From: Sthenelais limicola
Taxonomy: Eukaryota; Annelida; Polychaeta; Phyllodocida; Sigalionidae
DNA length: 64,000 nt
Assembly: GCA_942159475.1 (NCBI GenBank)
Contig: OW804097.1
Coordinates: 36,282,298-36,346,297, forward strand
Reading direction: 5' to 3'
Shown in pieces: positions 1 to 64,000 of the stretch. The notes beneath the pieces are model-generated. The model was not told the DNA's origin. It did not search any database and worked only from the letters and a program-made list of their open reading frames with translations. A program made the position numbers and the translations under genes. How positions within the stretch are numbered: the first letter of the stretch is position 1; every line of letters begins with the position of its first letter.

Positions 1-226
1 TTTCAGAAAATGTACAAATGGCAGCTGTGCTCATTTCGTAAATTCTGCTAAATTAGGCTGCAATTTGGTCAATACTAGGTAAATTCGAGTATACTCGCCA
101 TTTCATTGATTCTAGCAATCTGTTTGGCTACGTTGAACTGTATTTTGAACTTTATTTTCGTCTGAAATTTGGGTTATTTGAGAGGATTGGCGAAGTTGAA
201 TTGTACATTTTCTGAAAATCTGACCC
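1..226 (+). mobile_element. MITE-A copy, cut by window edge
   Basis: The right end CTGAAAATCTGACCC is intact and the left end starts inside the TIR (tttcagaaaatgtac). Plus orientation here means the inner left side reads GGCAGC and the inner right side GGTGAAG. Internal sequence matches the family throughout. Confidence 0.9.
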
Positions 227-401
227 ACATATTTGTCGATGGAAACGCAGAAATAAATACAGCCCTATTATGTAAACCTCCTTTGTAATTAGTGTGATAT
301 AAACTCGTTGATTTCGTTAAAAATGCATTATTGATCAAATTTCCCAGTTTCAATTACGTTTTACAGTTTTAAACGTTTCAATCAAAATCGCATGTTGATG
401 T

Positions 402-577
402 GGGTCAGATTTTCAGAAAATGATGTAACCCATATCTGAGTGTATTCTGTATTGTATTCATTCAATAAATCTGTTCGGTTATGTTCAACTGTATTTTGAC
501 CCTGATTTTTGTTTGAAATGTGGGTTATTTGAGGGGATTGGTCACAGTCAATTGGGCATTTTCTGAAGATTTGACCC
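402..577 (+). mobile_element. MITE-A copy with internal deletion
   Basis: Left TIR GGGTCAGATTTTCAG and right end CTGAAGATTTGACCC are both present. About 60 bases after the left TIR are missing. Confidence 0.85.
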
Positions 578-706
578 ATGGAGTTTATTAACGGATGATT
601 TCACACCGTGATATTATTTATACGAAATTATGTTTTTGTCTTAATATTTTTATTCAGCTAATGCATTATGCAGATACGTTTTTTCCAGCACAGCTGACTT
701 GAATAT

Positions 707-944
707 GGGTGAAATTTCCAGAAAATGCACAATTTACATTCAGAAATCCTCACAAATAACCCAAATTTAAGGCAAAAATGAGACTCAAAATACAATTCAA
801 CATAACCTAACAGATTATTTGAATCAGGGCAATACTAAATATACTCAGATATACCTAGTGTTGACGATTTTTTTTCGGTCTAATTTAGCAGAATTTACTA
901 AATGGGTTGATCTGCCAATTGTACATTTCTGAAAATCTGACCCA
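707..944 (-). mobile_element. MITE-A copy, TSD ATAT
   Basis: Full length. The left TIR is the GGGTGAAAT variant, the right end is CTGAAAATCTGACCC, and ATAT flanks both sides. Confidence 0.9.
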
Positions 945-1259
945 TATAATTTGTAAGCAAAAAGAGAAAACATCTAGATGTTGTTACATTACTTTTCAAG
1001 AATATTACTCAGTTTAATAATAAAAGATAATTTCTAGCACATATAACAATTATTCTACGTCATTCAAGAATGAATCAAAGATTACAAAGTACAATACATA
1101 TCAATCAAATAGGGTCAAAATAAAACCTCACAGCGGGGACTGTGTCCACAAAAGCATGGCAGACCATAAAAAACAATTTAATCTTAAAATAACATATTCC
1201 GAAAACAACGGTATGTGACCATCACAACATTGGCGTCACTGGAATACTTAGAAATATAT

Positions 1260-1498
1260 GGGTCAGATCATCTTCAGAAAATGTACAATTCACCTTCACC
1301 AATCTTCTTAAATAACCCACATTTAAGACAGAAAAGAGCTTCAAAATGCAGTTTAACATAACAGAACTGATACTTTAAATCAATGCGATACCAAATATAC
1401 TCAGATATACCCAAAATTTATCATTTTCTTAGCAGAATTTAGCAGAAATTACTAAGTATTGAGAGCCGCCAATTGTACATATTCTGAAAATCTGATCC
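1260..1498 (-). mobile_element. MITE-A copy
   Basis: Full length. The left TIR has a small insertion (GGGTCAGATCATCTTCAG). The right end is CTGAAAATCTGATCC. Confidence 0.9.
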
Positions 1499-1691
1499 AT
1501 AAACGAATCTGTTGGGTAACCAGGGACCATTTCCGAGTTGGACGATGAATTAATGGAAGTTAACCCATCCATTTAGAGCGGTGCCAATGTTATGTCCTTA
1601 TCCCACAATGGAGTCGTTGTATATGCATGTCCCTTGCCAATTGCAGTGAAGACATAGTGCACCTGAGGCCCTGAGCATATATATATAATAT

Positions 1692-1858
1692 GGGTCAGAT
1701 TTTCAGAAAATGTACAATTGGCAGCTCTACACATTTCACCAATCCTCCCAAATATTCCACATTTAAGACAGAAATGAGCTTCAAAATAAAAGTTTAATAT
1801 AGCAGAACAGATATCTTAAAACAACATGATACAAAATATACTCAGATATACTTGGTAT
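1692..1858 (-). mobile_element. MITE-A hybrid copy, right end missing
   Basis: It begins with TIR and GGCAGCTCTACACATTT, which belong to one end of the element, then switches directly to CACCAATCCTCC and the opposite orientation. The far end is lost near 1858. Confidence 0.8.
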
Positions 1859-1975
1859 ATGTTTGTGTGTATAGTGTATATACCAAGCTATGGAGTGCTC
1901 ATGTGTAGGATAGTTCAAGTATATATCATCTATTATGTATAGATTAGAAGACGTACGCCATTCCATATAATATAT

Positions 1976-2201
1976 GAGTGAAATCGTCAGAAAATGTGCA
2001 ATTCGCCTTCACCAATCCTCTCAAATAACTCAAATTAAAGCCAAAAATGAGGTACGAAATTCAGTTCAACATAACCAAAGAGATTGTTTGAATCAAGGCA
2101 ATACCAAATATACCCAGATATACCTAGTATTGGCCATTTTTCAACCAGAATTAATTAAATGTGTAGAGCTGACAATAGTTCATTTTCAGACGATCTGACC
2201 C
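1976..2201 (-). mobile_element. MITE-A copy, TSD ATAT
   Basis: Full length, left TIR GAGTGAAATCGTCAG, right end ACGATCTGACCC, flanked by ATAT. Confidence 0.9.
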
Positions 2202-2451
2202 ATATGCGTGTTGTATCCAGGAGCCACTTCAATAAAATACAAATATTAAAACAGTATTACTGGTAGTTTAGTTATATATAACTTACGTACCGGCGATATA
2301 TTTTGGGAGAAGCAGGTGTGTGTGTGAGGTGTGTGGCGGGGGGGGGGGGGGTGCAAAATACAAATTGGGACACGTCATCCGTAGGTAAGGTCGCCCCACG
2401 TACAGCGTTTTAAAATAGAAGCATGCAGTGCACGACCTTTAATATATATAT

Positions 2452-2677
2452 GGGGAACATCGCCGGAAAATGTACAATTCACCTTCACCAATCCTCCCAA
2501 AATAACCCAAATTTAAGACAAAAATCAGGTTCAAAATTCAGTTCAACAAAACCAAACAGATTGTTTGAATCAAGGCAATACCAAATATCCTCTTATGCAT
2601 CTAGTATTAACCATTTTTCTAATTTGGCAGGTTCTACTGAATGTGTGCCGATTGTACATTTTCTGACGATATGACCC
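2452..2677 (-). mobile_element. MITE-A copy, TSD ATAT
   Basis: Full length with a mutated left TIR (GGGGAACATCGCCGG) and right end CTGACGATATGACCC, flanked by ATAT. Confidence 0.88.
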
Positions 2678-2879
2678 ATATGCCCACCAGTACGTTCCTT
2701 CTTATGTCTGTGAATCGGAAACATAACATTAACTCAGACTGGTTATTTTGGTTGTTTCTCTCGCCCTTCAAATGTAAACATTATAGTATGGTGTATACTT
2801 CCGATACAATTGTAAAAGACATAAATAGATGGCAGCGTTTTATTGTTTGAAATTTGTATATTCCAACACCTGACCATAA

Positions 2880-3113
2880 GGGTAACATCGCCGGAAAATG
2901 TACAATTCATCTTTAGCAATCCTCTCAAAAAACCCATAAGACAAAAATCAGATTCACAATTCAGTTCAACATAACCATACAGATTTATTGAATCAAGGCA
3001 ATACAAAATGTACTCAGATAATATACCTAGTATTGGCCATTTTACAGTCTAATTTATCAGAATTTACTAAATGTGTAGATCTGCCGATTGTACATTTTCT
3101 GAAGATCTGACCC
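2880..3113 (-). mobile_element. MITE-A copy
   Basis: Full length, left TIR GGGTAACATCGCCGG, right end CTGAAGATCTGACCC. Confidence 0.9.
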
Positions 3114-3174
3114 CCATGGACTTTCACACCCTCAGTCCATTCATTGACTCCCCGATTCCCTCTCACAGGCACAT

Positions 3175-3621
3175 GGGTCAGATTTTCAGAAAATGTACAA
3201 TTCATCTTCACCAATCCTCTCAAATAACCCAAATTTCAGACGAAAATAAAGTTCAAAACACAGTTCAACCTAACAAAACAGATTGCTAGAATCAATGCAA
3301 TGCCGAATATACTCGAATTTACCTAATATCTCTCTCCTACAATAATATAATATAACACAAACAAGGAGGTGCAAACAAATTATTCATATTTGACTGGAGG
3401 CATGTTACTGCCTGCAGCGCCAGATCAAATATGGCGAATGTGGCCCACCGTCGTCTAGGCGACTGCCGCCAAGGTCACGAAGGCGAGCACTTCCGGTTCA
3501 GGATATATGTCCATAGGTCTCTGACATATAGACAAACGTATTGGGCACATTTCAGCCTAATTTAGCAGAATTTACTAAATGTGTACAGCTGCCAATTGTA
3601 CATTTTCTGAAGATCTGACCC
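3175..3621 (-). mobile_element. MITE-A copy interrupted by ~200-bp insert, TSD ACAT
   Basis: Both TIRs are near consensus and ACAT flanks both sides. Between about 3332 and 3537 a foreign segment separates ACCTAATAT from TTCAGCCTAATTTAG, which are adjacent in other copies. Confidence 0.88.
3332..3537. mobile_element. Unidentified ~200-bp insertion inside a MITE-A copy
   Basis: The segment is absent from every other MITE-A copy. It has a GC-rich centre (GCCCACCGTCGTCTAGGCGA) and no recognised TIR or coding content. Confidence 0.6.
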
Positions 3622-4508
3622 ACATGATAATATACCTGATATACGGTAAATTTATATAATATTCCTGATATACGGTAAATTTATATAATATAACTGATAT
3701 ATACGGCTATATCTGCTGCAGTTTAGATAAAACGTGTCAGCCGAAAGATATATATATGTATATATTGATCTATGTTACGTATAGAATGACGGCTATAGAA
3801 TGATTGTCGATCCGTTGATCCAATCTACACAACTATTGGCAACCCCTTCAAGCTTGTACTGAAAATAAATTAGTGACAACTCGTACGTCTGAGGCTCTCT
3901 ATTTCCTCAGTACTGTTATATAATGAAGTTACTTTTGTCCATCTTAATTTATTTTCTAGTAATCAGTGATTTTTGCATACAGTTAATCAGGATTTTTTTT
4001 GAGAACAGCATCACCGATGTAATGTATTTTTTGAATGAGAATTTCTAGAAAATATTCAATTCAATTCAAGGATTCTTTTATTTGTGTAACGTCATGTTAC
4101 GAAATAACGACGCAACAATGGGTAACCACTTTATGACCTATACTTATCATTAATTATTATTAGCATATCTATTAGCCTAATTAGGTAACATGTCCATCAT
4201 CCATGCGCATAAGGCACCATTACCCAGGAATTTATTGCAATAATACGGTAGCATATATCCAAGATAGACCAAATTTTCATATAACATTTGTAGATGTTAT
4301 TACATAGGTAGTTCGGTGTCTGTTCCTGATCAACCAGGTCTTCTCACACTTGTTGGCTGAAGCCCGTTCTGACCTTCCATTAAACTTTGAGAGTCTCATT
4401 ACTACTGCTACTACTAGCGTTGATCGAAATAACATACGCCCCTGCCGTATATCTGACTATTGCCATTTATTAAATTAGGCCTGATTTATTTATCTAAAAA
4501 AATAAATA
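3622..4508. other. Intergenic stretch with a short AT-rich tandem repeat
   Basis: At about 3635-3705 a ~32-base unit containing CTGATATACGGTAAATTTAT is repeated about three times. Near 4060 AATTCAATTCAATTCAAGG resembles the tail of a minus-strand retroelement. Nothing else was recognised. Confidence 0.5.
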
Positions 4509-4726
4509 CAGTCCAGGTCCAAACCCTCAGATCAGATAAGAATGGTATGTCAGTGATTGGATGCCTACTTCGCTAATCGTTTTTTTCTGGCCTACAACTA
4601 GGCGTTCTAATATGGGGTTATAATGACGTTTTGTGGTCTTAATGGAATTATAATGGCACTTTGCTGTTTGAGGTGAGAGGCTTTCCCTTCGTTTGAAGGG
4701 ACTCTCTCAACTTTGGGCCTAGACTG
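4509..4726 (+). mobile_element. MITE-C copy, full length
   Basis: Starts CAGTCCAGGTCCAAA and ends TTTGGGCCTAGACTG, inverted versions of each other. The inner part has GATTGGATGCCTACTTCGCT and GTTTGAAGGGACTCTCTC, shared with copies at 19.2, 58.96 and 62.2 kb. Confidence 0.85.
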
Positions 4727-4899
4727 AACTAATGGCATATAATTTGAGAATCTGAAATAAAGGCTCGCTCTTATAGCAGAGAGAATTTCCAACGATTCAT
4801 TCTCTGCTCCAGAATGCAGGGGCTTGGGGGTGAAGATTAACCATATTGTTAAGCTAATACAGACACTATAGAAGCAGGGTAGGCCTAGATCTGAGGGAT

Positions 4900-5132
4900 G
4901 GGTCATATCGTCACAAAATGTACAATTCATCTTCACCAATCCTCTCAAATAACCCGAATTTAAGACAAAAATCAGGTTCAAAATTCAGTTCAACATAACC
5001 AAACAGATTGTTTGAATCAAACAAATCAAATATCCTCAGATATACCTAGTATTGACAATTTTACAGCCTAATTCAGCAGAATTTACTAAATGTGTAGATC
5101 TGCCGATTGTACATTTTCTGAAGATCTGACCC
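4900..5132 (-). mobile_element. MITE-A copy
   Basis: Full length, left TIR GGGTCATATCGTCAC, right end CTGAAGATCTGACCC. Confidence 0.9.
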
Positions 5133-5336
5133 AGACGTACTTTTCCACTCTGACTATGGATTACACTGGGTTTGTGTCCACATACGAAGCGGCCGTATGG
5201 ATTGTGGTCCAAGGCCTGGTCAATATTTAGCGCCGTGAATGGTCAAACAATGCGATTAGCACTGTGTGTGATGGTCAGAACTCCTTTAAAGTCACGTATA
5301 GTACACATTCTTTCCACTCAGAAACTAGTCGCAAAT

Positions 5337-5565
5337 GAGTCACATTTTCAGAATATGTACAGATCTACATATTTAGTAAATTCTGCTAAATTAAGACTGT
5401 AATATGGTCAAAACTAGTTACATCTGAGTATATTTGGTATTGTGTTGATTTAAAGGATGTGTTTGGTTGTGTTAAACTGAATTTTGAACATCATTAGTGT
5501 CTTAAATTTGTGTTATTTGAAAGGATTGCTGAAGATAAATTGTACATTTTCTGAAAATCTGACCC
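5337..5565 (+). mobile_element. MITE-A copy, TSD AAAT
   Basis: Full length, left TIR GAGTCACATTTTCAG, right end CTGAAAATCTGACCC, flanked by AAAT on both sides. Confidence 0.9.
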
Positions 5566-5617
5566 AAATGATCATGTCATGCATGGCTTGTCGTCCTTTA
5601 ATTCCTAATTCTATATT

Positions 5618-5656
5618 AGGGTCAAATCTTCATGAAATATACAATTGGCATTGTCA
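5618..5656 (+). mobile_element. MITE-A left-end fragment
   Basis: Only the TIR region GGGTCAAATCTTCATGAAAT and the next few bases remain. Confidence 0.6.
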
Positions 5657-5820
5657 AGCAAAGGGGCTCAAGGTCTCCATTGTATTATTGGATTCATCAC
5701 CGTTTGATCAACCAAACATAATAATTATATCAATATTATATTACAAAGTAAAAACCATAATTGTTTCAATAATTGGTTCAGTGGCACGCACCGATGAGAG
5801 ATTAGGAATTTAATATTTCC

Positions 5821-5864
5821 AACCAATTTAAAGATAAATAAGCTTATTTATCTTTAAATTGGTT
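5821..5864. repeat. Perfect 44-bp palindrome
   Basis: Two 22-base arms (AACCAATTTAAAGATAAATA...) meet with no spacer at an AAGCTT centre. Confidence 0.9.
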
Positions 5865-5892
5865 TAGGCAGGGGATTCATTATTTTGTATCT

Positions 5893-6127
5893 GGGTGAAA
5901 TTGCCAGAAAATGTACAATACGCCTTCACCAATCGTCTCAAATTACCCAAATTTAAGACAAAAATCAGGTTCAAAATTCAGTTCAACAAAACCAAACAGA
6001 TTGATTTAATCAAGGCAATACAAAATATACACACATATATATAGAATATACCATTTTTCAGTCTAATTTAGCAGGTTCTATTAAATGTGTAGGGCGGCCG
6101 ACTGTACATTTTCTGAAGATCTGCCCC
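5893..6127 (-). mobile_element. MITE-A copy, TSD ATCT
   Basis: Full length, left TIR GGGTGAAATTGCCAG, right end CTGAAGATCTGCCCC, flanked by ATCT. Confidence 0.9.
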
Positions 6128-6354
6128 ATCTCTGAGTATGGAAATGGTAGTGGGTGTCTGATATGTCAGGTTTCCTGACGCATGGCTTCGAATGTTTGAT
6201 TTTAACACCAACTTAAATTAAACCAACACAATGTAGGTCAATAACCAATTTATGAAATTTATGAAGCTTACACTATTTCTAGCGGTAAATGTCGATGTAG
6301 GCAATAATGTTTCACAATGATAAATGCTAGTTTGACTCTGCCCCTGGGTGTGAA

Positions 6355-6590
6355 TGGGTCAGATCTTCAGGAAATGTACAATCGGCAGCACTACACATTT
6401 TGGAAATTCTGCTACATCAGGCTACAAAATGGTCAATTCTATGTATACCTGAGTATATTTGGTTTTGGGTTGATGCAAACAATCTGTTTAGTTATGTTAA
6501 ATTGTGTATTGAACCTCATCTTTGGCTTAAATTTGGGTTGTATGAGAGGATTGGTGAAGGTGAGTTGTACATTTTCTGAAGATTTCACCC
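6355..6590 (+). mobile_element. MITE-A copy
   Basis: Full length, left TIR GGGTCAGATCTTCAG, right end CTGAAGATTTCACCC. Confidence 0.9.
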
Positions 6591-6771
6591 ATATTCATCA
6601 GTGTACACACGGAAACGCCTCGGGGAGCAATGCCGTTCAAAAATCATGAAATATTAATTTTGTTTATCCTATGAAACTCAATCAGTGTATAAAATCGCCC
6701 ATCCATTGAGTATGACGACCTTTGTGTCGCAATGTGAAAGTTTAATGTAAAACCAAACTTAAAACACTTTA

Positions 6772-7010
6772 GGGTCAGATTTTCAGAAAGTGTACTATTG
6801 GCAGACCTACATATTTAGTAAGTTATGCTAAGTTAGACTGTAAAATGATCAATACGTACTAGGTATATCTGAGGATATTTGATATTGCCTTGATTCAAAC
6901 AATCTATTTAGTTGTGTTAAACTGGACTTTGAACATCATTATTGTCTTGAATGTGGTTTATTTGAGAGGATTGCTGAAGACAAATTGTACATTTTCTGAC
7001 GATTTCACCC
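6772..7010 (+). mobile_element. MITE-A copy, TSD TTTA
   Basis: Full length, left TIR GGGTCAGATTTTCAG, right end CTGACGATTTCACCC, flanked by TTTA. Confidence 0.92.
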
Positions 7011-7350
7011 TTTAATAGACGACAAAAAATAACGAAATTAATTATGTAAACATTCTAAATTGCATATATAGGACATTCAAGAGAGAACCCAAAGATTGCT
7101 TTTGGAATATAAGGACATTAAAAAACCTTTAAATTCGTTCATTCTAATAACAAAAGAAATATGTAACTTAACCAAGGATAAAAGTTCAAATTTAGCGTAT
7201 ACGTTTATGAATATGCCATTGATAGATAATTGATGTCCAAACACTCAGAGGTGACAATAGATCTTGACCTATAACTATTTCCCTAATCCCTGATACTATT
7301 GTGCACCTTGATAACGTGCTGGTCAGAATAATCAATTGGAGCGGATATAA

Positions 7351-7572
7351 GGGTCAGATTTTCACAAAAAATGTACAATTGGCAGCTGCACACATTTAAT
7401 AAATTCCGCTAAATCATGCTGCAGTTTGGTCAATCCTAGGTAAATTAAAGTATATTCGGCATTGCGTTGATTCTAGCAATCTGTTTGGTTAGGTTGAACT
7501 GTATTCTGAACTATATTATCGTCTGAAATTGGGTTATTTGGGAGTATTGTACATTTTCTGACGATCTGACCC
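7351..7572 (+). mobile_element. MITE-A copy
   Basis: Near full length with a short deletion beside the right TIR. Left TIR GGGTCAGATTTTCAC, right end CTGACGATCTGACCC. Confidence 0.9.
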
Positions 7573-8051
7573 ATATTGTCATTAGTCAACCTGGATGATA
7601 TGATATAGTCACCGGTTAAGTAGTCTTAACATTAGATGGGATATACAGTGAACTACGTGATATAGTATTGAAATGTAAAGTCGTTGAAATCAAACTAAAT
7701 CGACGGAGATACCGTGTTGATTTTATTAATCGTACTTGTATTTTATTCACTTGTTGTGATGTACTGGTGAGAAAAAGCCAAAAAGAGTGAGATGTTTTTT
7801 AGAAGGCCCTTATTGGGTTGAATTATTGTACATTTATTATATCCAATGTAGGCAATCGACTTTATGTTATGACCTACTAGTTAAATTGCTTAAAAAGTAA
7901 AATTTTGCTCTAAAACTTAGAAAATCTTATATATATACTCCTTCGAATAAGAAGTGAATTTGGGTATTTTCCCCCTTGAGCGCTGTGCGAATATCACTGT
8001 GCCATCGAAATCAGTCTCAATAAAATTTCTTTTAAAATAAAAGAAGCAAAA
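7573..8051. other. AT-rich intergenic stretch, nothing recognised
   Basis: No open frame, hairpin or known repeat stands out between the MITE-A and MITE-B copies. Confidence 0.5.
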
Positions 8052-8460
8052 TATGATGTGTTTCAGGATAATGAGTCAGATGTTTGTTAGTTTTAATTTT
8101 TATTGTAAGCTCACATACATGTATGATATTTTCAGCCTATGTCTATGTTTACAAAAACGTTACCTTGATATACACGTTAATGACAACATCAATTGGAAGC
8201 AGATCATACAAAATTAAGAGCCTATATAATATTATGATGTCCATGACAAACATCTACCAATAATCCTTATTTACCTTTAGAAAAATCACTGGTACACCCT
8301 TATTTTTACGTAATTTTTACATAACTATAGAAATACTTATCAGATGCCCTAATATTTACCATCATTAGAATCCCCTTGATCTCATCTTTTCAAATATGTT
8401 GATATCTGAAAATTCATCTTTTACGACTTGTGACTCATTTTCCTGGAAAGGATGCATCCT
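8052..8460 (+). mobile_element. MITE-B copy, diverged
   Basis: Starts TATGATGTGTTTCAGGATAA and ends GACTTGTGACTCATTTTCCT, the inverted form of the family start (TGTGATGTGTTTCAGG, then GAGTCACAAGTCGC). Confidence 0.7.
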
Positions 8461-8692
8461 GTATGAGGGATAGGAGATGGTATAGGCCGGTGCAATGTAA
8501 TAAGCTCATTTGTCTTGTCAATAGAATTCACTCAATTTCACCTTTTAATTGTAGCTTATAAATACCTCGCTTACCGAGCCGTGGTGACTACACTAATGAT
8601 AGATTGATTGATTGATATTGTCTATTTCCAGATCAAACAGTTACAATAAAGAGAATAAAGATAGATGTCTGGAGATGGGTGCTCGCCTCTAT

Positions 8693-8923
8693 GGGTCAGA
8701 TTTTCAGAAAATGCACAATTCACCTTCACCAATTCAAATAACCCAAAATTCAGACAAAAATAAAGTTCAAAATGCAGCTCAACCTAACCAAACACATTGC
8801 TGGAATCAATGCAATGCCAAATATACTCGAATTTACCTAGTATTGGCCAAATTACAACCTAAATTAGCAGAATTCACTAAATGTGTAGAGCTGCCAATTG
8901 TACATTTTCTGAAAATCTGACCC
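8693..8923 (-). mobile_element. MITE-A copy
   Basis: Near full length, left TIR GGGTCAGATTTTCAG, right end CTGAAAATCTGACCC. Confidence 0.92.
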
Positions 8924-9124
8924 ATATATGCTAATCATAGCTCTACCAGAGAGTCCTGGTACACTTAATAATACTATACCTTATAATACATGTTACATCA
9001 GTGACCATTGGTAGTTAAATTAATTGTAGTACAGTGGGTAATCATAACTTTACTAAGTTACACCAAGTATAAATATTCGGATTCTGTCAAATGTGTGTCT
9101 CGCAGGGGTGCAAGTTGCCCTTAT

Positions 9125-9400
9125 ATTGAATTGAATTTAATTGAAAAATCTTTCATATGTCAATAATAAAAAAACAGTTACATAGAAAAAATGACAAGTA
9201 GGTCGACAGACTTCTGGGATAATCCCAGTTCTTCCAGACGTTCACATTCATACATCACATTTGTATTATAGAGGCAATGCTACAGACACTCCATTGATCA
9301 AAGGTATTACATTGGGATATATTTATAGGCCCAAACATGTAGAGCTTTGGGATGATGCAGATTTGATGGTCTCTAGATAGCTCTAAATCCATGGCTTTGT
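9125..9400 (-). mobile_element. Retroelement 3'-end fragment, minus orientation (probable)
   Basis: It starts with a TTGAA-rich simple tail, followed by GACAAGTAGGTCGACAGACT, which closely matches GACAAATAGGTCGGCAGACT at 61.08 kb. Shared sequence beside a simple-repeat tail suggests the 3' end of a LINE or SINE. Confidence 0.45.
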
Positions 9401-9486
9401 GGCCGCTCCTGTAAGCCTTTGGATCCTTTAAGCTTGAGCACTGTTAACTCCTGGTAATCAATTGTATTGAAATAGAATCGAGTTAA

Positions 9487-9712
9487 GGGTCAGATCTTCA
9501 CAAAATGTACCATCGGCCGCCCTACACATTCAGTAGAACCTGCTAAATTAGACTGAAAAATGGTAAATACTAGATATATCTGAGTATATTTCATATTGCC
9601 TTGATTCAAACAATCTATTTGGTTTCGTTTGACTAAATTTTTAACCGAATTTTTGTCTAAAAAATTAGGGTAATTTGAGAAGATTTGTGTGCATTTTCAG
9701 GCAACTTCACCC
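9487..9712 (+). mobile_element. MITE-A copy
   Basis: Full length but diverged. Left TIR GGGTCAGATCTTCAC, right end CAGGCAACTTCACCC. Confidence 0.87.
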
Positions 9713-10216
9713 ATATGGGTTCTTGAGCCCCGTATACACTTAACTGATTCATTGGCGGGGATTGGGGTTTGGGTTTGGGGTTATAGCGGGGTGGGGCGGT
9801 CATACGACGATCGGGGTTGTAAATACTGCAAATGAATGGATACCTGTTATCTTATCTTGTCGCATTGATTCACGCGGAGAAATTATAGTAGAATCCCCAC
9901 ACAACCACCACTTTATTGAGACCAACCCTCTATTAAGACCAATTTCCCCCTCTATTAGATATTTGTAAAACGCCCCCAATAGGAACCACTTTGTATAGCG
10001 ACCACCTCATGTTGTGACCACCATTTCTCTAGGCTTAAGAAGACTCTTAATTAAGCTTGGAGGTTTTGTGTACCCTTTAATTTCCATGAACAAACAAACA
10101 TAATTCACTGTGGCAACACCAATTAAGAAAACCGTTTTACCTCATCACATATGAGCCATTATGGCGAATGTAATTACAGGGGGACATTGTGTACATGTGT
10201 TTTTCTGCATCTGCAT
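9713..10216. repeat. G-rich tract, then degenerate GACCAC-type repeat
   Basis: Four G runs occur at 9757-9780. From about 9890 to 10025 a loose ~20-base unit (GACCAACCCTCTATTAA, GACCAATTTCC, GCGACCACCTC, GTGACCACC) recurs. No gene was seen. Confidence 0.5.
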
Positions 10217-10450
10217 GGTGAAATCGTCAGAAAATGTACAATTCTTCTTCACCAATCCTCTAGGAAAACCCAAGTTTAAGACAAAGATTAGGTTCAAAAT
10301 TCGGTTCAACATAACAAAACAGATTGTTTGAAACAAGGTAATGTCAAATATCCTCAGATATACCTACTATTGACTATTTTACAATCTAATCTAGCAGGAT
10401 TTACTGAATGTGTAGATCTGCTGATTGTGTATTTTCTGAAGATCTGACCC
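10217..10450 (-). mobile_element. MITE-A copy
   Basis: Full length with one G missing at the left end (GGTGAAATCGTCAG). Right end CTGAAGATCTGACCC. Confidence 0.9.
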
Positions 10451-10851
10451 ATATAACTTTGACAAGTATGAGAATAATCATCAGAGATCATAATCAATAT
10501 TAGATCATAGGGATTTCATCATTATTGTCATCATGACAGTGATTTTCGGATAACATAAGTTTCCAAATCTGATAGTGATGAGGTAAAGCGAAGGTGATGA
10601 TGAGTGTAAAGCGACTGAATGATTTCTGTACCACACAATCACGTTCCAGGCATCTTCCCTAAAAATATTAAAAGCCCATTCTTTACTTCCACACAGCCTG
10701 AAGCTAAAGTTATTACAGTATCCCTGGTGTCGTATACCTCCACAAACACATAAATAAGCATCCCAAATGAATGAAAATATATATGTGTTAAAACCTAGAA
10801 AACGTTTATGAACTGCAACCTCCGAATCCCACTTTACCTCAACATGTATAA
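10451..10851. other. Intergenic stretch, nothing recognised
   Basis: Low-complexity TCATCATGA-like words occur, but no gene, hairpin or known repeat. Confidence 0.5.
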
Positions 10852-11030
10852 GGGTCAGATTTTCAGAAAATGTAGACGAAAATAAAGTTCAAAATACAAT
10901 TTAAGCTAACCAAACAGATTTCTAGAATCAATGCAATGCAGAATATACTGAATTGACCAAATTACAGTTTAATTTAGCAGAATATACTAAATGTGTACAG
11001 CTGCCAATTGTAAACTTTCTAAAAATCTGA
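10852..11030 (-). mobile_element. MITE-A copy with internal deletion
   Basis: The left TIR GGGTCAGATTTTCAG jumps straight to GACGAAAATAAAG. The right end is decayed (CTAAAAATCTGA). Confidence 0.85.
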
Positions 11031-11326
11031 GGTGTAGTCACAGTAATAATTGGAATCTAAGGTACCATTAGTCCAGTGTTAAACAGGCGATTTTTTTTAT
11101 TCCAAGATCATTCTCAGTTATTTTACCCTGTGTATGCAGAGACCAATATTAGACAAACAGGTAGCCTAGGAAACAGACCGTTTTATTAAAATCTATTGCA
11201 ACTTTTTAAACTACAAATATCCGAAATTTAAATTGACCTGAAGAAACAAACGTTTTCCTTAAACCTAATCACCGTATAATATATATGCAATATCGTGGTA
11301 TCGCTTGGTATAACAATAGGATGTAA

Positions 11327-11555
11327 GGGACAGTTCATTTTTAACTACTAGGGGATGAGGTGAAAGGAGAATTTAAGGGGCCGTCTTTTTTGCACAAAAC
11401 CTAAAAGTGTGTGGGGAGGCATTTTTTTTTACATAGACATGCACAAACTTTCAAGAGGGGCAAGATATTTTGCACAAGACTTTTAGGGGGTCATGCAATT
11501 TGTCACAAATTCTCTCCCCCCCCCCCGACCCTAGTGGTTAATTATGAACAATCCC
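11327..11555. mobile_element. MITE-H, PIF/Harbinger-like, TSD TAA
   Basis: The left end GGGACAGTTCATTTTTAACT and the inverted right end (GGGATTGTTCATAATTAACC) pair over about 27 bases. TAA flanks both sides (11324-11326, 11556-11558). A 3-bp TAA duplication with G-rich ends is typical of PIF/Harbinger MITEs. The interior contains C- and T-rich runs. Confidence 0.7.
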
Positions 11556-11700
11556 TAATTAGGTTGGTATTTGATTTACCACATGCGATGTCCGCAAGTT
11601 TTTTTCGACAAGGGATATCACGAGAAAAGCTACTTCAGATCCAACATTATTACATCCTATCATAAGAGACACTCGGTCCAAACACCTCCCGCATATATAT

Positions 11701-11934
11701 GGGTCAGATCGTCAGAAAATGTACAACTCACCTTCACCAATTCTCTCAAATAACCCAAATTTAAGACAAAAATCAGGTTCAAAATTCAGCTCAACAAAAC
11801 CAAACAGATTGTTTGAATCAAGGCAATGTCAAATACCCCCAGATATACCGAGTATTGACCATTTTACAGTCTAATTTAGCAGAATTTAATAAAATGCAGA
11901 CCTGCCGATTGTACATTTTCTGAAGATCTGACCC
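11701..11934 (-). mobile_element. MITE-A copy
   Basis: Full length, left TIR GGGTCAGATCGTCAG, right end CTGAAGATCTGACCC. Confidence 0.92.
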
Positions 11935-12705
11935 ATGTCCACTGTGCAGGCCACTCGTCCGGCCGTCCAATAATCAGCTAATTAGTGGACACAGGGCCTT
12001 CCTCACTAGTAAGTTAGTAACCCTCTTATTGTTAAGGATAATGATCGATCATCTTACATAATTCAGGATCCACAAATAAATTCTCTTCACTGCATTGAAT
12101 ATACGTACATCAGATCGCAAGTAAATACTTTAAATAGTCCAGAGATGGCATCCCTGGTATGTTGCCTGAATCATAAAAACCGTAGACTTTGAGCCCTTTG
12201 ATGCTCGATCAGCAGGTCCTATAGTGGGCCTCCCTCACCAATTCCTTTTTACCTTAGGCCTGCCATCAAATCGTCTTTTAATAAATTTCAAGGAAACAAT
12301 AGAAATGATAGAAATTGCATGAAGGGACTGAAGGAATACTTTTTTTTCTTTTGTTTGTTTGGAACAAAATTTATAAAACCGAATCAAACGTTTTCACACA
12401 CAAGGAGAATTTAAAGAAAGTTTACAAAGAACAGACACAAAGGAAAATCTATAACATAACTTATGGGGCTTGAGAATTTATTTTCAATTGAGTATAAAAT
12501 TTAATGTTTATTTTTTATTTTGAGCTAGCCATACCAGTGTTACCGCAGACTAGTTAAAGAAAGTTTGCCAATAACGAAACAAATATGAAACTATCATGAT
12601 ATTCATGATAAAACCTATTTATATAGATGAAGTTTAGGAAATTATTTTTAATTGAGTGTGAACATTAAGTTTTTATATGACACATTCATGAGAGTTAATA
12701 TGCAT
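11935..12705. other. AT-rich intergenic stretch, nothing recognised
   Basis: No coding frame or known repeat was seen. GAAATTATTTTTAATTGAGT-like words occur twice (near 12476 and 12640), hinting at an old duplication. Confidence 0.45.
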
Positions 12706-12948
12706 GAGTCAAATCGACAGAAAATGTACAATTCATCTTCATCAATCTTCTCAAATAAACCTAATTTAATTTAATTTATGAGGTTCAAAATACAGTTCGA
12801 CATAACCGAATAGATTTATTGAATCAATGCAATACTAAATATATACTCAGATGTACCCAGTATTTTATTGATAATTTTTCAGTGCAATTTAGCGCAATTT
12901 ACAAAATGTGTAGACCTGCCGATTGTACATTGTGTGATGACCTGACCC
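12706..12948 (-). mobile_element. MITE-A copy, first of a tandem pair
   Basis: Full length, left TIR GAGTCAAATCGACAG, right end TGATGACCTGACCC. The next copy starts within ten bases in the same orientation. Confidence 0.9.
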
Positions 12949-12949
12949 A

Positions 12950-13181
12950 TATAATCTCCAGAAAATGTACAATTGGCCTTCACCAATCCTCTCAAATAAC
13001 CCAAATTTCAGACGAAAATCAGGCTCAAAATACAGCTCAACATAACCAGACAGATTCATTGAATGAGTACAATACAGAATACACTCAGATATACTCAGTA
13101 TTCATCATTATTTCATCTAATTTAGCAGAATTTGAGAGATGTGTAGATCTGTAGATTGTACATTTTCTGAAGATCTGACCC
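12950..13181 (-). mobile_element. MITE-A copy, second of a tandem pair
   Basis: The left TIR is degraded (TATAATCTCCAGAAAATG) where it meets the previous copy. The right end is CTGAAGATCTGACCC. It ends 302 bases before the FAXC start codon. Confidence 0.88.
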
Positions 13182-13483
13182 ATCTAGAACAATACTGGGG
13201 ATAATGTGCACCCTGTTTGAACAATAATGCCTATGTATAGAGCTATCTTGTGCCTACGTTGTAAACCACTGACTACCATGCCATCTTGTGGATACATCGC
13301 TTGCTACAAACTCTTTACCACAGTGGCCTACTACTATACCTATAGGTTCTGAGTCTCACCACGAAGTCGGCTTCTCCTTATAAACAACCACGTTTCGGGG
13401 TGCGTTCAACACCTATTCTCCCAGTGGTGGATTCACTCAGGAGGACTATATTATATACACAAACTGAGACCGGAGACTGAGCC
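13182..13483 (+). promoter_or_regulatory. Putative FAXC upstream and 5' UTR region
   Basis: This stretch between a MITE-A copy and the FAXC ATG is free of repeats and less AT-rich than its surroundings, as expected for a promoter/5' UTR. The transcription start cannot be placed. Confidence 0.35.
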
Positions 13484-13783
13484 ATGCATTTGGTGCTGGC
13501 ATGTAAGGAGTGCCTCCAGGCAGTGGTCAAGGGGGACAACCCCTGGAGGACACTGGTCATTGCAGTGGGAGGCCTGTATGTAGCGAGGAAGGTGCTGTCA
13601 GTGGTTGTGCGCCATGCTGTGCGCGAGATGGTACGAGTACCTGAGGTGGAGATTGAGGAGTATGAGAAAGATGTGGTCTACCTGTTTGCCTTCCCGCAAG
13701 GTGTCGCTAAACAAATTCCCAATCTGTCACCGTATGCTATCAAAGTGGAGTCTTGGCTTAAGTTGAAGAAGATCCGATACCAA
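13484..13783 (+). CDS. FAXC: FAXC-like exon 1 (residues 1-100)
   Basis: This exon runs from the ATG to a CAA|gtaagt donor, which is close to ideal, and ends in phase 0. It holds the membrane segment and the first half of the GST-N fold (KDVVYLFAFPQG, then LSPYAIKVESWLKLKKIRYQ, the equivalent of the human FAXC LSPFCLKMETYL region). GC content is clearly higher than in the flanking DNA. Confidence 0.92.
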
Positions 13784-16700
13784 GTAAGTTTTTTTTTAAA
13801 GATTTTATTTCCACTGGGTTGGCATTATCCCAGTTTTCTGGGTTCTTCTAATACGCCCAGTTTACAAAAGGATAGAGCCAATGAATTGCATGTGTACACA
13901 GACATAGATGCACAGATAGTATTAATAGTCAAGCTGTGATCATTAGATCAGTGACGTATGTATGTAGATTTCATAGAGTTACATATAATCGGCGGAAATC
14001 GTGAAAAATGGACTTATAGTTTATAAATTTATAATTCTGGGAAGTCACTAACATAGAGTGTGGCCCAAAAGAGAGTATCATTAGAATTCAATACACATAA
14101 TAGCATGCAAGGTAAGTCCGGGTTACAATAGGAAGATAATCAGTGTGCAGAGTAAGTTAAGTAACTTAAGTACTGCCAGTTTATCAGATTGATTGTGAAG
14201 GAAGATGGAACTCCTCAATAGAATCAGAACTAGGGTCAGATTTTCAGAAAATGTACAATTAGCAGCTCTACACATTTAGGAAAGTTTCCTAAATTAGGCT
14301 GAAAAATGATGAATATCGGGTGTATCTGAATATATTTGGTATTGCATTGATTTAAAGCATCAATTCTGTTATGTTAAACTGCATTTTGAAGCTCATTTTT
14401 GTCTTAAATTGGTGAAGGGGAATTGTACATTTTTTGAAAATCTGACCCACTAATGTGATGTGTTATGGAGAACTGAGTCACAAGTCGCATGAATGATTTT
14501 TTTCAAAGTAATTTATTCACAAGACTTCCTTATTGGAGTGTTCTAATTTTTAGGGGTTTAGCGTTTCTTGTCATATGAATCTATGTATCAAATTTCAGGA
14601 CATTGTATTAATTATATCTATATTTTAAGTTTGATAATTTTATTTTTTGGGAAAAAATGCTTGTGATATCTCTGGGTGGACAATTACTAGGGAAGTAGCT
14701 AAATATACTCTTTAGGATGGGCTTCGAAGTACATAGATATAATTGATACACAATCTTGAAATTTGATGCATGTATTCATACGACTTAGAACATTAGATAT
14801 CTCAAACATGAGAACATTCCTACAAAGAGATCTTGGGAATAAAACACTTTGAAAAATACAAATTATGCTACTTGTGACTCATTTTCTTGAAACACATCAC
14901 ATATGGTGGTTAGACCTCCTCCGTTTGGTATGGATTGGACTATCTCCGTCTGAGCCGGTCTTATCCTTATTCGATACAATAGGCCTAAATCTGTTCTATA
15001 TGTGGGTCAGATATTCAGAAAATGTACAATTCGCCTTCACCAATCCTCTCAAATAACCCACATGTAAGACAGAAATGTGGTTCGAAATGCTGTTTAACAT
15101 AACATCACTGATACTTTTATTCAATGCAATATCAAACATACTGAGCTATATATCTAGTATTGACCATTTTTCAGTGTAATTTAGCAGGATTTACTAAATG
15201 TGTAGAGCTGCCAATTGTACATTTTCTGAAAATCTGACCCATGTGTTATGTTTATGTTTTTATTGATACCATTTTGTTACATTCTAAAATATTCTCAGTA
15301 TATCACAACATTTTAAACATTAATGATAATAAGCGTTCAGCGCACAGAAAACATAGGTGTCCAATCTAATTAAATTTTAACATTACACAATCAATATAAT
15401 TATTATTACAATTATCATTATTATAGAATCGTATGACACCATTCAGTTCTGGAAGCACTGCAGAAGTCTCCCCAAACCCGCCCCCCCCCCCCCACCCCTC
15501 CCAACAAAGTCTTAATTTCAACCAAAATTATTTTCTGACTAAATAATTATAGGTACTCTATATAAACATAACCGTGTGCTATTTTTACGCCCTGTGCAAT
15601 AGATATAGGCTATAGCCTTTATGCTGGCAAAAATGAAGCGAATTCAGGCCATACTGATGATAAATAAACCACATAAAGATATTTTCCTCCCTTCCCACTG
15701 GGTCTGATTTTCAGAAAATGCACAATCTACATTTCTACACATCTCTTAAATTCTGCTAAATTAATGTGAAATATGATAGATACTGAGTCTATCTGAGTGT
15801 ATTCTGTATTGTATTCATTCAACAAATCTGTCTGGTTATGTTGAACTGATTTTTGAACCTTATTTTTGTCTGAAATTTGGAGTTATTTGAGAGGATTGGT
15901 GAAGGCCAATTATACATTTTCTGAAGATTTCACCCCACTGCACCTATCTCCCCCTTCATGCTCACTTGTGGTTCTGAGACTAGCGTCTGGTAGAATCTGA
16001 GAGAGAAATAGACTGCGGTTGGATCACCGGTAGGGAGTAACTCATTCCTTATATATGGGTCAGATTTTCATAAAATGTACAATAGGTAACTCTACACTTT
16101 TAGTTAATTCTGCTAAATTAGACTGAAAAATTGTCAATTCTAGGTATACCTGAGTATATTTTGTATTATGTTGTTTTAAAATATATGTTCTGCTATATTA
16201 GACTGTGTTTTAAAGCTCATTTATTTCTTAAATGTGGCGTTATTTGAGAGGATTGGTGAAGGTGAGTTGTACATTTTCTAGCAATCTGATCCATGATAAA
16301 CAGGTGAGTAACTCGCCGCTACCTGCTACTACAAGTGGTGCCTCTCATGTTGAACTCATGGCCCTGCATGATTCCAAGAAAGCAGCTCTACCAGTGGGAA
16401 TGAGAGATACGTGCCATATACATACTCCTCTCTTGGAACGTGCGTTATTCCACATTATAATATAGTGAACACAATTCTGTATCCCCTGCAAAAATACAGT
16501 TGTTGCATGTTAAATTAAGTTAAATACTATTATGTTAAAAACAAACAAAAATGTTAAATACTATTATTTATTGCGTGGGGTAAATATGGGTCAGATTTTC
16601 AGAAAATGTACAATTACACTTCGCCAATCTTCTCAAATAACCCAAATTTCAGACGAAAATAAAGTTCAAAATTCAGTTCAACCTAACCAAACAGATTGCT

Positions 16701-19700
16701 AGAATCAATGCAATGCCAAATATACTCGAATTTACCTAGTATTGACTAAATGGCAGCCTAATTTAGCAGAATTTACTAAATGTGTACAGCTGCCATTTGT
16801 ACATTTTCTGAAAATCTGACCCATATAATGGCTTGTTTTTGAAATTGGGAATCATATCATTGTTTATCTATAAACTGCTGGTATTACTTTCTCATAATAA
16901 TACTAATTATTAGTTTCTTGCATACCACACACATAATTATGATGAAGTAATAAAGGCTTACCGCGTCGTAGGCCACTTGTGCCTGGGACTTTCTTTTTCT
17001 TTTGGTATAAACCCAGCTTTATACAATTATTCAACTATTACACACCCTCTAATACTTTTAGGAACACTTTACTGTATATTAATCACTGTAGTTTTTATTT
17101 CCATTATTTAACAATCACAATTACATGGAAATAAGGCTTATATCTTCTGCATGAACATGTCTTCCAGATGTGCCGATAGTAAATAAAAAAATTAAACAAA
17201 ATTAAAAATACACTTAATATGTACACCCCTTTCCAAGGCTATGTACATGCACCCATTTAGTTCCCGGATTCATTTATAGTTAGGCTAGGCTCAAAGATAA
17301 ACTGCACGTTTGAAAACTCTGGCTGCACTATTTCATTTCTTTGGGATTATTTTTTATCTTACAGGTAGTACCCACCACGCGTTTCTCGGCCGACACGAAG
17401 CAGCTGCCCTATATCCGCCTGAATGATGTCTACACGTCCGACTCCTCCTTCATCATCAACTACCTCACAGATTACTTCCAGCTAGATCCGTCAGAGGGCC
17501 TCACATACGAACAGCTCGGCGTCTCGCGCGCCATACAGCGGATGGTGGATGACGGACTCTCCTGGTGAGTGGGCCTATTTGTGATGCGTTCCAGGAAAAT
17601 GAGTCACAAGTCGTAAAATTGATATTTTTCAAAGCGATTTAATCACAAGATCCCTTTATTGAAATGTTTTCATTTTTAGACGGCTCGGCACTCATAGTCA
17701 TTTGAATCCATGTAACAAATGTCGGGACATTGTAGTAAATATATCCTTGCGTTTTGAAGGCCTTCATATGGAGTATATTCAGTTACTTTACTGATAATTA
17801 CCCATTCGAACATTGCAAACTTTTTTTTTTCAAAAATAAAAATATCAAACTTAAAATATAGAAATGAATATTAGTTGTCCTAGTGTTTACTATCAATTAT
17901 GGTGTTATCTCAAAATCCATATTTTGCGACTTGTGACCTATTTTGCTAAAATGGATCACATTTTATCTTGTTTATTTCATTTAGCTAAAGGACAAGGTTT
18001 TTCCAACTGAGGTAATTTGGGAGGGCTTGGAATCAGGCCAGTCGCCATTTCTGTAATTCTAGGATGGTAAATTCTAATTTCTGAGACTTGGGTGACCCCG
18101 AAAACTCTTAAATCCGACACAGAGAAACATTTTAAAGATCATGACCGGGATTATGAAAGCTTATTTCACCTAGTTTAGATGCAGATATATGGCCGCCATT
18201 CGCCTGGTTTATGTCAGAACTGACAGGAATTTAGCGCTCCCTCTTGAAACTTTACAACTGTACACTGTCGGACTGGAGGATGGACGTATAGGGGCCATAT
18301 TTTCAGAAAATGTACAATAGCAGCCACACATATTTAGTAAATTCTTCAAAATTAGGCTGCAATTTGGCCAATACTAGTTTAATTCGAGTATATTCGGCAT
18401 TGTATTGGTTCTAGCAATATGTGTGGTTAGGTTGAACTGTATTTTGAACTTTATTTTCGTCTGAAATTTGGATTATTTGAGAGGATTGGTGAAAGTGAAT
18501 TGTACATTTTCTGAAAATGTGACCCATAGGCCTACACATTAGTCCATCGTCACCTTAATTAGGAAAAATAAGCATTTGTCCTTGACATTTATGAAAAAAA
18601 TCATTAAATTTGGAAGTTGGAGAATCTTTATTAAAATTTATCATAAAAACCGACGAAATATTTGTAATAATAGCACCTTTGTATTTTGAATTTCGCGAGA
18701 ACAAATTTCTTATGACTGACTGAATATATATTATTCAAACTGAACTGTTTGCGTTTACATCGTTTAAGGGTCAAGTCTTCAGACAATGTACAATTGGCTT
18801 TCACCAATCCCCTCAAATAACCCAAATTTCAGACAAAATTCAGGATAAAAATACAGTTCGACATAACCATCCAGATTCATTGAATGAATACAATACAGAA
18901 TACACTCCGATATACCTATTATTTATCATCTTTACACAAATTTAACGAATCTGAGAGATGTGTAGAAATGCAGATTGTAAAATCTGACCCTTAAATGATT
19001 ATATTGCTGATTGAACGGGCCAAAAAGTTTCCTACTTATAAAGTATTTCTCTGTTTATTCCTTCCTAGGACATATTTCCTCGACAGGTACACATTTCGTC
19101 CTGCCCTCTTCTCAAAGTACTTCAAACCACGTGGTAACAAGTACATTTCGGAAAAGATACGCCAAGGGCTTGGTAAAATGGTAAGTCATTCTCTTGACAA
19201 TATTGTACGTCCTTACCCTCAGATCAGATAAAAGTAGTATATATGTAAGTGATTAGATGCTTACTTCGCTAATCGGTTTCCTGGCCGAGGACTCGGCGTT
19301 CTAATTGGAATATAATTACATTTTGCCCTCTTAATGGAATTATAATGATACTTTGCGGTTTGAGGCGAGAGGCTTTCCTTTCGTTTGAAGGGAATCTCTC
19401 AACTTTGGGCATAGACACTGTACGTGTTCCTCTTAACCTCCTATCAAAGCTTTAGGAATTGGTTTGCTATGAATATTATCTTATACATTTGCTCATATAG
19501 CCTACACTATTCTCACTCTTATAAATGTACACATTTGTATATGAATCCGTTTGTAATTGATGTAATGGATTTCCTATAGATTCTTGTAAATGTTGATTAA
19601 GATGTTGAGAAAGTGAAATAGATGATGTAGGAAGTGATCATAGCTGCCTGGACAACATAATTATATTATATTATTATTATATTAAAATATTATATCATAA

Positions 19701-21975
19701 TTATGATGTATATTATATGGATGGTACATATCATTGCTATACTGCTCACAATTATGTACATCAGTACATGGGTGAAATCTACAGAAAATGCTATCAAATA
19801 ACCCAAACTTAAGACATAAATGAAGTTAAAAATGCATTTGAACATAACCAAACAGATTGTTTGAATCAAGGCAATGTCAAATATCCTCAGATATATCTAG
19901 TATTGACCATTTGACAGTCTATTTTAGCAGAATTTACTAAATGTGCTAATCTGCCCATTGTACATTTTCTGAAGATTTGAGACAAAAATAAGGTTAAAAA
20001 TACGGTTTAACATGGCAGAACAGATATATATTATATATATTTTCTTAATAAAGGTTTATTATGAGTATACATATAATTTGACTGGTAATAAATAGATCCC
20101 TCGTTGTTTGGAGGATGATCTTTGACAATATATTGTGTACACATATGTTTAAATACTCAAAAAAGGCATGATGTCTCAGCTCAAGGGCGAACCTTTTGCT
20201 GGTCTACTGACAAGATGCCCTAAACCAACACAAATCCAAATATACTTAGATATACCTGGTATTCATCATTTTTACTAGATGTATAGAGCTGAATTTACTA
20301 GATGTATAGAGCTGCCAATTGTACATGTTTGAGACACTCCTGTACTCAACTACTGTGTTTTTCTATCAGTTTGAGACGCGATGTAACCATCAGGGAACTG
20401 GTAGGCACAAAGCGTTAGATGTAACCCGGATGGGCATGGAAGACATGCTCGCCATCTCTCGATATCTCGGTGACAAGAACTACCTCATGGGCGACGACAT
20501 CACAAAGGTAATGTAAAACAGTTTTTGGAAGGGTGGTCTCCACTGGATGCGGTAAGCTCTGCGGTAAGCCTTGCGATGGTTAGCTATGGTTTATGCTGGT
20601 TCTGTAGGTCGTGAAGAATGACGAGGTCCTTGCCTACATGGTCAGTGAACGATGTAGGCAGGACCTCGCCACGCCACAACAACACAGCACCATCGCATGG
20701 CTTACCGCAGAGCTTACCGCAACCAGTGGAGACCACACTTAAAGGGTGGTCTCCACTGGATGCAGTAAGCTCTGTGGTAAGCCTTGCGATGGTGTTTGGT
20801 AGGTGGAGAGGAATGATGAGGTCCTTGCCAACATGGTTCATAGGCAGGATCTCGCCACTCCTCACCATCGCAACACCATCGCAAGGCTTACCACAGAGCT
20901 TTCCCCTAGTCAGTGGAGACCACCCCTTAATGGGGAGTCTGCACTGGCTGCGGTAAGCTCTGCAGTAAGCCTTGCGATGGTGCTGTGCTGGTTATGTTGG
21001 TGGAGGGGAATGACGAGGTCCTGCCTACATAGTTCACTGGCCATGTAGGCAGGTCTTCGCCACCTCTCACCATCACAACACCATCGCAAGGCTTACCGCA
21101 GAGCTTACTGCAGAGCTTACCACAGTCAGTGGAGACCCCCCTTTAAGGCTTAATCGGAATACATCGGCTACTAATGACCCAAAACATACATTTGGCGTTT
21201 GGCTAAACTAATTCGAGGCCCCAAGAACAGTACTACAAGGATTTAACTCCAAATTATTCTTTATTCGTACTGTATGTAACCTATAGTAGAATTTATTAAT
21301 TCATTTTGATGCCTGTTTGATAGTTTGGTATTACGAGAAAGATTACGGTAGTTACTACTACACGTAGTTACTAGCAATCCGTAGACGGAAGTATTAAAGT
21401 TATCTGTGTGGGAACCCCTGGTATTTCCTAGTGCTAAGATCTGATACTACTGTTAGTAGATGTTGATAAGAGAATGGTTATATAAGGCACCTATTAAAGG
21501 TTATAAAACTCTGGATAAAATCGCCAGAAAATGCACAATTTGCCCTCGCCAATTCTATCATATAGCCCAAATTTAGGACATGAATGAGCATAAAAATACA
21601 GCTCAATTCAATCAAACAGATTTCTTTAATCAAAACAATAGCAAATATCCTCAGATATACCTAGTATTGACCATTTTACAGTATAATTTAGCAGAATCTA
21701 CTAAATGTATAGATCTGTCGATTGTGCATTTTCTGTCGATCTGACCCTCATATCCAGGCTGCAATTGTGAGTAATAAAGTGGGTTTTCTCCTCTACAGGT
21801 GGACTGTGCTGTATTTGGACATCTCTCGCAGATAGCCTTTGTCGACTTCCCCTATGCACATAAAATGCTTTTCAATAACGGTTGCGAAAACCTGCGACAT
21901 TATCTCTACCGGATCAGGCAGACACTTTGGCCCGACTGGTTTGAACGATCTGCTCCCGGCGAATTTAAATATTAG
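13484..21975 (+). CDS. FAXC: Failed axon connections homolog (FAXC-like), complete 5-exon gene
   Basis: The five exons join in frame to 308 codons: 13484-13783, 17365-17564, 19069-19180, 20370-20507 and 21799-21975. All introns are GT-AG and the phases agree (0, 2, 0, 0). The product has a hydrophobic segment near the N-terminus (about residues 21-43, after DNPWRTLV), then a GST-N/thioredoxin-like region (about 63-150) with the cis-proline motif QLPYI (P115). A GST-C helical region follows and contains LGDKNYLMG and AVFGHLSQ, both close to the FAXC/metaxin family. Human FAXC has the same order (membrane segment, LSPFCLKMETYL, PWIE, FGHL). This copy is shorter than the ~409-residue human protein at both ends. 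The start is fixed by an in-frame TGA two codons upstream. Fax proteins act in axon development in flies; the biochemical activity is not established. The introns are full of MITEs, but no exon is damaged. Confidence 0.93.
14233..14448 (+). mobile_element. MITE-A copy in FAXC intron 1, TSD ACTA
   Basis: Left TIR GGGTCAGATTTTCAG, right end TTGAAAATCTGACCC, flanked by ACTA. A MITE-B copy begins five bases after it. Confidence 0.9.
14454..14901 (+). mobile_element. MITE-B copy in FAXC intron 1
   Basis: Starts TGTGATGTGTTATGGAG and ends CTTGAAACACATCACA, with long imperfect complementarity between the halves (GAGTCACAAGTCGC against GCTACTTGTGACTC). Confidence 0.85.
15004..15240 (-). mobile_element. 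MITE-A copy in FAXC intron 1, TSD ATGT
   Basis: Full length, left TIR GGGTCAGATATTCAG, right end CTGAAAATCTGACCC, flanked by ATGT. Confidence 0.92.
15241..15699. other. Intron 1 stretch with a C run
   Basis: AT-rich sequence with a run of about 14 C at 15481-15494. No exon or repeat was recognised. Confidence 0.5.
15700..15935 (+). mobile_element. MITE-A copy in FAXC intron 1, TSD CACT
   Basis: Left TIR GGGTCTGATTTTCAG, right end CTGAAGATTTCACCC, flanked by CACT. Confidence 0.9.
16057..16292 (+). mobile_element. MITE-A copy in FAXC intron 1
   Basis: Left TIR GGGTCAGATTTTCAT, right end CTAGCAATCTGATCC. Confidence 0.9.
16588..16822 (-). mobile_element. MITE-A copy in FAXC intron 1, TSD ATAT
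   Basis: Full length, left TIR GGGTCAGATTTTCAG, right end CTGAAAATCTGACCC, flanked by ATAT. Confidence 0.93.
16823..17364. other. 3' part of FAXC intron 1, nothing recognised
   Basis: AT-rich sequence leading to the exon 2 acceptor. No repeat of the families listed here. Confidence 0.5.
17365..17564 (+). CDS. FAXC: FAXC-like exon 2 (residues 101-167)
   Basis: The acceptor is ttttatcttacag|GTA and the donor CCTG|gtgagt. The 200-nt exon ends in phase 2, splitting the codon for Trp167. It carries the cis-Pro motif QLPYI and the DSSFIINYL helix of the GST-N domain, and begins the GST-C domain (GVSRAIQRMVDD). Confidence 0.92.
17580..17960 (+). mobile_element. MITE-B copy in FAXC intron 2
   Basis: Starts TGTGATGCGTTCCAGG 16 bases after the exon 2 donor and ends GCTAAAATGGATCACA. 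The inner arms ATGAGTCACAAGTCGTAAAA and TTTTGCGACTTGTGACCTAT pair. Confidence 0.88.
18292..18525 (+). mobile_element. MITE-A copy in FAXC intron 2, TSD ATAG
   Basis: Left TIR GGGCCATATTTTCAG, right end CTGAAAATGTGACCC, flanked by ATAG. Confidence 0.9.
18768..18990 (-). mobile_element. MITE-A copy just before FAXC exon 3, TSD TTAA
   Basis: Left TIR GGGTCAAGTCTTCAG. The right TIR is shortened (TTGTAAAATCTGACCC). TTAA flanks both sides. It ends 78 bases before the exon. Confidence 0.9.
19069..19180 (+). CDS. FAXC: FAXC-like exon 3 (residues 167-204)
   Basis: The acceptor is ccttcctag|GAC and the donor AAAATG|gtaagt. The first base completes Trp167. It encodes TYFLDRYTFRPALFSKYF and the GNKYISEKIRQGLGKM helix of the GST-C region. 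A MITE-A copy ends 78 bases before it. Confidence 0.9.
19202..19420 (+). mobile_element. MITE-C copy in FAXC intron 3
   Basis: It contains CCCTCAGATCAGATAAAAG, TACTTCGCTAATCGGTTTCC and AATCTCTCAACTTTGGGC in family order and begins about 20 bases after the exon 3 donor. The outermost bases are diverged. Confidence 0.8.
19421..19769. other. FAXC intron 3, AT-rich, nothing recognised
   Basis: TTATATTATATTATTATTAT-like low complexity near 19660-19720. No other feature. Confidence 0.5.
19770..19980 (-). mobile_element. MITE-A copy with 5' deletion in FAXC intron 3
   Basis: Left TIR GGGTGAAATCTACAG, then a jump to CTATCAAATAACCC. The right end is CTGAAGATTTGA, and a second partial copy starts immediately. 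Confidence 0.85.
19981..20325 (-). mobile_element. MITE-A fragments split by ~190 bp, just before FAXC exon 4
   Basis: 19981-20027 is internal family sequence. 20218-20325 continues it and ends GAGCTGCCAATTGTACATG. The segment between is foreign. A 22-base unit containing ACTAGATGTATAGAGCTG is duplicated within it. Confidence 0.75.
20370..20507 (+). CDS. FAXC: FAXC-like exon 4 (residues 205-250)
   Basis: The acceptor is tttttctatcag|TTT and the donor ACAAAG|gtaatg; the exon has 46 codons in phase 0. It encodes GTGRH, then MEDMLAISRYLGDKNYLMG. In human FAXC the same place reads GHGIGRF, then MRSLAGLLGDKKYIMG. Degraded MITE-A sequence lies 44 bases before the acceptor. Confidence 0.92.
20531..20738. 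mobile_element. MITE-D hairpin, copy 1 of 3 in tandem
   Basis: Starts GGGTGGTCTCCACTGG and ends CCAGTGGAGACCAC, and folds along its whole length (CTTGCGATGG against CCATCGCATGG). TTAA follows at 20739-20742. Confidence 0.88.
20743..20926. mobile_element. MITE-D hairpin, copy 2 of 3 in tandem
   Basis: Same ends and fold as copy 1, bounded by TTAA at 20739-20742 and 20927-20930. Confidence 0.9.
20931..21142. mobile_element. MITE-D hairpin, copy 3 of 3 in tandem
   Basis: Bounded by TTAA at 20927-20930 and 21143-21146. Near its right end the AGCTTACYGCAG unit is duplicated. Confidence 0.9.
21147..21512. other. FAXC intron 4, nothing recognised
   Basis: Unremarkable AT-rich intron sequence with a few short inverted words (ACTACACGTAGTTACTAG). 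Confidence 0.45.
21513..21747 (-). mobile_element. MITE-A copy just before FAXC exon 5
   Basis: Left TIR diverged (GGATAAAATCGCCAG), right end CTGTCGATCTGACCC. It ends 51 bases before the exon. Confidence 0.88.
21799..21975 (+). CDS. FAXC: FAXC-like exon 5 (residues 251-308, stop TAG)
   Basis: The acceptor is ttctcctctacag|GTG. The exon encodes VDCAVFGHLSQIAF, corresponding to DATVFGHLAQ in human FAXC, then a basic helix RIRQTLWPDWF and a short tail ending EFKY. The long acidic C-terminal tail of vertebrate FAXC is absent. A MITE-A copy ends 51 bases before the acceptor. Confidence 0.92.
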   Translation: MDCAVFGHLSQIAFVDFPYAHKMLFNNGCENLRHYLYRIRQTLWPDWFERSAPGEFKY

Positions 21976-22094
21976 TATTTTATATAAATGTGATGTGTTT
22001 CAGGAAACCAAGCTTAAGTCTTAAATCACTATAGTGAAATATGCACTTTGTGTAGATCACTCTAGATATGTTGTTTTCAGAGCAATGCGTGTAT

Positions 22095-22100
22095 AATAAA
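22095..22100 (+). promoter_or_regulatory. AATAAA polyadenylation signal, probable FAXC 3' end
   Basis: The canonical hexamer lies 120 bases after the FAXC stop codon. It is the first AATAAA after the gene, so it is the likeliest 3'-processing signal. Other AATAAA words occur further downstream. Confidence 0.5.
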
Positions 22101-22410
22101 GTCACTTATATATAATTAGTATATAATTAAACACACTATGATCTATACGTAGAGGGGGCAGCGTGCACCATGATATGTAAATAGTGCATGTGTGCCTTTA
22201 CAAGTGGAGACTGTTTTATACCAGGCTCATGTTATAGTGGGACAACTGTAACTCATAGTTGTGCGTTCTGACGGTTGTTGTTTCTATTAACATACTGGTC
22301 CATTTACAACCAGATGATATACACTGTGGTGCACATTGATGATCTGCATTATATACTTGAAGTGCATCGTCCGTGATGGATATAGTGACATGTTCGACGA
22401 TTCTCTACAT

Positions 22411-22619
22411 GGGTCAGATTTTCAGAAAATGTACAATCCAACTTCGCCAATCTTCCCAAATTTCCGACGAAAATAAAGTTCAAAATACAGTTCAACCTAA
22501 CCAAACAGATTGCTAGAATCAATGCAATACTCGAATTTACCAAGTATTGACCAAATTGCAGCATAATTCAGCATAATTTACTAGATATGTACAGCTTACA
22601 TTTTCTGAAAATATGACCC
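22411..22619 (-). mobile_element. MITE-A copy
   Basis: Left TIR GGGTCAGATTTTCAG, right end CTGAAAATATGACCC, with a small internal deletion. Confidence 0.9.
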
Positions 22620-22801
22620 ATAGATACTTTATCATGTTGAATTATCTTGTGTTTGAAGAGAATAATAGATAAAGGAATAACGTTGCTCGCTGTGGGAAGA
22701 ACGCCGAAATACGATGCTGTGATTGTTGTGTACTGCTTTAAAAAAGTAATAAAAAATAAAATAAAAAAATGTTGCTGTGTGCTGTTCAAGCAGAATCTAA
22801 T

Positions 22802-23035
22802 GGGTCAGATCGTTAGAAAATGTACAATCGGCAGATCTACACATTTAGTAAATTCTGCTAAATTAGACTGGAAAATGGTGAATATTAAGTATATTTGTGC
22901 ATATTTGATATTGCCTTGTTTCAAAGAATATGTTTGGTTATGTTGAACTGTAATTTGAACCTAATCTTTCTCATAAATGCGGGTTATTTGAGATGATTTG
23001 TGTAGGAATATTGTATATTTTCTGATGATTTCACC
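22802..23035 (+). mobile_element. MITE-A copy, last before a 17-kb gap
   Basis: Left TIR GGGTCAGATCGTTAG, right end CTGATGATTTCACC. Confidence 0.9.
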
Positions 23036-23354
23036 TGGTGATATATATTAAGAGGAAAACTATTGTATTATAGGAAGAAGGTTGATAAAATATCTGCCCC
23101 AAGAGACAAATGTGTGTGTCAAGGGTTTGACAATGACTTTTGCTACTTGCTCCTGTGTTTGTTGGTATTTTTCATTGTATGGCGTTCATAATAAATACTT
23201 CTGAAACCCAATGACTCAGTTTTAGTACTGTTATGTGGGTCACTGGTATATTATTATCATTCATAATAATATCCATATGATATACAGGAAGAGCGATTTC
23301 TACGAAAAGAGGTAGAAATCCATACCCAGTGAACACTGTTGCAGTTTTTTCTTT

Positions 23355-23500
23355 AATAAATTGCGCGAAAATCGGCCGCGATTTTTGCGCGCCAGAACAG
23401 CGTCAGATGTTACTCCATGGAGCGCGAAATTGCACCGCGCGTGACGCGGTGCAGTGACGCGCGTTATGCGCGGTCATTATTGCAGGTTATTTCGCGGTGG
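23355..23500. other. CpG-dense island
   Basis: About 145 bases packed with GCGCG (AATTGCGCGAAAATCGGCCG, GCACCGCGCGTGACGCGGTG, GTGACGCGCGTTATGCGCGG) in otherwise AT-rich DNA. No gene or complete TIR pair was found. Confidence 0.5.
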
Positions 23501-25480
23501 TAGGGTCCTGTTCAAGGGGGGACGGGGATGGTGTTACTATGGTTCATAATTTTAGGGGGGCGGCGGGGTGAAAATATTGGTTTTAATTGTGGTTTATATC
23601 CGATATTATATTGCATTTATATGTACTGTACTGTACCATGCTATATGAAAAAAGATGCATTATTATCGGCGAAATTGAAGCAAGAGAAGACAAGACAATG
23701 GTTACATTATATACAGTTTACTCATTTATTATTCAATTCACACTCCAGTCACATATAATATATATAATACTTTCATCTGCATTTTACATATATGTAAAAT
23801 TCCCTCTGCTATACAGATCGTCCATGGAGTCCATTTAATAAAAATAGTAAAATACACACACAACAATGCTCATAATGACTGGAATAAAAGAGAATTCCTC
23901 TAAATCAATATATACAGTGGCACACACAAGGTATTTCACTGCACTCCTTATATATTACTGACATCTAAATGGCGTTGGCCATGTCCATAGGAACCATCGT
24001 CCAACCTGAGTGAATAGCAATCAATATGCAATGTATTTATGTCTTTGCGTCATATAAACAATTAAACTTAGAGAAGTACTCTTAACCTAATTAAACATTA
24101 ATAAAGCTAAAGGTTATTCCCTCTGCTCAGCTGATCATACAGGGAGACCATTAATAAAAATAGTAAAAATACACCCAACCATAACTGTTATACAGCTAAA
24201 TACAATAGTAAAAATCCAACAAGTATTTTATTTTAATTATTTTGAATTAATACAGCCCCTTTCGGATTGCCTTTAATCTCACCTCACATACTTCCTACTG
24301 TAGATATATTTAGTTCAATACCTTCCCTGTCAATGTTCCAAAGGTCATTACTGAGTGTCTTAATTGAAAGGAGTTATATGAATTTTCGTAAGACTTGTTT
24401 ATGATTAAATTTGCACTGACTACAATTGACTGAAGAGAAGGGCAGACAACAATATGGTGATATTCACTGCATTCAAGTACAATAAAATTATCTCACCGAA
24501 AGATGGATTATTATTACTCATCAAGTATAGATTACAATAGTGTACTAGCAACTGTTAAGAAAATCATTAGAAATATTATTCCTAGCATTTTCAAATTCAT
24601 CTAGATATCCTCTTAGGAATGCATAATACCATTTGTATGTTTATACAATCAGAATTGACACAAATATGGCATAATCAAAAATGTGTTATACATAAAAAAT
24701 GTAATTATATTTATGGAATCTATCCCATACAGGTATAGGATATATATAAGTTACAACACCTCTGCGGTGGAAAGACGGAGCATGGTTATCTGATACATAT
24801 ATTTAGATTATTCCGGGTCATGCCATTTAACATATATATGACCCATTCTCACAAAATGCGATCATCCCCCCTCTTTTACACTTAATGCTGAGAGTGGTTA
24901 CTATTGTGTCATATGTTATCACAATTTCCGCCAAGGGGGCCATTTTGGATTTCACTGGCGATGTCAACCAATACCAACGCCAAAAAATGGTGCGGAATTT
25001 TGATAAAAATGACAATTTTGAATTGGTAGAAGCCTAAATTACATCCTAAACATACCCTAGTGTGATGTTACTGCCTTCGAAATGTCTAATCTAAGCAAAA
25101 AACAGAATTTGATGATTGAAGTAAATCTCAAGATGCTATCTCTAGTTATTAGAACTATGTTAATGTATCTCTAGAATAGTCACATATCACTATTGGGCAG
25201 TTAACAATATGCTTCATTATTTGGAATATAAACATTTTCCAACAAAATGGCCACTAAAATAGATGTTCTTTCATAGATGCTCTTAAATAGATGTCTTCCA
25301 ACTCATACGCAATACTATGCTACTCTTGCTATATTACCTTCAACCAGGTTTTGTTGTCAGAATGGGAGAAATCACATTGCGTTGCACTATATAATTTTAT
25401 ATAATCATATTTTGTTCACAGTTCCATTTACATTTTGCACCAATAGTATAGATTGAAAAGGACAACCCTGATCATCCTTA
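23501..25480. other. Intergenic stretch, nothing firm recognised
   Basis: AT-rich DNA without MITE-A. A loose repeat of TCCATTTAATAAAAATAGTA and ACCATTAATAAAAATAGTAA (near 23830 and 24150) suggests an old local duplication of ~300 bases. No coding signal. Confidence 0.45.
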
Positions 25481-25684
25481 TTACAGTGAAACATTCTTTC
25501 CAGGGGCAGGGTCACGATCATAGTCTACTGCAAACTGTTGCTGATTCTTGAATTCCTGGCTTGCTTGTGTACACTTGACCTTGATAGTTTGACTTGGATC
25601 CAGCAGCCTGCAGGTCGTTGCAAATAGCAATGAGAATCACTGAATCAGTGTCCTTTTCATTTGGCCTGGTGCTCTTGACTGCCT
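25481..25684 (-). pseudogene. Candidate coding exon or exon remnant, minus strand
   Basis: On the minus strand two acceptor-like sites occur: catattacag|AGGC (exon from 25684) and gacctgcag|GCTG (exon from 25607). From the first, an open frame reads KSTRPNEKDTDSVILIAICN and stops at 25518-25520. From the second, another frame reads DPSQTIKVKCTQASQEFK and FAVDYDRDPAPGKNVSL and ends in TAA at 25481-25483. Both have coding-like codon choice. Either the second is a true terminal exon, or the two halves are one exon broken by a frameshift. No upstream exons and no family were recognised. Confidence 0.25.
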
Positions 25685-28307
25685 CTGTAATATGACGAAA
25701 CAGGAAAAATGTTAATCAAATGGAATATTTTCTTCACTAACTGTTACATATATATAATGGTATAACCATATGTAACAAATATTTTTTATATTAATTTGAT
25801 ATCATTCCACTTGTCACTAATATTATATCATATAATTGATATATTACATATCTTACATGGTTAGTTCATTTGCAAATGTAAGGAATTATATATGTGGTTT
25901 CAGTGGTTGAAATAAGGGGGAAAATATAGGGCTGTCTTTGGCTAGCCTGGCTTGTATTAGCAAACCTGGTGCCGTTAAACGTGCGTCAGTCAGGAATCTG
26001 CTCGGGGAAGACCGTACGCAACAGGGCACTGATGGGCCAAGGGCTAGTGGATGGCCGACGACGGGCAAATTAGGGGGTGCAATCCCGGTGAAAAGCTCAG
26101 TCAGTAATGCACTTCAGTCAGAGCCTTACCAGGCTAAGCTTGGGCCTCACAAGTGTTCGAAATTTGGCACTATGAAGGTACAATAGCTATTGATATCACC
26201 ACCAATGGCAAAATCTATATTAGATATTGTATTTTCAGAGAATTTTAACAAAATAATCGAAATTATTGAATTGACTGATTTCAGTCACCAGACTGAGAAA
26301 TGGCATCCCTGTCAAGTTACATCTACCCCTGTATGCCTCTACCCCTGTACGCTTCTACCCCCAGTTACCTCTACCCCTGTATGCCTCTAAGACGTATCTA
26401 TACCCTGTGGGACCTATATGACAACAAGAAGATCTCCACCGCAGGACATCTTGGACGTGAGTGAGTGAGTGAGATTGGTTGCTTTATGCCGGGAGAGCTG
26501 AGTGGGAGGCACTTTATGATCATACCCAGGAATTGAGATAGAGTACAAGGGTGAGAGAGACAGAGAAAAGGGACAGAAAGGCACTTTCCACCACAGGACC
26601 ACCTTCTCAGACATGTGAGCGAGGAGTAGAATTTGGAGGGTGCAACAAATTTGGATGGGGAGGAGGTTGTAAGACGCCATATAATATATGCCTACCTTCT
26701 AATTCAATGGTTCAGTTATATAGCCAGTCTTCATCGGGGAAAGCATGTTACATTTGTCCATCAAGTCTTGTATTTATTCTGAAATATAAATGATACACAT
26801 CAATCCTACATACAGAATTAATTATATATTGTATTATGACAATTTACCATATTGATAACTGTAATGTAACACATGTGATTTTAAGCCTTACAGCAATCAT
26901 TAGTCATGATAAAAATTAAGAACTTTATAAGGACACTCCAGGGGCAAGTTTGTGTCGATGATTAGGCATAGATACTTATATTTGTCTACTGATTTCAGGA
27001 TATTGTTTCTCAGTTTTATACTTGAATACCAAATTTGTTTCAATAATGCCTAACTCAAACACATCGGAATGGACATTGTCTAAAATAATATATCCTAAAA
27101 ACAATCCTAAATTCTAAAAACTCTTGCGTTTATCATACATGCCCATAAATGGCCCAAACCATCTTTATGTAATTATGATTACAACTTTGGCGGGAGAAGG
27201 AGAGAGGGAGGTCACAGACCTGCCAAGCTGTGGGGATTGAAATGCAGGAGATCATCTTTGTTAGTGTCCCAACCCAGCAATAGGGTGGTTTTGGGGCATG
27301 TCCCCCAGTACATTTTATTCTAAATATATGCTATTTTAAGGTATTCTGGTGGATTTTTAGCACATCAGGACAATGCCTTAACAATAAAAAGTTACGCAAG
27401 ATCTTTGAATTTTAATGATTTATTCTTTCTTTCAAAATGCACATGATTCATGAATATAGCCTACCTTATAGTAAAACAGAGTGTATAATGAGGGAGAAAG
27501 TGGGGAGGGAAGAGGGAGAGGGGGAGGGGAGAGGGGGGACGATAGATGGTGGGACGGAGACATTTTTGCAATAAATATAATAGGATCAGAAATTGGAATA
27601 GAAATAGAAATAAACAGGGGACAACATAGCCTGCATTGCACCTCTATCCCCTGCTTGCGGTGCTAGGTGACAAATAATGTGTCTAGGGACAACATGAATA
27701 ATACAAAAAAATGGCTGCATCTATAAGATGGTAATAAATGCTTAAAGTGACACTTGCCACTGAGCTCTCGATTTTGGGAAAGTTTGCCTGAATTTCAACA
27801 ATGTTATAGATTAGTATATTTGTAATGAATACCCGGGAGCATTAATGTATCAGATATATATTTAGAGTATTTAAGGGTTTAACACTCCAATTTAGTAGGG
27901 TGCCACAGGCACCCAGACACTCAACCGTTACAGCCAAGTATGTCGTTGGGGAAGTCCCAACCGCTCTTATCATAATTGGTTAAGTGATACCACCTGGATG
28001 GGACAGGGTATATATGTCAGTATATACCTCCTGCCTCGCTCCTACTTCAGATCCCTTCTCCATACACTGGGGCAGCACCCTATGGTCTAGCTAGTTCTCT
28101 CTCTCCGATTTGAATTCCCCAATGGAATCTCTGCCCCATTCTTCATCAACAAATATCAGTTAATCTAAGGAATATATAGCGTTGGTATTCCACACAAATG
28201 TTCTTACTTGTGCAGGTTATCAAAAACTACAAACACATTTCCAAATGACATATAGTCAAATAGTGTCCTCAGCCACTTTAAAAATAGAAATACATTTATT
28301 TGGCCTC
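25685..28307. other. Intergenic stretch with purine-rich tract and GC-richer block
   Basis: 25920-26170 is GC-richer and not coding. 26328-26392 has repeated CTACCCCTGTAYGCYTCTA words. 26455 has GTGAGTGAGTGAGATTGGTT, resembling known invertebrate SINE starts. 27481-27545 is a strong purine tract. No supported gene. Confidence 0.45.
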
Positions 28308-28671
28308 AGTCTCCGATTTGATGAATTAAAATTCACCATAATGCTGACATTCTTGATTTGATTGATGTATAATAGGCCTATATCTTTCTAGCTGAAATAG
28401 TTTTATTTTCACAGACCTTGAACGGCGAGTATTATTAACAAATATTCCGTCGCATAACATGACTACTGTATGTTGTAACTTTAAAAAAAAAAAAAATGCA
28501 TTTATTGAAGCCATAGTCGTCCGATTTGATTAATTCAAAGTTCACTGTAATGCTGACATCCTTGCGGTTCTATTGGTGTATCACATAACCTTCTAGTGTA
28601 AAGGGTTCTCTCTCTATGAACGTTACGCGGCAAGTATTATTAATATAATTTATAAAAACAAAACATGACGG
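28308..28671. repeat. Tandem duplication, two ~160-bp diverged units
   Basis: Units at about 28308-28462 and 28505-28671 share CCGATTTGAT, CTGACATYCTTG, TCTAG and GCRAGTATTATTAA in order. The second abuts the candidate gene on the minus strand. Confidence 0.65.
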
Positions 28672-28686
28672 TCGACGAACGAATAT

Positions 28687-29280
28687 TTATTGTTCAACGG
28701 TGGAGACTACTCCCATCCCGCCCTCCTCCACTATAGCGGAAGCAGAATAATAATTATAATTTCTTAAGTATGATACAGTATTATTTAAACAACAGTGTCT
28801 TAAAACACACATCCTGCCATCCCAAGTGTAAAATGAGTCTAGTGCTACCTCTAATGGCGATCGGACATGCTTCTTGTGAAATTTGCTTACATTATCGTCC
28901 ACATCGGTGAAACTAATAACAAGATCAAATCTAGCCAAATCCTTGGGCGTAAATGAACAAAGTTTGATCTGAAAGCTGTACTTCATGTTAGAACTAAATC
29001 TAGTATACTAGGAAGTTTTGGGGTGATTATTTTCCATCATGGGTGACCATTCCCGAGTGGGGATCATGCTTCCACCACGCTCCCATCGTGTTAGTGGCCT
29101 ACCATACGCCGCCATATTGATTATTGGATTGCATAATATCGTGGAGCTATAAACGAAAAGCTAGCTTTAATACACATCAATGTTTTTTACAAATGAGTTG
29201 TAATCGCTCTCCTGTTATTGTAGGTGTATAAGAATGACTTACCTGGGTGAGAAAGTCCAACTTAAATCTCCGTCGATCAT
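28687..29280 (-). CDS. Candidate two-exon small protein (116 aa), unrecognised
   Basis: On the minus strand an ATG at 29280 opens 12 codons plus two bases, ending at a near-ideal donor (CACCCAG|gtaagt, exon end 29243). A 243-base intron follows. The acceptor ...tatactag at 29000-29001 continues the same frame from 28999 to a TAA at 28687-28689. The joined product has 116 residues and includes KLCSFTPKDLARFDLVISF and FTDVDDNVSKFHKKHV. The stop codon lies inside a CAATAAA, so a poly(A) signal overlaps it. I do not recognise a family. The 99 residues from the internal ATG at 28986 are an alternative. The polypyrimidine tract is weak. The donor and the frame agreement are the main support. Confidence 0.35.
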
Positions 29281-30120
29281 GCCTAATAAGAGCGCTGCCC
29301 ACTGAAATAACAACATTTTCCCACGATGGGTTTGCAATAATGATACGCTAGGCGGCGCTGCCGTATGATTACCGTCATAGCCCTATGCTTGGCCTCCCTC
29401 AATCCAAAAGACGTCAAATCCCCCTCAAATAAGGGACGTAATTAAGTTCAACCGGTGTCACTCTTAACATTTGACTTTGTATTGAAGGTCCCTATCTCTT
29501 CTTTTGTTGTGGGGAAGCCATGTGACGTTGTCTACAATTAGGCCTAATTAGGCCTAAATGCCTTGAGATTTGTATTCAATGTTTCGAATGTGTCATTATT
29601 AGTCCTATTATTAGGCCTATTATTATCATACAACTTTTATTCACAATACATATACATGGAAAAGGACAAATCGAGCCTTCAACACTGTTGCTCTTCCAGG
29701 TGGCCCATAGGTTTAGAATGGTAGGCTAAATGTTCCTACAAATGTAAATGTTCCTACAAAAATGTGAAATCACAATAGGCCTATTGTTGAATTATTCATA
29801 GGCCTAGAGAAGTGAAATAATATAAATAAGTCATGGTATTTCAAAAGAATTGTCCTCCTAGGATTTGTTTTCCCGTCTTGTCTTGTCGTTGATATATAGG
29901 CCTATTGAGTCTACTGACGTTTTTATATTAAGATCCTATATAACTGGTAATTCAAGCCAGTAAAATACGGTAGGCCTACTAAAGATTTTACTCCTGTGAT
30001 CAGTTCAGTAAAATATAATAACGATTCTACCACAGATATATATTTTCCGTTCTTATTGATGCAATCAAGTTGTATGAAAACAGAATATTAAAGGTAATTT
30101 TCATTGGAAGACCTGAGTAA
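29281..30120. other. Intergenic stretch rich in TAGGCCTA words
   Basis: AGGCCTA occurs repeatedly (for example 29539-29560, 29603-29625, 29775-29805, 29898). No gene or TIR element was recognised. Confidence 0.45.
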
Positions 30121-30360
30121 TCAGAAATTCCAGTGAAATGAGTAAAAGTCGCAAAATTACTATTTTTCAAACTGTTTTTCCCACAAGATCTCTTTATTGA
30201 AATCTTCCGATTTTTAGAGGGTTTAAGGACTTATAGTCATGTATCCATGTAACAAATCTCAGGACATTACATAAGATATATCCCTGCGTTTTGAAGGGCT
30301 TTGTATGGAGTAAATTTAGTTACTTTCCTTGTAATTACCCATCCAGAAACATTGCAAATT
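30121..30360 (+). mobile_element. MITE-B, 3'-truncated diverged copy
   Basis: It matches the family from GAAATGAGTAAAAGTCGCAA through AATTACCCATCCAGAAACAT. The distal inverted half is lacking. Confidence 0.65.
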
Positions 30361-30509
30361 TATCATAGAATTGGGAACATTTGATATCTTTTCTATACCA
30401 CCAAATATCATTCCCACATTTTAATTGTATATACACCAAAGGTGACACTGGGTTCTGGCTTCATTTTCTAAGTGCTACACCTGTACATGTGTCTATACAG
30501 TCTACCAAT

Positions 30510-30750
30510 TCTGATGTGAACTCAGCGCAATAAAATAGCGCTAGTTTGGCGCGCGTTTTGTCTCCCTGTTGTTTGCATGTTATATCGCAGAGCGCCGCTA
30601 TATATAGCGGCCACACGTGTCCTGAGCGAGTAGCAAGGCAAGGTGTGACAGCGCTGAGAGAGCGAATGTCGCGGTCAGAGTGTCACGCCGCACTGAAAGC
30701 GCTGTTTTGGCCTAACATATCGCACTATGTGTGTCCATTGGGTATAAGGT
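30510..30750. other. CpG-dense island
   Basis: Dense CpG (GGCGCGCGTTTTG, GAGCGCCGCTATATATAGCG, AATGTCGCGGTCAGAG) in AT-rich DNA, around a CGCTATATATAGCG palindrome. It could be a promoter or a decayed element. No adjoining gene was found. Confidence 0.4.
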
Positions 30751-30959
30751 AAAGGGGGGTTTCTTTGTCTCACATGTTCTCGGAATTTGTTGCTTTACAA
30801 ACCATCTTATTCATCTGTAGAGTTCTGTCCACCCTATCTGGAGGTTTATATGTGATCTGTGAAGGGGTGAATATGTGATTTTGAAGCCTTTTTTAAATTG
30901 CGATCTCTACACTCTTATTTATAGCCTGGGAAAGCCCCTGTGGCTGTGAGATATATACT

Positions 30960-31045
30960 ACATCATTTCCCACAACTAGGGGGAGCATGAGGAAGAGGGG
31001 AGGGAGAGTGGGGGGAATCGGAGATAGGGTTGGGAGAGAACAAGT
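30960..31045. repeat. Purine-rich tract
   Basis: A run of GA/GGGA words (GAGGAAGAGGGGAGGGAGAG) on the plus strand. Confidence 0.7.
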
Positions 31046-31296
31046 TATAAGTTTATTAAGTTAATCAATCATAAATTTTAATGAACTATTTTTCTGTTTA
31101 ACTTTATAATCAGTTTAAGTTAATGTATATATTGTGCGTTTCCAAAGGAAACAAATTCTACGGTCAACTATTTGTGCGCAATAGCAAGTCATAATTAGCA
31201 GTTTAGTTTTTGCTCGACTGAAAATGCTTAATATTTAATTAAAAGTGCTTATATTTAATTATATGTGTAAATTTTGTGATAATAATATTGGACAAG

Positions 31297-31694
31297 TTAA
31301 GGTTTGAAGTTTAAAGGTTAATCATATTTTCGTTTAATGGACTAAAAAAGCCTTCAGCAAAGCTGAAGCAAAAAGTTAAGGATTGGAGGATGTCCATCGA
31401 ATACCTTTTAATCATATACCTCATACTGTAGTGACCCGTTTATAAGCCGGGACCTGTTTATAAGCCTATCTCAAATACAGACCGGGGGTGTAGGGATCAT
31501 GAAAAAATAAAATCCACTGAAATTTAATTATCGATTAAAAGCCTATCTCAATTGCAAGCCAGGGCAAGAGGTGGGTCTAAACAAATACAAGGTAAGGTTT
31601 GAAGTTTAAAGGTTAATCATATTTTCGTTTAATGGACTAAAGCCTTCAGTAAAACTGAAGCAAAAAGTAAGGCGTTGGCGGATGTCTATTGAAT
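31297..31694. repeat. Pair of ~100-bp direct repeats flanking ~190 bp
   Basis: Both copies (about 31297-31402 and 31591-31694) contain AAGGTTTGAAGTTTAAAGGT, TTTTCGTTTAATGGACTAAA and GATGTCYATYGAAT. Each has an internal CCTTCAG...CTGAAG hairpin. Confidence 0.8.
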
Positions 31695-31930
31695 GAGAGA
31701 GAAAGGGATGGAGTGATGGATGGATTTATGACAGGGGTGGTCAAGGGGTGGTGAGCTGTAAATCGCAGCAGCCAATAGAAGACCATCAGGAGGAGAGCCG
31801 CCCTCCATCGCCGCCCTAGTGGCATCACCCCTATGGCATGGGGGCATGTGTCCCTCTAGCGGGCAAAGTCTGAAAGGCTTATCAGATCTTGGAGTATGTA
31901 TTACTCCAAGATCAGATAGAGAGGACAGGA

Positions 31931-32137
31931 CGGGCATGGGGTGGGAGGCGCATGGGAGGGGAGTAGAGGGGTGACCAATAGTGGCTCAGATTGACCATTA
32001 GGGGAGTGGTTGAGAAGAAGGGCCAGGGGGCAGGATGTTTGATCGACAGGTGGAAGCATAGACAGTTGCCGCCTGTGGTGCATTACCACCGTACTGGGCA
32101 TGGGGTGGGAGGCGCATGGGAGGGGAGTAGAGGGGTG
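31931..32137. repeat. Exact ~42-bp direct repeat, 165 bp apart
   Basis: GGGCATGGGGTGGGAGGCGC and the following GAGGGGAGTAGAGGGGTG occur at 31932-31973 and 32096-32137. Near-identity over about 42 bases implies a recent local duplication. A small hairpin (TGGAGTA...TACTCCA) lies just upstream at 31885-31913. Confidence 0.85.
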
Positions 32138-32440
32138 CCCCTTGCCGTACACACAGTTGCATCCTTGCACTGGCCTTCAGGGATTTACTGCAGAGGTGGT
32201 AGAAGGTTGTCAATCAAGCAGTCTTTGCATAAGTGCCAAGTTAGTAGTGTTGGTGTGAATTACATATCAGAGATGGGCATCCAGATATCCTCCCAGATAA
32301 GTGTCCACACTCCTCACACCAATCCTCAATCAACACCTCAAAATGTATCACATGAACTTGCTACTCAGGATGATTGACAGAATGGTACTCAATTCACTAA
32401 CATTCACGAATTTTTAATTCCGTAGAATGTAAAAACAGGT

Positions 32441-32712
32441 ATGAAAGACAGAAGAGGGGGAGGAAAAAGAGGGAGAGGGGGAAGGGAGAGGGTGGGAGTG
32501 AGAGAGGGAGGAAGGGAGAGGGAAGGAGAGAATGGGAGAAGCAGGGGGACAGGGTGGCAACAATCGGATAGAGTGAGGGACAAGAGGATAGAGCTAGAAT
32601 ATAGGGGGAGAGAGAATAGGGCAAGGGAGTGGAGAAGGCAGGGACAGAGAGGGGATAGGCAAGGGGAGAAAAGGAGGAGAGGCAATGAGAGAGAAGGGGA
32701 GAGACAGTGAGA
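32441..32712. repeat. Long polypurine (GGGAGA-type) tract
   Basis: About 270 bases almost entirely A and G on the plus strand. It ends about 75 bases from the 3' end of the LINE. The frames that read through it are low-complexity and not genes. Confidence 0.85.
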
Positions 32713-32785
32713 GGAAGAGGATGACCGTCTAGAGGACGGGTACTTTGCTAGTGTATTTAAAAATGAGATGAGGTAAGATCATATT

Positions 32786-33251
32786 TTTTTTTTTTTTTAA
32801 ATTTTATTGGTCAAAGTTTCATATCATGATAGTTCTCATTTGCCAATTGAAAAACAATATTCCTTAAATCTCTACTATAATATTACATCTCGATCATCTC
32901 AGTTACCTTACATTATCATTATACTTTAATTTGTTTAATCTGTTATTTTCTACTCATTACATTCTACGATCATCAATTACAATTTAATATATCTCGCCGA
33001 GTCGTTTCAAACAAAACAATTCTGCTTAATACAATTATTACATAATTACCGGTACAAGTTTTTGTAATTTTTTTTGTGGCCTGTTAAAACATATATATGC
33101 AAGTTCGCGGATAAAATACAATAGTAACCGCACCTTTATAGTTATAAACTATATCCATTCTAGTCACTCCGCTTCTCGACCTTTTTGGTCTCAATACATT
33201 TCTGGTCAGTGTTAAGTAGTTAGGTTCGGCAAGTACATATATCTCAGGCTT
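32786..33251 (-). other. LINE 3' UTR and poly(A) tail
   Basis: This AT-rich, non-coding stretch follows ORF2 and ends in an A run (T run at 32787-32800 on the plus strand). The abrupt change to purine-rich satellite DNA at lower coordinates marks the insertion boundary. Confidence 0.7.
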
Positions 33252-36155
33252 TTATTGTCGCCAGTTGTTATTACCTTTGAGGGTTTTTTTCAGTATACCC
33301 CACTCTTTGATTTTATCAACAGGGTCAAGTCGATTCCAGATCCTTGGACCTTGGATATGAGGTGATCTATTGTATTTTTCTGTTCTACTGATCGGCTGTA
33401 TGAGGTTAATTCCTCTAGCCTGCCTTGTCTGTCTAGGCATTTCCTGAACATACATGGGATTTTTGGCAAACGTATACATTAGGCCTTGTATGGCTATGTC
33501 TGCCCTTTTTCTAAAGGTATCCACTCTTAGGTTATTGCGCATTTCATCAGTTGTTAGTACACCCTGATTGTTAAATACAATTCGAATGGCCCGGTTCAAT
33601 ACACTTTGCAGTTTTGTTATTGTGCTGCAATTACTCATGTTATACAAGATGTTTCCGTACTCGGCCAGTGATAAAATATGAGATTTTACAATAGTGGTTG
33701 CCATTTCTTTGTTTAGGCACGGTCGTAACCTGGATAGACAATTAACTTTCTGTTGGATGATATTCTTCATTTTCATAAAATGAACATTAAAATTTACATT
33801 CTCGTCTATTTGGTATCCCAAATATCTTACTACTTTGGCCTGGCTTATCGGTCGACCTTCAATATAACAATTCTCCAGATCTCTGAAATTAATCTGTTTC
33901 AGTTTATTTTTAGACCCTATTATCTGCAGTTGACACTTTTTTGAATTTACCTTCAACTGGTTAGCTTTCATCCAGGAGGAAAGTTCGTTTGTTACGACCT
34001 GTGATATATTCAGACATTCATTTTTATTCGTGCCTGTAACGGTTATGGCCGTATCGTCTGCGTAGATACTAATACCTATTTTAATTTCATCATTTGGTAC
34101 TACTACTCTATTAAGGCAGTTGGGCAGGTCGTTGACATATATAAGAAAGATAAGCGGTCCTATTATACTCCCTTGTGGCACGCCCTGATTGATGTTTAGT
34201 GGGTCTGATAGTGTTTCTCCCAATTTAGTTCATTGGATACGATTTGTCAGGTAGTTACCTATTATGTCTATGATCTTTTGGTTTACCCTGTAGAATTCTA
34301 ATTTTTTCATTAGAACATTATGACTTATGGTATTAAAGGCCTTGGCCACGTCATAATATATTGCAGCTGTTATCTTGCCTTTATCTATCCCTTCTATTAT
34401 TGGCCCTAGGAATTCATAGGTAGTTCTGTTAGTAGAATGATTCTTGCGAAAGCCACCCTGCTCTTTGGCGAATAAATTATTTAGGTCCATATGTTCCCTT
34501 AGTGAGTTAGCTATAAACGACTCTAAGAGTTTTGAGGGTAAAGGTACCAGTGCTATCGGCCTTTGTTGTTGAAGGTCCCTGACATTAGTTGATTTGGGTA
34601 TGGGGGTGATGGAATATTCTTTCCATTCAGTAGGAATCTTAGAAGTAGAAATACATAGTTTCAATAGCCTAGTTGTAGTATGAAGAAGATTCAAGAGATA
34701 CAGTTTCAGGGTGCGGGAATTTACCCACTCCCATCCACTGCTCTTATTGTCATCCGAGTGTATTAGGAATGACCGAACTTTCTCTTCGCTAATCAATATT
34801 CTGGTAGAGGCTATGTTCTCATTGTCTCTTTCCAGATAATTTTCGAATTCTATATTCTCTTCCAATCCGTTATCACTCATATTCTTAAAAATAGTGTTTA
34901 AGATATTGCTTGCTTCTTTCCCTTTGACATTCTGTCCCTCGTTAACATAGTTCTCAGGGGTTGCCGCTTTGGCCTTACCTAACAATCCGTTCAGTCTATA
35001 CCAAAATTTTTTGCTGTTTTTTTCACAACTACTCAGGGATTCAAAAATATAAGTTCGTTTTGCTCCTCGTATTAGTCTAGCTGTATTTGCCCTTGCTCTA
35101 GATGCATTAGCAAAATCAATGTCATTTTTTGTGAGTTTCGCAATTTTGAATAATCTATCACGATTCTTTATCGCTGCCATACATTCTCTGTTTAGGAGAA
35201 GTTTACCACGATGTATCACAGACTTAGATTTAAATGGACAGTTCACATCTAGATACTCTGTTAGTTTTTTTCTAAGTTTCACCCATAGTGCCTCACTGGT
35301 AGTGTATTCTTCAGGTGAGAATGTGTTTTCGGTCACTAGTGTATCACAATAATTCTTGAAGTTTTCCTCATTAAGATTATCGTATTTTCGTTCAACACGA
35401 GTTGTTTTGTTTACCTGACCTTTTCTCTTCTTTAAATTAATAAAAGTTCCCAGATGGTCGGATACATTGATGTTAATTACACCAGCAGTATTACAATGCG
35501 GATGATCACTAACAATTACATCCAGTAGGCTATTTTTGTTTCTACTCATTCTGGTTGCTTCGTTAATATGTAGCTTTAGTGAGTGTTCCCCAATTAAATG
35601 TTTGAATTCGGGTACTGCTTCACTTCTTCGATCAAGTAGGTCTATATTTATGTCACCACCAATTATTATGTTACAGTATGGGTTTCTTTCCTTAATTACA
35701 GTCAAAGCATTTCCTAATTCTTCTATAAATGCCTTCTTACATCCCGCTGGTGGACGGTAGGTGTTACATAAGATAATGCTACGTCTCGCACCAGGCTTAC
35801 AATGTAAAACCTGAAGCTCTATATTTGCATTGCAACGATTACAGTCAGATAGTATATGCATATCAACGTTAAAAGTACAGTCAATATAATTACATAGACC
35901 TCCTCCTTTCTTTCTTATGTCACCATTTACAATATCTCTATCTAGTCGATAGATCTTGTACTTATTATTAAATGAGATTTGGTCGTCATAATCAGAGCTG
36001 TCTAACCAGGTTTCCTGGAGCATTATTATCTTGATATTTCCCTTGAGCAACCGATCATTAACTTCTGCTACTTTATGTCTGAGTGAACGAATATTTAGCG
36101 ATAGGATTGTGAGTCCTTTCAGCTCGCTAACATTATCTAAATCATCCCACACCAT
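33252..36155 (-). pseudogene. LINE ORF2: AP-like endonuclease and reverse transcriptase, one in-frame TGA
   Basis: The frame runs from the ATG at 36155 to the stop at 33252 and would be about 966 residues. It is interrupted once by an in-frame TGA at 34232-34230, with no frame change. The endonuclease part (about residues 15-245) shows LSLNIRS, QETWL, a GGG loop, YRPP, GGDINIDLL, SLLDVIVSD and SDHLGTF, so its catalytic Asn, Glu, Asp and His positions are present. The reverse transcriptase shows GGFRKNHST, motif A YYDVAKAFN, then after the stop motif B QGVPQGSIIGPL and motif C YADD. The C-terminus has the usual SHILSLAEYGNILYNMS region and an IWNRLDP motif. The stop falls between motifs A and B, so an active RT would not be made without readthrough. 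Otherwise the copy looks young. Confidence 0.88.
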
Positions 36156-37052
36156 TTCTTGCAAATATCGTGAGTTTGTTATATTCGTGGCAAGCGTAGA
36201 AGGAGTACGTTATTACATACAGAACTGCTCTTATAATTTGCGTATAGCGAACAATAAAACGATACAATAGTGGCCATGACATATATAAAAACAATTTGCA
36301 CATGTTTGCCCTCATAGGGCTCGACTCTGACAACAACACACGCGTCGACTGAGCTTCACACCTCACCTTCCCTGAATATACTTAACTACGGCTAAAAACC
36401 AATATCGAGACAATCAACATTCTTCAGTTATACAATGACATTGAACAATTCGTGTAATACCTTATATGACAACAAATACATACTTTTAGGTAGTTTCGTC
36501 TAGCCGTATCCCGTACCAAGGCACCCGTGCGACTCCATTTTGAAACATTACTGCAGCAAATTTTTATCTAGGATATCATTGGTCATGCGACTTTTGCTGA
36601 CTCACTCTCCTACCATATATATGTCCTCTTATAATTCAGTGAATTGTTATTCTAATCGTTTTTACAATTATAGACCTTATTTCCACATATACAAGAACAA
36701 TCGTTTCCCGTTATTATTTGTTAACAATGTGAGTAATGTGAGTTACATTTTCACTGCGGCTAGTCCGCCGACCTTGACATTCGTATTGACCTCGTGGTCT
36801 GTTTGTAAACATTAGCACGTGTGATGATTGCACATGTAGGCGATAGTTATACAAGTACGCCTTGCGTTGTAAGTTTTCGGACTGGAAAAAATATTATATG
36901 GTCACAACTCATTATAATCAGGATTTAGATACTCTTTCGAGCTAAGAAGGGGTTATAGCAACCTTTTAATATTTTACTTTTAAATAGTATTGACGAGGCA
37001 AATTCTGTAAGTCAGTTCGTGTCGGACATGTTGATTCCGCGTGGAATTATGC
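36156..37052 (-). other. LINE inter-ORF spacer
   Basis: About 900 bases between ORF1 and ORF2 carry no convincing ORF or repeat. This is long for a LINE spacer, so part of it may be an insertion or an internal regulatory region. I see nothing decisive. Confidence 0.4.
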
Positions 37053-38828
37053 TTAGCTACCACCGTTTTCTTTGTGTTCTCTGGTGGTCGTATTAAGCTC
37101 AGTCATTGTCTCTTCAAGTGATTTGGAAACACTGCTCATATCGAGCTGGAAAAGTCCTGACGTTGGTACTAATATTGCTGGAGTACTTGTTATGTTTGCT
37201 AAGCCACGAGTATTACCTCTCGCCAAGACATCTAGGTCCATGTCAGATTCATGCCGTTCGTCAATTGAAGTACGCCTCGTCTTTGATTTTTGGTGAGTGT
37301 CGTTTCTTCCTTGGGCCAGCTGTCTTTCCTCAGTTGACGGGGATTTGTTGAAATACCTAACTCTCTGTTGCTGGTTAGGTTTTGGCGTTATCTTGGAGGG
37401 CGTAACTGCTGCTGGGGGGGGTGAGGTTGGCGTGATTTGGTGAAATTCGTGACCATATCTTTCCTTCATCTCGTTTCTAATTTCTACGAGTAGCTTGCCT
37501 TGCTGATTATACCCTTTGTTTTGCCAGGTATAGGTCCTGAGCTGCACTGCACCAAGATAATATCCGCACCCCCAGAAATTGTCCGCCGTCGCTTCAACCA
37601 TCTCATAGTCTCCTGTTGCAAGTAAGAGCCTACGTAGTTCGGGGTTTTGCTCATATTTAGCCCTCATGATTGATTTCATGTAGTCTACTTCCTTATTACG
37701 CCATTCATCATCTACCTCAAGTTTCCCTCCTCGCTCCTTAATCTCAAAGGGATCTCGCATGGCCAGTATGGTTCGTGCGGCCGCGTAGTGTCCGTTTTTG
37801 AGCGCTTTTGTGTGCACAAAGCAGTGCTCTACAGAGTAATATCGTAATTTCCTCACTTCGAATTCTGAGTAATGCAAATTACTTGGCCAGGCAAAAGGCC
37901 CCTGATACGCAATCGTACCTCCAACCTTTTGTACTTTTATGGTAGATGGTTGCAATTTATCAGGTAGACAGTCCAATTCCTTCATGCTAAACAATTTCCC
38001 TTTTAATTGTAGACGATCACCTTTGGGTTTGGCGTTGATGTCTATTGAAGTCTCGACTGCTTTCTTAGCAATCTGGCGAATTAGGCTCCTAGAGCGTCTA
38101 ACGTCTGGGTTTAGGTCTTCCTCGAATGACCAGAAGTGGTGGGCGGGGTATTCCGTTGGAGGAAAGAGATGACTATCAAAAAGTTTGCCCTTATTTACAA
38201 TGAAAGATTTCCTGTCTTTTAGGGCAATGAAGTGGACCACTATAGGATCAGGGCGGTTAGATCGACGACCATGTGTACCTTTACCTTTACTTACAAGCCT
38301 ATAGACTTCATCTAGCTTGCTCTCGTTGAAGTCGGGTACCACCAACTTTATTATTTTAGTAACAGTTGTTTCTAACTTTTCATGGTTACGTCCTCTTATG
38401 CCATTGAAGATTAATGCTCTCTCTCTCAACCTTGTGTCATAGTCATTATTTATTTCTTTCTGCACTTTGAGTTCGTAAGTTAGGTTATCCACTACTGATT
38501 CTAGGGATTTTACCTGTTTGAGGATCGCTTTTTTGAAGTCTTGCAGTTCTAACTTGCTTTGAATCTCATCTGTGTGTGAGCGAGTTAAGTCGTCTAAAAA
38601 CGCTTTTGTGTGGGTTGCGTAAGCAGCAAGTTGGTTGTGACTTGCTAACAACTGTGGTAACGTAACACTGCCTTCGGATTCACCTGCCATGTCTGTAGTT
38701 TTGGTAATATCCTTATGTGCACTAGAAATGTTTATGGATTCACTCAAGTCTTTTGATGTAGAGTTCACTTTCTTTTGCTCAGGCGAATATCCAGTTGGTT
38801 CCTCTGCCGATCGTTTATTGCTAGTCAT
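37053..38828 (-). CDS. LINE ORF1: coiled coil, L1-ORF1p-like RRM, C-terminal domain, NADAR domain
   Basis: The ORF has 591 codons from the ATG at 38828. The open frame extends 21 codons upstream without another ATG. In order: a polar N-terminus with nuclear-localisation-like basic clusters (NKRSAEE, PEQKKV); a heptad-rich coiled coil (about 84-135); an RRM-like fold (about 137-225) with ALIFNGIRG and IVVHFIALKDRKSFI, resembling L1 ORF1p; and a basic C-terminal region. A full NADAR/YbiA-like domain follows (about 301-459). It shows YYSVEHCF with the conserved Glu (E334), RAKYEQNPELRRLLLATGD, VEATADNFWGCG and GKLLVEIRNEM, which match E. coli YbiA block by block. The tail is Pro/Ser/Thr-rich. 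RNA binding and chaperoning are expected from the front half. The NADAR part implies ADP-ribose or NAD-related chemistry, by inference. The frame is fully open. Confidence 0.85.
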   Translation of the reverse strand: MTSNKRSAEEPTGYSPEQKKVNSTSKDLSESINISSAHKDITKTTDMAGESEGSVTLPQLLASHNQLAAYATHTKAFLDDLTRSHTDEIQSKLELQDFKKAILKQVKSLESVVDNLTYELKVQKEINNDYDTRLRERALIFNGIRGRNHEKLETTVTKIIKLVVPDFNESKLDEVYRLVSKGKGTHGRRSNRPDPIVVHFIALKDRKSFIVNKGKLFDSHLFPPTEYPAHHFWSFEEDLNPDVRRSRSLIRQIAKKAVETSIDINAKPKGDRLQLKGKLFSMKELDCLPDKLQPSTIKVQKVGGTIAYQGPFAWPSNLHYSEFEVRKLRYYSVEHCFVHTKALKNGHYAAARTILAMRDPFEIKERGGKLEVDDEWRNKEVDYMKSIMRAKYEQNPELRRLLLATGDYEMVEATADNFWGCGYYLGAVQLRTYTWQNKGYNQQGKLLVEIRNEMKERYGHEFHQITPTSPPPAAVTPSKITPKPNQQQRVRYFNKSPSTEERQLAQGRNDTHQKSKTRRTSIDERHESDMDLDVLARGNTRGLANITSTPAILVPTSGLFQLDMSSVSKSLEETMTELNTTTREHKENGGS

Positions 38829-39280
38829 CGCATTGTTGACGGCCAGTGTATAGTGTGACAGTGGAGGTAAACAGTATGTGGCGCGAAACAACTATATTTA
38901 TCCTATCATCGCCCAACCTTGCAATAAGTTGTGGAATCGGTGCATTTTCCTACAGACTTTTATCCAGGATGGTAGAATACGATTCTTAGTGATAGCAGGT
39001 AAGTGGTGTCCTATTCTTTTGGTCGATAAAACTTTTAGGGATAGTATTTCGGTGATCGTCGTGCTCAACAACTTTTTGCGACTTGTGCTATCGGCGCCAT
39101 CTTGTCATATTTATGTTTGCCTTTAAATAACTCTTTATCAATTAAGCACATCTGTATGGAACATGACATATATTCCATGTAGCATGTTAAGATGAATGGA
39201 TATCGCGGGCCAGGGACGAACTAATGACTAATGAAAAAACAATCCCTTCCATCATCCACCAAGCCACATCACAACACATA

Positions 39281-39442
39281 AATAGATGTAATGTAGTGAG
39301 GGCGCCATCTGTTGAACTGTTATGCATCAAGGTTGCGGCGGGATACAGAGGGGCGGAGCGCAGCGTAGTCCTGAGGTATCCCGCCGCAACCGAGATGCAT
39401 AACAGTTCAACAGATGGTGTCCGAGGTGCATTACATATTTAT
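39281..39442. mobile_element. Fold-back element, ~70-bp arms
   Basis: GCCATCTGTTGAACTGTTAT on the left pairs with ATAACAGTTCAACAGATGGT on the right, and GGTTGCGGCGGGATAC with GTATCCCGCCGCAACC. The loop is GC-rich. Confidence 0.85.
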
Positions 39443-40284
39443 TACATCCCGTTCATAAATACGAAATATAAATAAATCAAAATAAAAGAACCAAATACAG
39501 TTTTCCGCCATTTTGTATGTATTTTGCGAAAGATGAAGAAAATAGTCCCTCTGGCCAGAGCACTTGCTTCAATGAGAGCCTTGTCAGTCAGAGCCTGTCA
39601 GGTCGTCGTGGCTGATTAATGAAATAAATGATTATCAACGATATACTTTAGCAAAATCGCATCTTTACATATGATTCTTCGATTGAACTTTTCATTTAAA
39701 GTCCTTAGCTTTATTATTTCCAGAGAAATGGGCGATAATATGAGTTCCGCGAAATCAAAACAACAGCTGGGTAAACGTGCACCCTGGCACTGCCTAGGTT
39801 GTATGCGCCAAGGGCGGTCAATTAAGTGCGACATAATTTTCATGTTATGCACCACTTTGACCAAGTGCGATATACAATGCTGAAGGTATAGGCAACTACA
39901 TCGCAGGGGTGTAATAACAGCCCTCATATCCTACAAACGTCGCTCAGATACATCAAGCCCGTCTATTTATAGGTAGAAATGTTGAGTATAACGTTCATTA
40001 TAAATGGTATTGGTCCATCAAGGATTTAAGCCCTTTTTCATGCATTTACCCAGGTTTTTTTGTTTTTTTTTTTTTTTTCTAAAACCAGGTCCCCTAACGG
40101 GATTTTTAACCTGCCCCAGTGTGGCACAATAGCAGAAAGTGTGGCGCAATAGCAGAGATTTGTACAATCATGTGCTGGAGAATGTAGTGCGTATAACACA
40201 GATATACAGAATAAAATAGAATATAGATGAATATTCACTCTGCCACTCTGATCAGGCCAATTTAGACTGATGGAGTGTTAGCGA
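39443..40284. other. Intergenic stretch, nothing recognised
   Basis: A T run near 40058-40078 and no supported gene or repeat. Confidence 0.45.
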
Positions 40285-40315
40285 TGGGTCAGATCTTCAG
40301 AGAATGCACAATCTA
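40285..40315 (+). mobile_element. MITE-A left-end fragment
   Basis: GGGTCAGATCTTCAGAGAAT and a few more bases only. Confidence 0.6.
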
Positions 40316-40824
40316 CAAATTTGGCAATAAGCACTGTATACAGGGAGTGCCAAACCATTATTCCATTGTAACCTTTCAATCTACACACCTTTGTGTACAT
40401 TGGTATCAAGAGATAATCAGTGAGACCAATGTCCAAATATCTCTGGGATGACAAATACCTGACAAAAGCAGAAAAATGATAAGGTAATATATCACAGTGG
40501 TCACAATGGGATAGTAAGACTTTAAGCCAACGATATAAAATAGTTCTTGGAATACTTGGGGTCAAAGTGAATTTAATTACTATTAATGAATCATAAGCAT
40601 TGCTCCAGATCATCCTTTTGTAAAACGTGCCAACCCTCAATGTAATTAATTTATCTATACTTGAACTGACTTATATATGAAATTAAACGGTCAAAGTATT
40701 ATAAAATACAAAGTATTCGCATCACGAATTTGGTGTTGGAAAATCCGGATGAAACAAAAACCGTCGCTTTTCTAGATATTTTTATCCAACTTTAATGAGT
40801 AAAATTGTGGCAATATTATACATA
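40316..40824. other. Intergenic stretch, nothing recognised
   Basis: No repeat, hairpin or supported frame. Confidence 0.45.
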
Positions 40825-41036
40825 TGGGTCAGATCGTTGGTAAATGAAATCCTGCTAAATTGGACTAAATATGATCAATTCTGGACCCGCATATCTGAAT
40901 ATATTTGGTCTTGTGTCGTTTTAAAATGTCTGTTCTGCTATGTTTAACTGTATATTGAAGCTTATATTTGTCTTAAATGTGAGTTATTTGAGAGGATTGG
41001 TAAAGGTGAATTGTTCATTTTTTAACAATTTGATCC
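40825..41036 (+). mobile_element. MITE-A copy, diverged
   Basis: Left TIR GGGTCAGATCGTTGG, right end TTAACAATTTGATCC. A deletion follows the left TIR. Confidence 0.85.
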
Positions 41037-41165
41037 AAATGCTAATAAGAAAATGGCCATGTTTTAGCTACATCTATGTAATGTTGTGCCTTTCTACCCC
41101 CGTATGTCTCCTCCAAGAATCAAGGGTAGCCTACACTTCAGCAAACAAAGGCGGGCTTTGTATAT

Positions 41166-41638
41166 GGGTCAGATCGTCAGAAAATGTGCAATTCGCCTTC
41201 ACCAATCCTCTAAATTAACGTAAATTTAATGCAAAAAAAAAAAGGGTTCAATGCGCTGTTCAATATAACCGAACAGATATTTTAATTCAAAGCAATACTA
41301 AATATATTTAGATATACCTAGTATTTATCATTTTTCAGACTTAAAGGGGGTCTCTACTGGCTGCGGTAAGCTCTGCGGTAAGCCTTGTGATGGTTTGTGT
41401 TGGTTCTGTAGGTGAAGAGGAGAGAGGAGGTCCTCCCTATATCGTTCACTGGCCATGTAGGCAGGACCTCGCCACTCCTCACCACCTACAGAACCAACAC
41501 ATAAACATCGCAAGGCTTACCGCAGGGCCTACCGCAGCCAGTGGAGACCCCCCCCCCCCCCCCCCCCCGCCCGTTTAATTTAGCAGAATACACTAAATGT
41601 GTAGATCTGCCTTTGTACATTCTCTGACGATCTGACTC
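41166..41638 (-). mobile_element. MITE-A copy split by a MITE-D hairpin, TSD ATAT
   Basis: Left TIR GGGTCAGATCGTCAG, right end CTGACGATCTGACTC, ATAT on both sides. It is interrupted at TTAA (41341-41344 and 41575-41578) by MITE-D. Confidence 0.92.
41345..41574. mobile_element. MITE-D hairpin inside MITE-A, TSD TTAA
   Basis: Starts AGGGGGTCTCTACTGGCTGC and ends CAGCCAGTGGAGACC, then a run of about 21 C. It is flanked by duplicated TTAA that is a single TTAA/CTAA in other MITE-A copies. TTAA specificity fits piggyBac or Kolobok elements. Confidence 0.92.
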
Positions 41639-42033
41639 ATATACAGTATGCTATCCTTATAATTACACTCTGACCTCAGTGTGGGCGGAAAATAAAGAGA
41701 CTGCTAGGGACTAGCCTTGGGAATACGACCCCGGGTAAATACCTGCCTGTCCACTACTTCCTTCTCAAGACAAGGAAAAGACATGCCTGTGGCTTTAGTC
41801 AATAAGCCAAGCTAGCCAGGCCTATCAATACTTGGACCTCCAGTTGCAATAGGTCCAGAGTACATGTATGCTCCACCCACTATAAGACAACAACATGTTC
41901 TACTTTTCCTTGCCTTCTTTTCCTACCGCTCTTAAAGTCATTTAATCAAAATTGCGGAGGACTTCATCGAGTTTTCATTGCTGCAGGCTTTATAAAAGTC
42001 TGTGTTTATAAATATTGATAAATTAAAATATAT
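41639..42033. other. Intergenic stretch, nothing recognised
   Basis: No repeat or supported frame. Confidence 0.45.
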
Positions 42034-42204
42034 AGGTCAAATAAAGTTCAAAATACAGTTCAACATAACCAAACAGATTGCTAGAATGAATGCAATGCCA
42101 AATATACTCGAATTTACCTATTATTGACAGAATTACAGTCTAATTTAGCAGAATTTACTAAATGTATACAGTTGCCAATTGTACATTTTCTGAAAATCTG
42201 ACCC
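42034..42204 (-). mobile_element. MITE-A copy, left end lost
   Basis: Starts at internal AGGTCAAATAAAGTTCAAAA. Right end CTGAAAATCTGACCC is intact. Confidence 0.85.
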
Positions 42205-42509
42205 TTTCACATATTCTTTAATGTGGGTGAATAAGCAAAAACTGAACATACTGTGGTTTTGTATGTAGTTTGCCATTTCGCCAGCATAAATTAACAAGAT
42301 AAATCGACATCGGAATTCACTTACTTGTTCGGCATAAATCTATATTCTACTCGTCGTTTTGTACAGATGCCCTAACAAGAGAGCCCTAAGCTTATATCTA
42401 TCTAAAATGACATAATTGTGCTGTCACAATTAACATCACTCAAGGGGTACTTCATGCAGTGACGTTTGTAGCCTATCGATATTTCCTTCAACAGTTTCTA
42501 ATGTTTTTC

Positions 42510-42567
42510 CAATCTAGGCCCAACGATGATAGAGTCCCTTCAAACGGAGGGAAAGCATCTCGCCTGA
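42510..42567 (-). mobile_element. MITE-C fragment 1 (outer left piece)
   Basis: AATCTAGGCCCAACGATG and CTTCAAACGGAGGGAAAGCA match the family start in reverse orientation. The copy is then cut by element E. Confidence 0.75.
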
Positions 42568-42568
42568 T

Positions 42569-44522
42569 GCAGGAACTCCACTATGGGAAAAACGGCAAAA
42601 AACGGCTGCGACGAATTTTTTGTTGCCAACAAATAACTGGTCCTTAAATGTCGGCAACAAAAATGCAAGTGGAGGAGGATCAAATTTGTTGCCGGATACA
42701 TTGTGTTGGGGACGCATATGAAATTGTTGTGGATGCTACTCCACTATATGAAAGTGTTGCCGACATCTTCTCATAATTTATGATCCTTATTTATAATTCA
42801 TATTTCCATAATTCTCAGAGATTAGTGAATCATATTTCGGTATTAATGTAAGCACGACCTGCTATTAAGTTATTATGGAAACAAAAAGTTATTGTTTTAT
42901 TCCAAATTTAGCTTTGGTGGATAATAATCTACTTGTCACCAACCAAATCCTAGCATATGGTGCCCCAAATATCTGAAAATGAAATATATACAATAGACCT
43001 GCAACTATACTTGTTTGTATTCTCTGTCCATGACAGCTCTTCCAAACAAACCTTCTATATCAATGCGATATTCAAATAAAATATGATATAGTTATATAAC
43101 TAAACTAATTCCGTTTTTTCTATCCATATGTACATAGGATAGAGTTAGAGTAATATAGCGAATTTGCCTAGTATAGTCTTTATTCAACTACAAGAGAGAT
43201 CCAGGGCTTTGTTACCAATTACATTTTCAATTCAATTTTAGCTAAATAAGTCACGTCGGGTTAAAAATCGCTATTATTTTTCTTTTTTAATTTCATTTCA
43301 GGCCAATAACATTTAGTATAGATTCAATCGAAAAACGGAATAACACAGTAGAAAGAGCGTCATCCCGGAAACGCATTTTAATAGCCTACAAAAAAGGAAC
43401 AAGTAGCATTTGGGCATCATTATTTTAGAAAAATATATGAGGGATATATGTGATTCAAAAATGCTATTATTCTTTTGTTGGAAAAAAGATATAATGACGC
43501 CTTATTTAGTCTGAGGCCACCATCCCGTGTCATAAGTCATTCCGCGTCACGCTGCGTACAATTGTACGTAATTTTTACGCACACTGATGCCACAAATAAT
43601 GGAGATAAGTATGAGAAGGTATACAAACCCCTTTATATTGCATGTGGTCGATTCCAGGAATTTATTTGCAATTTTGGTGTTTTTGTATACTACAGGGGCA
43701 TTTTTGTTGGACATTATATTAAGTTATATCCAAATTTATGTTGATTCACTAATTTGTGTAAGGCCCATACCCGAAAATAAGGAAGCACAAATAAGTGATT
43801 TGGAACACTACAGGGGAACTATATGGACATATGGGTCTTCAATGATTCTGCGTGTGATGATTTTGCTTCCTACATGTGTTGTGCTAGGTTAGAATCAATT
43901 TAACCTACCCTGTCCCGCACCAAGTATATTATTATAGTTGGCGATTTTGAGTTGGCGATCCTAATTTAACTCGTCATAAACCACTTAATGTACATGACAG
44001 AATCAAATGCTTATGAATATGGCATAACAGGGATGTGGATATAATGTCCCTAAAATCTCATTAATATCCTCTTCATAGTTTTTATATGATGGATAAATGA
44101 AGTGAAGCATACTCCTACTTTCAACTGGCCGCCTAGACACCCACGTGTTAATGTTGTGTTTCTGAAATATAGGGCATAGGCTTCTATCCATGGCTGTGAT
44201 TGGCTGCAGGTCAGGGTCATGCAGGTCAAGGTCACGAATTTTGTTGCAGCGCCTAAAAATTTAGCTGCAACACTTTTTTACATCTCCTCCACTGGCCAGG
44301 CGCAGCGCCAACAAATGGAGCGTGAGAACAAATATCTAATCAAGTTAGATATTTTGCAATTGTCTGCAACAAATAAATTTGTTGCAGACAACCTATTTTA
44401 CCCCTCTTCCACTAGTGATTTTTGTGCGCCGACACCGGAAAAAAGTGTTGCAAACAATTTTTAGGAATGTCGGCGACGAATTTTGCCTGTTGGCGCCGTT
44501 TTTTTCTATAGTGGAGTTCCGC
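42569..44522 (+). mobile_element. Element E, copy 1 (~1.95 kb)
   Basis: Ends GGAACTCCACTATGGGAAAA and TTTCTATAGTGGAGTTCC are inverted repeats. The subterminal region repeats GTTGCCGACA/TGTCGGCAACA motifs. No transposase was recognised in the interior, so it is non-autonomous. Confidence 0.75.
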
Positions 44523-45085
44523 TATCAAACCGCAGTGTCATTATAATTCTATTAAGGCCGCAAAATGTCATTATGCCGGAACTCCACTATAGAAAAAAAC
44601 GGCGCCAACAGGCAAAACGTGTCGCCGACATTCCTAAAAATTGTTTGCAACACTTTTTTCTGGTGTTGGCGCGCAAAATTCACTAGTGGAAGAGGAGTAA
44701 AATAGGTTGTCGGCAACAAATTTATTTGTTGCCAACAATTGCAAAATATCTAACTTGATTAGATATTTGTTGCCACAGTCCATTTGTTGGCGCTGTGCCT
44801 GGTCAGTGGAGGAGCTGTAAAAAAGTGTTGCAGCTAAATTTTTCAGCGCCACAACAAAATTCATGACCTTGACCTGCATGACCTTGTCCTGCAGCCAATC
44901 ACAGCCTTGGATACAAGACTGGCCTATATTTCAGAAACAAAACATTAGCACGTGGATGCCTAGGTGGCCAGTTGAAAGTAGGACTATGGTTCAATTCATT
45001 TAGCCACCATATAAAAACTATGCAGAGGAGATTAATGAGACTTTAGGAACATTATGTCAACATCCATGTCATGGCAGGCAGTGGG
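44017..45085. repeat. Large inverted repeat, ~500-bp arms, ~58-bp spacer
   Basis: Arms 44017-44520 and 44578-45085 pair with only scattered mismatches (for example GGTCAAGGTCACGAATTTTG against CAAAATTCATGACCTTGACC). This is the junction of the two inverted E copies. Confidence 0.85.
44521..44574 (-). mobile_element. MITE-C fragment 2 (centre piece)
   Basis: TCAAACCGCAGTGTCATTAT and GGCCGCAAAATGTCATTAT continue the MITE-C sequence between the two E copies. Confidence 0.75.
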
Positions 45086-46648
45086 TGAAATCAAAACCCA
45101 CCCGCCGCCAAATGTGGGTAAATCATGCGGGCGGGTAAAACCGGGCGGGCGGGTAAAACCACAAAGTTATTCTCTGGTTTGATATTTTTCCCCACGGTCC
45201 TGCACCTGTGATTCATTTAGCTCTCATATAAAATCTATCCATAGCTGATTCAAAAGATTTTAGGGACAACTTGTCCACACCCGTGTTGTGTCACATTTAA
45301 AGGTATTTTATTCTAGCATGTACATTGAGTCAGTAATGTACAGTTGAATGAAGATTGCCGACTCAAAATTTTCAACTCAAATTTTCTTGCGGCGGGACAG
45401 ATAGGATAAATGACAATAGGTTTTGGCTTATTCCAGCGGAAGTTAAATATGAAAAAGAAATCGTCATTTTGTTCAAGAGTTAAGAATCTATTCTATTGGT
45501 TTATGGTGATTTTTCATATTAATTTTTAATAAACTTATTTCACACACTTTCCAACAATGTGGTATTTTGCATTTTAAGAAGGGAAAAAAGACAGGAGCTG
45601 GGCGGGGGATAGAGGATGAATTTTCATTACCTTCCAATAGTATACTTGAATCGAAATATGTCACACAAACCCAATACCTTTATCAGGAAACGGGGCGCAC
45701 TTAATATGCCTATACTACCGTACTACTGAATAAATCTTGAAATTTTAATATGGTATACTATAACCCAGTTTATCCCAGCCCATATGGTGTGGGGTCTGGG
45801 GCCCGCCTAGGGCATGACGGGTGTTTTTGATTTTTGTAAAAAAAAATAAATGGCTAGGCAGCACCAACATTTCCTCTTATAGTTCTAGATTAAATTTTGC
45901 CAATTGATATATACATCAAATTCAGAGTATTCACAGCAGCAAACCAAAATATAATTTCATAATATTCTGGATCATCCATAAAAATAACCAGATTAGTTCT
46001 CACCCATTTTGTTCATTTGCATATGTATCCTAAATTTTCATTTTTCAATGAGTGTGTGAGGGGAAGAGTGAGGGAGATGGAAATAGACCATGAGTTCGAG
46101 GAGAGAAGGATACATATCATAGGAAAGGGAGGAGGGCGAGAGGGAGAGGGAGGGACAGATAGGCATTGTGAAAGAAGATCGCTATACAGAAATGAAGTTC
46201 AGCCAGAGAAATTATTTTTTACTGATCCTCTTATAGTTTTTACATGAATGATGTTTTAACTTTCTGAACTTATTATCTATGATTTATGATTATTCTTACC
46301 ATTTACCACCATACGTTGCATAAGTGTATATGAGTTATTTTGAGCATAAATTATGAGTGAGGGAAGATGTCGGCAACACTTTCATGGCACTAGTGGAGTA
46401 GCATTCACAACAATTTCATATAAGGTCGCCAACACAATTTTCATGACGACAACACATTCCAGCTAAGTGGAAGAGTGGTCCTGCAACAAATCTCAAGGCA
46501 TATACAACAATTTCCAGAAAATGCGGCAACAATTCAGACACTCCTCCACTTGCATTTTTGTTGCCGACATGAAATGACCAGTCTTTTGTCGGCAACAAAA
46601 AATTCGTCGCAGCCGTTTTTTTTCGTTTTTCCCATAGTGGAGTTCCTG
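44575..46648 (-). mobile_element. Element E, copy 2, inverted (~2.07 kb), flanked by CATTAT
   Basis: Ends GGAACTCCACTATAGAAAAA and TTTTTCCCATAGTGGAGTTC are inverted. CATTAT occurs at 44569-44574 and 46649-46654. Its left ~500 bases mirror the right ~500 bases of copy 1, and its right end mirrors the left end of copy 1. A ~90-base segment is repeated inside it (about 44995-45080 and 45210-45295). Confidence 0.75.
45100..45180. repeat. Short GC-rich tandem repeat
   Basis: GCGGGCGGGTAAAACC is repeated in tandem, followed by a partial unit. Confidence 0.7.
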
Positions 46649-47008
46649 CATTATAATCCCATTTCGATTTTATTCATTACAAACCAATTTTAACCCAAGT
46701 TCGATATTATATTTAACTTTTTACAGCCAATATTGGATCCAATATATATATGAAATATGAGTAGAGAATAGATGAAATGAGTGTTGAGATATGAGACATA
46801 ACAAGTACCCGTCTAGTTAATATTCAGTCTAATAAGTCTAATTATATCAACAATTCTCAAGTGTGAAGACAGTAAAACCGAGACGTTAGGCCTACATTTA
46901 TATGGCACTGCACTGAACATGGTTGAGGTCTGCTTTGTTTAAATATAAACATAACAAAAAAGAATACAAATCTGTAGGTCGAGGTGCCGACTGGTCGAGG
47001 CCAGCTCG

Positions 47009-47211
47009 AACCCTGCCCACACACAGCCGATTTGTCCCCCGATTGCCCCCCGATTTTCGTCTTCTGATGAATCCTGGGATTTTATTTCCAATCCTGGTTT
47101 ATGTTATTTCAAAAACATAAACCAGGATTTGAAATGAAGTCATAGGATTCATTGGGAGACCAAAATCAGGGGGCAATCGGGGAACAAATCGGCTGTGCGT
47201 GGGGAGGGTCT
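47009..47211. mobile_element. MITE-F fold-back, copy 1
   Basis: ACACAGCCGATTTGTCCCCC pairs with GGGAACAAATCGGCTGTGCG, and CCTGGTTTATG with CATAAACCAGG at the apex. A second copy lies at 58.6 kb. Confidence 0.85.
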
Positions 47212-47425
47212 ATAATTATGAATTAGATTATGAATGAAGGAATAGGAAGCTGTAGACACTCACTCACTATGCATTTTATGGTTCTATAGGCCAGCTAGGC
47301 ACAGCACATTTACCTCCTGACGTTTAACACCCCGCTGGACACTTAACATCCCGGACATTACCCCGCCATGACATCTACCATCCAGGACATTCACCCGCCT
47401 TATGCAGGTTTTAATGGGACTTTAT

Positions 47426-47558
47426 GGGTCAGATTGTGAGAAAATGTATAATTGGCAGCTCTATGCATTTAGTAAAATATGCTAAATCATACTGCAAAAT
47501 GATAGTTATTTGAGAGAATTGGTGAGGATGAATTGTACATTTATTGACGATCTGACCC
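47426..47558 (+). mobile_element. MITE-A copy with large internal deletion, TSD TTAT
   Basis: Left TIR GGGTCAGATTGTGAG, right end TTGACGATCTGACCC, flanked by TTAT. About 100 bases of the interior are missing. Confidence 0.9.
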
Positions 47559-47753
47559 TTATATCTAAATCATAGACTATTCAGATATGACCTTTTTAGC
47601 TATAATATTGGGAAATAAAAGTATACAATGCACCTATATTCCTTAACCTAAAATATATCTTTGCTCATTTTAACTGGATCTGTGTGAAGCGATAATTAAG
47701 GTTCCACTTCATGACACTGGCCGTCAACAACAGTCTCCTCACGGCAGTCTATA

Positions 47754-47973
47754 ATAGGGAGATTTAGCAACCAAAACGCACCAACACAACACTAACGCAT
47801 CCACTAACTATTTGTACATTACTGCCGCTGTGGGGATATCTCGAGAGGTGCAAGGCCGAAGCCATCTGCATTGCAGGCCTATCGAGATATCCCCACAACG
47901 GTAATAATGCTAATATAGTTAGTGGATGCGTTAGTGGATGCGTTAGTGCGTTGTGGTTGCTAAATCTCCCTAT
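47754..47973. mobile_element. Fold-back element, ends ATAGGGAGATTTAGCAACCA
   Basis: The left end pairs with TGGTTGCTAAATCTCCCTAT. TGGGGATATCTCGAGAGG pairs with CCTATCGAGATATCCCCA. GCGTTAGTGGAT is repeated in the right arm. Confidence 0.88.
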
Positions 47974-48670
47974 TACCTGCAGACATCTTGTCACGCTTCC
48001 CCCTGATTAGATCATATGGACTTGTATCAATAGGAAATTCTCTCAAGAGAGAGAACGAAATCATTTAAATTGAAAATTATCATGGGCAGTGGTTCTTATA
48101 TCCATGGCAGCAAAAGATATTCTCAGTTGCCATGGTTTGGATTTAAACACTTGGTTATAATAGGCCTATACCAGATGGCTTCAAATTAAGCTGCTCAAAG
48201 GCTTGAGTTATATTTGGCTGCTGACCGCGTTTATTAGGGAAGTTTGTGCTATTAATATAATAATTATATACAAATTGTATTCCGCCATAATGACATAGTA
48301 TGGGACATTTGATTATTTATATCTTGTGTTACGCATAGTCCGCTAGTCAACTGTATTACTTAGAACAACTCTATATGTATTCAAAACAACCAACGGGATA
48401 TTCGGAAGAGCTGTGACTAGCACAGACAATATTCCACTTCCATTCTTCTTTTGATTTAACATGTATGTAAATATGAAATGGAAATAAAATCTTATAATAA
48501 TAATAATTATTACACATGTGAGCAGTTAGAAAGGTGCAGTTCAGGGGTGCAGTTTGGCTGATCCAAACTGTTCACGCCATCAGTTCGGGCTTCCATGGTA
48601 ACACATACCTAAATGATACGATCTCATTGGTGCAACATAAGCCTGACCTACAAACCTGAAATAAAATAAT
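47974..48670. other. Intergenic stretch, nothing recognised
   Basis: An (ATA)n-type tail near 48496-48512 after GAAATAAAATCTTATAATAA may mark the 3' end of an old retroelement. No other feature. Confidence 0.4.
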
Positions 48671-48732
48671 TATGTGGTCGGGGACGACGTCATTTAATGA
48701 CGTCATTTAATGACGTCGTCCCCGACCACATA
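48671..48732. repeat. 62-bp near-perfect palindrome with GACGTCA words
   Basis: 31-base arms, no spacer, one central mismatch. It contains repeated GACGTCATTTAAT units. Confidence 0.93.
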
Positions 48733-49946
48733 ACTTAGGCCTACAAGTTGCAGTGAATTGAGCTTCCTCGAGCGAAAATTTACCATCTAAAGGGAAATCA
48801 TATCAATGCTTAAAAGAATTCAAAACTTATATTTCCAACAACATAACATGAGGTATATGAGATTGAAAATAGTTTATCGAAAATCTTTTATAGTACTGAT
48901 TTACTAAACACTGTAATACTAACACAGAAGCGTTTCAACTCAGCTCAGATAAGAGGTAACCAATCAAGAGTGATATGTGATTTCACTGTATTTTTTATAC
49001 TATTACTTGCTGTTTATTACTGTAATGTCATTTTCAGAATTACTCACTAAAAATATTTAGAATGTAAACAAAATGATCAAATGAAATAGATCGTAAGTTT
49101 AGTTTAGCTCCTATGAAAGTATTTATAATGATTTTGTAATTAATCTCCCAAGCATAATAAGTAATTGACATTGGAATAACTCAATGAAAATATTATGTAT
49201 GTAAACCTTTGTAATATTTGTTATTAGCAAAAGCTAATTTTCTTATTGAACTGCTTTACGTCGGTTCCCATATAGATTATGTCATGTGTCCACATTATAT
49301 GTTTAACTGCTCAATATTCAACACCTTACTATTGTGAAATCTCAAATTAACAGTAATCCATTCACCATCCTTATAATAAGGAAGACTTGGAAGACCTAGG
49401 TACCTTGAAAGTTATGTTATATATGATTATATAACTTTATTCCTTTTTCCGATATAATGTAACTGTATTTACGGAAATAAAAATAGTACATTCATACATA
49501 CATACATACATACATACATACATACATACATACAAATCTACTTTTTAACATCGATATAAAGTGTGTAATGAATAGCAAATGGCACTCTGTTCGGGTTCAA
49601 ACTGATCTCGACACATCAGAAAACGAGAAGGAAGGCTCTACATAGTAGGTCTTCCTGTCAGCCCCTTACATCAGGAGTACAATCGTTCAATAACACCAGG
49701 ATTCTCCTGTGACATGTTATATTAGCCACGGAATAGTTTTGAGGCAAAGGCTGACGGATGCCTGAATAAAACATGCTGAGAATTGGCATATTTTTCCCAT
49801 ATTCTGCCAATTGCCAACTGATTGCCTGTGTTTCCCTTCATACTGAAGCATTATGTTGCCTCGTCTGGAGGGTCTTATCGCAAGGAACCTCTCAGATCAA
49901 CCTCGGCCCGGTACTTAACACCTCCAGAGACACGATTCAACATTAA
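48733..49946. other. AT-rich intergenic stretch with (CATA)n microsatellite
   Basis: CATACATACATA repeats run from about 49493 to 49535, directly after GGAAATAAAAATAGTACATT, which resembles a retroelement 3' end. No gene. Confidence 0.55.
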
Positions 49947-50168
49947 GGGTAAGATCTTCAGAAAATGTACAATCAATTAATAAATTCTGCTAAATTAGAC
50001 TGTAAAATGGTCAATACTTGGTATATCTGAGTATATTTGACATTGCCTTGATTCGAACAATATGTTTGGTTATGTTGGACTGAATTTTGAACCTGATTTT
50101 TGTCTTAAATTTGGGTTAGTTGAGATGAATGGTGAAGGTGAATTGTACATTTTCTGGCGATTTCACCC
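49947..50168 (+). mobile_element. MITE-A copy
   Basis: Left TIR GGGTAAGATCTTCAG, right end CTGGCGATTTCACCC. Confidence 0.9.
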
Positions 50169-50850
50169 ATTAGATAAAATGATCCTGCTTCTGTTATCGC
50201 ACGTGGAGGCACTTCTTCTATTTGCCACTTCATTTGGCATCTATTCCCAAAGATCCTTCATAGTTTTGTTCTCGGTAATTCCCTTTCTCTAGAATATGAA
50301 TACGGTAAGAGTGGGTGAGTGGGTTGAGACAGAGAGGAGGGTGTGAGAGATGAAAGTGTAAACATGAGTGTGTTTTTGAATGTGGATATTTCCCTTTTTT
50401 TCAGTGGTGTTACATTGATTACGGCCCAACAACTTATAATCATCTGTTTCATGTTTGGCAAAATGAAATATAGTATGGTAGAATTATGGGCTTTCTGTGA
50501 TATTACCATTTATTATACCTCTGGGAGGGATGATATGGAAAGCCATAGGCTACAGCATAGGAAAACCGTATTACCCTCTGGCGGAATTTTTGTTGAAAAA
50601 ATAGTCCCATGTTCGAATCCTTATTTTCTCTATTTAAATAATTATTTTCGCGGAAAAAAGATGCGTTATACATCGTGCGTAATGATAAAATATAAATGAC
50701 ACTAATAAGCAACTCTAAAAATATCAATATCGAAGATGGAAGGGTGTTGAATCACTCATTTATTTCTAAATAAAGTAGACCCCTCGTTTTGGCTGCCCAG
50801 CCAACTGACAAATAGATCGGCGTGCGTAGCCTATAGATTGCTTAGTTACT
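50169..50850. other. Intergenic stretch, nothing recognised
   Basis: No supported frame or repeat. Confidence 0.45.
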
Positions 50851-50997
50851 ATAGCAAGAATACCATAGTATCGCGTATGAGGGGGGCTGTATTCTCTGAG
50901 TATGGCCGAAAACAATGAGGCCGTTAGGCCGAGTTGTTTTCAGCCATACGAGGTGAATACAGCCCTCTGAAGACGCGATACTCTGTTATTCTTGCTT
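50851..50997. mobile_element. Fold-back element, ~60-bp arms
   Basis: ATAGCAAGAATACCATAGTA on the left pairs with TACTCTGTTATTCTTGCT on the right, and GGGCTGTATTC with GAATACAGCCC. Confidence 0.85.
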
Positions 50998-51952
50998 TTA
51001 TTCCACGATTCTTAACTTATTACAACTTTATTTGATTTATTTCACCAAATTGTGTTGTCTGCATAGTTCACCGATAGTCTCGAACGGTAGTGACATCACT
51101 GTAAAATACAGGGAGTTTATATTGTGCACTTTGTGAGCGGCAAGTATATCGATTATATTGTACGCTCACGGCCAAATCGTGGAATAAAGTATTGAAGCTA
51201 TCACTGGGAGCGGTCACGAAAAAATCTGATCAAATAAAGGAAATAATCCAAAATCCTTTCATGTTTATCGAAGCCTAACCTTTACCAAAGCATTACTGGT
51301 ATTTCAAAAAGATTTAAAGCAGTGAAAAGAATGATCATGACAACAAAATGATCGTATAGATCGGCATGCATAGTGTGGCTGCTGACAGCAGCAGGCCTAT
51401 GCCTCGCTTCCTCCCTTACGGTATTGAAGCTGTCACCGGTCACGAACATTCTGATCAAATAAAGGAAATGAACTAAAATCCTTTCATGTATATCGAAGCG
51501 GGATGAAGAGATGGGCAGTTCCATCAGCCAAGCAGTACAACAGCTCACCATGACGGTCGTCTCTTAGGATTTCCATTTGTAACTTATAATTTCGACTTTA
51601 TTTGTCATTAATTTTACAGTGCAAAAAAAAATGTGCAGCTTACTTTTTATTGTGCAGCTTACATTTAGCATATCCTCAGCATTTAGCATGATCCTTTGTA
51701 TCATCGACAAATGCTTCATGATTTGATTTATAATTTATTTATGCGAATCTTCTATACATACCATAACAGTATTCATAAAAACACCTAAAATAAGCAGATT
51801 ATGGGATTTTATTTTTTTTACACATATCAAATAATTATTGCTGTTTTATTCTCCTATTGGTTGTCATTTTGACACGATCAGAGCTTCAAGTCCTCCGGTT
51901 TTATCTCAAGGTTATCTCTTGTTCTCAGAAATCGGGCCCGCTCATCTCAGGT
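50998..51952. repeat. Intergenic stretch with a diverged direct repeat
   Basis: GTATTGAAGCTRTCAC and TCTGATCAAATAAAGGAAAT followed by AAAATCCTTTCATGTWTATC occur at about 51188-51275 and 51420-51500. No gene. Confidence 0.6.
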
Positions 51953-52060
51953 CAGTCTAGGTCCAAAGTTGAGAGAGTCCCTACAAACGGAGGGAAAGCC
52001 TTTCGCCTCAAACCGCAAAGTGCCATTATAATTCCAATAAGACCGCAACATGTCATTATA
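51953..52060 (-). mobile_element. MITE-C, first half of a split copy
   Basis: CAGTCTAGGTCCAAAGTTGA through CCGCAACATGTCATTATA, reverse orientation. The copy continues at 53108 after the LINE fragment. Confidence 0.88.
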
Positions 52061-53107
52061 TTATCGAAACTGTATAAGGTATGTGATAAGAAAACACTCC
52101 TTCTTATTTACAAAACTACCATCCTACCACACATAGATTATGGTGACATTCTTTATTCCTCTTCTAGCCAAAAATATCTAAATAGAATTCAATCACTTCA
52201 AAATGCTGCTCTGAAAATAATTCTCGGTCTTCCAAGGCTGGCAAATACAATACAAATACACAAAGAGCTTAATATACCCTCATTAAAGAATAGAAGAGAG
52301 TCACATATTCTAGACCTCGCATACTTGCGATCGAGGAAAGTGGAAAATACGGATAATAGGAAAATAAACATTAGAGGATTAGTAAAAGGAAAGAAGTTAA
52401 TGGTTCCACACCCAAAAAACGAGATATTTAAAAGATCATATATATATAGTTTGACAACATTATGGAATGGTCTGCCAGATGAAGCCCAATTATTGGACAA
52501 TAGAAAAGAGTTTAGACGTTTTCTACGTCAACAATATGTAAATTTTGATCAATATTTAAAAGAGGAGAGTAGTCAGAGTTAACTGACTGAATGGAAAATT
52601 GAAGAAAAAAGGTTCATAATGCCAAACTAAGATCGAGACATCAATGTTAATTTTAATTGTCAAATTATTAATTTAAAATAGAAATCCACTGTATATAAGG
52701 GGTGACTTTTATTCAAAGGTCTTGTAATAACGATATAGTTCATCAGTATATGTTAGAATTAAGATATTATGTTTTACAAGCTACTTCAGAATCTGTGTCT
52801 AAAATTGTGTAAACTGCAATCTAAACCTCACAATGTCAAATTTTTATAAATACATCGCAACGAAAGTGAATTGTAAAAACAGATCGATGTAAAAATGTGT
52901 AGTCTATAATGTATATCGCCTAGCAAAAATGTAAAGTGAAATAATATAATTACTACTGTATAATACAACATCTAATGGAATGTAATTTGTTAAAATGTAA
53001 GCTTGATATTATCCGTCATTTATTATTGTTTCGGGCTTGTCGGAAGATCTATTTTTAGAGGCTTTTGTCCAGTTCTGTATATTATTATGGAATAAAAATT
53101 CAATATA
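52061..53107 (+). mobile_element. 5'-truncated LINE fragment (3' end of ORF2 and 3' UTR)
   Basis: From about 52061 an open frame to the TAA at 52580-52582 encodes the C-terminal part of a LINE ORF2 (KTTILPHIDYGDILYSSSS, LQNAALKIILGLPR, TLWNGLPDEAQ). A ~520-base 3' UTR follows and ends at a (TA)n tail near 53098. It differs from the larger LINE at 32.8-39.1 kb. It is 5'-truncated and inserted in a reverse-oriented MITE-C copy, whose halves flank it. Confidence 0.8.
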
Positions 53108-53219
53108 TATATATATTCCCATTACAACGTCGAGTCCTAAGCCAGGAAACCGGTAAGCGAAGTAGGGGTCCAATCACTGACATACCATTTTTATCTGGTC
53201 TGAGGGTTTGGACCTAGAG
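53108..53219 (-). mobile_element. MITE-C, second half of a split copy
   Basis: CAGGAAACCGGTAAGCGAAG through GAGGGTTTGGACCTAGAG completes the copy started at 51953. Confidence 0.88.
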
Positions 53220-53410
53220 TGAGGTGACTCAGCAATATGGCGGCACATACTGGGAGAGGCTGCACTAATACTGGATGAACTTCCGGTAAAAGGCACAACA
53301 GCCCACGACTGATTGCAGAACCAACCTTCAAAGGATGTTCTATAAAAAGATCTTCCATCAATTTTAACTTTAACACCCATACATCAAGGCCTTCTGTAGG
53401 TAACAGACAT

Positions 53411-53647
53411 GGGTCAGATTTTCAGAAAAAATGTACAATTCGCCTTCACTAGTCCTCTCAAATAACCCACATTTAAGACGAAAATAAGCTTCAAAATGCA
53501 GTTTAATATAACAGAACTGATACTTTAAATCAATGCGATGCCAAATGTACTAAGATATGTTCTGTACGGATCGTTTTTCAGCCTAATTTAGCAGAATTTC
53601 CTAAATGTGTAGAGCTGCTAATTGTACATTTTCTGAAAATCTGACCC
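53411..53647 (-). mobile_element. MITE-A copy
   Basis: Full length, left TIR GGGTCAGATTTTCAG with two extra A, right end CTGAAAATCTGACCC. Confidence 0.92.
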
Positions 53648-53988
53648 CCATGTGGAATCCCTGAGATTTTTGCAGTATATATAAACATGAATTAAACTAG
53701 GAAAGAATAATTACAAATACATCTATTATTAACATAGGATCGAAACTTTGGGTTGAAGAATTGAAATAAAATAAGAAAACTCACCACGAGATTGGTATTT
53801 CTGTCTCAACATTAAGGATTAAACTGCATCAATGAAATAATTGTGTCTACAGGAAGCCATTGCTGGAATCTCATAGTCAGAAGTATAGGTATATTGTGGG
53901 TTTTATTGCGTTTGATAATCCCTGATGTACTCTACACATGCAGAAAAACGGCATTAGAATTTAGTCCAATATTTTCTTCATGGCAATA

Positions 53989-54396
53989 TGTGATCCGTTT
54001 TAGCAAAATTAGTCACAAGTAGCAAAATATGGATTTTGAGATAACACCATTATATTTGAAAAGAGGAGATCAAGCTGATTCCAATGATAGTAAACAGTAG
54101 GACAATCTGAATTTCTATATTTTAAGTTTGATATTTTTAATTTTGAAAAAATTTGCAATATTCTGAATGGGTAATTATCAGTAAAGTAACTGAATATACA
54201 ATACTCCATTGAAGGCCTTCAAAACGCAAGGATATATTTACTACAATGTCCAGACATTTGTTACATGGATTCAAATGGCTATAAGTGCCGAGCCCTCTAA
54301 AAATCAAAACATTTCAATAAAGGGATCTTGTGATTACATCGCTTTGAAAAATATCAATTTTGCGACTTGTGACTCATTTTCCTGGAACGCATCACA
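53989..54396 (-). mobile_element. MITE-B copy
   Basis: Starts TGTGATCCGTTTTAGCAAAA and ends TTCCTGGAACGCATCACA. It is the reverse-oriented counterpart of the copy in FAXC intron 2. Confidence 0.88.
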
Positions 54397-54841
54397 TATT
54401 TATTCAATCGATATAATTATCCAGATAACTTAGTAGGAACTTTAGGTATGGGTCTTTATTTCTACTTTAGTGTGTTGAATCATTCCAGTATGCCCCAAGA
54501 GATCAAATAGTAATAGAATCCTTGTTTTAGATAGCAAGGGGTCACATATCTCCATTAAATGGGGCTTGTAGCTGAGGCTGGGAGAAGATAAAGCAATTTA
54601 TATTGAGGATGCTGGCCTTCTGCTCAGCCTGTGTAAAAAATATGAAGATACAATAAATACTTATACAGTCTACTAGTGTGCTGACAGGCTAAGCATGCTA
54701 CAGACTGGTAAATATAACTTATATCTAATTAATGTTCTTTTATTTCTCTATTTATATATATAAACAATAACTGCAGCTGGTTCCATTATGGTGCGCCATG
54801 GATGGAGATTAAAGAACTCATTTCTGTAGCAATAGACATAA
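54397..54841. other. Intergenic stretch, nothing recognised
   Basis: No repeat or supported frame. Confidence 0.45.
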
Positions 54842-55040
54842 GGGTCAGATTTTCAGAAAATGTACAATTGGCATTTTACATTTAGTTAATTCTGCTAAAT
54901 TAGGCTGCAACTTGGTCAATACTGGGTAACATCGAGTTTGGTTAGGTTGAACTGTATTTTGAGCTTTATTTTCGTCTGAAATTTGGATTATTTAAGAGGA
55001 TTGGTGAAGATGAATTGTACACTTTCTGGCGACTTCACCC
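54842..55040 (+). mobile_element. MITE-A copy, TSD ATAA
   Basis: Left TIR GGGTCAGATTTTCAG, right end CTGGCGACTTCACCC, flanked by ATAA, with a ~30-base internal deletion. Confidence 0.9.
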
Positions 55041-55238
55041 ATAATCCTAATCCTAATCTATATCGCCAGGATCATATCAGGAAGTGGAGAGCAGGAAACC
55101 AAATGGAATAGGTTACCATGCAACCCTCTTCATTTTATTCCTAGATATAGTCAGTGCGACAATTGGGGTGGTTGGTTCGTTGGGAAACGATGGTATGATT
55201 ATAGATTCTATATAGACGCTTTTAACAGTTGACACAAA

Positions 55239-55640
55239 TGTGATGTGTTTCAGGATAGCGAGTCACAAGTCGCAAAATTGCTATTATTCAAAGTGATTTA
55301 ATCACAAGATGTATTTTGGGGAATGTTCTCATTTTTGTAGTGATTTACGCATGTTATAGCTGTACCAAATTCCGAGACTGAGTATTAAATATCTCATTGC
55401 ATTTCTGAGCTAATCCTATAGGGTATATTTAGCTACTTTAGCTAGAAATTGTCCACCCAGAGATATGGCACACTTCTTTTTTCAAAAAGAAAATTATCTA
55501 ACTTAACATATAGAAATACTTATTAGATCTCCCACTGTTTACTATCAGTAGAATCGGCTTGATCTCATCTTTTCAAATATGATGGTATCTTAAAATCCAG
55601 TACTAGCGACTTGTGACTCATTTTCCTGAAACACATTACA
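55239..55640 (+). mobile_element. MITE-B copy
   Basis: Starts TGTGATGTGTTTCAGGATAG and ends CCTGAAACACATTACA. Both inner arms are present. Confidence 0.88.
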
Positions 55641-55725
55641 AATATTTTAACTACCAAAAGCAGCCAAATTGGTACCCATACGGGAGGAACTGTCGATTAC
55701 ACATGGGACAGTCCAATCTTTCATA

Positions 55726-56008
55726 TGTGATGTGTTTCAGGAAAATGGGTCACAAGTCGCAAAATTGATATTTTTCATAGTGTTTTTTTCGCAGGATCAC
55801 TTTATTGAAATGTTCTGATTTTAAGGGGTTTAGCACTTGTAGTCATATAAACCCATGTAACAAATTTCAGGACATTGTATTGAATATATCCTTGCGTTTT
55901 GGAGGCCTTCGTATGGAGTATATTTAGTTACTTTACTGGTAATTACCCATCCAGAAACATAGCAAACTTATTTTTTTCAAAATAAAATTATTAAGCTTAA
56001 ATATGTCC
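55726..56008 (+). mobile_element. MITE-B copy, 3'-truncated
   Basis: Starts TGTGATGTGTTTCAGGAAAA and follows the family through AATTACCCATCCAGAAACAT. It stops near 56008. Confidence 0.82.
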
Positions 56009-56286
56009 TGAATGAAGATCTGTTTAAAACAAAAATCTAATCAGAGGGAAGTGCGGCAGGATGACTGGAGGTATTATATACTGCCGTGAAGAGACTGTTG
56101 TTGACGGCAAATATCATGACGTGGAACCTTATCGCTTCACACAGACCCAGTAAAACTGAGAAACGATATATATTTAGATTATCTAAACAATATGTCAAGA
56201 TTAAGGCATTGGTGCAATGTATACTTTTATTTCATGATATTATAGCTAAAAAGGTCTTATCTAAATAGTCTATAAATCAGGTATAT

Positions 56287-56521
56287 GGATCAGATTGTCA
56301 GAAAATGTACAATTCACCTTCACCAATCGTCTCAAATAACCCAAATTTAAGACAGAAATGAGCTTCAAAATACAGTTTAATATAGCAGAACAGATATTCT
56401 AAAACAACATGATACAACATGTACTCAGATATACCTGGTGTTTTTCATTTTTCAGCCTAATTTAGCATATTTTACTAAATGTGTAGAGCTGCTAATTGTA
56501 CATTTTCTAACGACCTGACCC
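56287..56521 (-). mobile_element. MITE-A copy, left of an inverted pair
   Basis: Left TIR GGATCAGATTGTCAG, right end CTAACGACCTGACCC. An opposite-orientation copy follows after ten bases. Confidence 0.9.
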
Positions 56522-56531
56522 ATGAGCATCA

Positions 56532-56766
56532 GGGTCAGATCTTCAGAAAATGTACAATCGGCCTATCTACACATTTATCAAATTCTGCTTAATTAGACTG
56601 TAAAATGGTCAATACTATGTATATTTGGAAATATTTGACATTGCCTTGATTCAAACACTCTGTTTGGTTATGTTGAACTGGGTTTTGAACCTGATTTTTG
56701 TCTCAAATTTGGATTATTTGAGAGAATTGGTGAAGGTGATTTGTACATTTTATGGCGATCTGACCC
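56532..56766 (+). mobile_element. MITE-A copy, right of an inverted pair
   Basis: Left TIR GGGTCAGATCTTCAG, right end ATGGCGATCTGACCC. It ends about 390 bases before the GPCR start codon. Confidence 0.9.
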
Positions 56767-56849
56767 ATATACCTAATTCATAGACTATTAAGTTATGACC
56801 TTTTTAGCTATAATATTGTGAAATAAAAGTATACAATGCACCTATGCCT

Positions 56850-57158
56850 TAACTGACCCATCAAGCCATGAGCTACTCACGTGGATACCAATCACTCCCC
56901 CCGCCCATGTTGGTGTGGTAAACACCAGACACCACCTCTCCACACCAGTCAACTGCTCGGAGCCACTCGCCGCCTATCCACAGAGCAGAACAGCAGGAGG
57001 AGATAGGAACAACAACATCATCCTCAGGCAAACACTTCCTCCCATTGAGAATTGCGAGAACATTATCTCAAGTCAGTGTAGTAAAGTCGAGCTAACAAAT
57101 GAAGCCTTTAGATTAGAGAGGAGGGATAGAGAACGGACGAGGAGGAGTATTTTCTGAC
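56850..57158 (+). promoter_or_regulatory. Putative GPCR 5' UTR/upstream region
   Basis: GC-richer, repeat-free sequence lies directly upstream of the GPCR ATG. An ATG near 56907 opens only four codons before TAA. No TATA box is clear. Confidence 0.35.
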
Positions 57159-57540
57159 ATGACAGGTCCCTCTCCAACCACACTGGATTCTGTTATACCA
57201 ATGGACACCATACAACTACAAACCATGGGATTAGATCTGAAAACATCGCAGAGCAATCGAACAGTTCTTTCAGAAAATAAGGGAGAGTTTAAGTACTCGA
57301 CCTTTAACACAGCAGACATTTTATTTTATACGTTTTATTACGCATTCCTCGCCCTTTTTAGTTTAATCAATTTGGTTGGCAATGGACTAATTATACATTG
57401 TGTTCGGCGTCACAGACACTTGTTAGTGCCCGGGACATATTTCATATTGAGCCAGGCTTGTTCCGACTTGTGTTTAGGAATAGTCTACCCTATTTACAAT
57501 ATCAGCCACATGGAGGTGAAACAAATACAAGACACAATTG
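57159..57540 (+). CDS. Rhodopsin-family (class A) GPCR, first coding exon, partial
   Basis: The frame encodes 127 residues plus one base, up to a strong donor (ACAATTG|gtgagaac). The extracellular N-terminus has an N-glycosylation site (NRT, residues 33-35). TM1 is about residues 54-80 with the GN pair (N75, position 1.50). TM2 is about 93-113 with LSQACSDL (D103, position 2.50). It stops at extracellular loop 1, so TM3-TM7 are missing. Receptors of this type signal from the plasma membrane; the ligand class cannot be judged from two helices. The start chosen is the first ATG of the frame, and Met15 is an alternative. A MITE-A copy sits 33 bases into the intron. No phase-compatible next exon was found before the window ends. 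Confidence 0.8.
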
Positions 57541-57573
57541 GTGAGAACTTTGTTGTATACACAAGTTGTTTGT

Positions 57574-57808
57574 GGGTCGGATTTTCAGAAAATGTACAAT
57601 TGGCAGCTCTACACATTTAGGAACTTCTCCTAAATTAGGCTGAGAAATGAAGAATATCCGGCATATCTGAGTATATTCGGTATCGTATTGATTTAAGGAA
57701 TCGGTTCTGCTATGTTAAACTGCAATTTAATGCACATTTTTGTCTTAAATGTGGGCTATGTGAGAGGATTGGTGAAGGTGAATTGTACATCTTTTGAAAA
57801 TCTGACCC
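57574..57808 (+). mobile_element. MITE-A copy in GPCR intron
   Basis: Left TIR GGGTCGGATTTTCAG, right end TTGAAAATCTGACCC. It starts 33 bases after the donor. Confidence 0.9.
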
Positions 57809-57960
57809 CACTAGTTTGTTTTTATCCATAAGCTCTTGTAATAAATACAATATTTTCAGCTTATATACAGTTTTTACTATGACAGAGATAAACTAAGACG
57901 TACGACCATTAATTAATTATTCCACCCGGCAGATCGGATAAATAGGACAAACAATGTTCA

Positions 57961-58307
57961 ATAGGGGACTTGCATGTCCCACTGCGCATGTCTGTAACAG
58001 TGCATGCTAGGATGGATTCAGTTCAAATCTGACATACAAATATTTGACAACATTTTTATTGAAAATTGCAACAATGTTTCACCAATATCATAGCTTGTGT
58101 AAAAAATCTATGATAACCAAATGCATGATGGGAAAGATGGGGACTAGTCGTATGGGAACATTTATAACACATGGATATTGACATTAGAGCACTGATAAAT
58201 AGTCCACGCTGAACATGATATGTTTTCTATAGATTTTACACTTTACCATTAGTTCCATAATTCCATGCGAATCAAGATTCAAAATGGCGACTATGCAAGT
58301 CCCCTAT
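57961..58307. mobile_element. MITE-G, full length
   Basis: Starts ATAGGGGACTTGCATG and ends TATGCAAGTCCCCTAT, an inverted pair about 347 bases apart. A partial copy lies at 59.98-60.16 kb. Confidence 0.82.
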
Positions 58308-58565
58308 TACCTTAAAAAACAACTTTTGGATTTTCCACATAACAAAACAATGAGTGACATAATACGGTGATTTTGTTTTATTATTTCTCATAGCAATTTT
58401 TTTTTTACCTTTTCAGTAATTATAATAAAGCAGTCATATAGTAAACTGATGGTGTTGATTGAGATACATTTATAGGAAATCGCAGTAGATGGAAATTTGG
58501 GCTTCAAATGACTTGAAATCATTGGATGCATGGCATCTGTGATGTATTTTGTAACAACAGTATTC

Positions 58566-58765
58566 AACCCTGACCCCACACAGCCGATTTTCTCCCCGAT
58601 TGCCCCCCGATTTGGGTCCCCGATCAATCCTATCATTTCATTTCCAATCCTGGTTTATGTTATTTAAAAAAACAGGAACCAGAATTTGAAAGGAAATCAT
58701 ATGATTCATCGGGAGACCCAAATCGGGGGGCAATCGGGGGGAAATCGGCTGAGTGGGGGCAGGGT
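58566..58765. mobile_element. MITE-F fold-back, copy 2
   Basis: CACACAGCCGATTTTCTCCC pairs with GGGGGAAATCGGCTGAG. CCCCGATTGCCCCCCGATTT pairs with AAATCGGGGGGCAATCGGGG. Confidence 0.87.
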
Positions 58766-58954
58766 CTTCATATAACTCTTTGTATAACGTATAGGTGTAA
58801 AGAGACATGTACACACTCACCCATAGGAGTAGTGTGATAAAAACAATGACAGTATTTACAGGGGCAGTGGTGTGACATCATACGGACGGTTGTGTTGGAA
58901 AATAAATTAGATATATTAGCCGCACAAGTGGACCACACACAATGGCCTTATTTA

Positions 58955-59138
58955 CACTCTAGGTCCAAACCCTCGGATCAGATAGGAATGGTATGTCCGT
59001 GATTGGACGCCTACTTCGCTAATCGGTTTCCTGGCCTAGGTTTTTGCGGTCTTAATGGAATTATAATGGCACTTGCGGTTTGAGGCAAGAGGCTTTCCCT
59101 TCATTTGAAGGGACTCTCTCAACTTTGGGCCTAGACTG
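58955..59138 (+). mobile_element. MITE-C copy with internal deletion
   Basis: Starts CACTCTAGGTCCAAACCCTC and ends CTTTGGGCCTAGACTG. About 30 bases after GGCCTAGG are missing. Confidence 0.87.
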
Positions 59139-59983
59139 TTTTCGGGTTCAAGGACTTGTGTATACTAATCAGCGTTCCTTGGAAGATGGGCGTGGGACCC
59201 CGTAGTGTGCATTGTGCGTCTTAATCTATTGCTATGATTTATGATACGTGGGACTTTGTCACAATCAGCCACAATCACATCCTCGGGTTAATAAACACTG
59301 TTCGCTACTTGAGTTTAAGGGTTTGCCAACCCACGTCTGTTGGGCTGTTCTGAGTGGGTGTAGTCGTTGAGGGAACAGTGAATACCATCTTATCAGGGTA
59401 CAAGAGGTTTCGCCTCTTGAGCCCACATAGGGCTATATGATATAGATGCGCAGAAGGAAAACGCTGACAGAAACAGGTTTAAAATAATAGCCGCCGTGGC
59501 ATAACAATCTGTGAGCGCAATATTAACACTGAAAAGGCTACTCGCAGATTGTTATGCAACAGGGGCTATGTCTAACAAACTTTCTTAAAATGTATAAATT
59601 GATAAGTGATAGTATGTGGCCTAAGTTATAGTTACAACAATTTGCAAAAATTTGCTTCCCGAATGCAACCACTGAGGGCTGGTTCGATTAGATGCGCCGA
59701 ATGTCGACGGAAATTGACGGAGATGATCTCCGAGCTCTGTATAGTGAGCTCGGCTATGTTACATAACACATGCATGTCGTGATGTAGCGCACATGTCGTA
59801 ACGTAGCGCCCTTTCTGGTAGTCGTGCCACTTTCTGGTAGTCGTGCTTTGTTCCCAAGGTTTTGATTGCTTGGTTTATAAGTGGAGGGAATAACAGGGGA
59901 ATAGCGGTGTTCTGAGATATTATGGACCCAAAGGCAATAAATATAACAAAGAATGTGGCGCAACTAATTTAATCTTAAAACTA
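59139..59983. other. Intergenic stretch with a small hairpin
   Basis: GCATAACAATCTGTGAGCG (near 59498) pairs with CTCGCAGATTGTTATGC (near 59550). GTAGTCGTGC is repeated near 59818 and 59838. No gene. Confidence 0.55.
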
Positions 59984-60155
59984 AAGATGGTGACTTGTGT
60001 TATGAAAACATGTATGACACATGGATTAACACTAGAGCATTGATAAATTTCCCATGCTGAACATGACATGTTTTCTATAGGTTTTAGTCTGTATCATAAG
60101 TCCCATAATTCCACGCGAATCACGATTCAAAACGGCGGCTATGCAACTCCCCTAT
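59984..60155. mobile_element. MITE-G, right-half fragment
   Basis: Matches the second half of the 57.96-kb copy, ending GCTATGCAACTCCCCTAT. It joins a MITE-A fragment directly. Confidence 0.75.
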
Positions 60156-60178
60156 TGTACATATTCTGGCGATTTCAC
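60155..60178 (+). mobile_element. MITE-A right-end fragment
   Basis: TTGTACATATTCTGGCGATT and TCACC only. Confidence 0.6.
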
Positions 60179-60453
60179 CTTTTTATGCCACTACCCAGCT
60201 CAGGTACCCATACTCCCAAGGGGCTGCCCACCTGTTCATCCACCTGTTCTCCGTGTATAGTCGAGCTATCAACGCCGAGTGTTATGTGACTCTGCTCTTT
60301 CATGGCCACTTTGCTTCAGGACCTATAGAGACTGTGGCATGTCTTTGATCCTGATCCTAGGAACAAGTACCATCTTACAACATCATTCTCGCTGAATTAT
60401 AGGTGATATGGAGTCTTGTTGTTGGAGCACGCCCTCTTCAAGTTGGACTGATG

Positions 60454-60978
60454 TGTGATGTGTTTCAAGAAAAATGAGTCACGAGTCGCACAAAATGGAT
60501 TTTTAGATATTATTATATTTGAAAAGAGGAGATGAAGCTGATTCCAATGATAGTAAACATTAAGGACATCTAAGAAGTATTTCTATATTTTATGTTTGAT
60601 TTTGATTTTGATTTTTTTTTAACTAAATATATTGTTATACCTCATTGTGTCATAATATATTCATGTACCTAAATTTTAATTCTTTAAGCTTCATTACTTC
60701 GTCATCCTTTATGTTACATCCATTATTTTTTTAAAGCTTTTATTTATACTGGGTAGTTCAAGTCCCACACAATAGGGCTATTATAACAATATATTCCTTA
60801 GTATGACCTTCAAAACGCAAGAGTGTGTTTATTCTAGTTTTGAAATTTGGTGCATGGTTACCAATAGCCCTTAACCCACCAAGTATGAGAATATTCCAAT
60901 AAAGGGATCTTGTGAATAAATCACTTTGAAATATATCTTTTTTGCGACGTGCGACTCATTTTTCTGAAACACATCACA
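60454..60978 (-). mobile_element. MITE-B copy with internal insertion
   Basis: Starts TGTGATGTGTTTCAAGAAAA and ends CTGAAACACATCACA. The centre contains ~100 extra AT-rich bases relative to other copies. Confidence 0.83.
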
Positions 60979-61002
60979 TTAGGGGAGTTTTCTTGCCAGC
61001 AT

Positions 61003-61047
61003 GCAGTTAGATAGATAGATTGATAGATAGATAGATAGATAGATAGA
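61003..61047. repeat. (GATA)n microsatellite
   Basis: About ten TAGA/GATA units with one TTGA interruption. Confidence 0.92.
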
Positions 61048-61230
61048 GCAATCTTTTATTTATCAAAAGAGAGTTTATAGTGACAAATAGGTCGGCAGAC
61101 TTCTAAGAAACCATGTTGGAACTTCCCAGATCTTCCAGCCGCTCCAGTTGATGTATGCCTCCAAGATTTATGTTCTTTTTAAAGTTGGGTGCTTTGTTAT
61201 ATATACCCCTAGATAGCTATGCTTTGTATT
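61048..61230 (-). mobile_element. Retroelement 3'-end fragment, minus orientation (probable)
   Basis: GACAAATAGGTCGGCAGACT and CAGATCTTCCAGCCG match the fragment at 9.2 kb. It lies next to the GATA tract, which may be its simple-repeat tail. Confidence 0.45.
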
Positions 61231-61336
61231 AAAGGTAACTCTGGGTACGGCTAATTGCTCATCATTTCAAATACTTCAATCCGAAATTTTGTAATTCATA
61301 ATCTAGCTGAAAAATGTCCATATATTTTTTTCTATA

Positions 61337-61628
61337 TGTGAAATTTCAGGACATTGTATTAAACGGGTCAGATTTTCAGAAAATGTACAATTGGCAGCTG
61401 TACGCATTTAGTGAAATCTGCTAAATTAGACTGTAATTTAGCCCATATTGTGTAAATTCGAGTATATTCGGCATTGTATTGATGTTAGCAATCTGTTTAG
61501 TTAAGTTGAACTGTATTTTGAACTTTGTTTTCGTCTGAAATTTTGGTTATTTGAGAAGATTGGGGAAGTTGAATTGTACATTTTCTGAAAATCTGACCCA
61601 ATGTATGTATCCTTGTGTTTTGAAGGTG
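61337..61628 (+). mobile_element. MITE-B fragment split by MITE-A
   Basis: AAATTTCAGGACATTGTATT before, and ATGTATCCTTGTGTTTTGAA after, the MITE-A copy are adjacent in intact MITE-B copies. Confidence 0.8.
61365..61599 (+). mobile_element. MITE-A copy nested in MITE-B
   Basis: Left TIR GGGTCAGATTTTCAG, right end CTGAAAATCTGACCC. Confidence 0.92.
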
Positions 61629-61635
61629 ATCCAGA

Positions 61636-62165
61636 TCCAGACTCTATTTTGACTGTGTGTACAAGTCCCATGTACAGGTTTGTTTCACTTGGCCCAGTAT
61701 TTCGACAGCAAAAACAATCAAGTTACAGATTGTAGTTAATTCTTTTAACCTCATTTCCGTCAGGATGTGAGCTAATGCATTATGCGTAAGTCTGGTCCAT
61801 GGATCTCAGATTAAATAAAAATTGTAACGTTTGTCATAGGACATACAAGTACCACTGGCCACTTTTCTTATGGCAATGTGTGGTGTTAGTGGTTTCAAAG
61901 TAGATTTAACAAGGAACATAAAAATGCTTACCAAGCAATTCTACATACAAGCCAAGCTCACATTGAAGACATTAGGTTACAGGTTGAATGTAAGAAAGGG
62001 AGAATAAAAAGACATACTATACAATAACCACTTATTAGTAGTTTATTTATTCTCAAGAGGGAGAATACATTTAAAAGAAGGGAATCAGCCACATACAAAT
62101 GAGGACTAGTTTAGACTAACGCAACTTTGACGGACTAGGTCATAATTATTTCATTTAGACCAGTT
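61636..62165. other. Intergenic stretch, nothing recognised
   Basis: No repeat or supported frame. Confidence 0.45.
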
Positions 62166-62380
62166 CAGTCTAGGCCCAAAGATGAGAGAGTGCCTTCAAA
62201 CAGAGGGAAAGCCTCTCGCCTCAATCCACAAAGTGCCATTTTAATTCCATAAAGACCGCAAAATGTCATTATATTCCCATTAAAACGCCTAGTTCTAGAC
62301 CAGGAAAACGATTAGCGAAGTAGGCGTCCAATCACTGACATACCATTCTTATCTCACCTGAGAGATTGGACCTATAGAGT
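62166..62380 (-). mobile_element. MITE-C copy, full length, reverse
   Basis: Starts CAGTCTAGGCCCAAAGATGA and ends GAGAGATTGGACCTATAG. It is the best uninterrupted reference for the split copies at 42.5 and 52.0 kb. Confidence 0.87.
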
Positions 62381-62527
62381 GTCTCTATCTACTGAGTTAT
62401 TATTGTTATGGTGAATATGATCCGATTAATCAAACAATGGCCGTTGGTGAAAGTAATTTCCTGGGATAATAACGGTCGGGCCTTGTCATATTGTCTGTCT
62501 GCAGCAAAGTAAACAACAAATCCTTGT

Positions 62528-62762
62528 GGGTCAGATTTTCTGAAAATCTACAATTGGCAGCTCTACACATTTAAGAAATTCTCCTAAATTAGGCTGAGAA
62601 ATGATGAATACAGGGTATATCTGAATATATTTCGTATCGCATTGATTTAAAGTATCAGTTCTGTTATGTTAAACTGTATTTTAAAGCTTATTTTTGTCTT
62701 AAATGTGGGTTATTGAAGAGGATTGGTGAAGGTGAATTGTACATTTTCTGAAGATCTGACCC
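62528..62762 (+). mobile_element. MITE-A copy
   Basis: Left TIR GGGTCAGATTTTCTG, right end CTGAAGATCTGACCC. Confidence 0.92.
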
Positions 62763-63864
62763 AAGTACTCTTACTATGACAAACTGTAGTTTCCTCTGTG
62801 GTCCAACCTCTCATTTTATCAACAAAATCCAGGAGAGTATCCGTGCGAGAATTTGTGCACGGTAACTGCTTGGCTGTTTAGTTTAGTAAGGCTATTTCCA
62901 TTTCTCTGTATTTGTTATACCAATGAGAATAATAAAAGCTTTTAAAATTATGATTTTGGCACAAGCAACTGCAGAGCCAGGGGACCCGGCTAAAGTTTGC
63001 CACTGAGAAACCAGGGTTGTCCGGACTCTGTGTTTGGCTTGACGAGGCCTGCAGGCGACCTTATAGAACACCATGAGACACCTGCTGACACCTGCTGACA
63101 GATTTTAGGATTCGATTCTATATTTCATTAGCTTTTTAATGGAATAAATCATAATCCCAGAGTCTGTACCTTCATTAGACCTATGTCTATAAGGAGCGGC
63201 AGTGCTTCAATGTTTTTCTGATGGCAGGGCAGGCTTCCCCATTCTGAACTATGATGTCATTGCCAGTGGTCACATCTGATTGGCTTAGAGTGGCAGTGGC
63301 TCTTCCATGCTGCTTCCCTGCTGGCTCTTCTATCAACTTTTTGTTTTGGCGGCCATCTTTGAATTCTCCTCACTTCGAATGCGCGGTTTGCGAGAACTTT
63401 TTAATTATTGCTCAAATCAAAAACTTTTTCTTAATTATTCTTTGCTAGCCAGCTTTTGAGAGTACTTAAAGAAGTCCGACCTATGATGAAAAGTCGAGTT
63501 TTTAGGCAGCAGGTAGGGGAGCAGTAGACTTAAGGTTTGACCTTTAATGGTGGTGTGACAGTCTAAATTTTTTGGGGAAGCCTTTGGCTTTTTTTTGCAA
63601 AAAAGCGTGGGGGGTCATGTTTCGTCAAGTCTTGTCATCATATAAATATGATGTATACTTTATAGATTCTACAACATGAAAACGACTCCAATACATTTGG
63701 AGTTATTTCAGGATATTATTGTAAATTATTAATTATGTAATGAACTGCAGGGTTTAAATGTATTGAAAAGAAACTTGTCATGTACAGGGATAAAATAAAG
63801 GAATATCAGATCATGATCTTATAAAATGATGTTAGTTAAAACAATGGTAATGGAATATATTGAG
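62763..63864. other. Intergenic stretch, nothing firm recognised
   Basis: GACACCTGCTGACACCTGCT is a short tandem at 63077-63100. A GC-richer patch at 63230-63400 has no usable frame with splice signals. Confidence 0.45.
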
Positions 63865-64000
63865 AGGTGAAATCGCCGGAAAATGTACAATTTGCCTTCA
63901 CCAATCCTCTCAAATAACCCACATTTAAGACAAATAATGATTCCAAATTCAGTTTAACACAACCAAATAGATTGTTTGAATCAAGGCAATTCCAAATATC
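63865..64000 (-). mobile_element. MITE-A copy, cut by window end
   Basis: Left TIR variant GAGGTGAAATCGCCGG, then family sequence up to the last base. Confidence 0.88.

Follow-up and report, generated by a model that had tools for sequence, protein, structure and literature searches.

What does a NADAR domain do inside the ORF1 protein of a LINE? This question is raised by a window of 64,000 nucleotides from the annelid Sthenelais limicola (contig OW804097.1, positions 36,282,298 to 36,346,297), in which such a fusion is encoded in one open frame. Excerpts of PMC11543638 and PMC9303266 describe NADAR as absent from vertebrates and its animal roles as little known outside the nematode protein SNA-3. 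LINE ORF1 proteins are regarded as RNA chaperones, with the esterase type as an exception, and a NADAR enzyme would add a catalytic class to them.

Architecture of the ORF1 protein

The minus-strand open frame 37053-38891 corresponds to a protein of 612 residues, and the following parts have been assigned to it.

37053..38828, minus strand: ORF1 from the shared Met; the open frame extends to 38891
38424..38660, minus strand: long helix, coiled coil, residues 78-156 (predicted model)
38118..38417, minus strand: RRM, L1 ORF1p-like, residues 159-258 (predicted model and fold comparison)
37917..38108, minus strand: CTD and link to NADAR, residues 262-325 (model; conserved in the metagenome protein P0005)
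37452..37916, minus strand: NADAR domain, residues 326-480 (Pfam, fold, pocket residues)
37053..37451, minus strand: ORF1 tail (mostly low model confidence; least conserved part of ORF1)

The original prediction, made from the letters of the window, was that a coiled coil, an L1-ORF1p-like RRM and a complete NADAR domain are present in one ORF1, and Pfam, the predicted model and fold comparison all agree with this; the NADAR span given at that time, 37452..37928, corresponds to residues 322-480. In the model and the fold comparison, the coiled coil, a single RRM and the CTD follow one another in the order that characterizes Type II (L1-like) ORF1 proteins. The L1 ORF1 (transposase 22) model was not among the families listed for 21 ORF1s (E up to 1; 25 of 33 families). 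Human L1 ORF1p (2yko) shares the fold and order of coiled coil, RRM and CTD with the window protein, but it stops after the CTD, whereas the window protein continues with NADAR and the tail. As modelled, this ORF1p can be classed as L1-like (Type II), and its CTD is followed by an attached NADAR of the YbiA family.

The NADAR domain and its pocket

Three checks of the domain had been suggested, namely a Pfam search, a structural comparison with YbiA and an inspection of the pocket residues, and each came out in favour of NADAR. Pfam NADAR (PF08719) matched residues 336-475 of the window ORF1 strongly and over nearly its full length (E=6.9e-25; 88.6 bits against a curated cut-off of 35.1), and the family was matched by 21 of 21 ORF1s (Pfam, E up to 1). 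The predicted structure has the YbiA fold. E. coli YbiA (2b3w) and the oomycete NADAR (8bau) are both free-standing enzymes, whereas NADAR here is fused in ORF1.

For the pocket, residues named for ADP-ribose binding and catalysis in PMC11543638 were mapped through 8bau, whose chain numbers in our alignment equal the published numbers plus 2; the checked residues then match the named letters. The corresponding window residues, with their occurrence in 46 distinct domains, are E355 for E43 (E in 45), K362 for K50 (K in 40 and R in 6), K385 for K75 (K in 46), W397 for W89 (W in 46), E433 for E125 (E in 45), D437 for D130 (D in 44), and W440 for W133 (W in 45). The pocket is therefore near-invariant, and NADAR appears to have retained it in full through deep divergence. 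Excerpts of PMC11543638 also report that a K-to-R change retains activity in vitro and abolishes rescue in cells, and that Glu at E125 marks the YbiA family; because the window domain has this Glu (E433), we have assigned it to that family. A Glu in the last strand was considered as the family residue and rejected, since the same source places that residue at E125, that is, at E433. The oomycete-enzyme ligand contacts R79, Y84, and R93 are all absent from the window domain in the alignment with 8bau, and the substrate may therefore differ.

The element in the window

The ORF1 belongs to a full-length element, for which the following features have been recorded.

32784..39104, minus strand: full-length LINE copy of about 6.3 kb, with its 5' end near 39104 and an A-run after AATAAA at its 3' end
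39105..39112, no strand: target-site duplication, 5' copy AAATATGA (by eye)
32779..32786, no strand: target-site duplication, 3' copy AAATATGA, overlapping the A-run (by eye)
36156..37052, minus strand: about 0.9 kb of spacer separating ORF1 from ORF2; an SGNH ORF was not detected in the window lineage
33252..36155 (or to 36164), minus strand: ORF2, endonuclease and reverse transcriptase (Pfam; comparison with L040)
34230..34232, minus strand: in-frame TGA splitting ORF2 (sequence reading)

The 5' boundary at about 39104 is the point where similarity to the copies L039 and L010 sets in. An A-run tail and a target-site duplication, as expected of a LINE, were both found by eye; because the 3' copy of the duplication merges with the A-run, the true length of the duplication is 5-8 bp. 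In the window ORF2, which is 72% identical to the intact ORF2 of L040, RVT_1 is above the Pfam cut-off in both pieces, and Exo_endo_phos and other endonuclease families are weak there; in the ORF2s of L041 and L040, endonuclease families are above the cut-off. As judged from these matches, an ORF2 with endonuclease and reverse transcriptase marks the element as a non-LTR retrotransposon (LINE) with a putative AP-type endonuclease. The window element was inserted at full length but has lost the capacity to make the full ORF2, and is thus a dead copy.

Copies in the S. limicola genome

Linkage of ORF1-NADAR to an endonuclease/reverse transcriptase ORF2 had been expected both here and in other genomic copies. 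In the window, ORF2 lies downstream on the same strand, and other linked copies exist in number: of the 30 loci L009-L038, 22 have a matching ORF2 piece downstream, with 1.5 kb of flank examined. In a NADAR search of the genome, 150 of 5,561 first-look candidates were scored and all 150 were above the cut-off; 148 had no internal stop, and 101 were inside stop-free frames of at least 560 aa. A search with the window protein gave 73 rows, representing 71 places including the window, none of which overlaps with the 150 NADAR matches, and 37 of these rows (one place being counted twice) were stop-free and at least 560 aa long.

L020-L022, three copies on three chromosomes, have a 5' end in common and show 99.5-99.7% identity over 3.6 kb. 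Among eleven LINE places examined with room for ORF2, ORF1 and a long ORF2 are both open in eight (L040-L043, L005+L046, L047, L048, and L051), although the endonuclease of L043 seems to be missing its beginning and L042 extends past the end of its stretch; L039, L044, and L050 are broken. The window element belongs to a large, diverse, and recently active LINE group of S. limicola.

Three of the 150 NADAR matches are 162-aa frames. One of this length, at L049:849-1334(-), is free-standing and adjoins a 216-aa frame (L049:3-650(-)) that has no Pfam match and that we take to resemble a Polinton- or adintovirus-type DNA polymerase. Since this NADAR adjoins a different gene, not every NADAR in the genome sits in a LINE.

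Constraint on NADAR

Within ORF1, NADAR appears by several measures to be under the strongest constraint. Of 24 invariant columns in the 21-member ORF1 alignment, 22 fall in NADAR. Among 25 sequences, part of which were picked by NADAR score so that well-kept NADARs are favoured, identity was higher in NADAR than in RRM+CTD for 261 of 267 non-independent pairs (pairs having enough columns and a NADAR identity below 0.97) and for 63 of 66 representative pairs, with means of 0.43 and 0.32. Of 20 pairs for which dN was computed, 19 could be measured (one is without the RRM part), and NADAR had the lower dN in 15 of these; one pair was tied, and the three opposite cases all concern close copies. 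Most pairs were saturated in dS. The dN/dS ratio for L027-L030 was 0.015 in NADAR, as against 0.052 in RRM+CTD and 0.166 for the tail.

The sample was also approached from the RRM side. Out of 123 matches, 20 were picked by hand, and NADAR was present in 18 of them (complete and single-frame in 11, partial or frame-broken in 7); of the remaining two, L054 has NADAR deleted and L061 is cut off. The ORF1 copy in L054 is seemingly missing NADAR alone, with the tail resuming in another frame.

Identities among eight elements were 0.12-0.57 before NADAR, 0.28-0.64 in NADAR, and 0.24-0.58 in ORF2. In Mantel comparisons with the ORF2 matrix, r was 0.93 for the part before NADAR and 0.88 for NADAR (p 0.004), largely due to three close elements, and the rank correlation of NADAR and ORF2 distances was weak (Spearman 0.26, p 0.18). 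Since the identity matrices of NADAR and ORF2 correlate, both seem to have travelled together over deep divergence.

Relatives and previous reports

A NADAR-ORF1 fusion as such is already in print, though briefly: one sentence of PMC12477816 (2025), in its excerpted text, states that ORF1 proteins of several Pacific oyster Tx1 LINE families appear to hold YbiA-family NADARs. These elements (Repbase; PMC12477816) share with ours a YbiA-family NADAR in a lophotrochozoan LINE ORF1. They may differ from ours, as far as their description tells, in that GVPQGS-type RT motifs occur here in ORF2 of five of six families checked. We take such motifs not to be those of the L1/Tx1 group, and the sequence GVPQGSILGPLLFLxYxNDL together with a C-terminal WNSLP block in the ORF2s presumably indicates CR1/L2 lineages (Jockey superfamily).

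According to excerpts of PMC12477816, an Ectocarpus Gypsy lineage has NADAR in Pol and is likewise a retroelement bearing a YbiA-family NADAR. NADARs of nidovirus, hepe-like, and picorna-like viruses (PMC9503650, excerpts) resemble the present case as selfish RNA-based replicators with NADAR beside replication proteins, but these are RNA viruses with polyproteins and without integration. The word NADAR is absent from PMC4120745, a survey of 448 elements, and literature searches on NADAR/YbiA in retrotransposons, transposable elements, ORF1, or Crassostrea gave nothing besides PMC12477816 among the matches listed. Among the same matches, we found no published account of the fusion's architecture, constraint, pocket, numbers, or annelid occurrence, or of the third ORF described below.

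Searches of a 5.8-billion protein set with the whole ORF1 and with the ORF1 alignment gave nothing at E 1e-3 (7,997 candidates scored) and 1e-5 (7,995 scored), respectively, and a search of the same set with the NADAR alignment gave five proteins among 958 candidates. One of the five, the metagenome protein P0005, has an ORF1-type CTD end directly before NADAR (25.5 bits, against 13.1 for the best of 2,000 shuffles). No relative could be confirmed in a scan of viral_contigs that used the NADAR alignment. In a NADAR tree in which 18 of 25 rows are from LINEs, one change was obtained in 56% of bootstrap trees, and P0005 is placed outside the LINE NADARs on a long branch; the tree is compatible with a single origin of the LINE NADARs, which is weakly supported.

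Possible functions of the fusion

Because of the constraint on NADAR, a catalytic role in retrotransposition is likely, and since selection seems to have kept the entire catalytic pocket, the reaction should matter for the element's spread. The domain is probably active on ADP-ribose or an N-glycosidic substrate, and the functions originally proposed for it (undoing host ADP-ribosylation, NAD-linked RNA-end processing, and signalling) fit the conserved pocket. Since this hydrolase pocket presumably sits on an RNA-coating oligomer, the substrate would be on the RNP, most simply ADP-ribose on element RNA or cDNA. We favour, as a serious but tentative possibility, the reading that ORF1p is an active ADP-ribose hydrolase on the element's own RNA or cDNA and undoes host ADP-ribosylation. 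ORF1p would coat the element RNA as an oligomer and thereby place many NADAR active sites on the RNP; these would strip ADP-ribose from the element's RNA or cDNA, so that the host modification would be undone and reverse transcription could finish. A similar role has been suggested for the macro and NADAR domains that RNA viruses have in their polyproteins. It is possible, and slightly more tentative still, that the enzyme works on nucleic acid of the element itself and serves anti-restriction or damage reversal.

Several published observations bear on this reading. According to excerpts of PMC11543638 and PMC11125620, NADARs of bacteria, an oomycete, and a phage erase guanine-ADP-ribose. Guanine-N2-ADP-ribose is the known nucleic-acid substrate of NADAR. 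PMC9503650 (excerpts) reports NADAR in polyproteins of RNA viruses. Since clams have CARP-1, a guanine-N2 DNA ADP-ribosyltransferase (PMC11209040, excerpts), lophotrochozoans can write the guanine-ADP-ribose mark. In the S. limicola genome, a search for a Scabin-like or pierisin-type writer gave no match at E 1e-3 among 16 candidates scored, and the control was equally without a match.

The strongest alternative is that NADAR acts on the element transcript, that is, on NAD- or ADP-ribose-linked ends, repair products, or cap/spliced-leader chemistry, and not on host defence. NADAR is located on an RNA-binding protein, RNA processing is proposed for retroelement NADARs in PMC12477816 (excerpts), and in nematodes SNA-3, which is essential for trans-splicing and has three NADAR domains, depends on the key residues of NADAR and makes contact with the cap-binding complex (PMC9303266, excerpts); guanine-ADP-ribose, however, is the best established nucleic-acid substrate of NADAR (PMC11543638, excerpts), and we consider this alternative somewhat unlikely. 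A less probable idea is that NADAR binds ADP-ribose, e.g., where PARPs have marked nicks at the target site, and guides the RNP to chromatin, with hydrolysis being secondary. LINE integration in mammals engages PARPs, and the phosphate- and ribose-contact positions tested are all near-invariant in the 46 domains. A pure reader would not need the catalytic Glu (E433, or E125 of 8bau), but this is kept in 45 of 46 domains, and the pocket is known for mono-ADP-ribose-guanine (PMC11543638, excerpts).

Riboflavin intermediates are substrates of bacterial and plant NADARs (PMC11543638, excerpts) and soluble ADP-ribose signals may be targets of phage NADARs (PMC9503650, excerpts), and the domain might similarly break down a riboflavin-type intermediate or a soluble signal derived from NAD, the element being a mere carrier. 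Because every intact copy examined has NADAR permanently fused to an RNA-binding chaperone, a soluble substrate is less likely, and we regard this proposal as quite improbable. A captured passenger domain without function could be imagined from the dead window copy, with its TGA in ORF2, and from single damaged or NADAR-deleted copies such as L054. This explanation has been rejected as having almost no probability, being practically refuted by the stop-free frames of at least 560 aa around 101 of 150 scored matches and by the position of NADAR as the most conserved part of ORF1 in invariant columns, dN, and pairwise identity.

Beyond the preferred reading, in which ORF1p hydrolyses ADP-ribose on nucleic acid of the element itself, a wider and more doubtful scenario is that NADAR-LINEs go back to an ancient radiation among invertebrates, during which a NADAR eraser turned into a core and most-constrained module of ORF1p. 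If this is true, some invertebrate hosts restrict retrotransposons by ADP-ribosylating RNA or cDNA, and retroelements carry the counter-enzyme, as do some RNA viruses and phages. The conservation of NADAR hints that jumping genes and their host are engaged in a chemical contest, and NADAR-LINEs bear on the question of whether nucleic acid is ADP-ribosylated in animal germ lines, and by which writer.

A third ORF in related elements and other sequences in the window

A separate ORF is present between ORF1-NADAR and ORF2 in L005, L006, L008, L042, L047, L048, L050, and L051, and is broken in L007. The copies with the SGNH-hydrolase fold are as follows.

L005:2492-3199, plus strand: third ORF, SGNH-hydrolase fold
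L008:2631-3281, plus strand: third ORF, SGNH-hydrolase fold
L042:3817-4458, minus strand: third ORF, SGNH-hydrolase fold
L047:5044-5988, minus strand: third ORF, SGNH-hydrolase fold
L048:4410-5348, minus strand: third ORF, SGNH-hydrolase fold
L051:5022-5756, minus strand: third ORF, SGNH-hydrolase fold

Pfam matches of this ORF are weak, and the assignment comes from a fold search with the predicted model, which did find an esterase; a search of its profile against PDB sequences found none. At the triad positions Ser, Asp, and His, DSRG and DGxH are invariant in 7 of 7 sequences. In block III, where GxND is expected of SGNH hydrolases, all seven have GIC(D/E), with Cys at the position of the oxyanion Asn. 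Since this Asn is missing, we claim an SGNH fold for the third ORF and not esterase activity. The esterase ORF1 of ZfL2-1 (PMC3905857, PMC4120745; excerpts) is likewise a LINE-encoded SGNH-fold enzyme, and its Ser, Asp, and His positions are kept here; there, however, it is part of ORF1, whereas here it is a separate ORF behind an RRM-NADAR ORF1, with Cys for the oxyanion Asn. Excerpts of PMC4120745 describe the esterase ORF1 type as found in vertebrate groups only.

With three of the third ORFs as queries, tblastn gave no match in the window, L040, L041, or L043. These elements have an unusually long spacer between ORF1 and ORF2 (about 0.6-0.9 kb; 36156-37052 in the window), which is perhaps a relic of the third ORF.

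Two other sequences in the window have been noted. Another LINE ORF2 fragment, with 26-39% identity to the NADAR-LINE ORF2, is present at 51986-52540. Just upstream of the insertion, at about 39285-39435, there is an inverted-repeat-like stretch (by eye), perhaps of a different mobile element.
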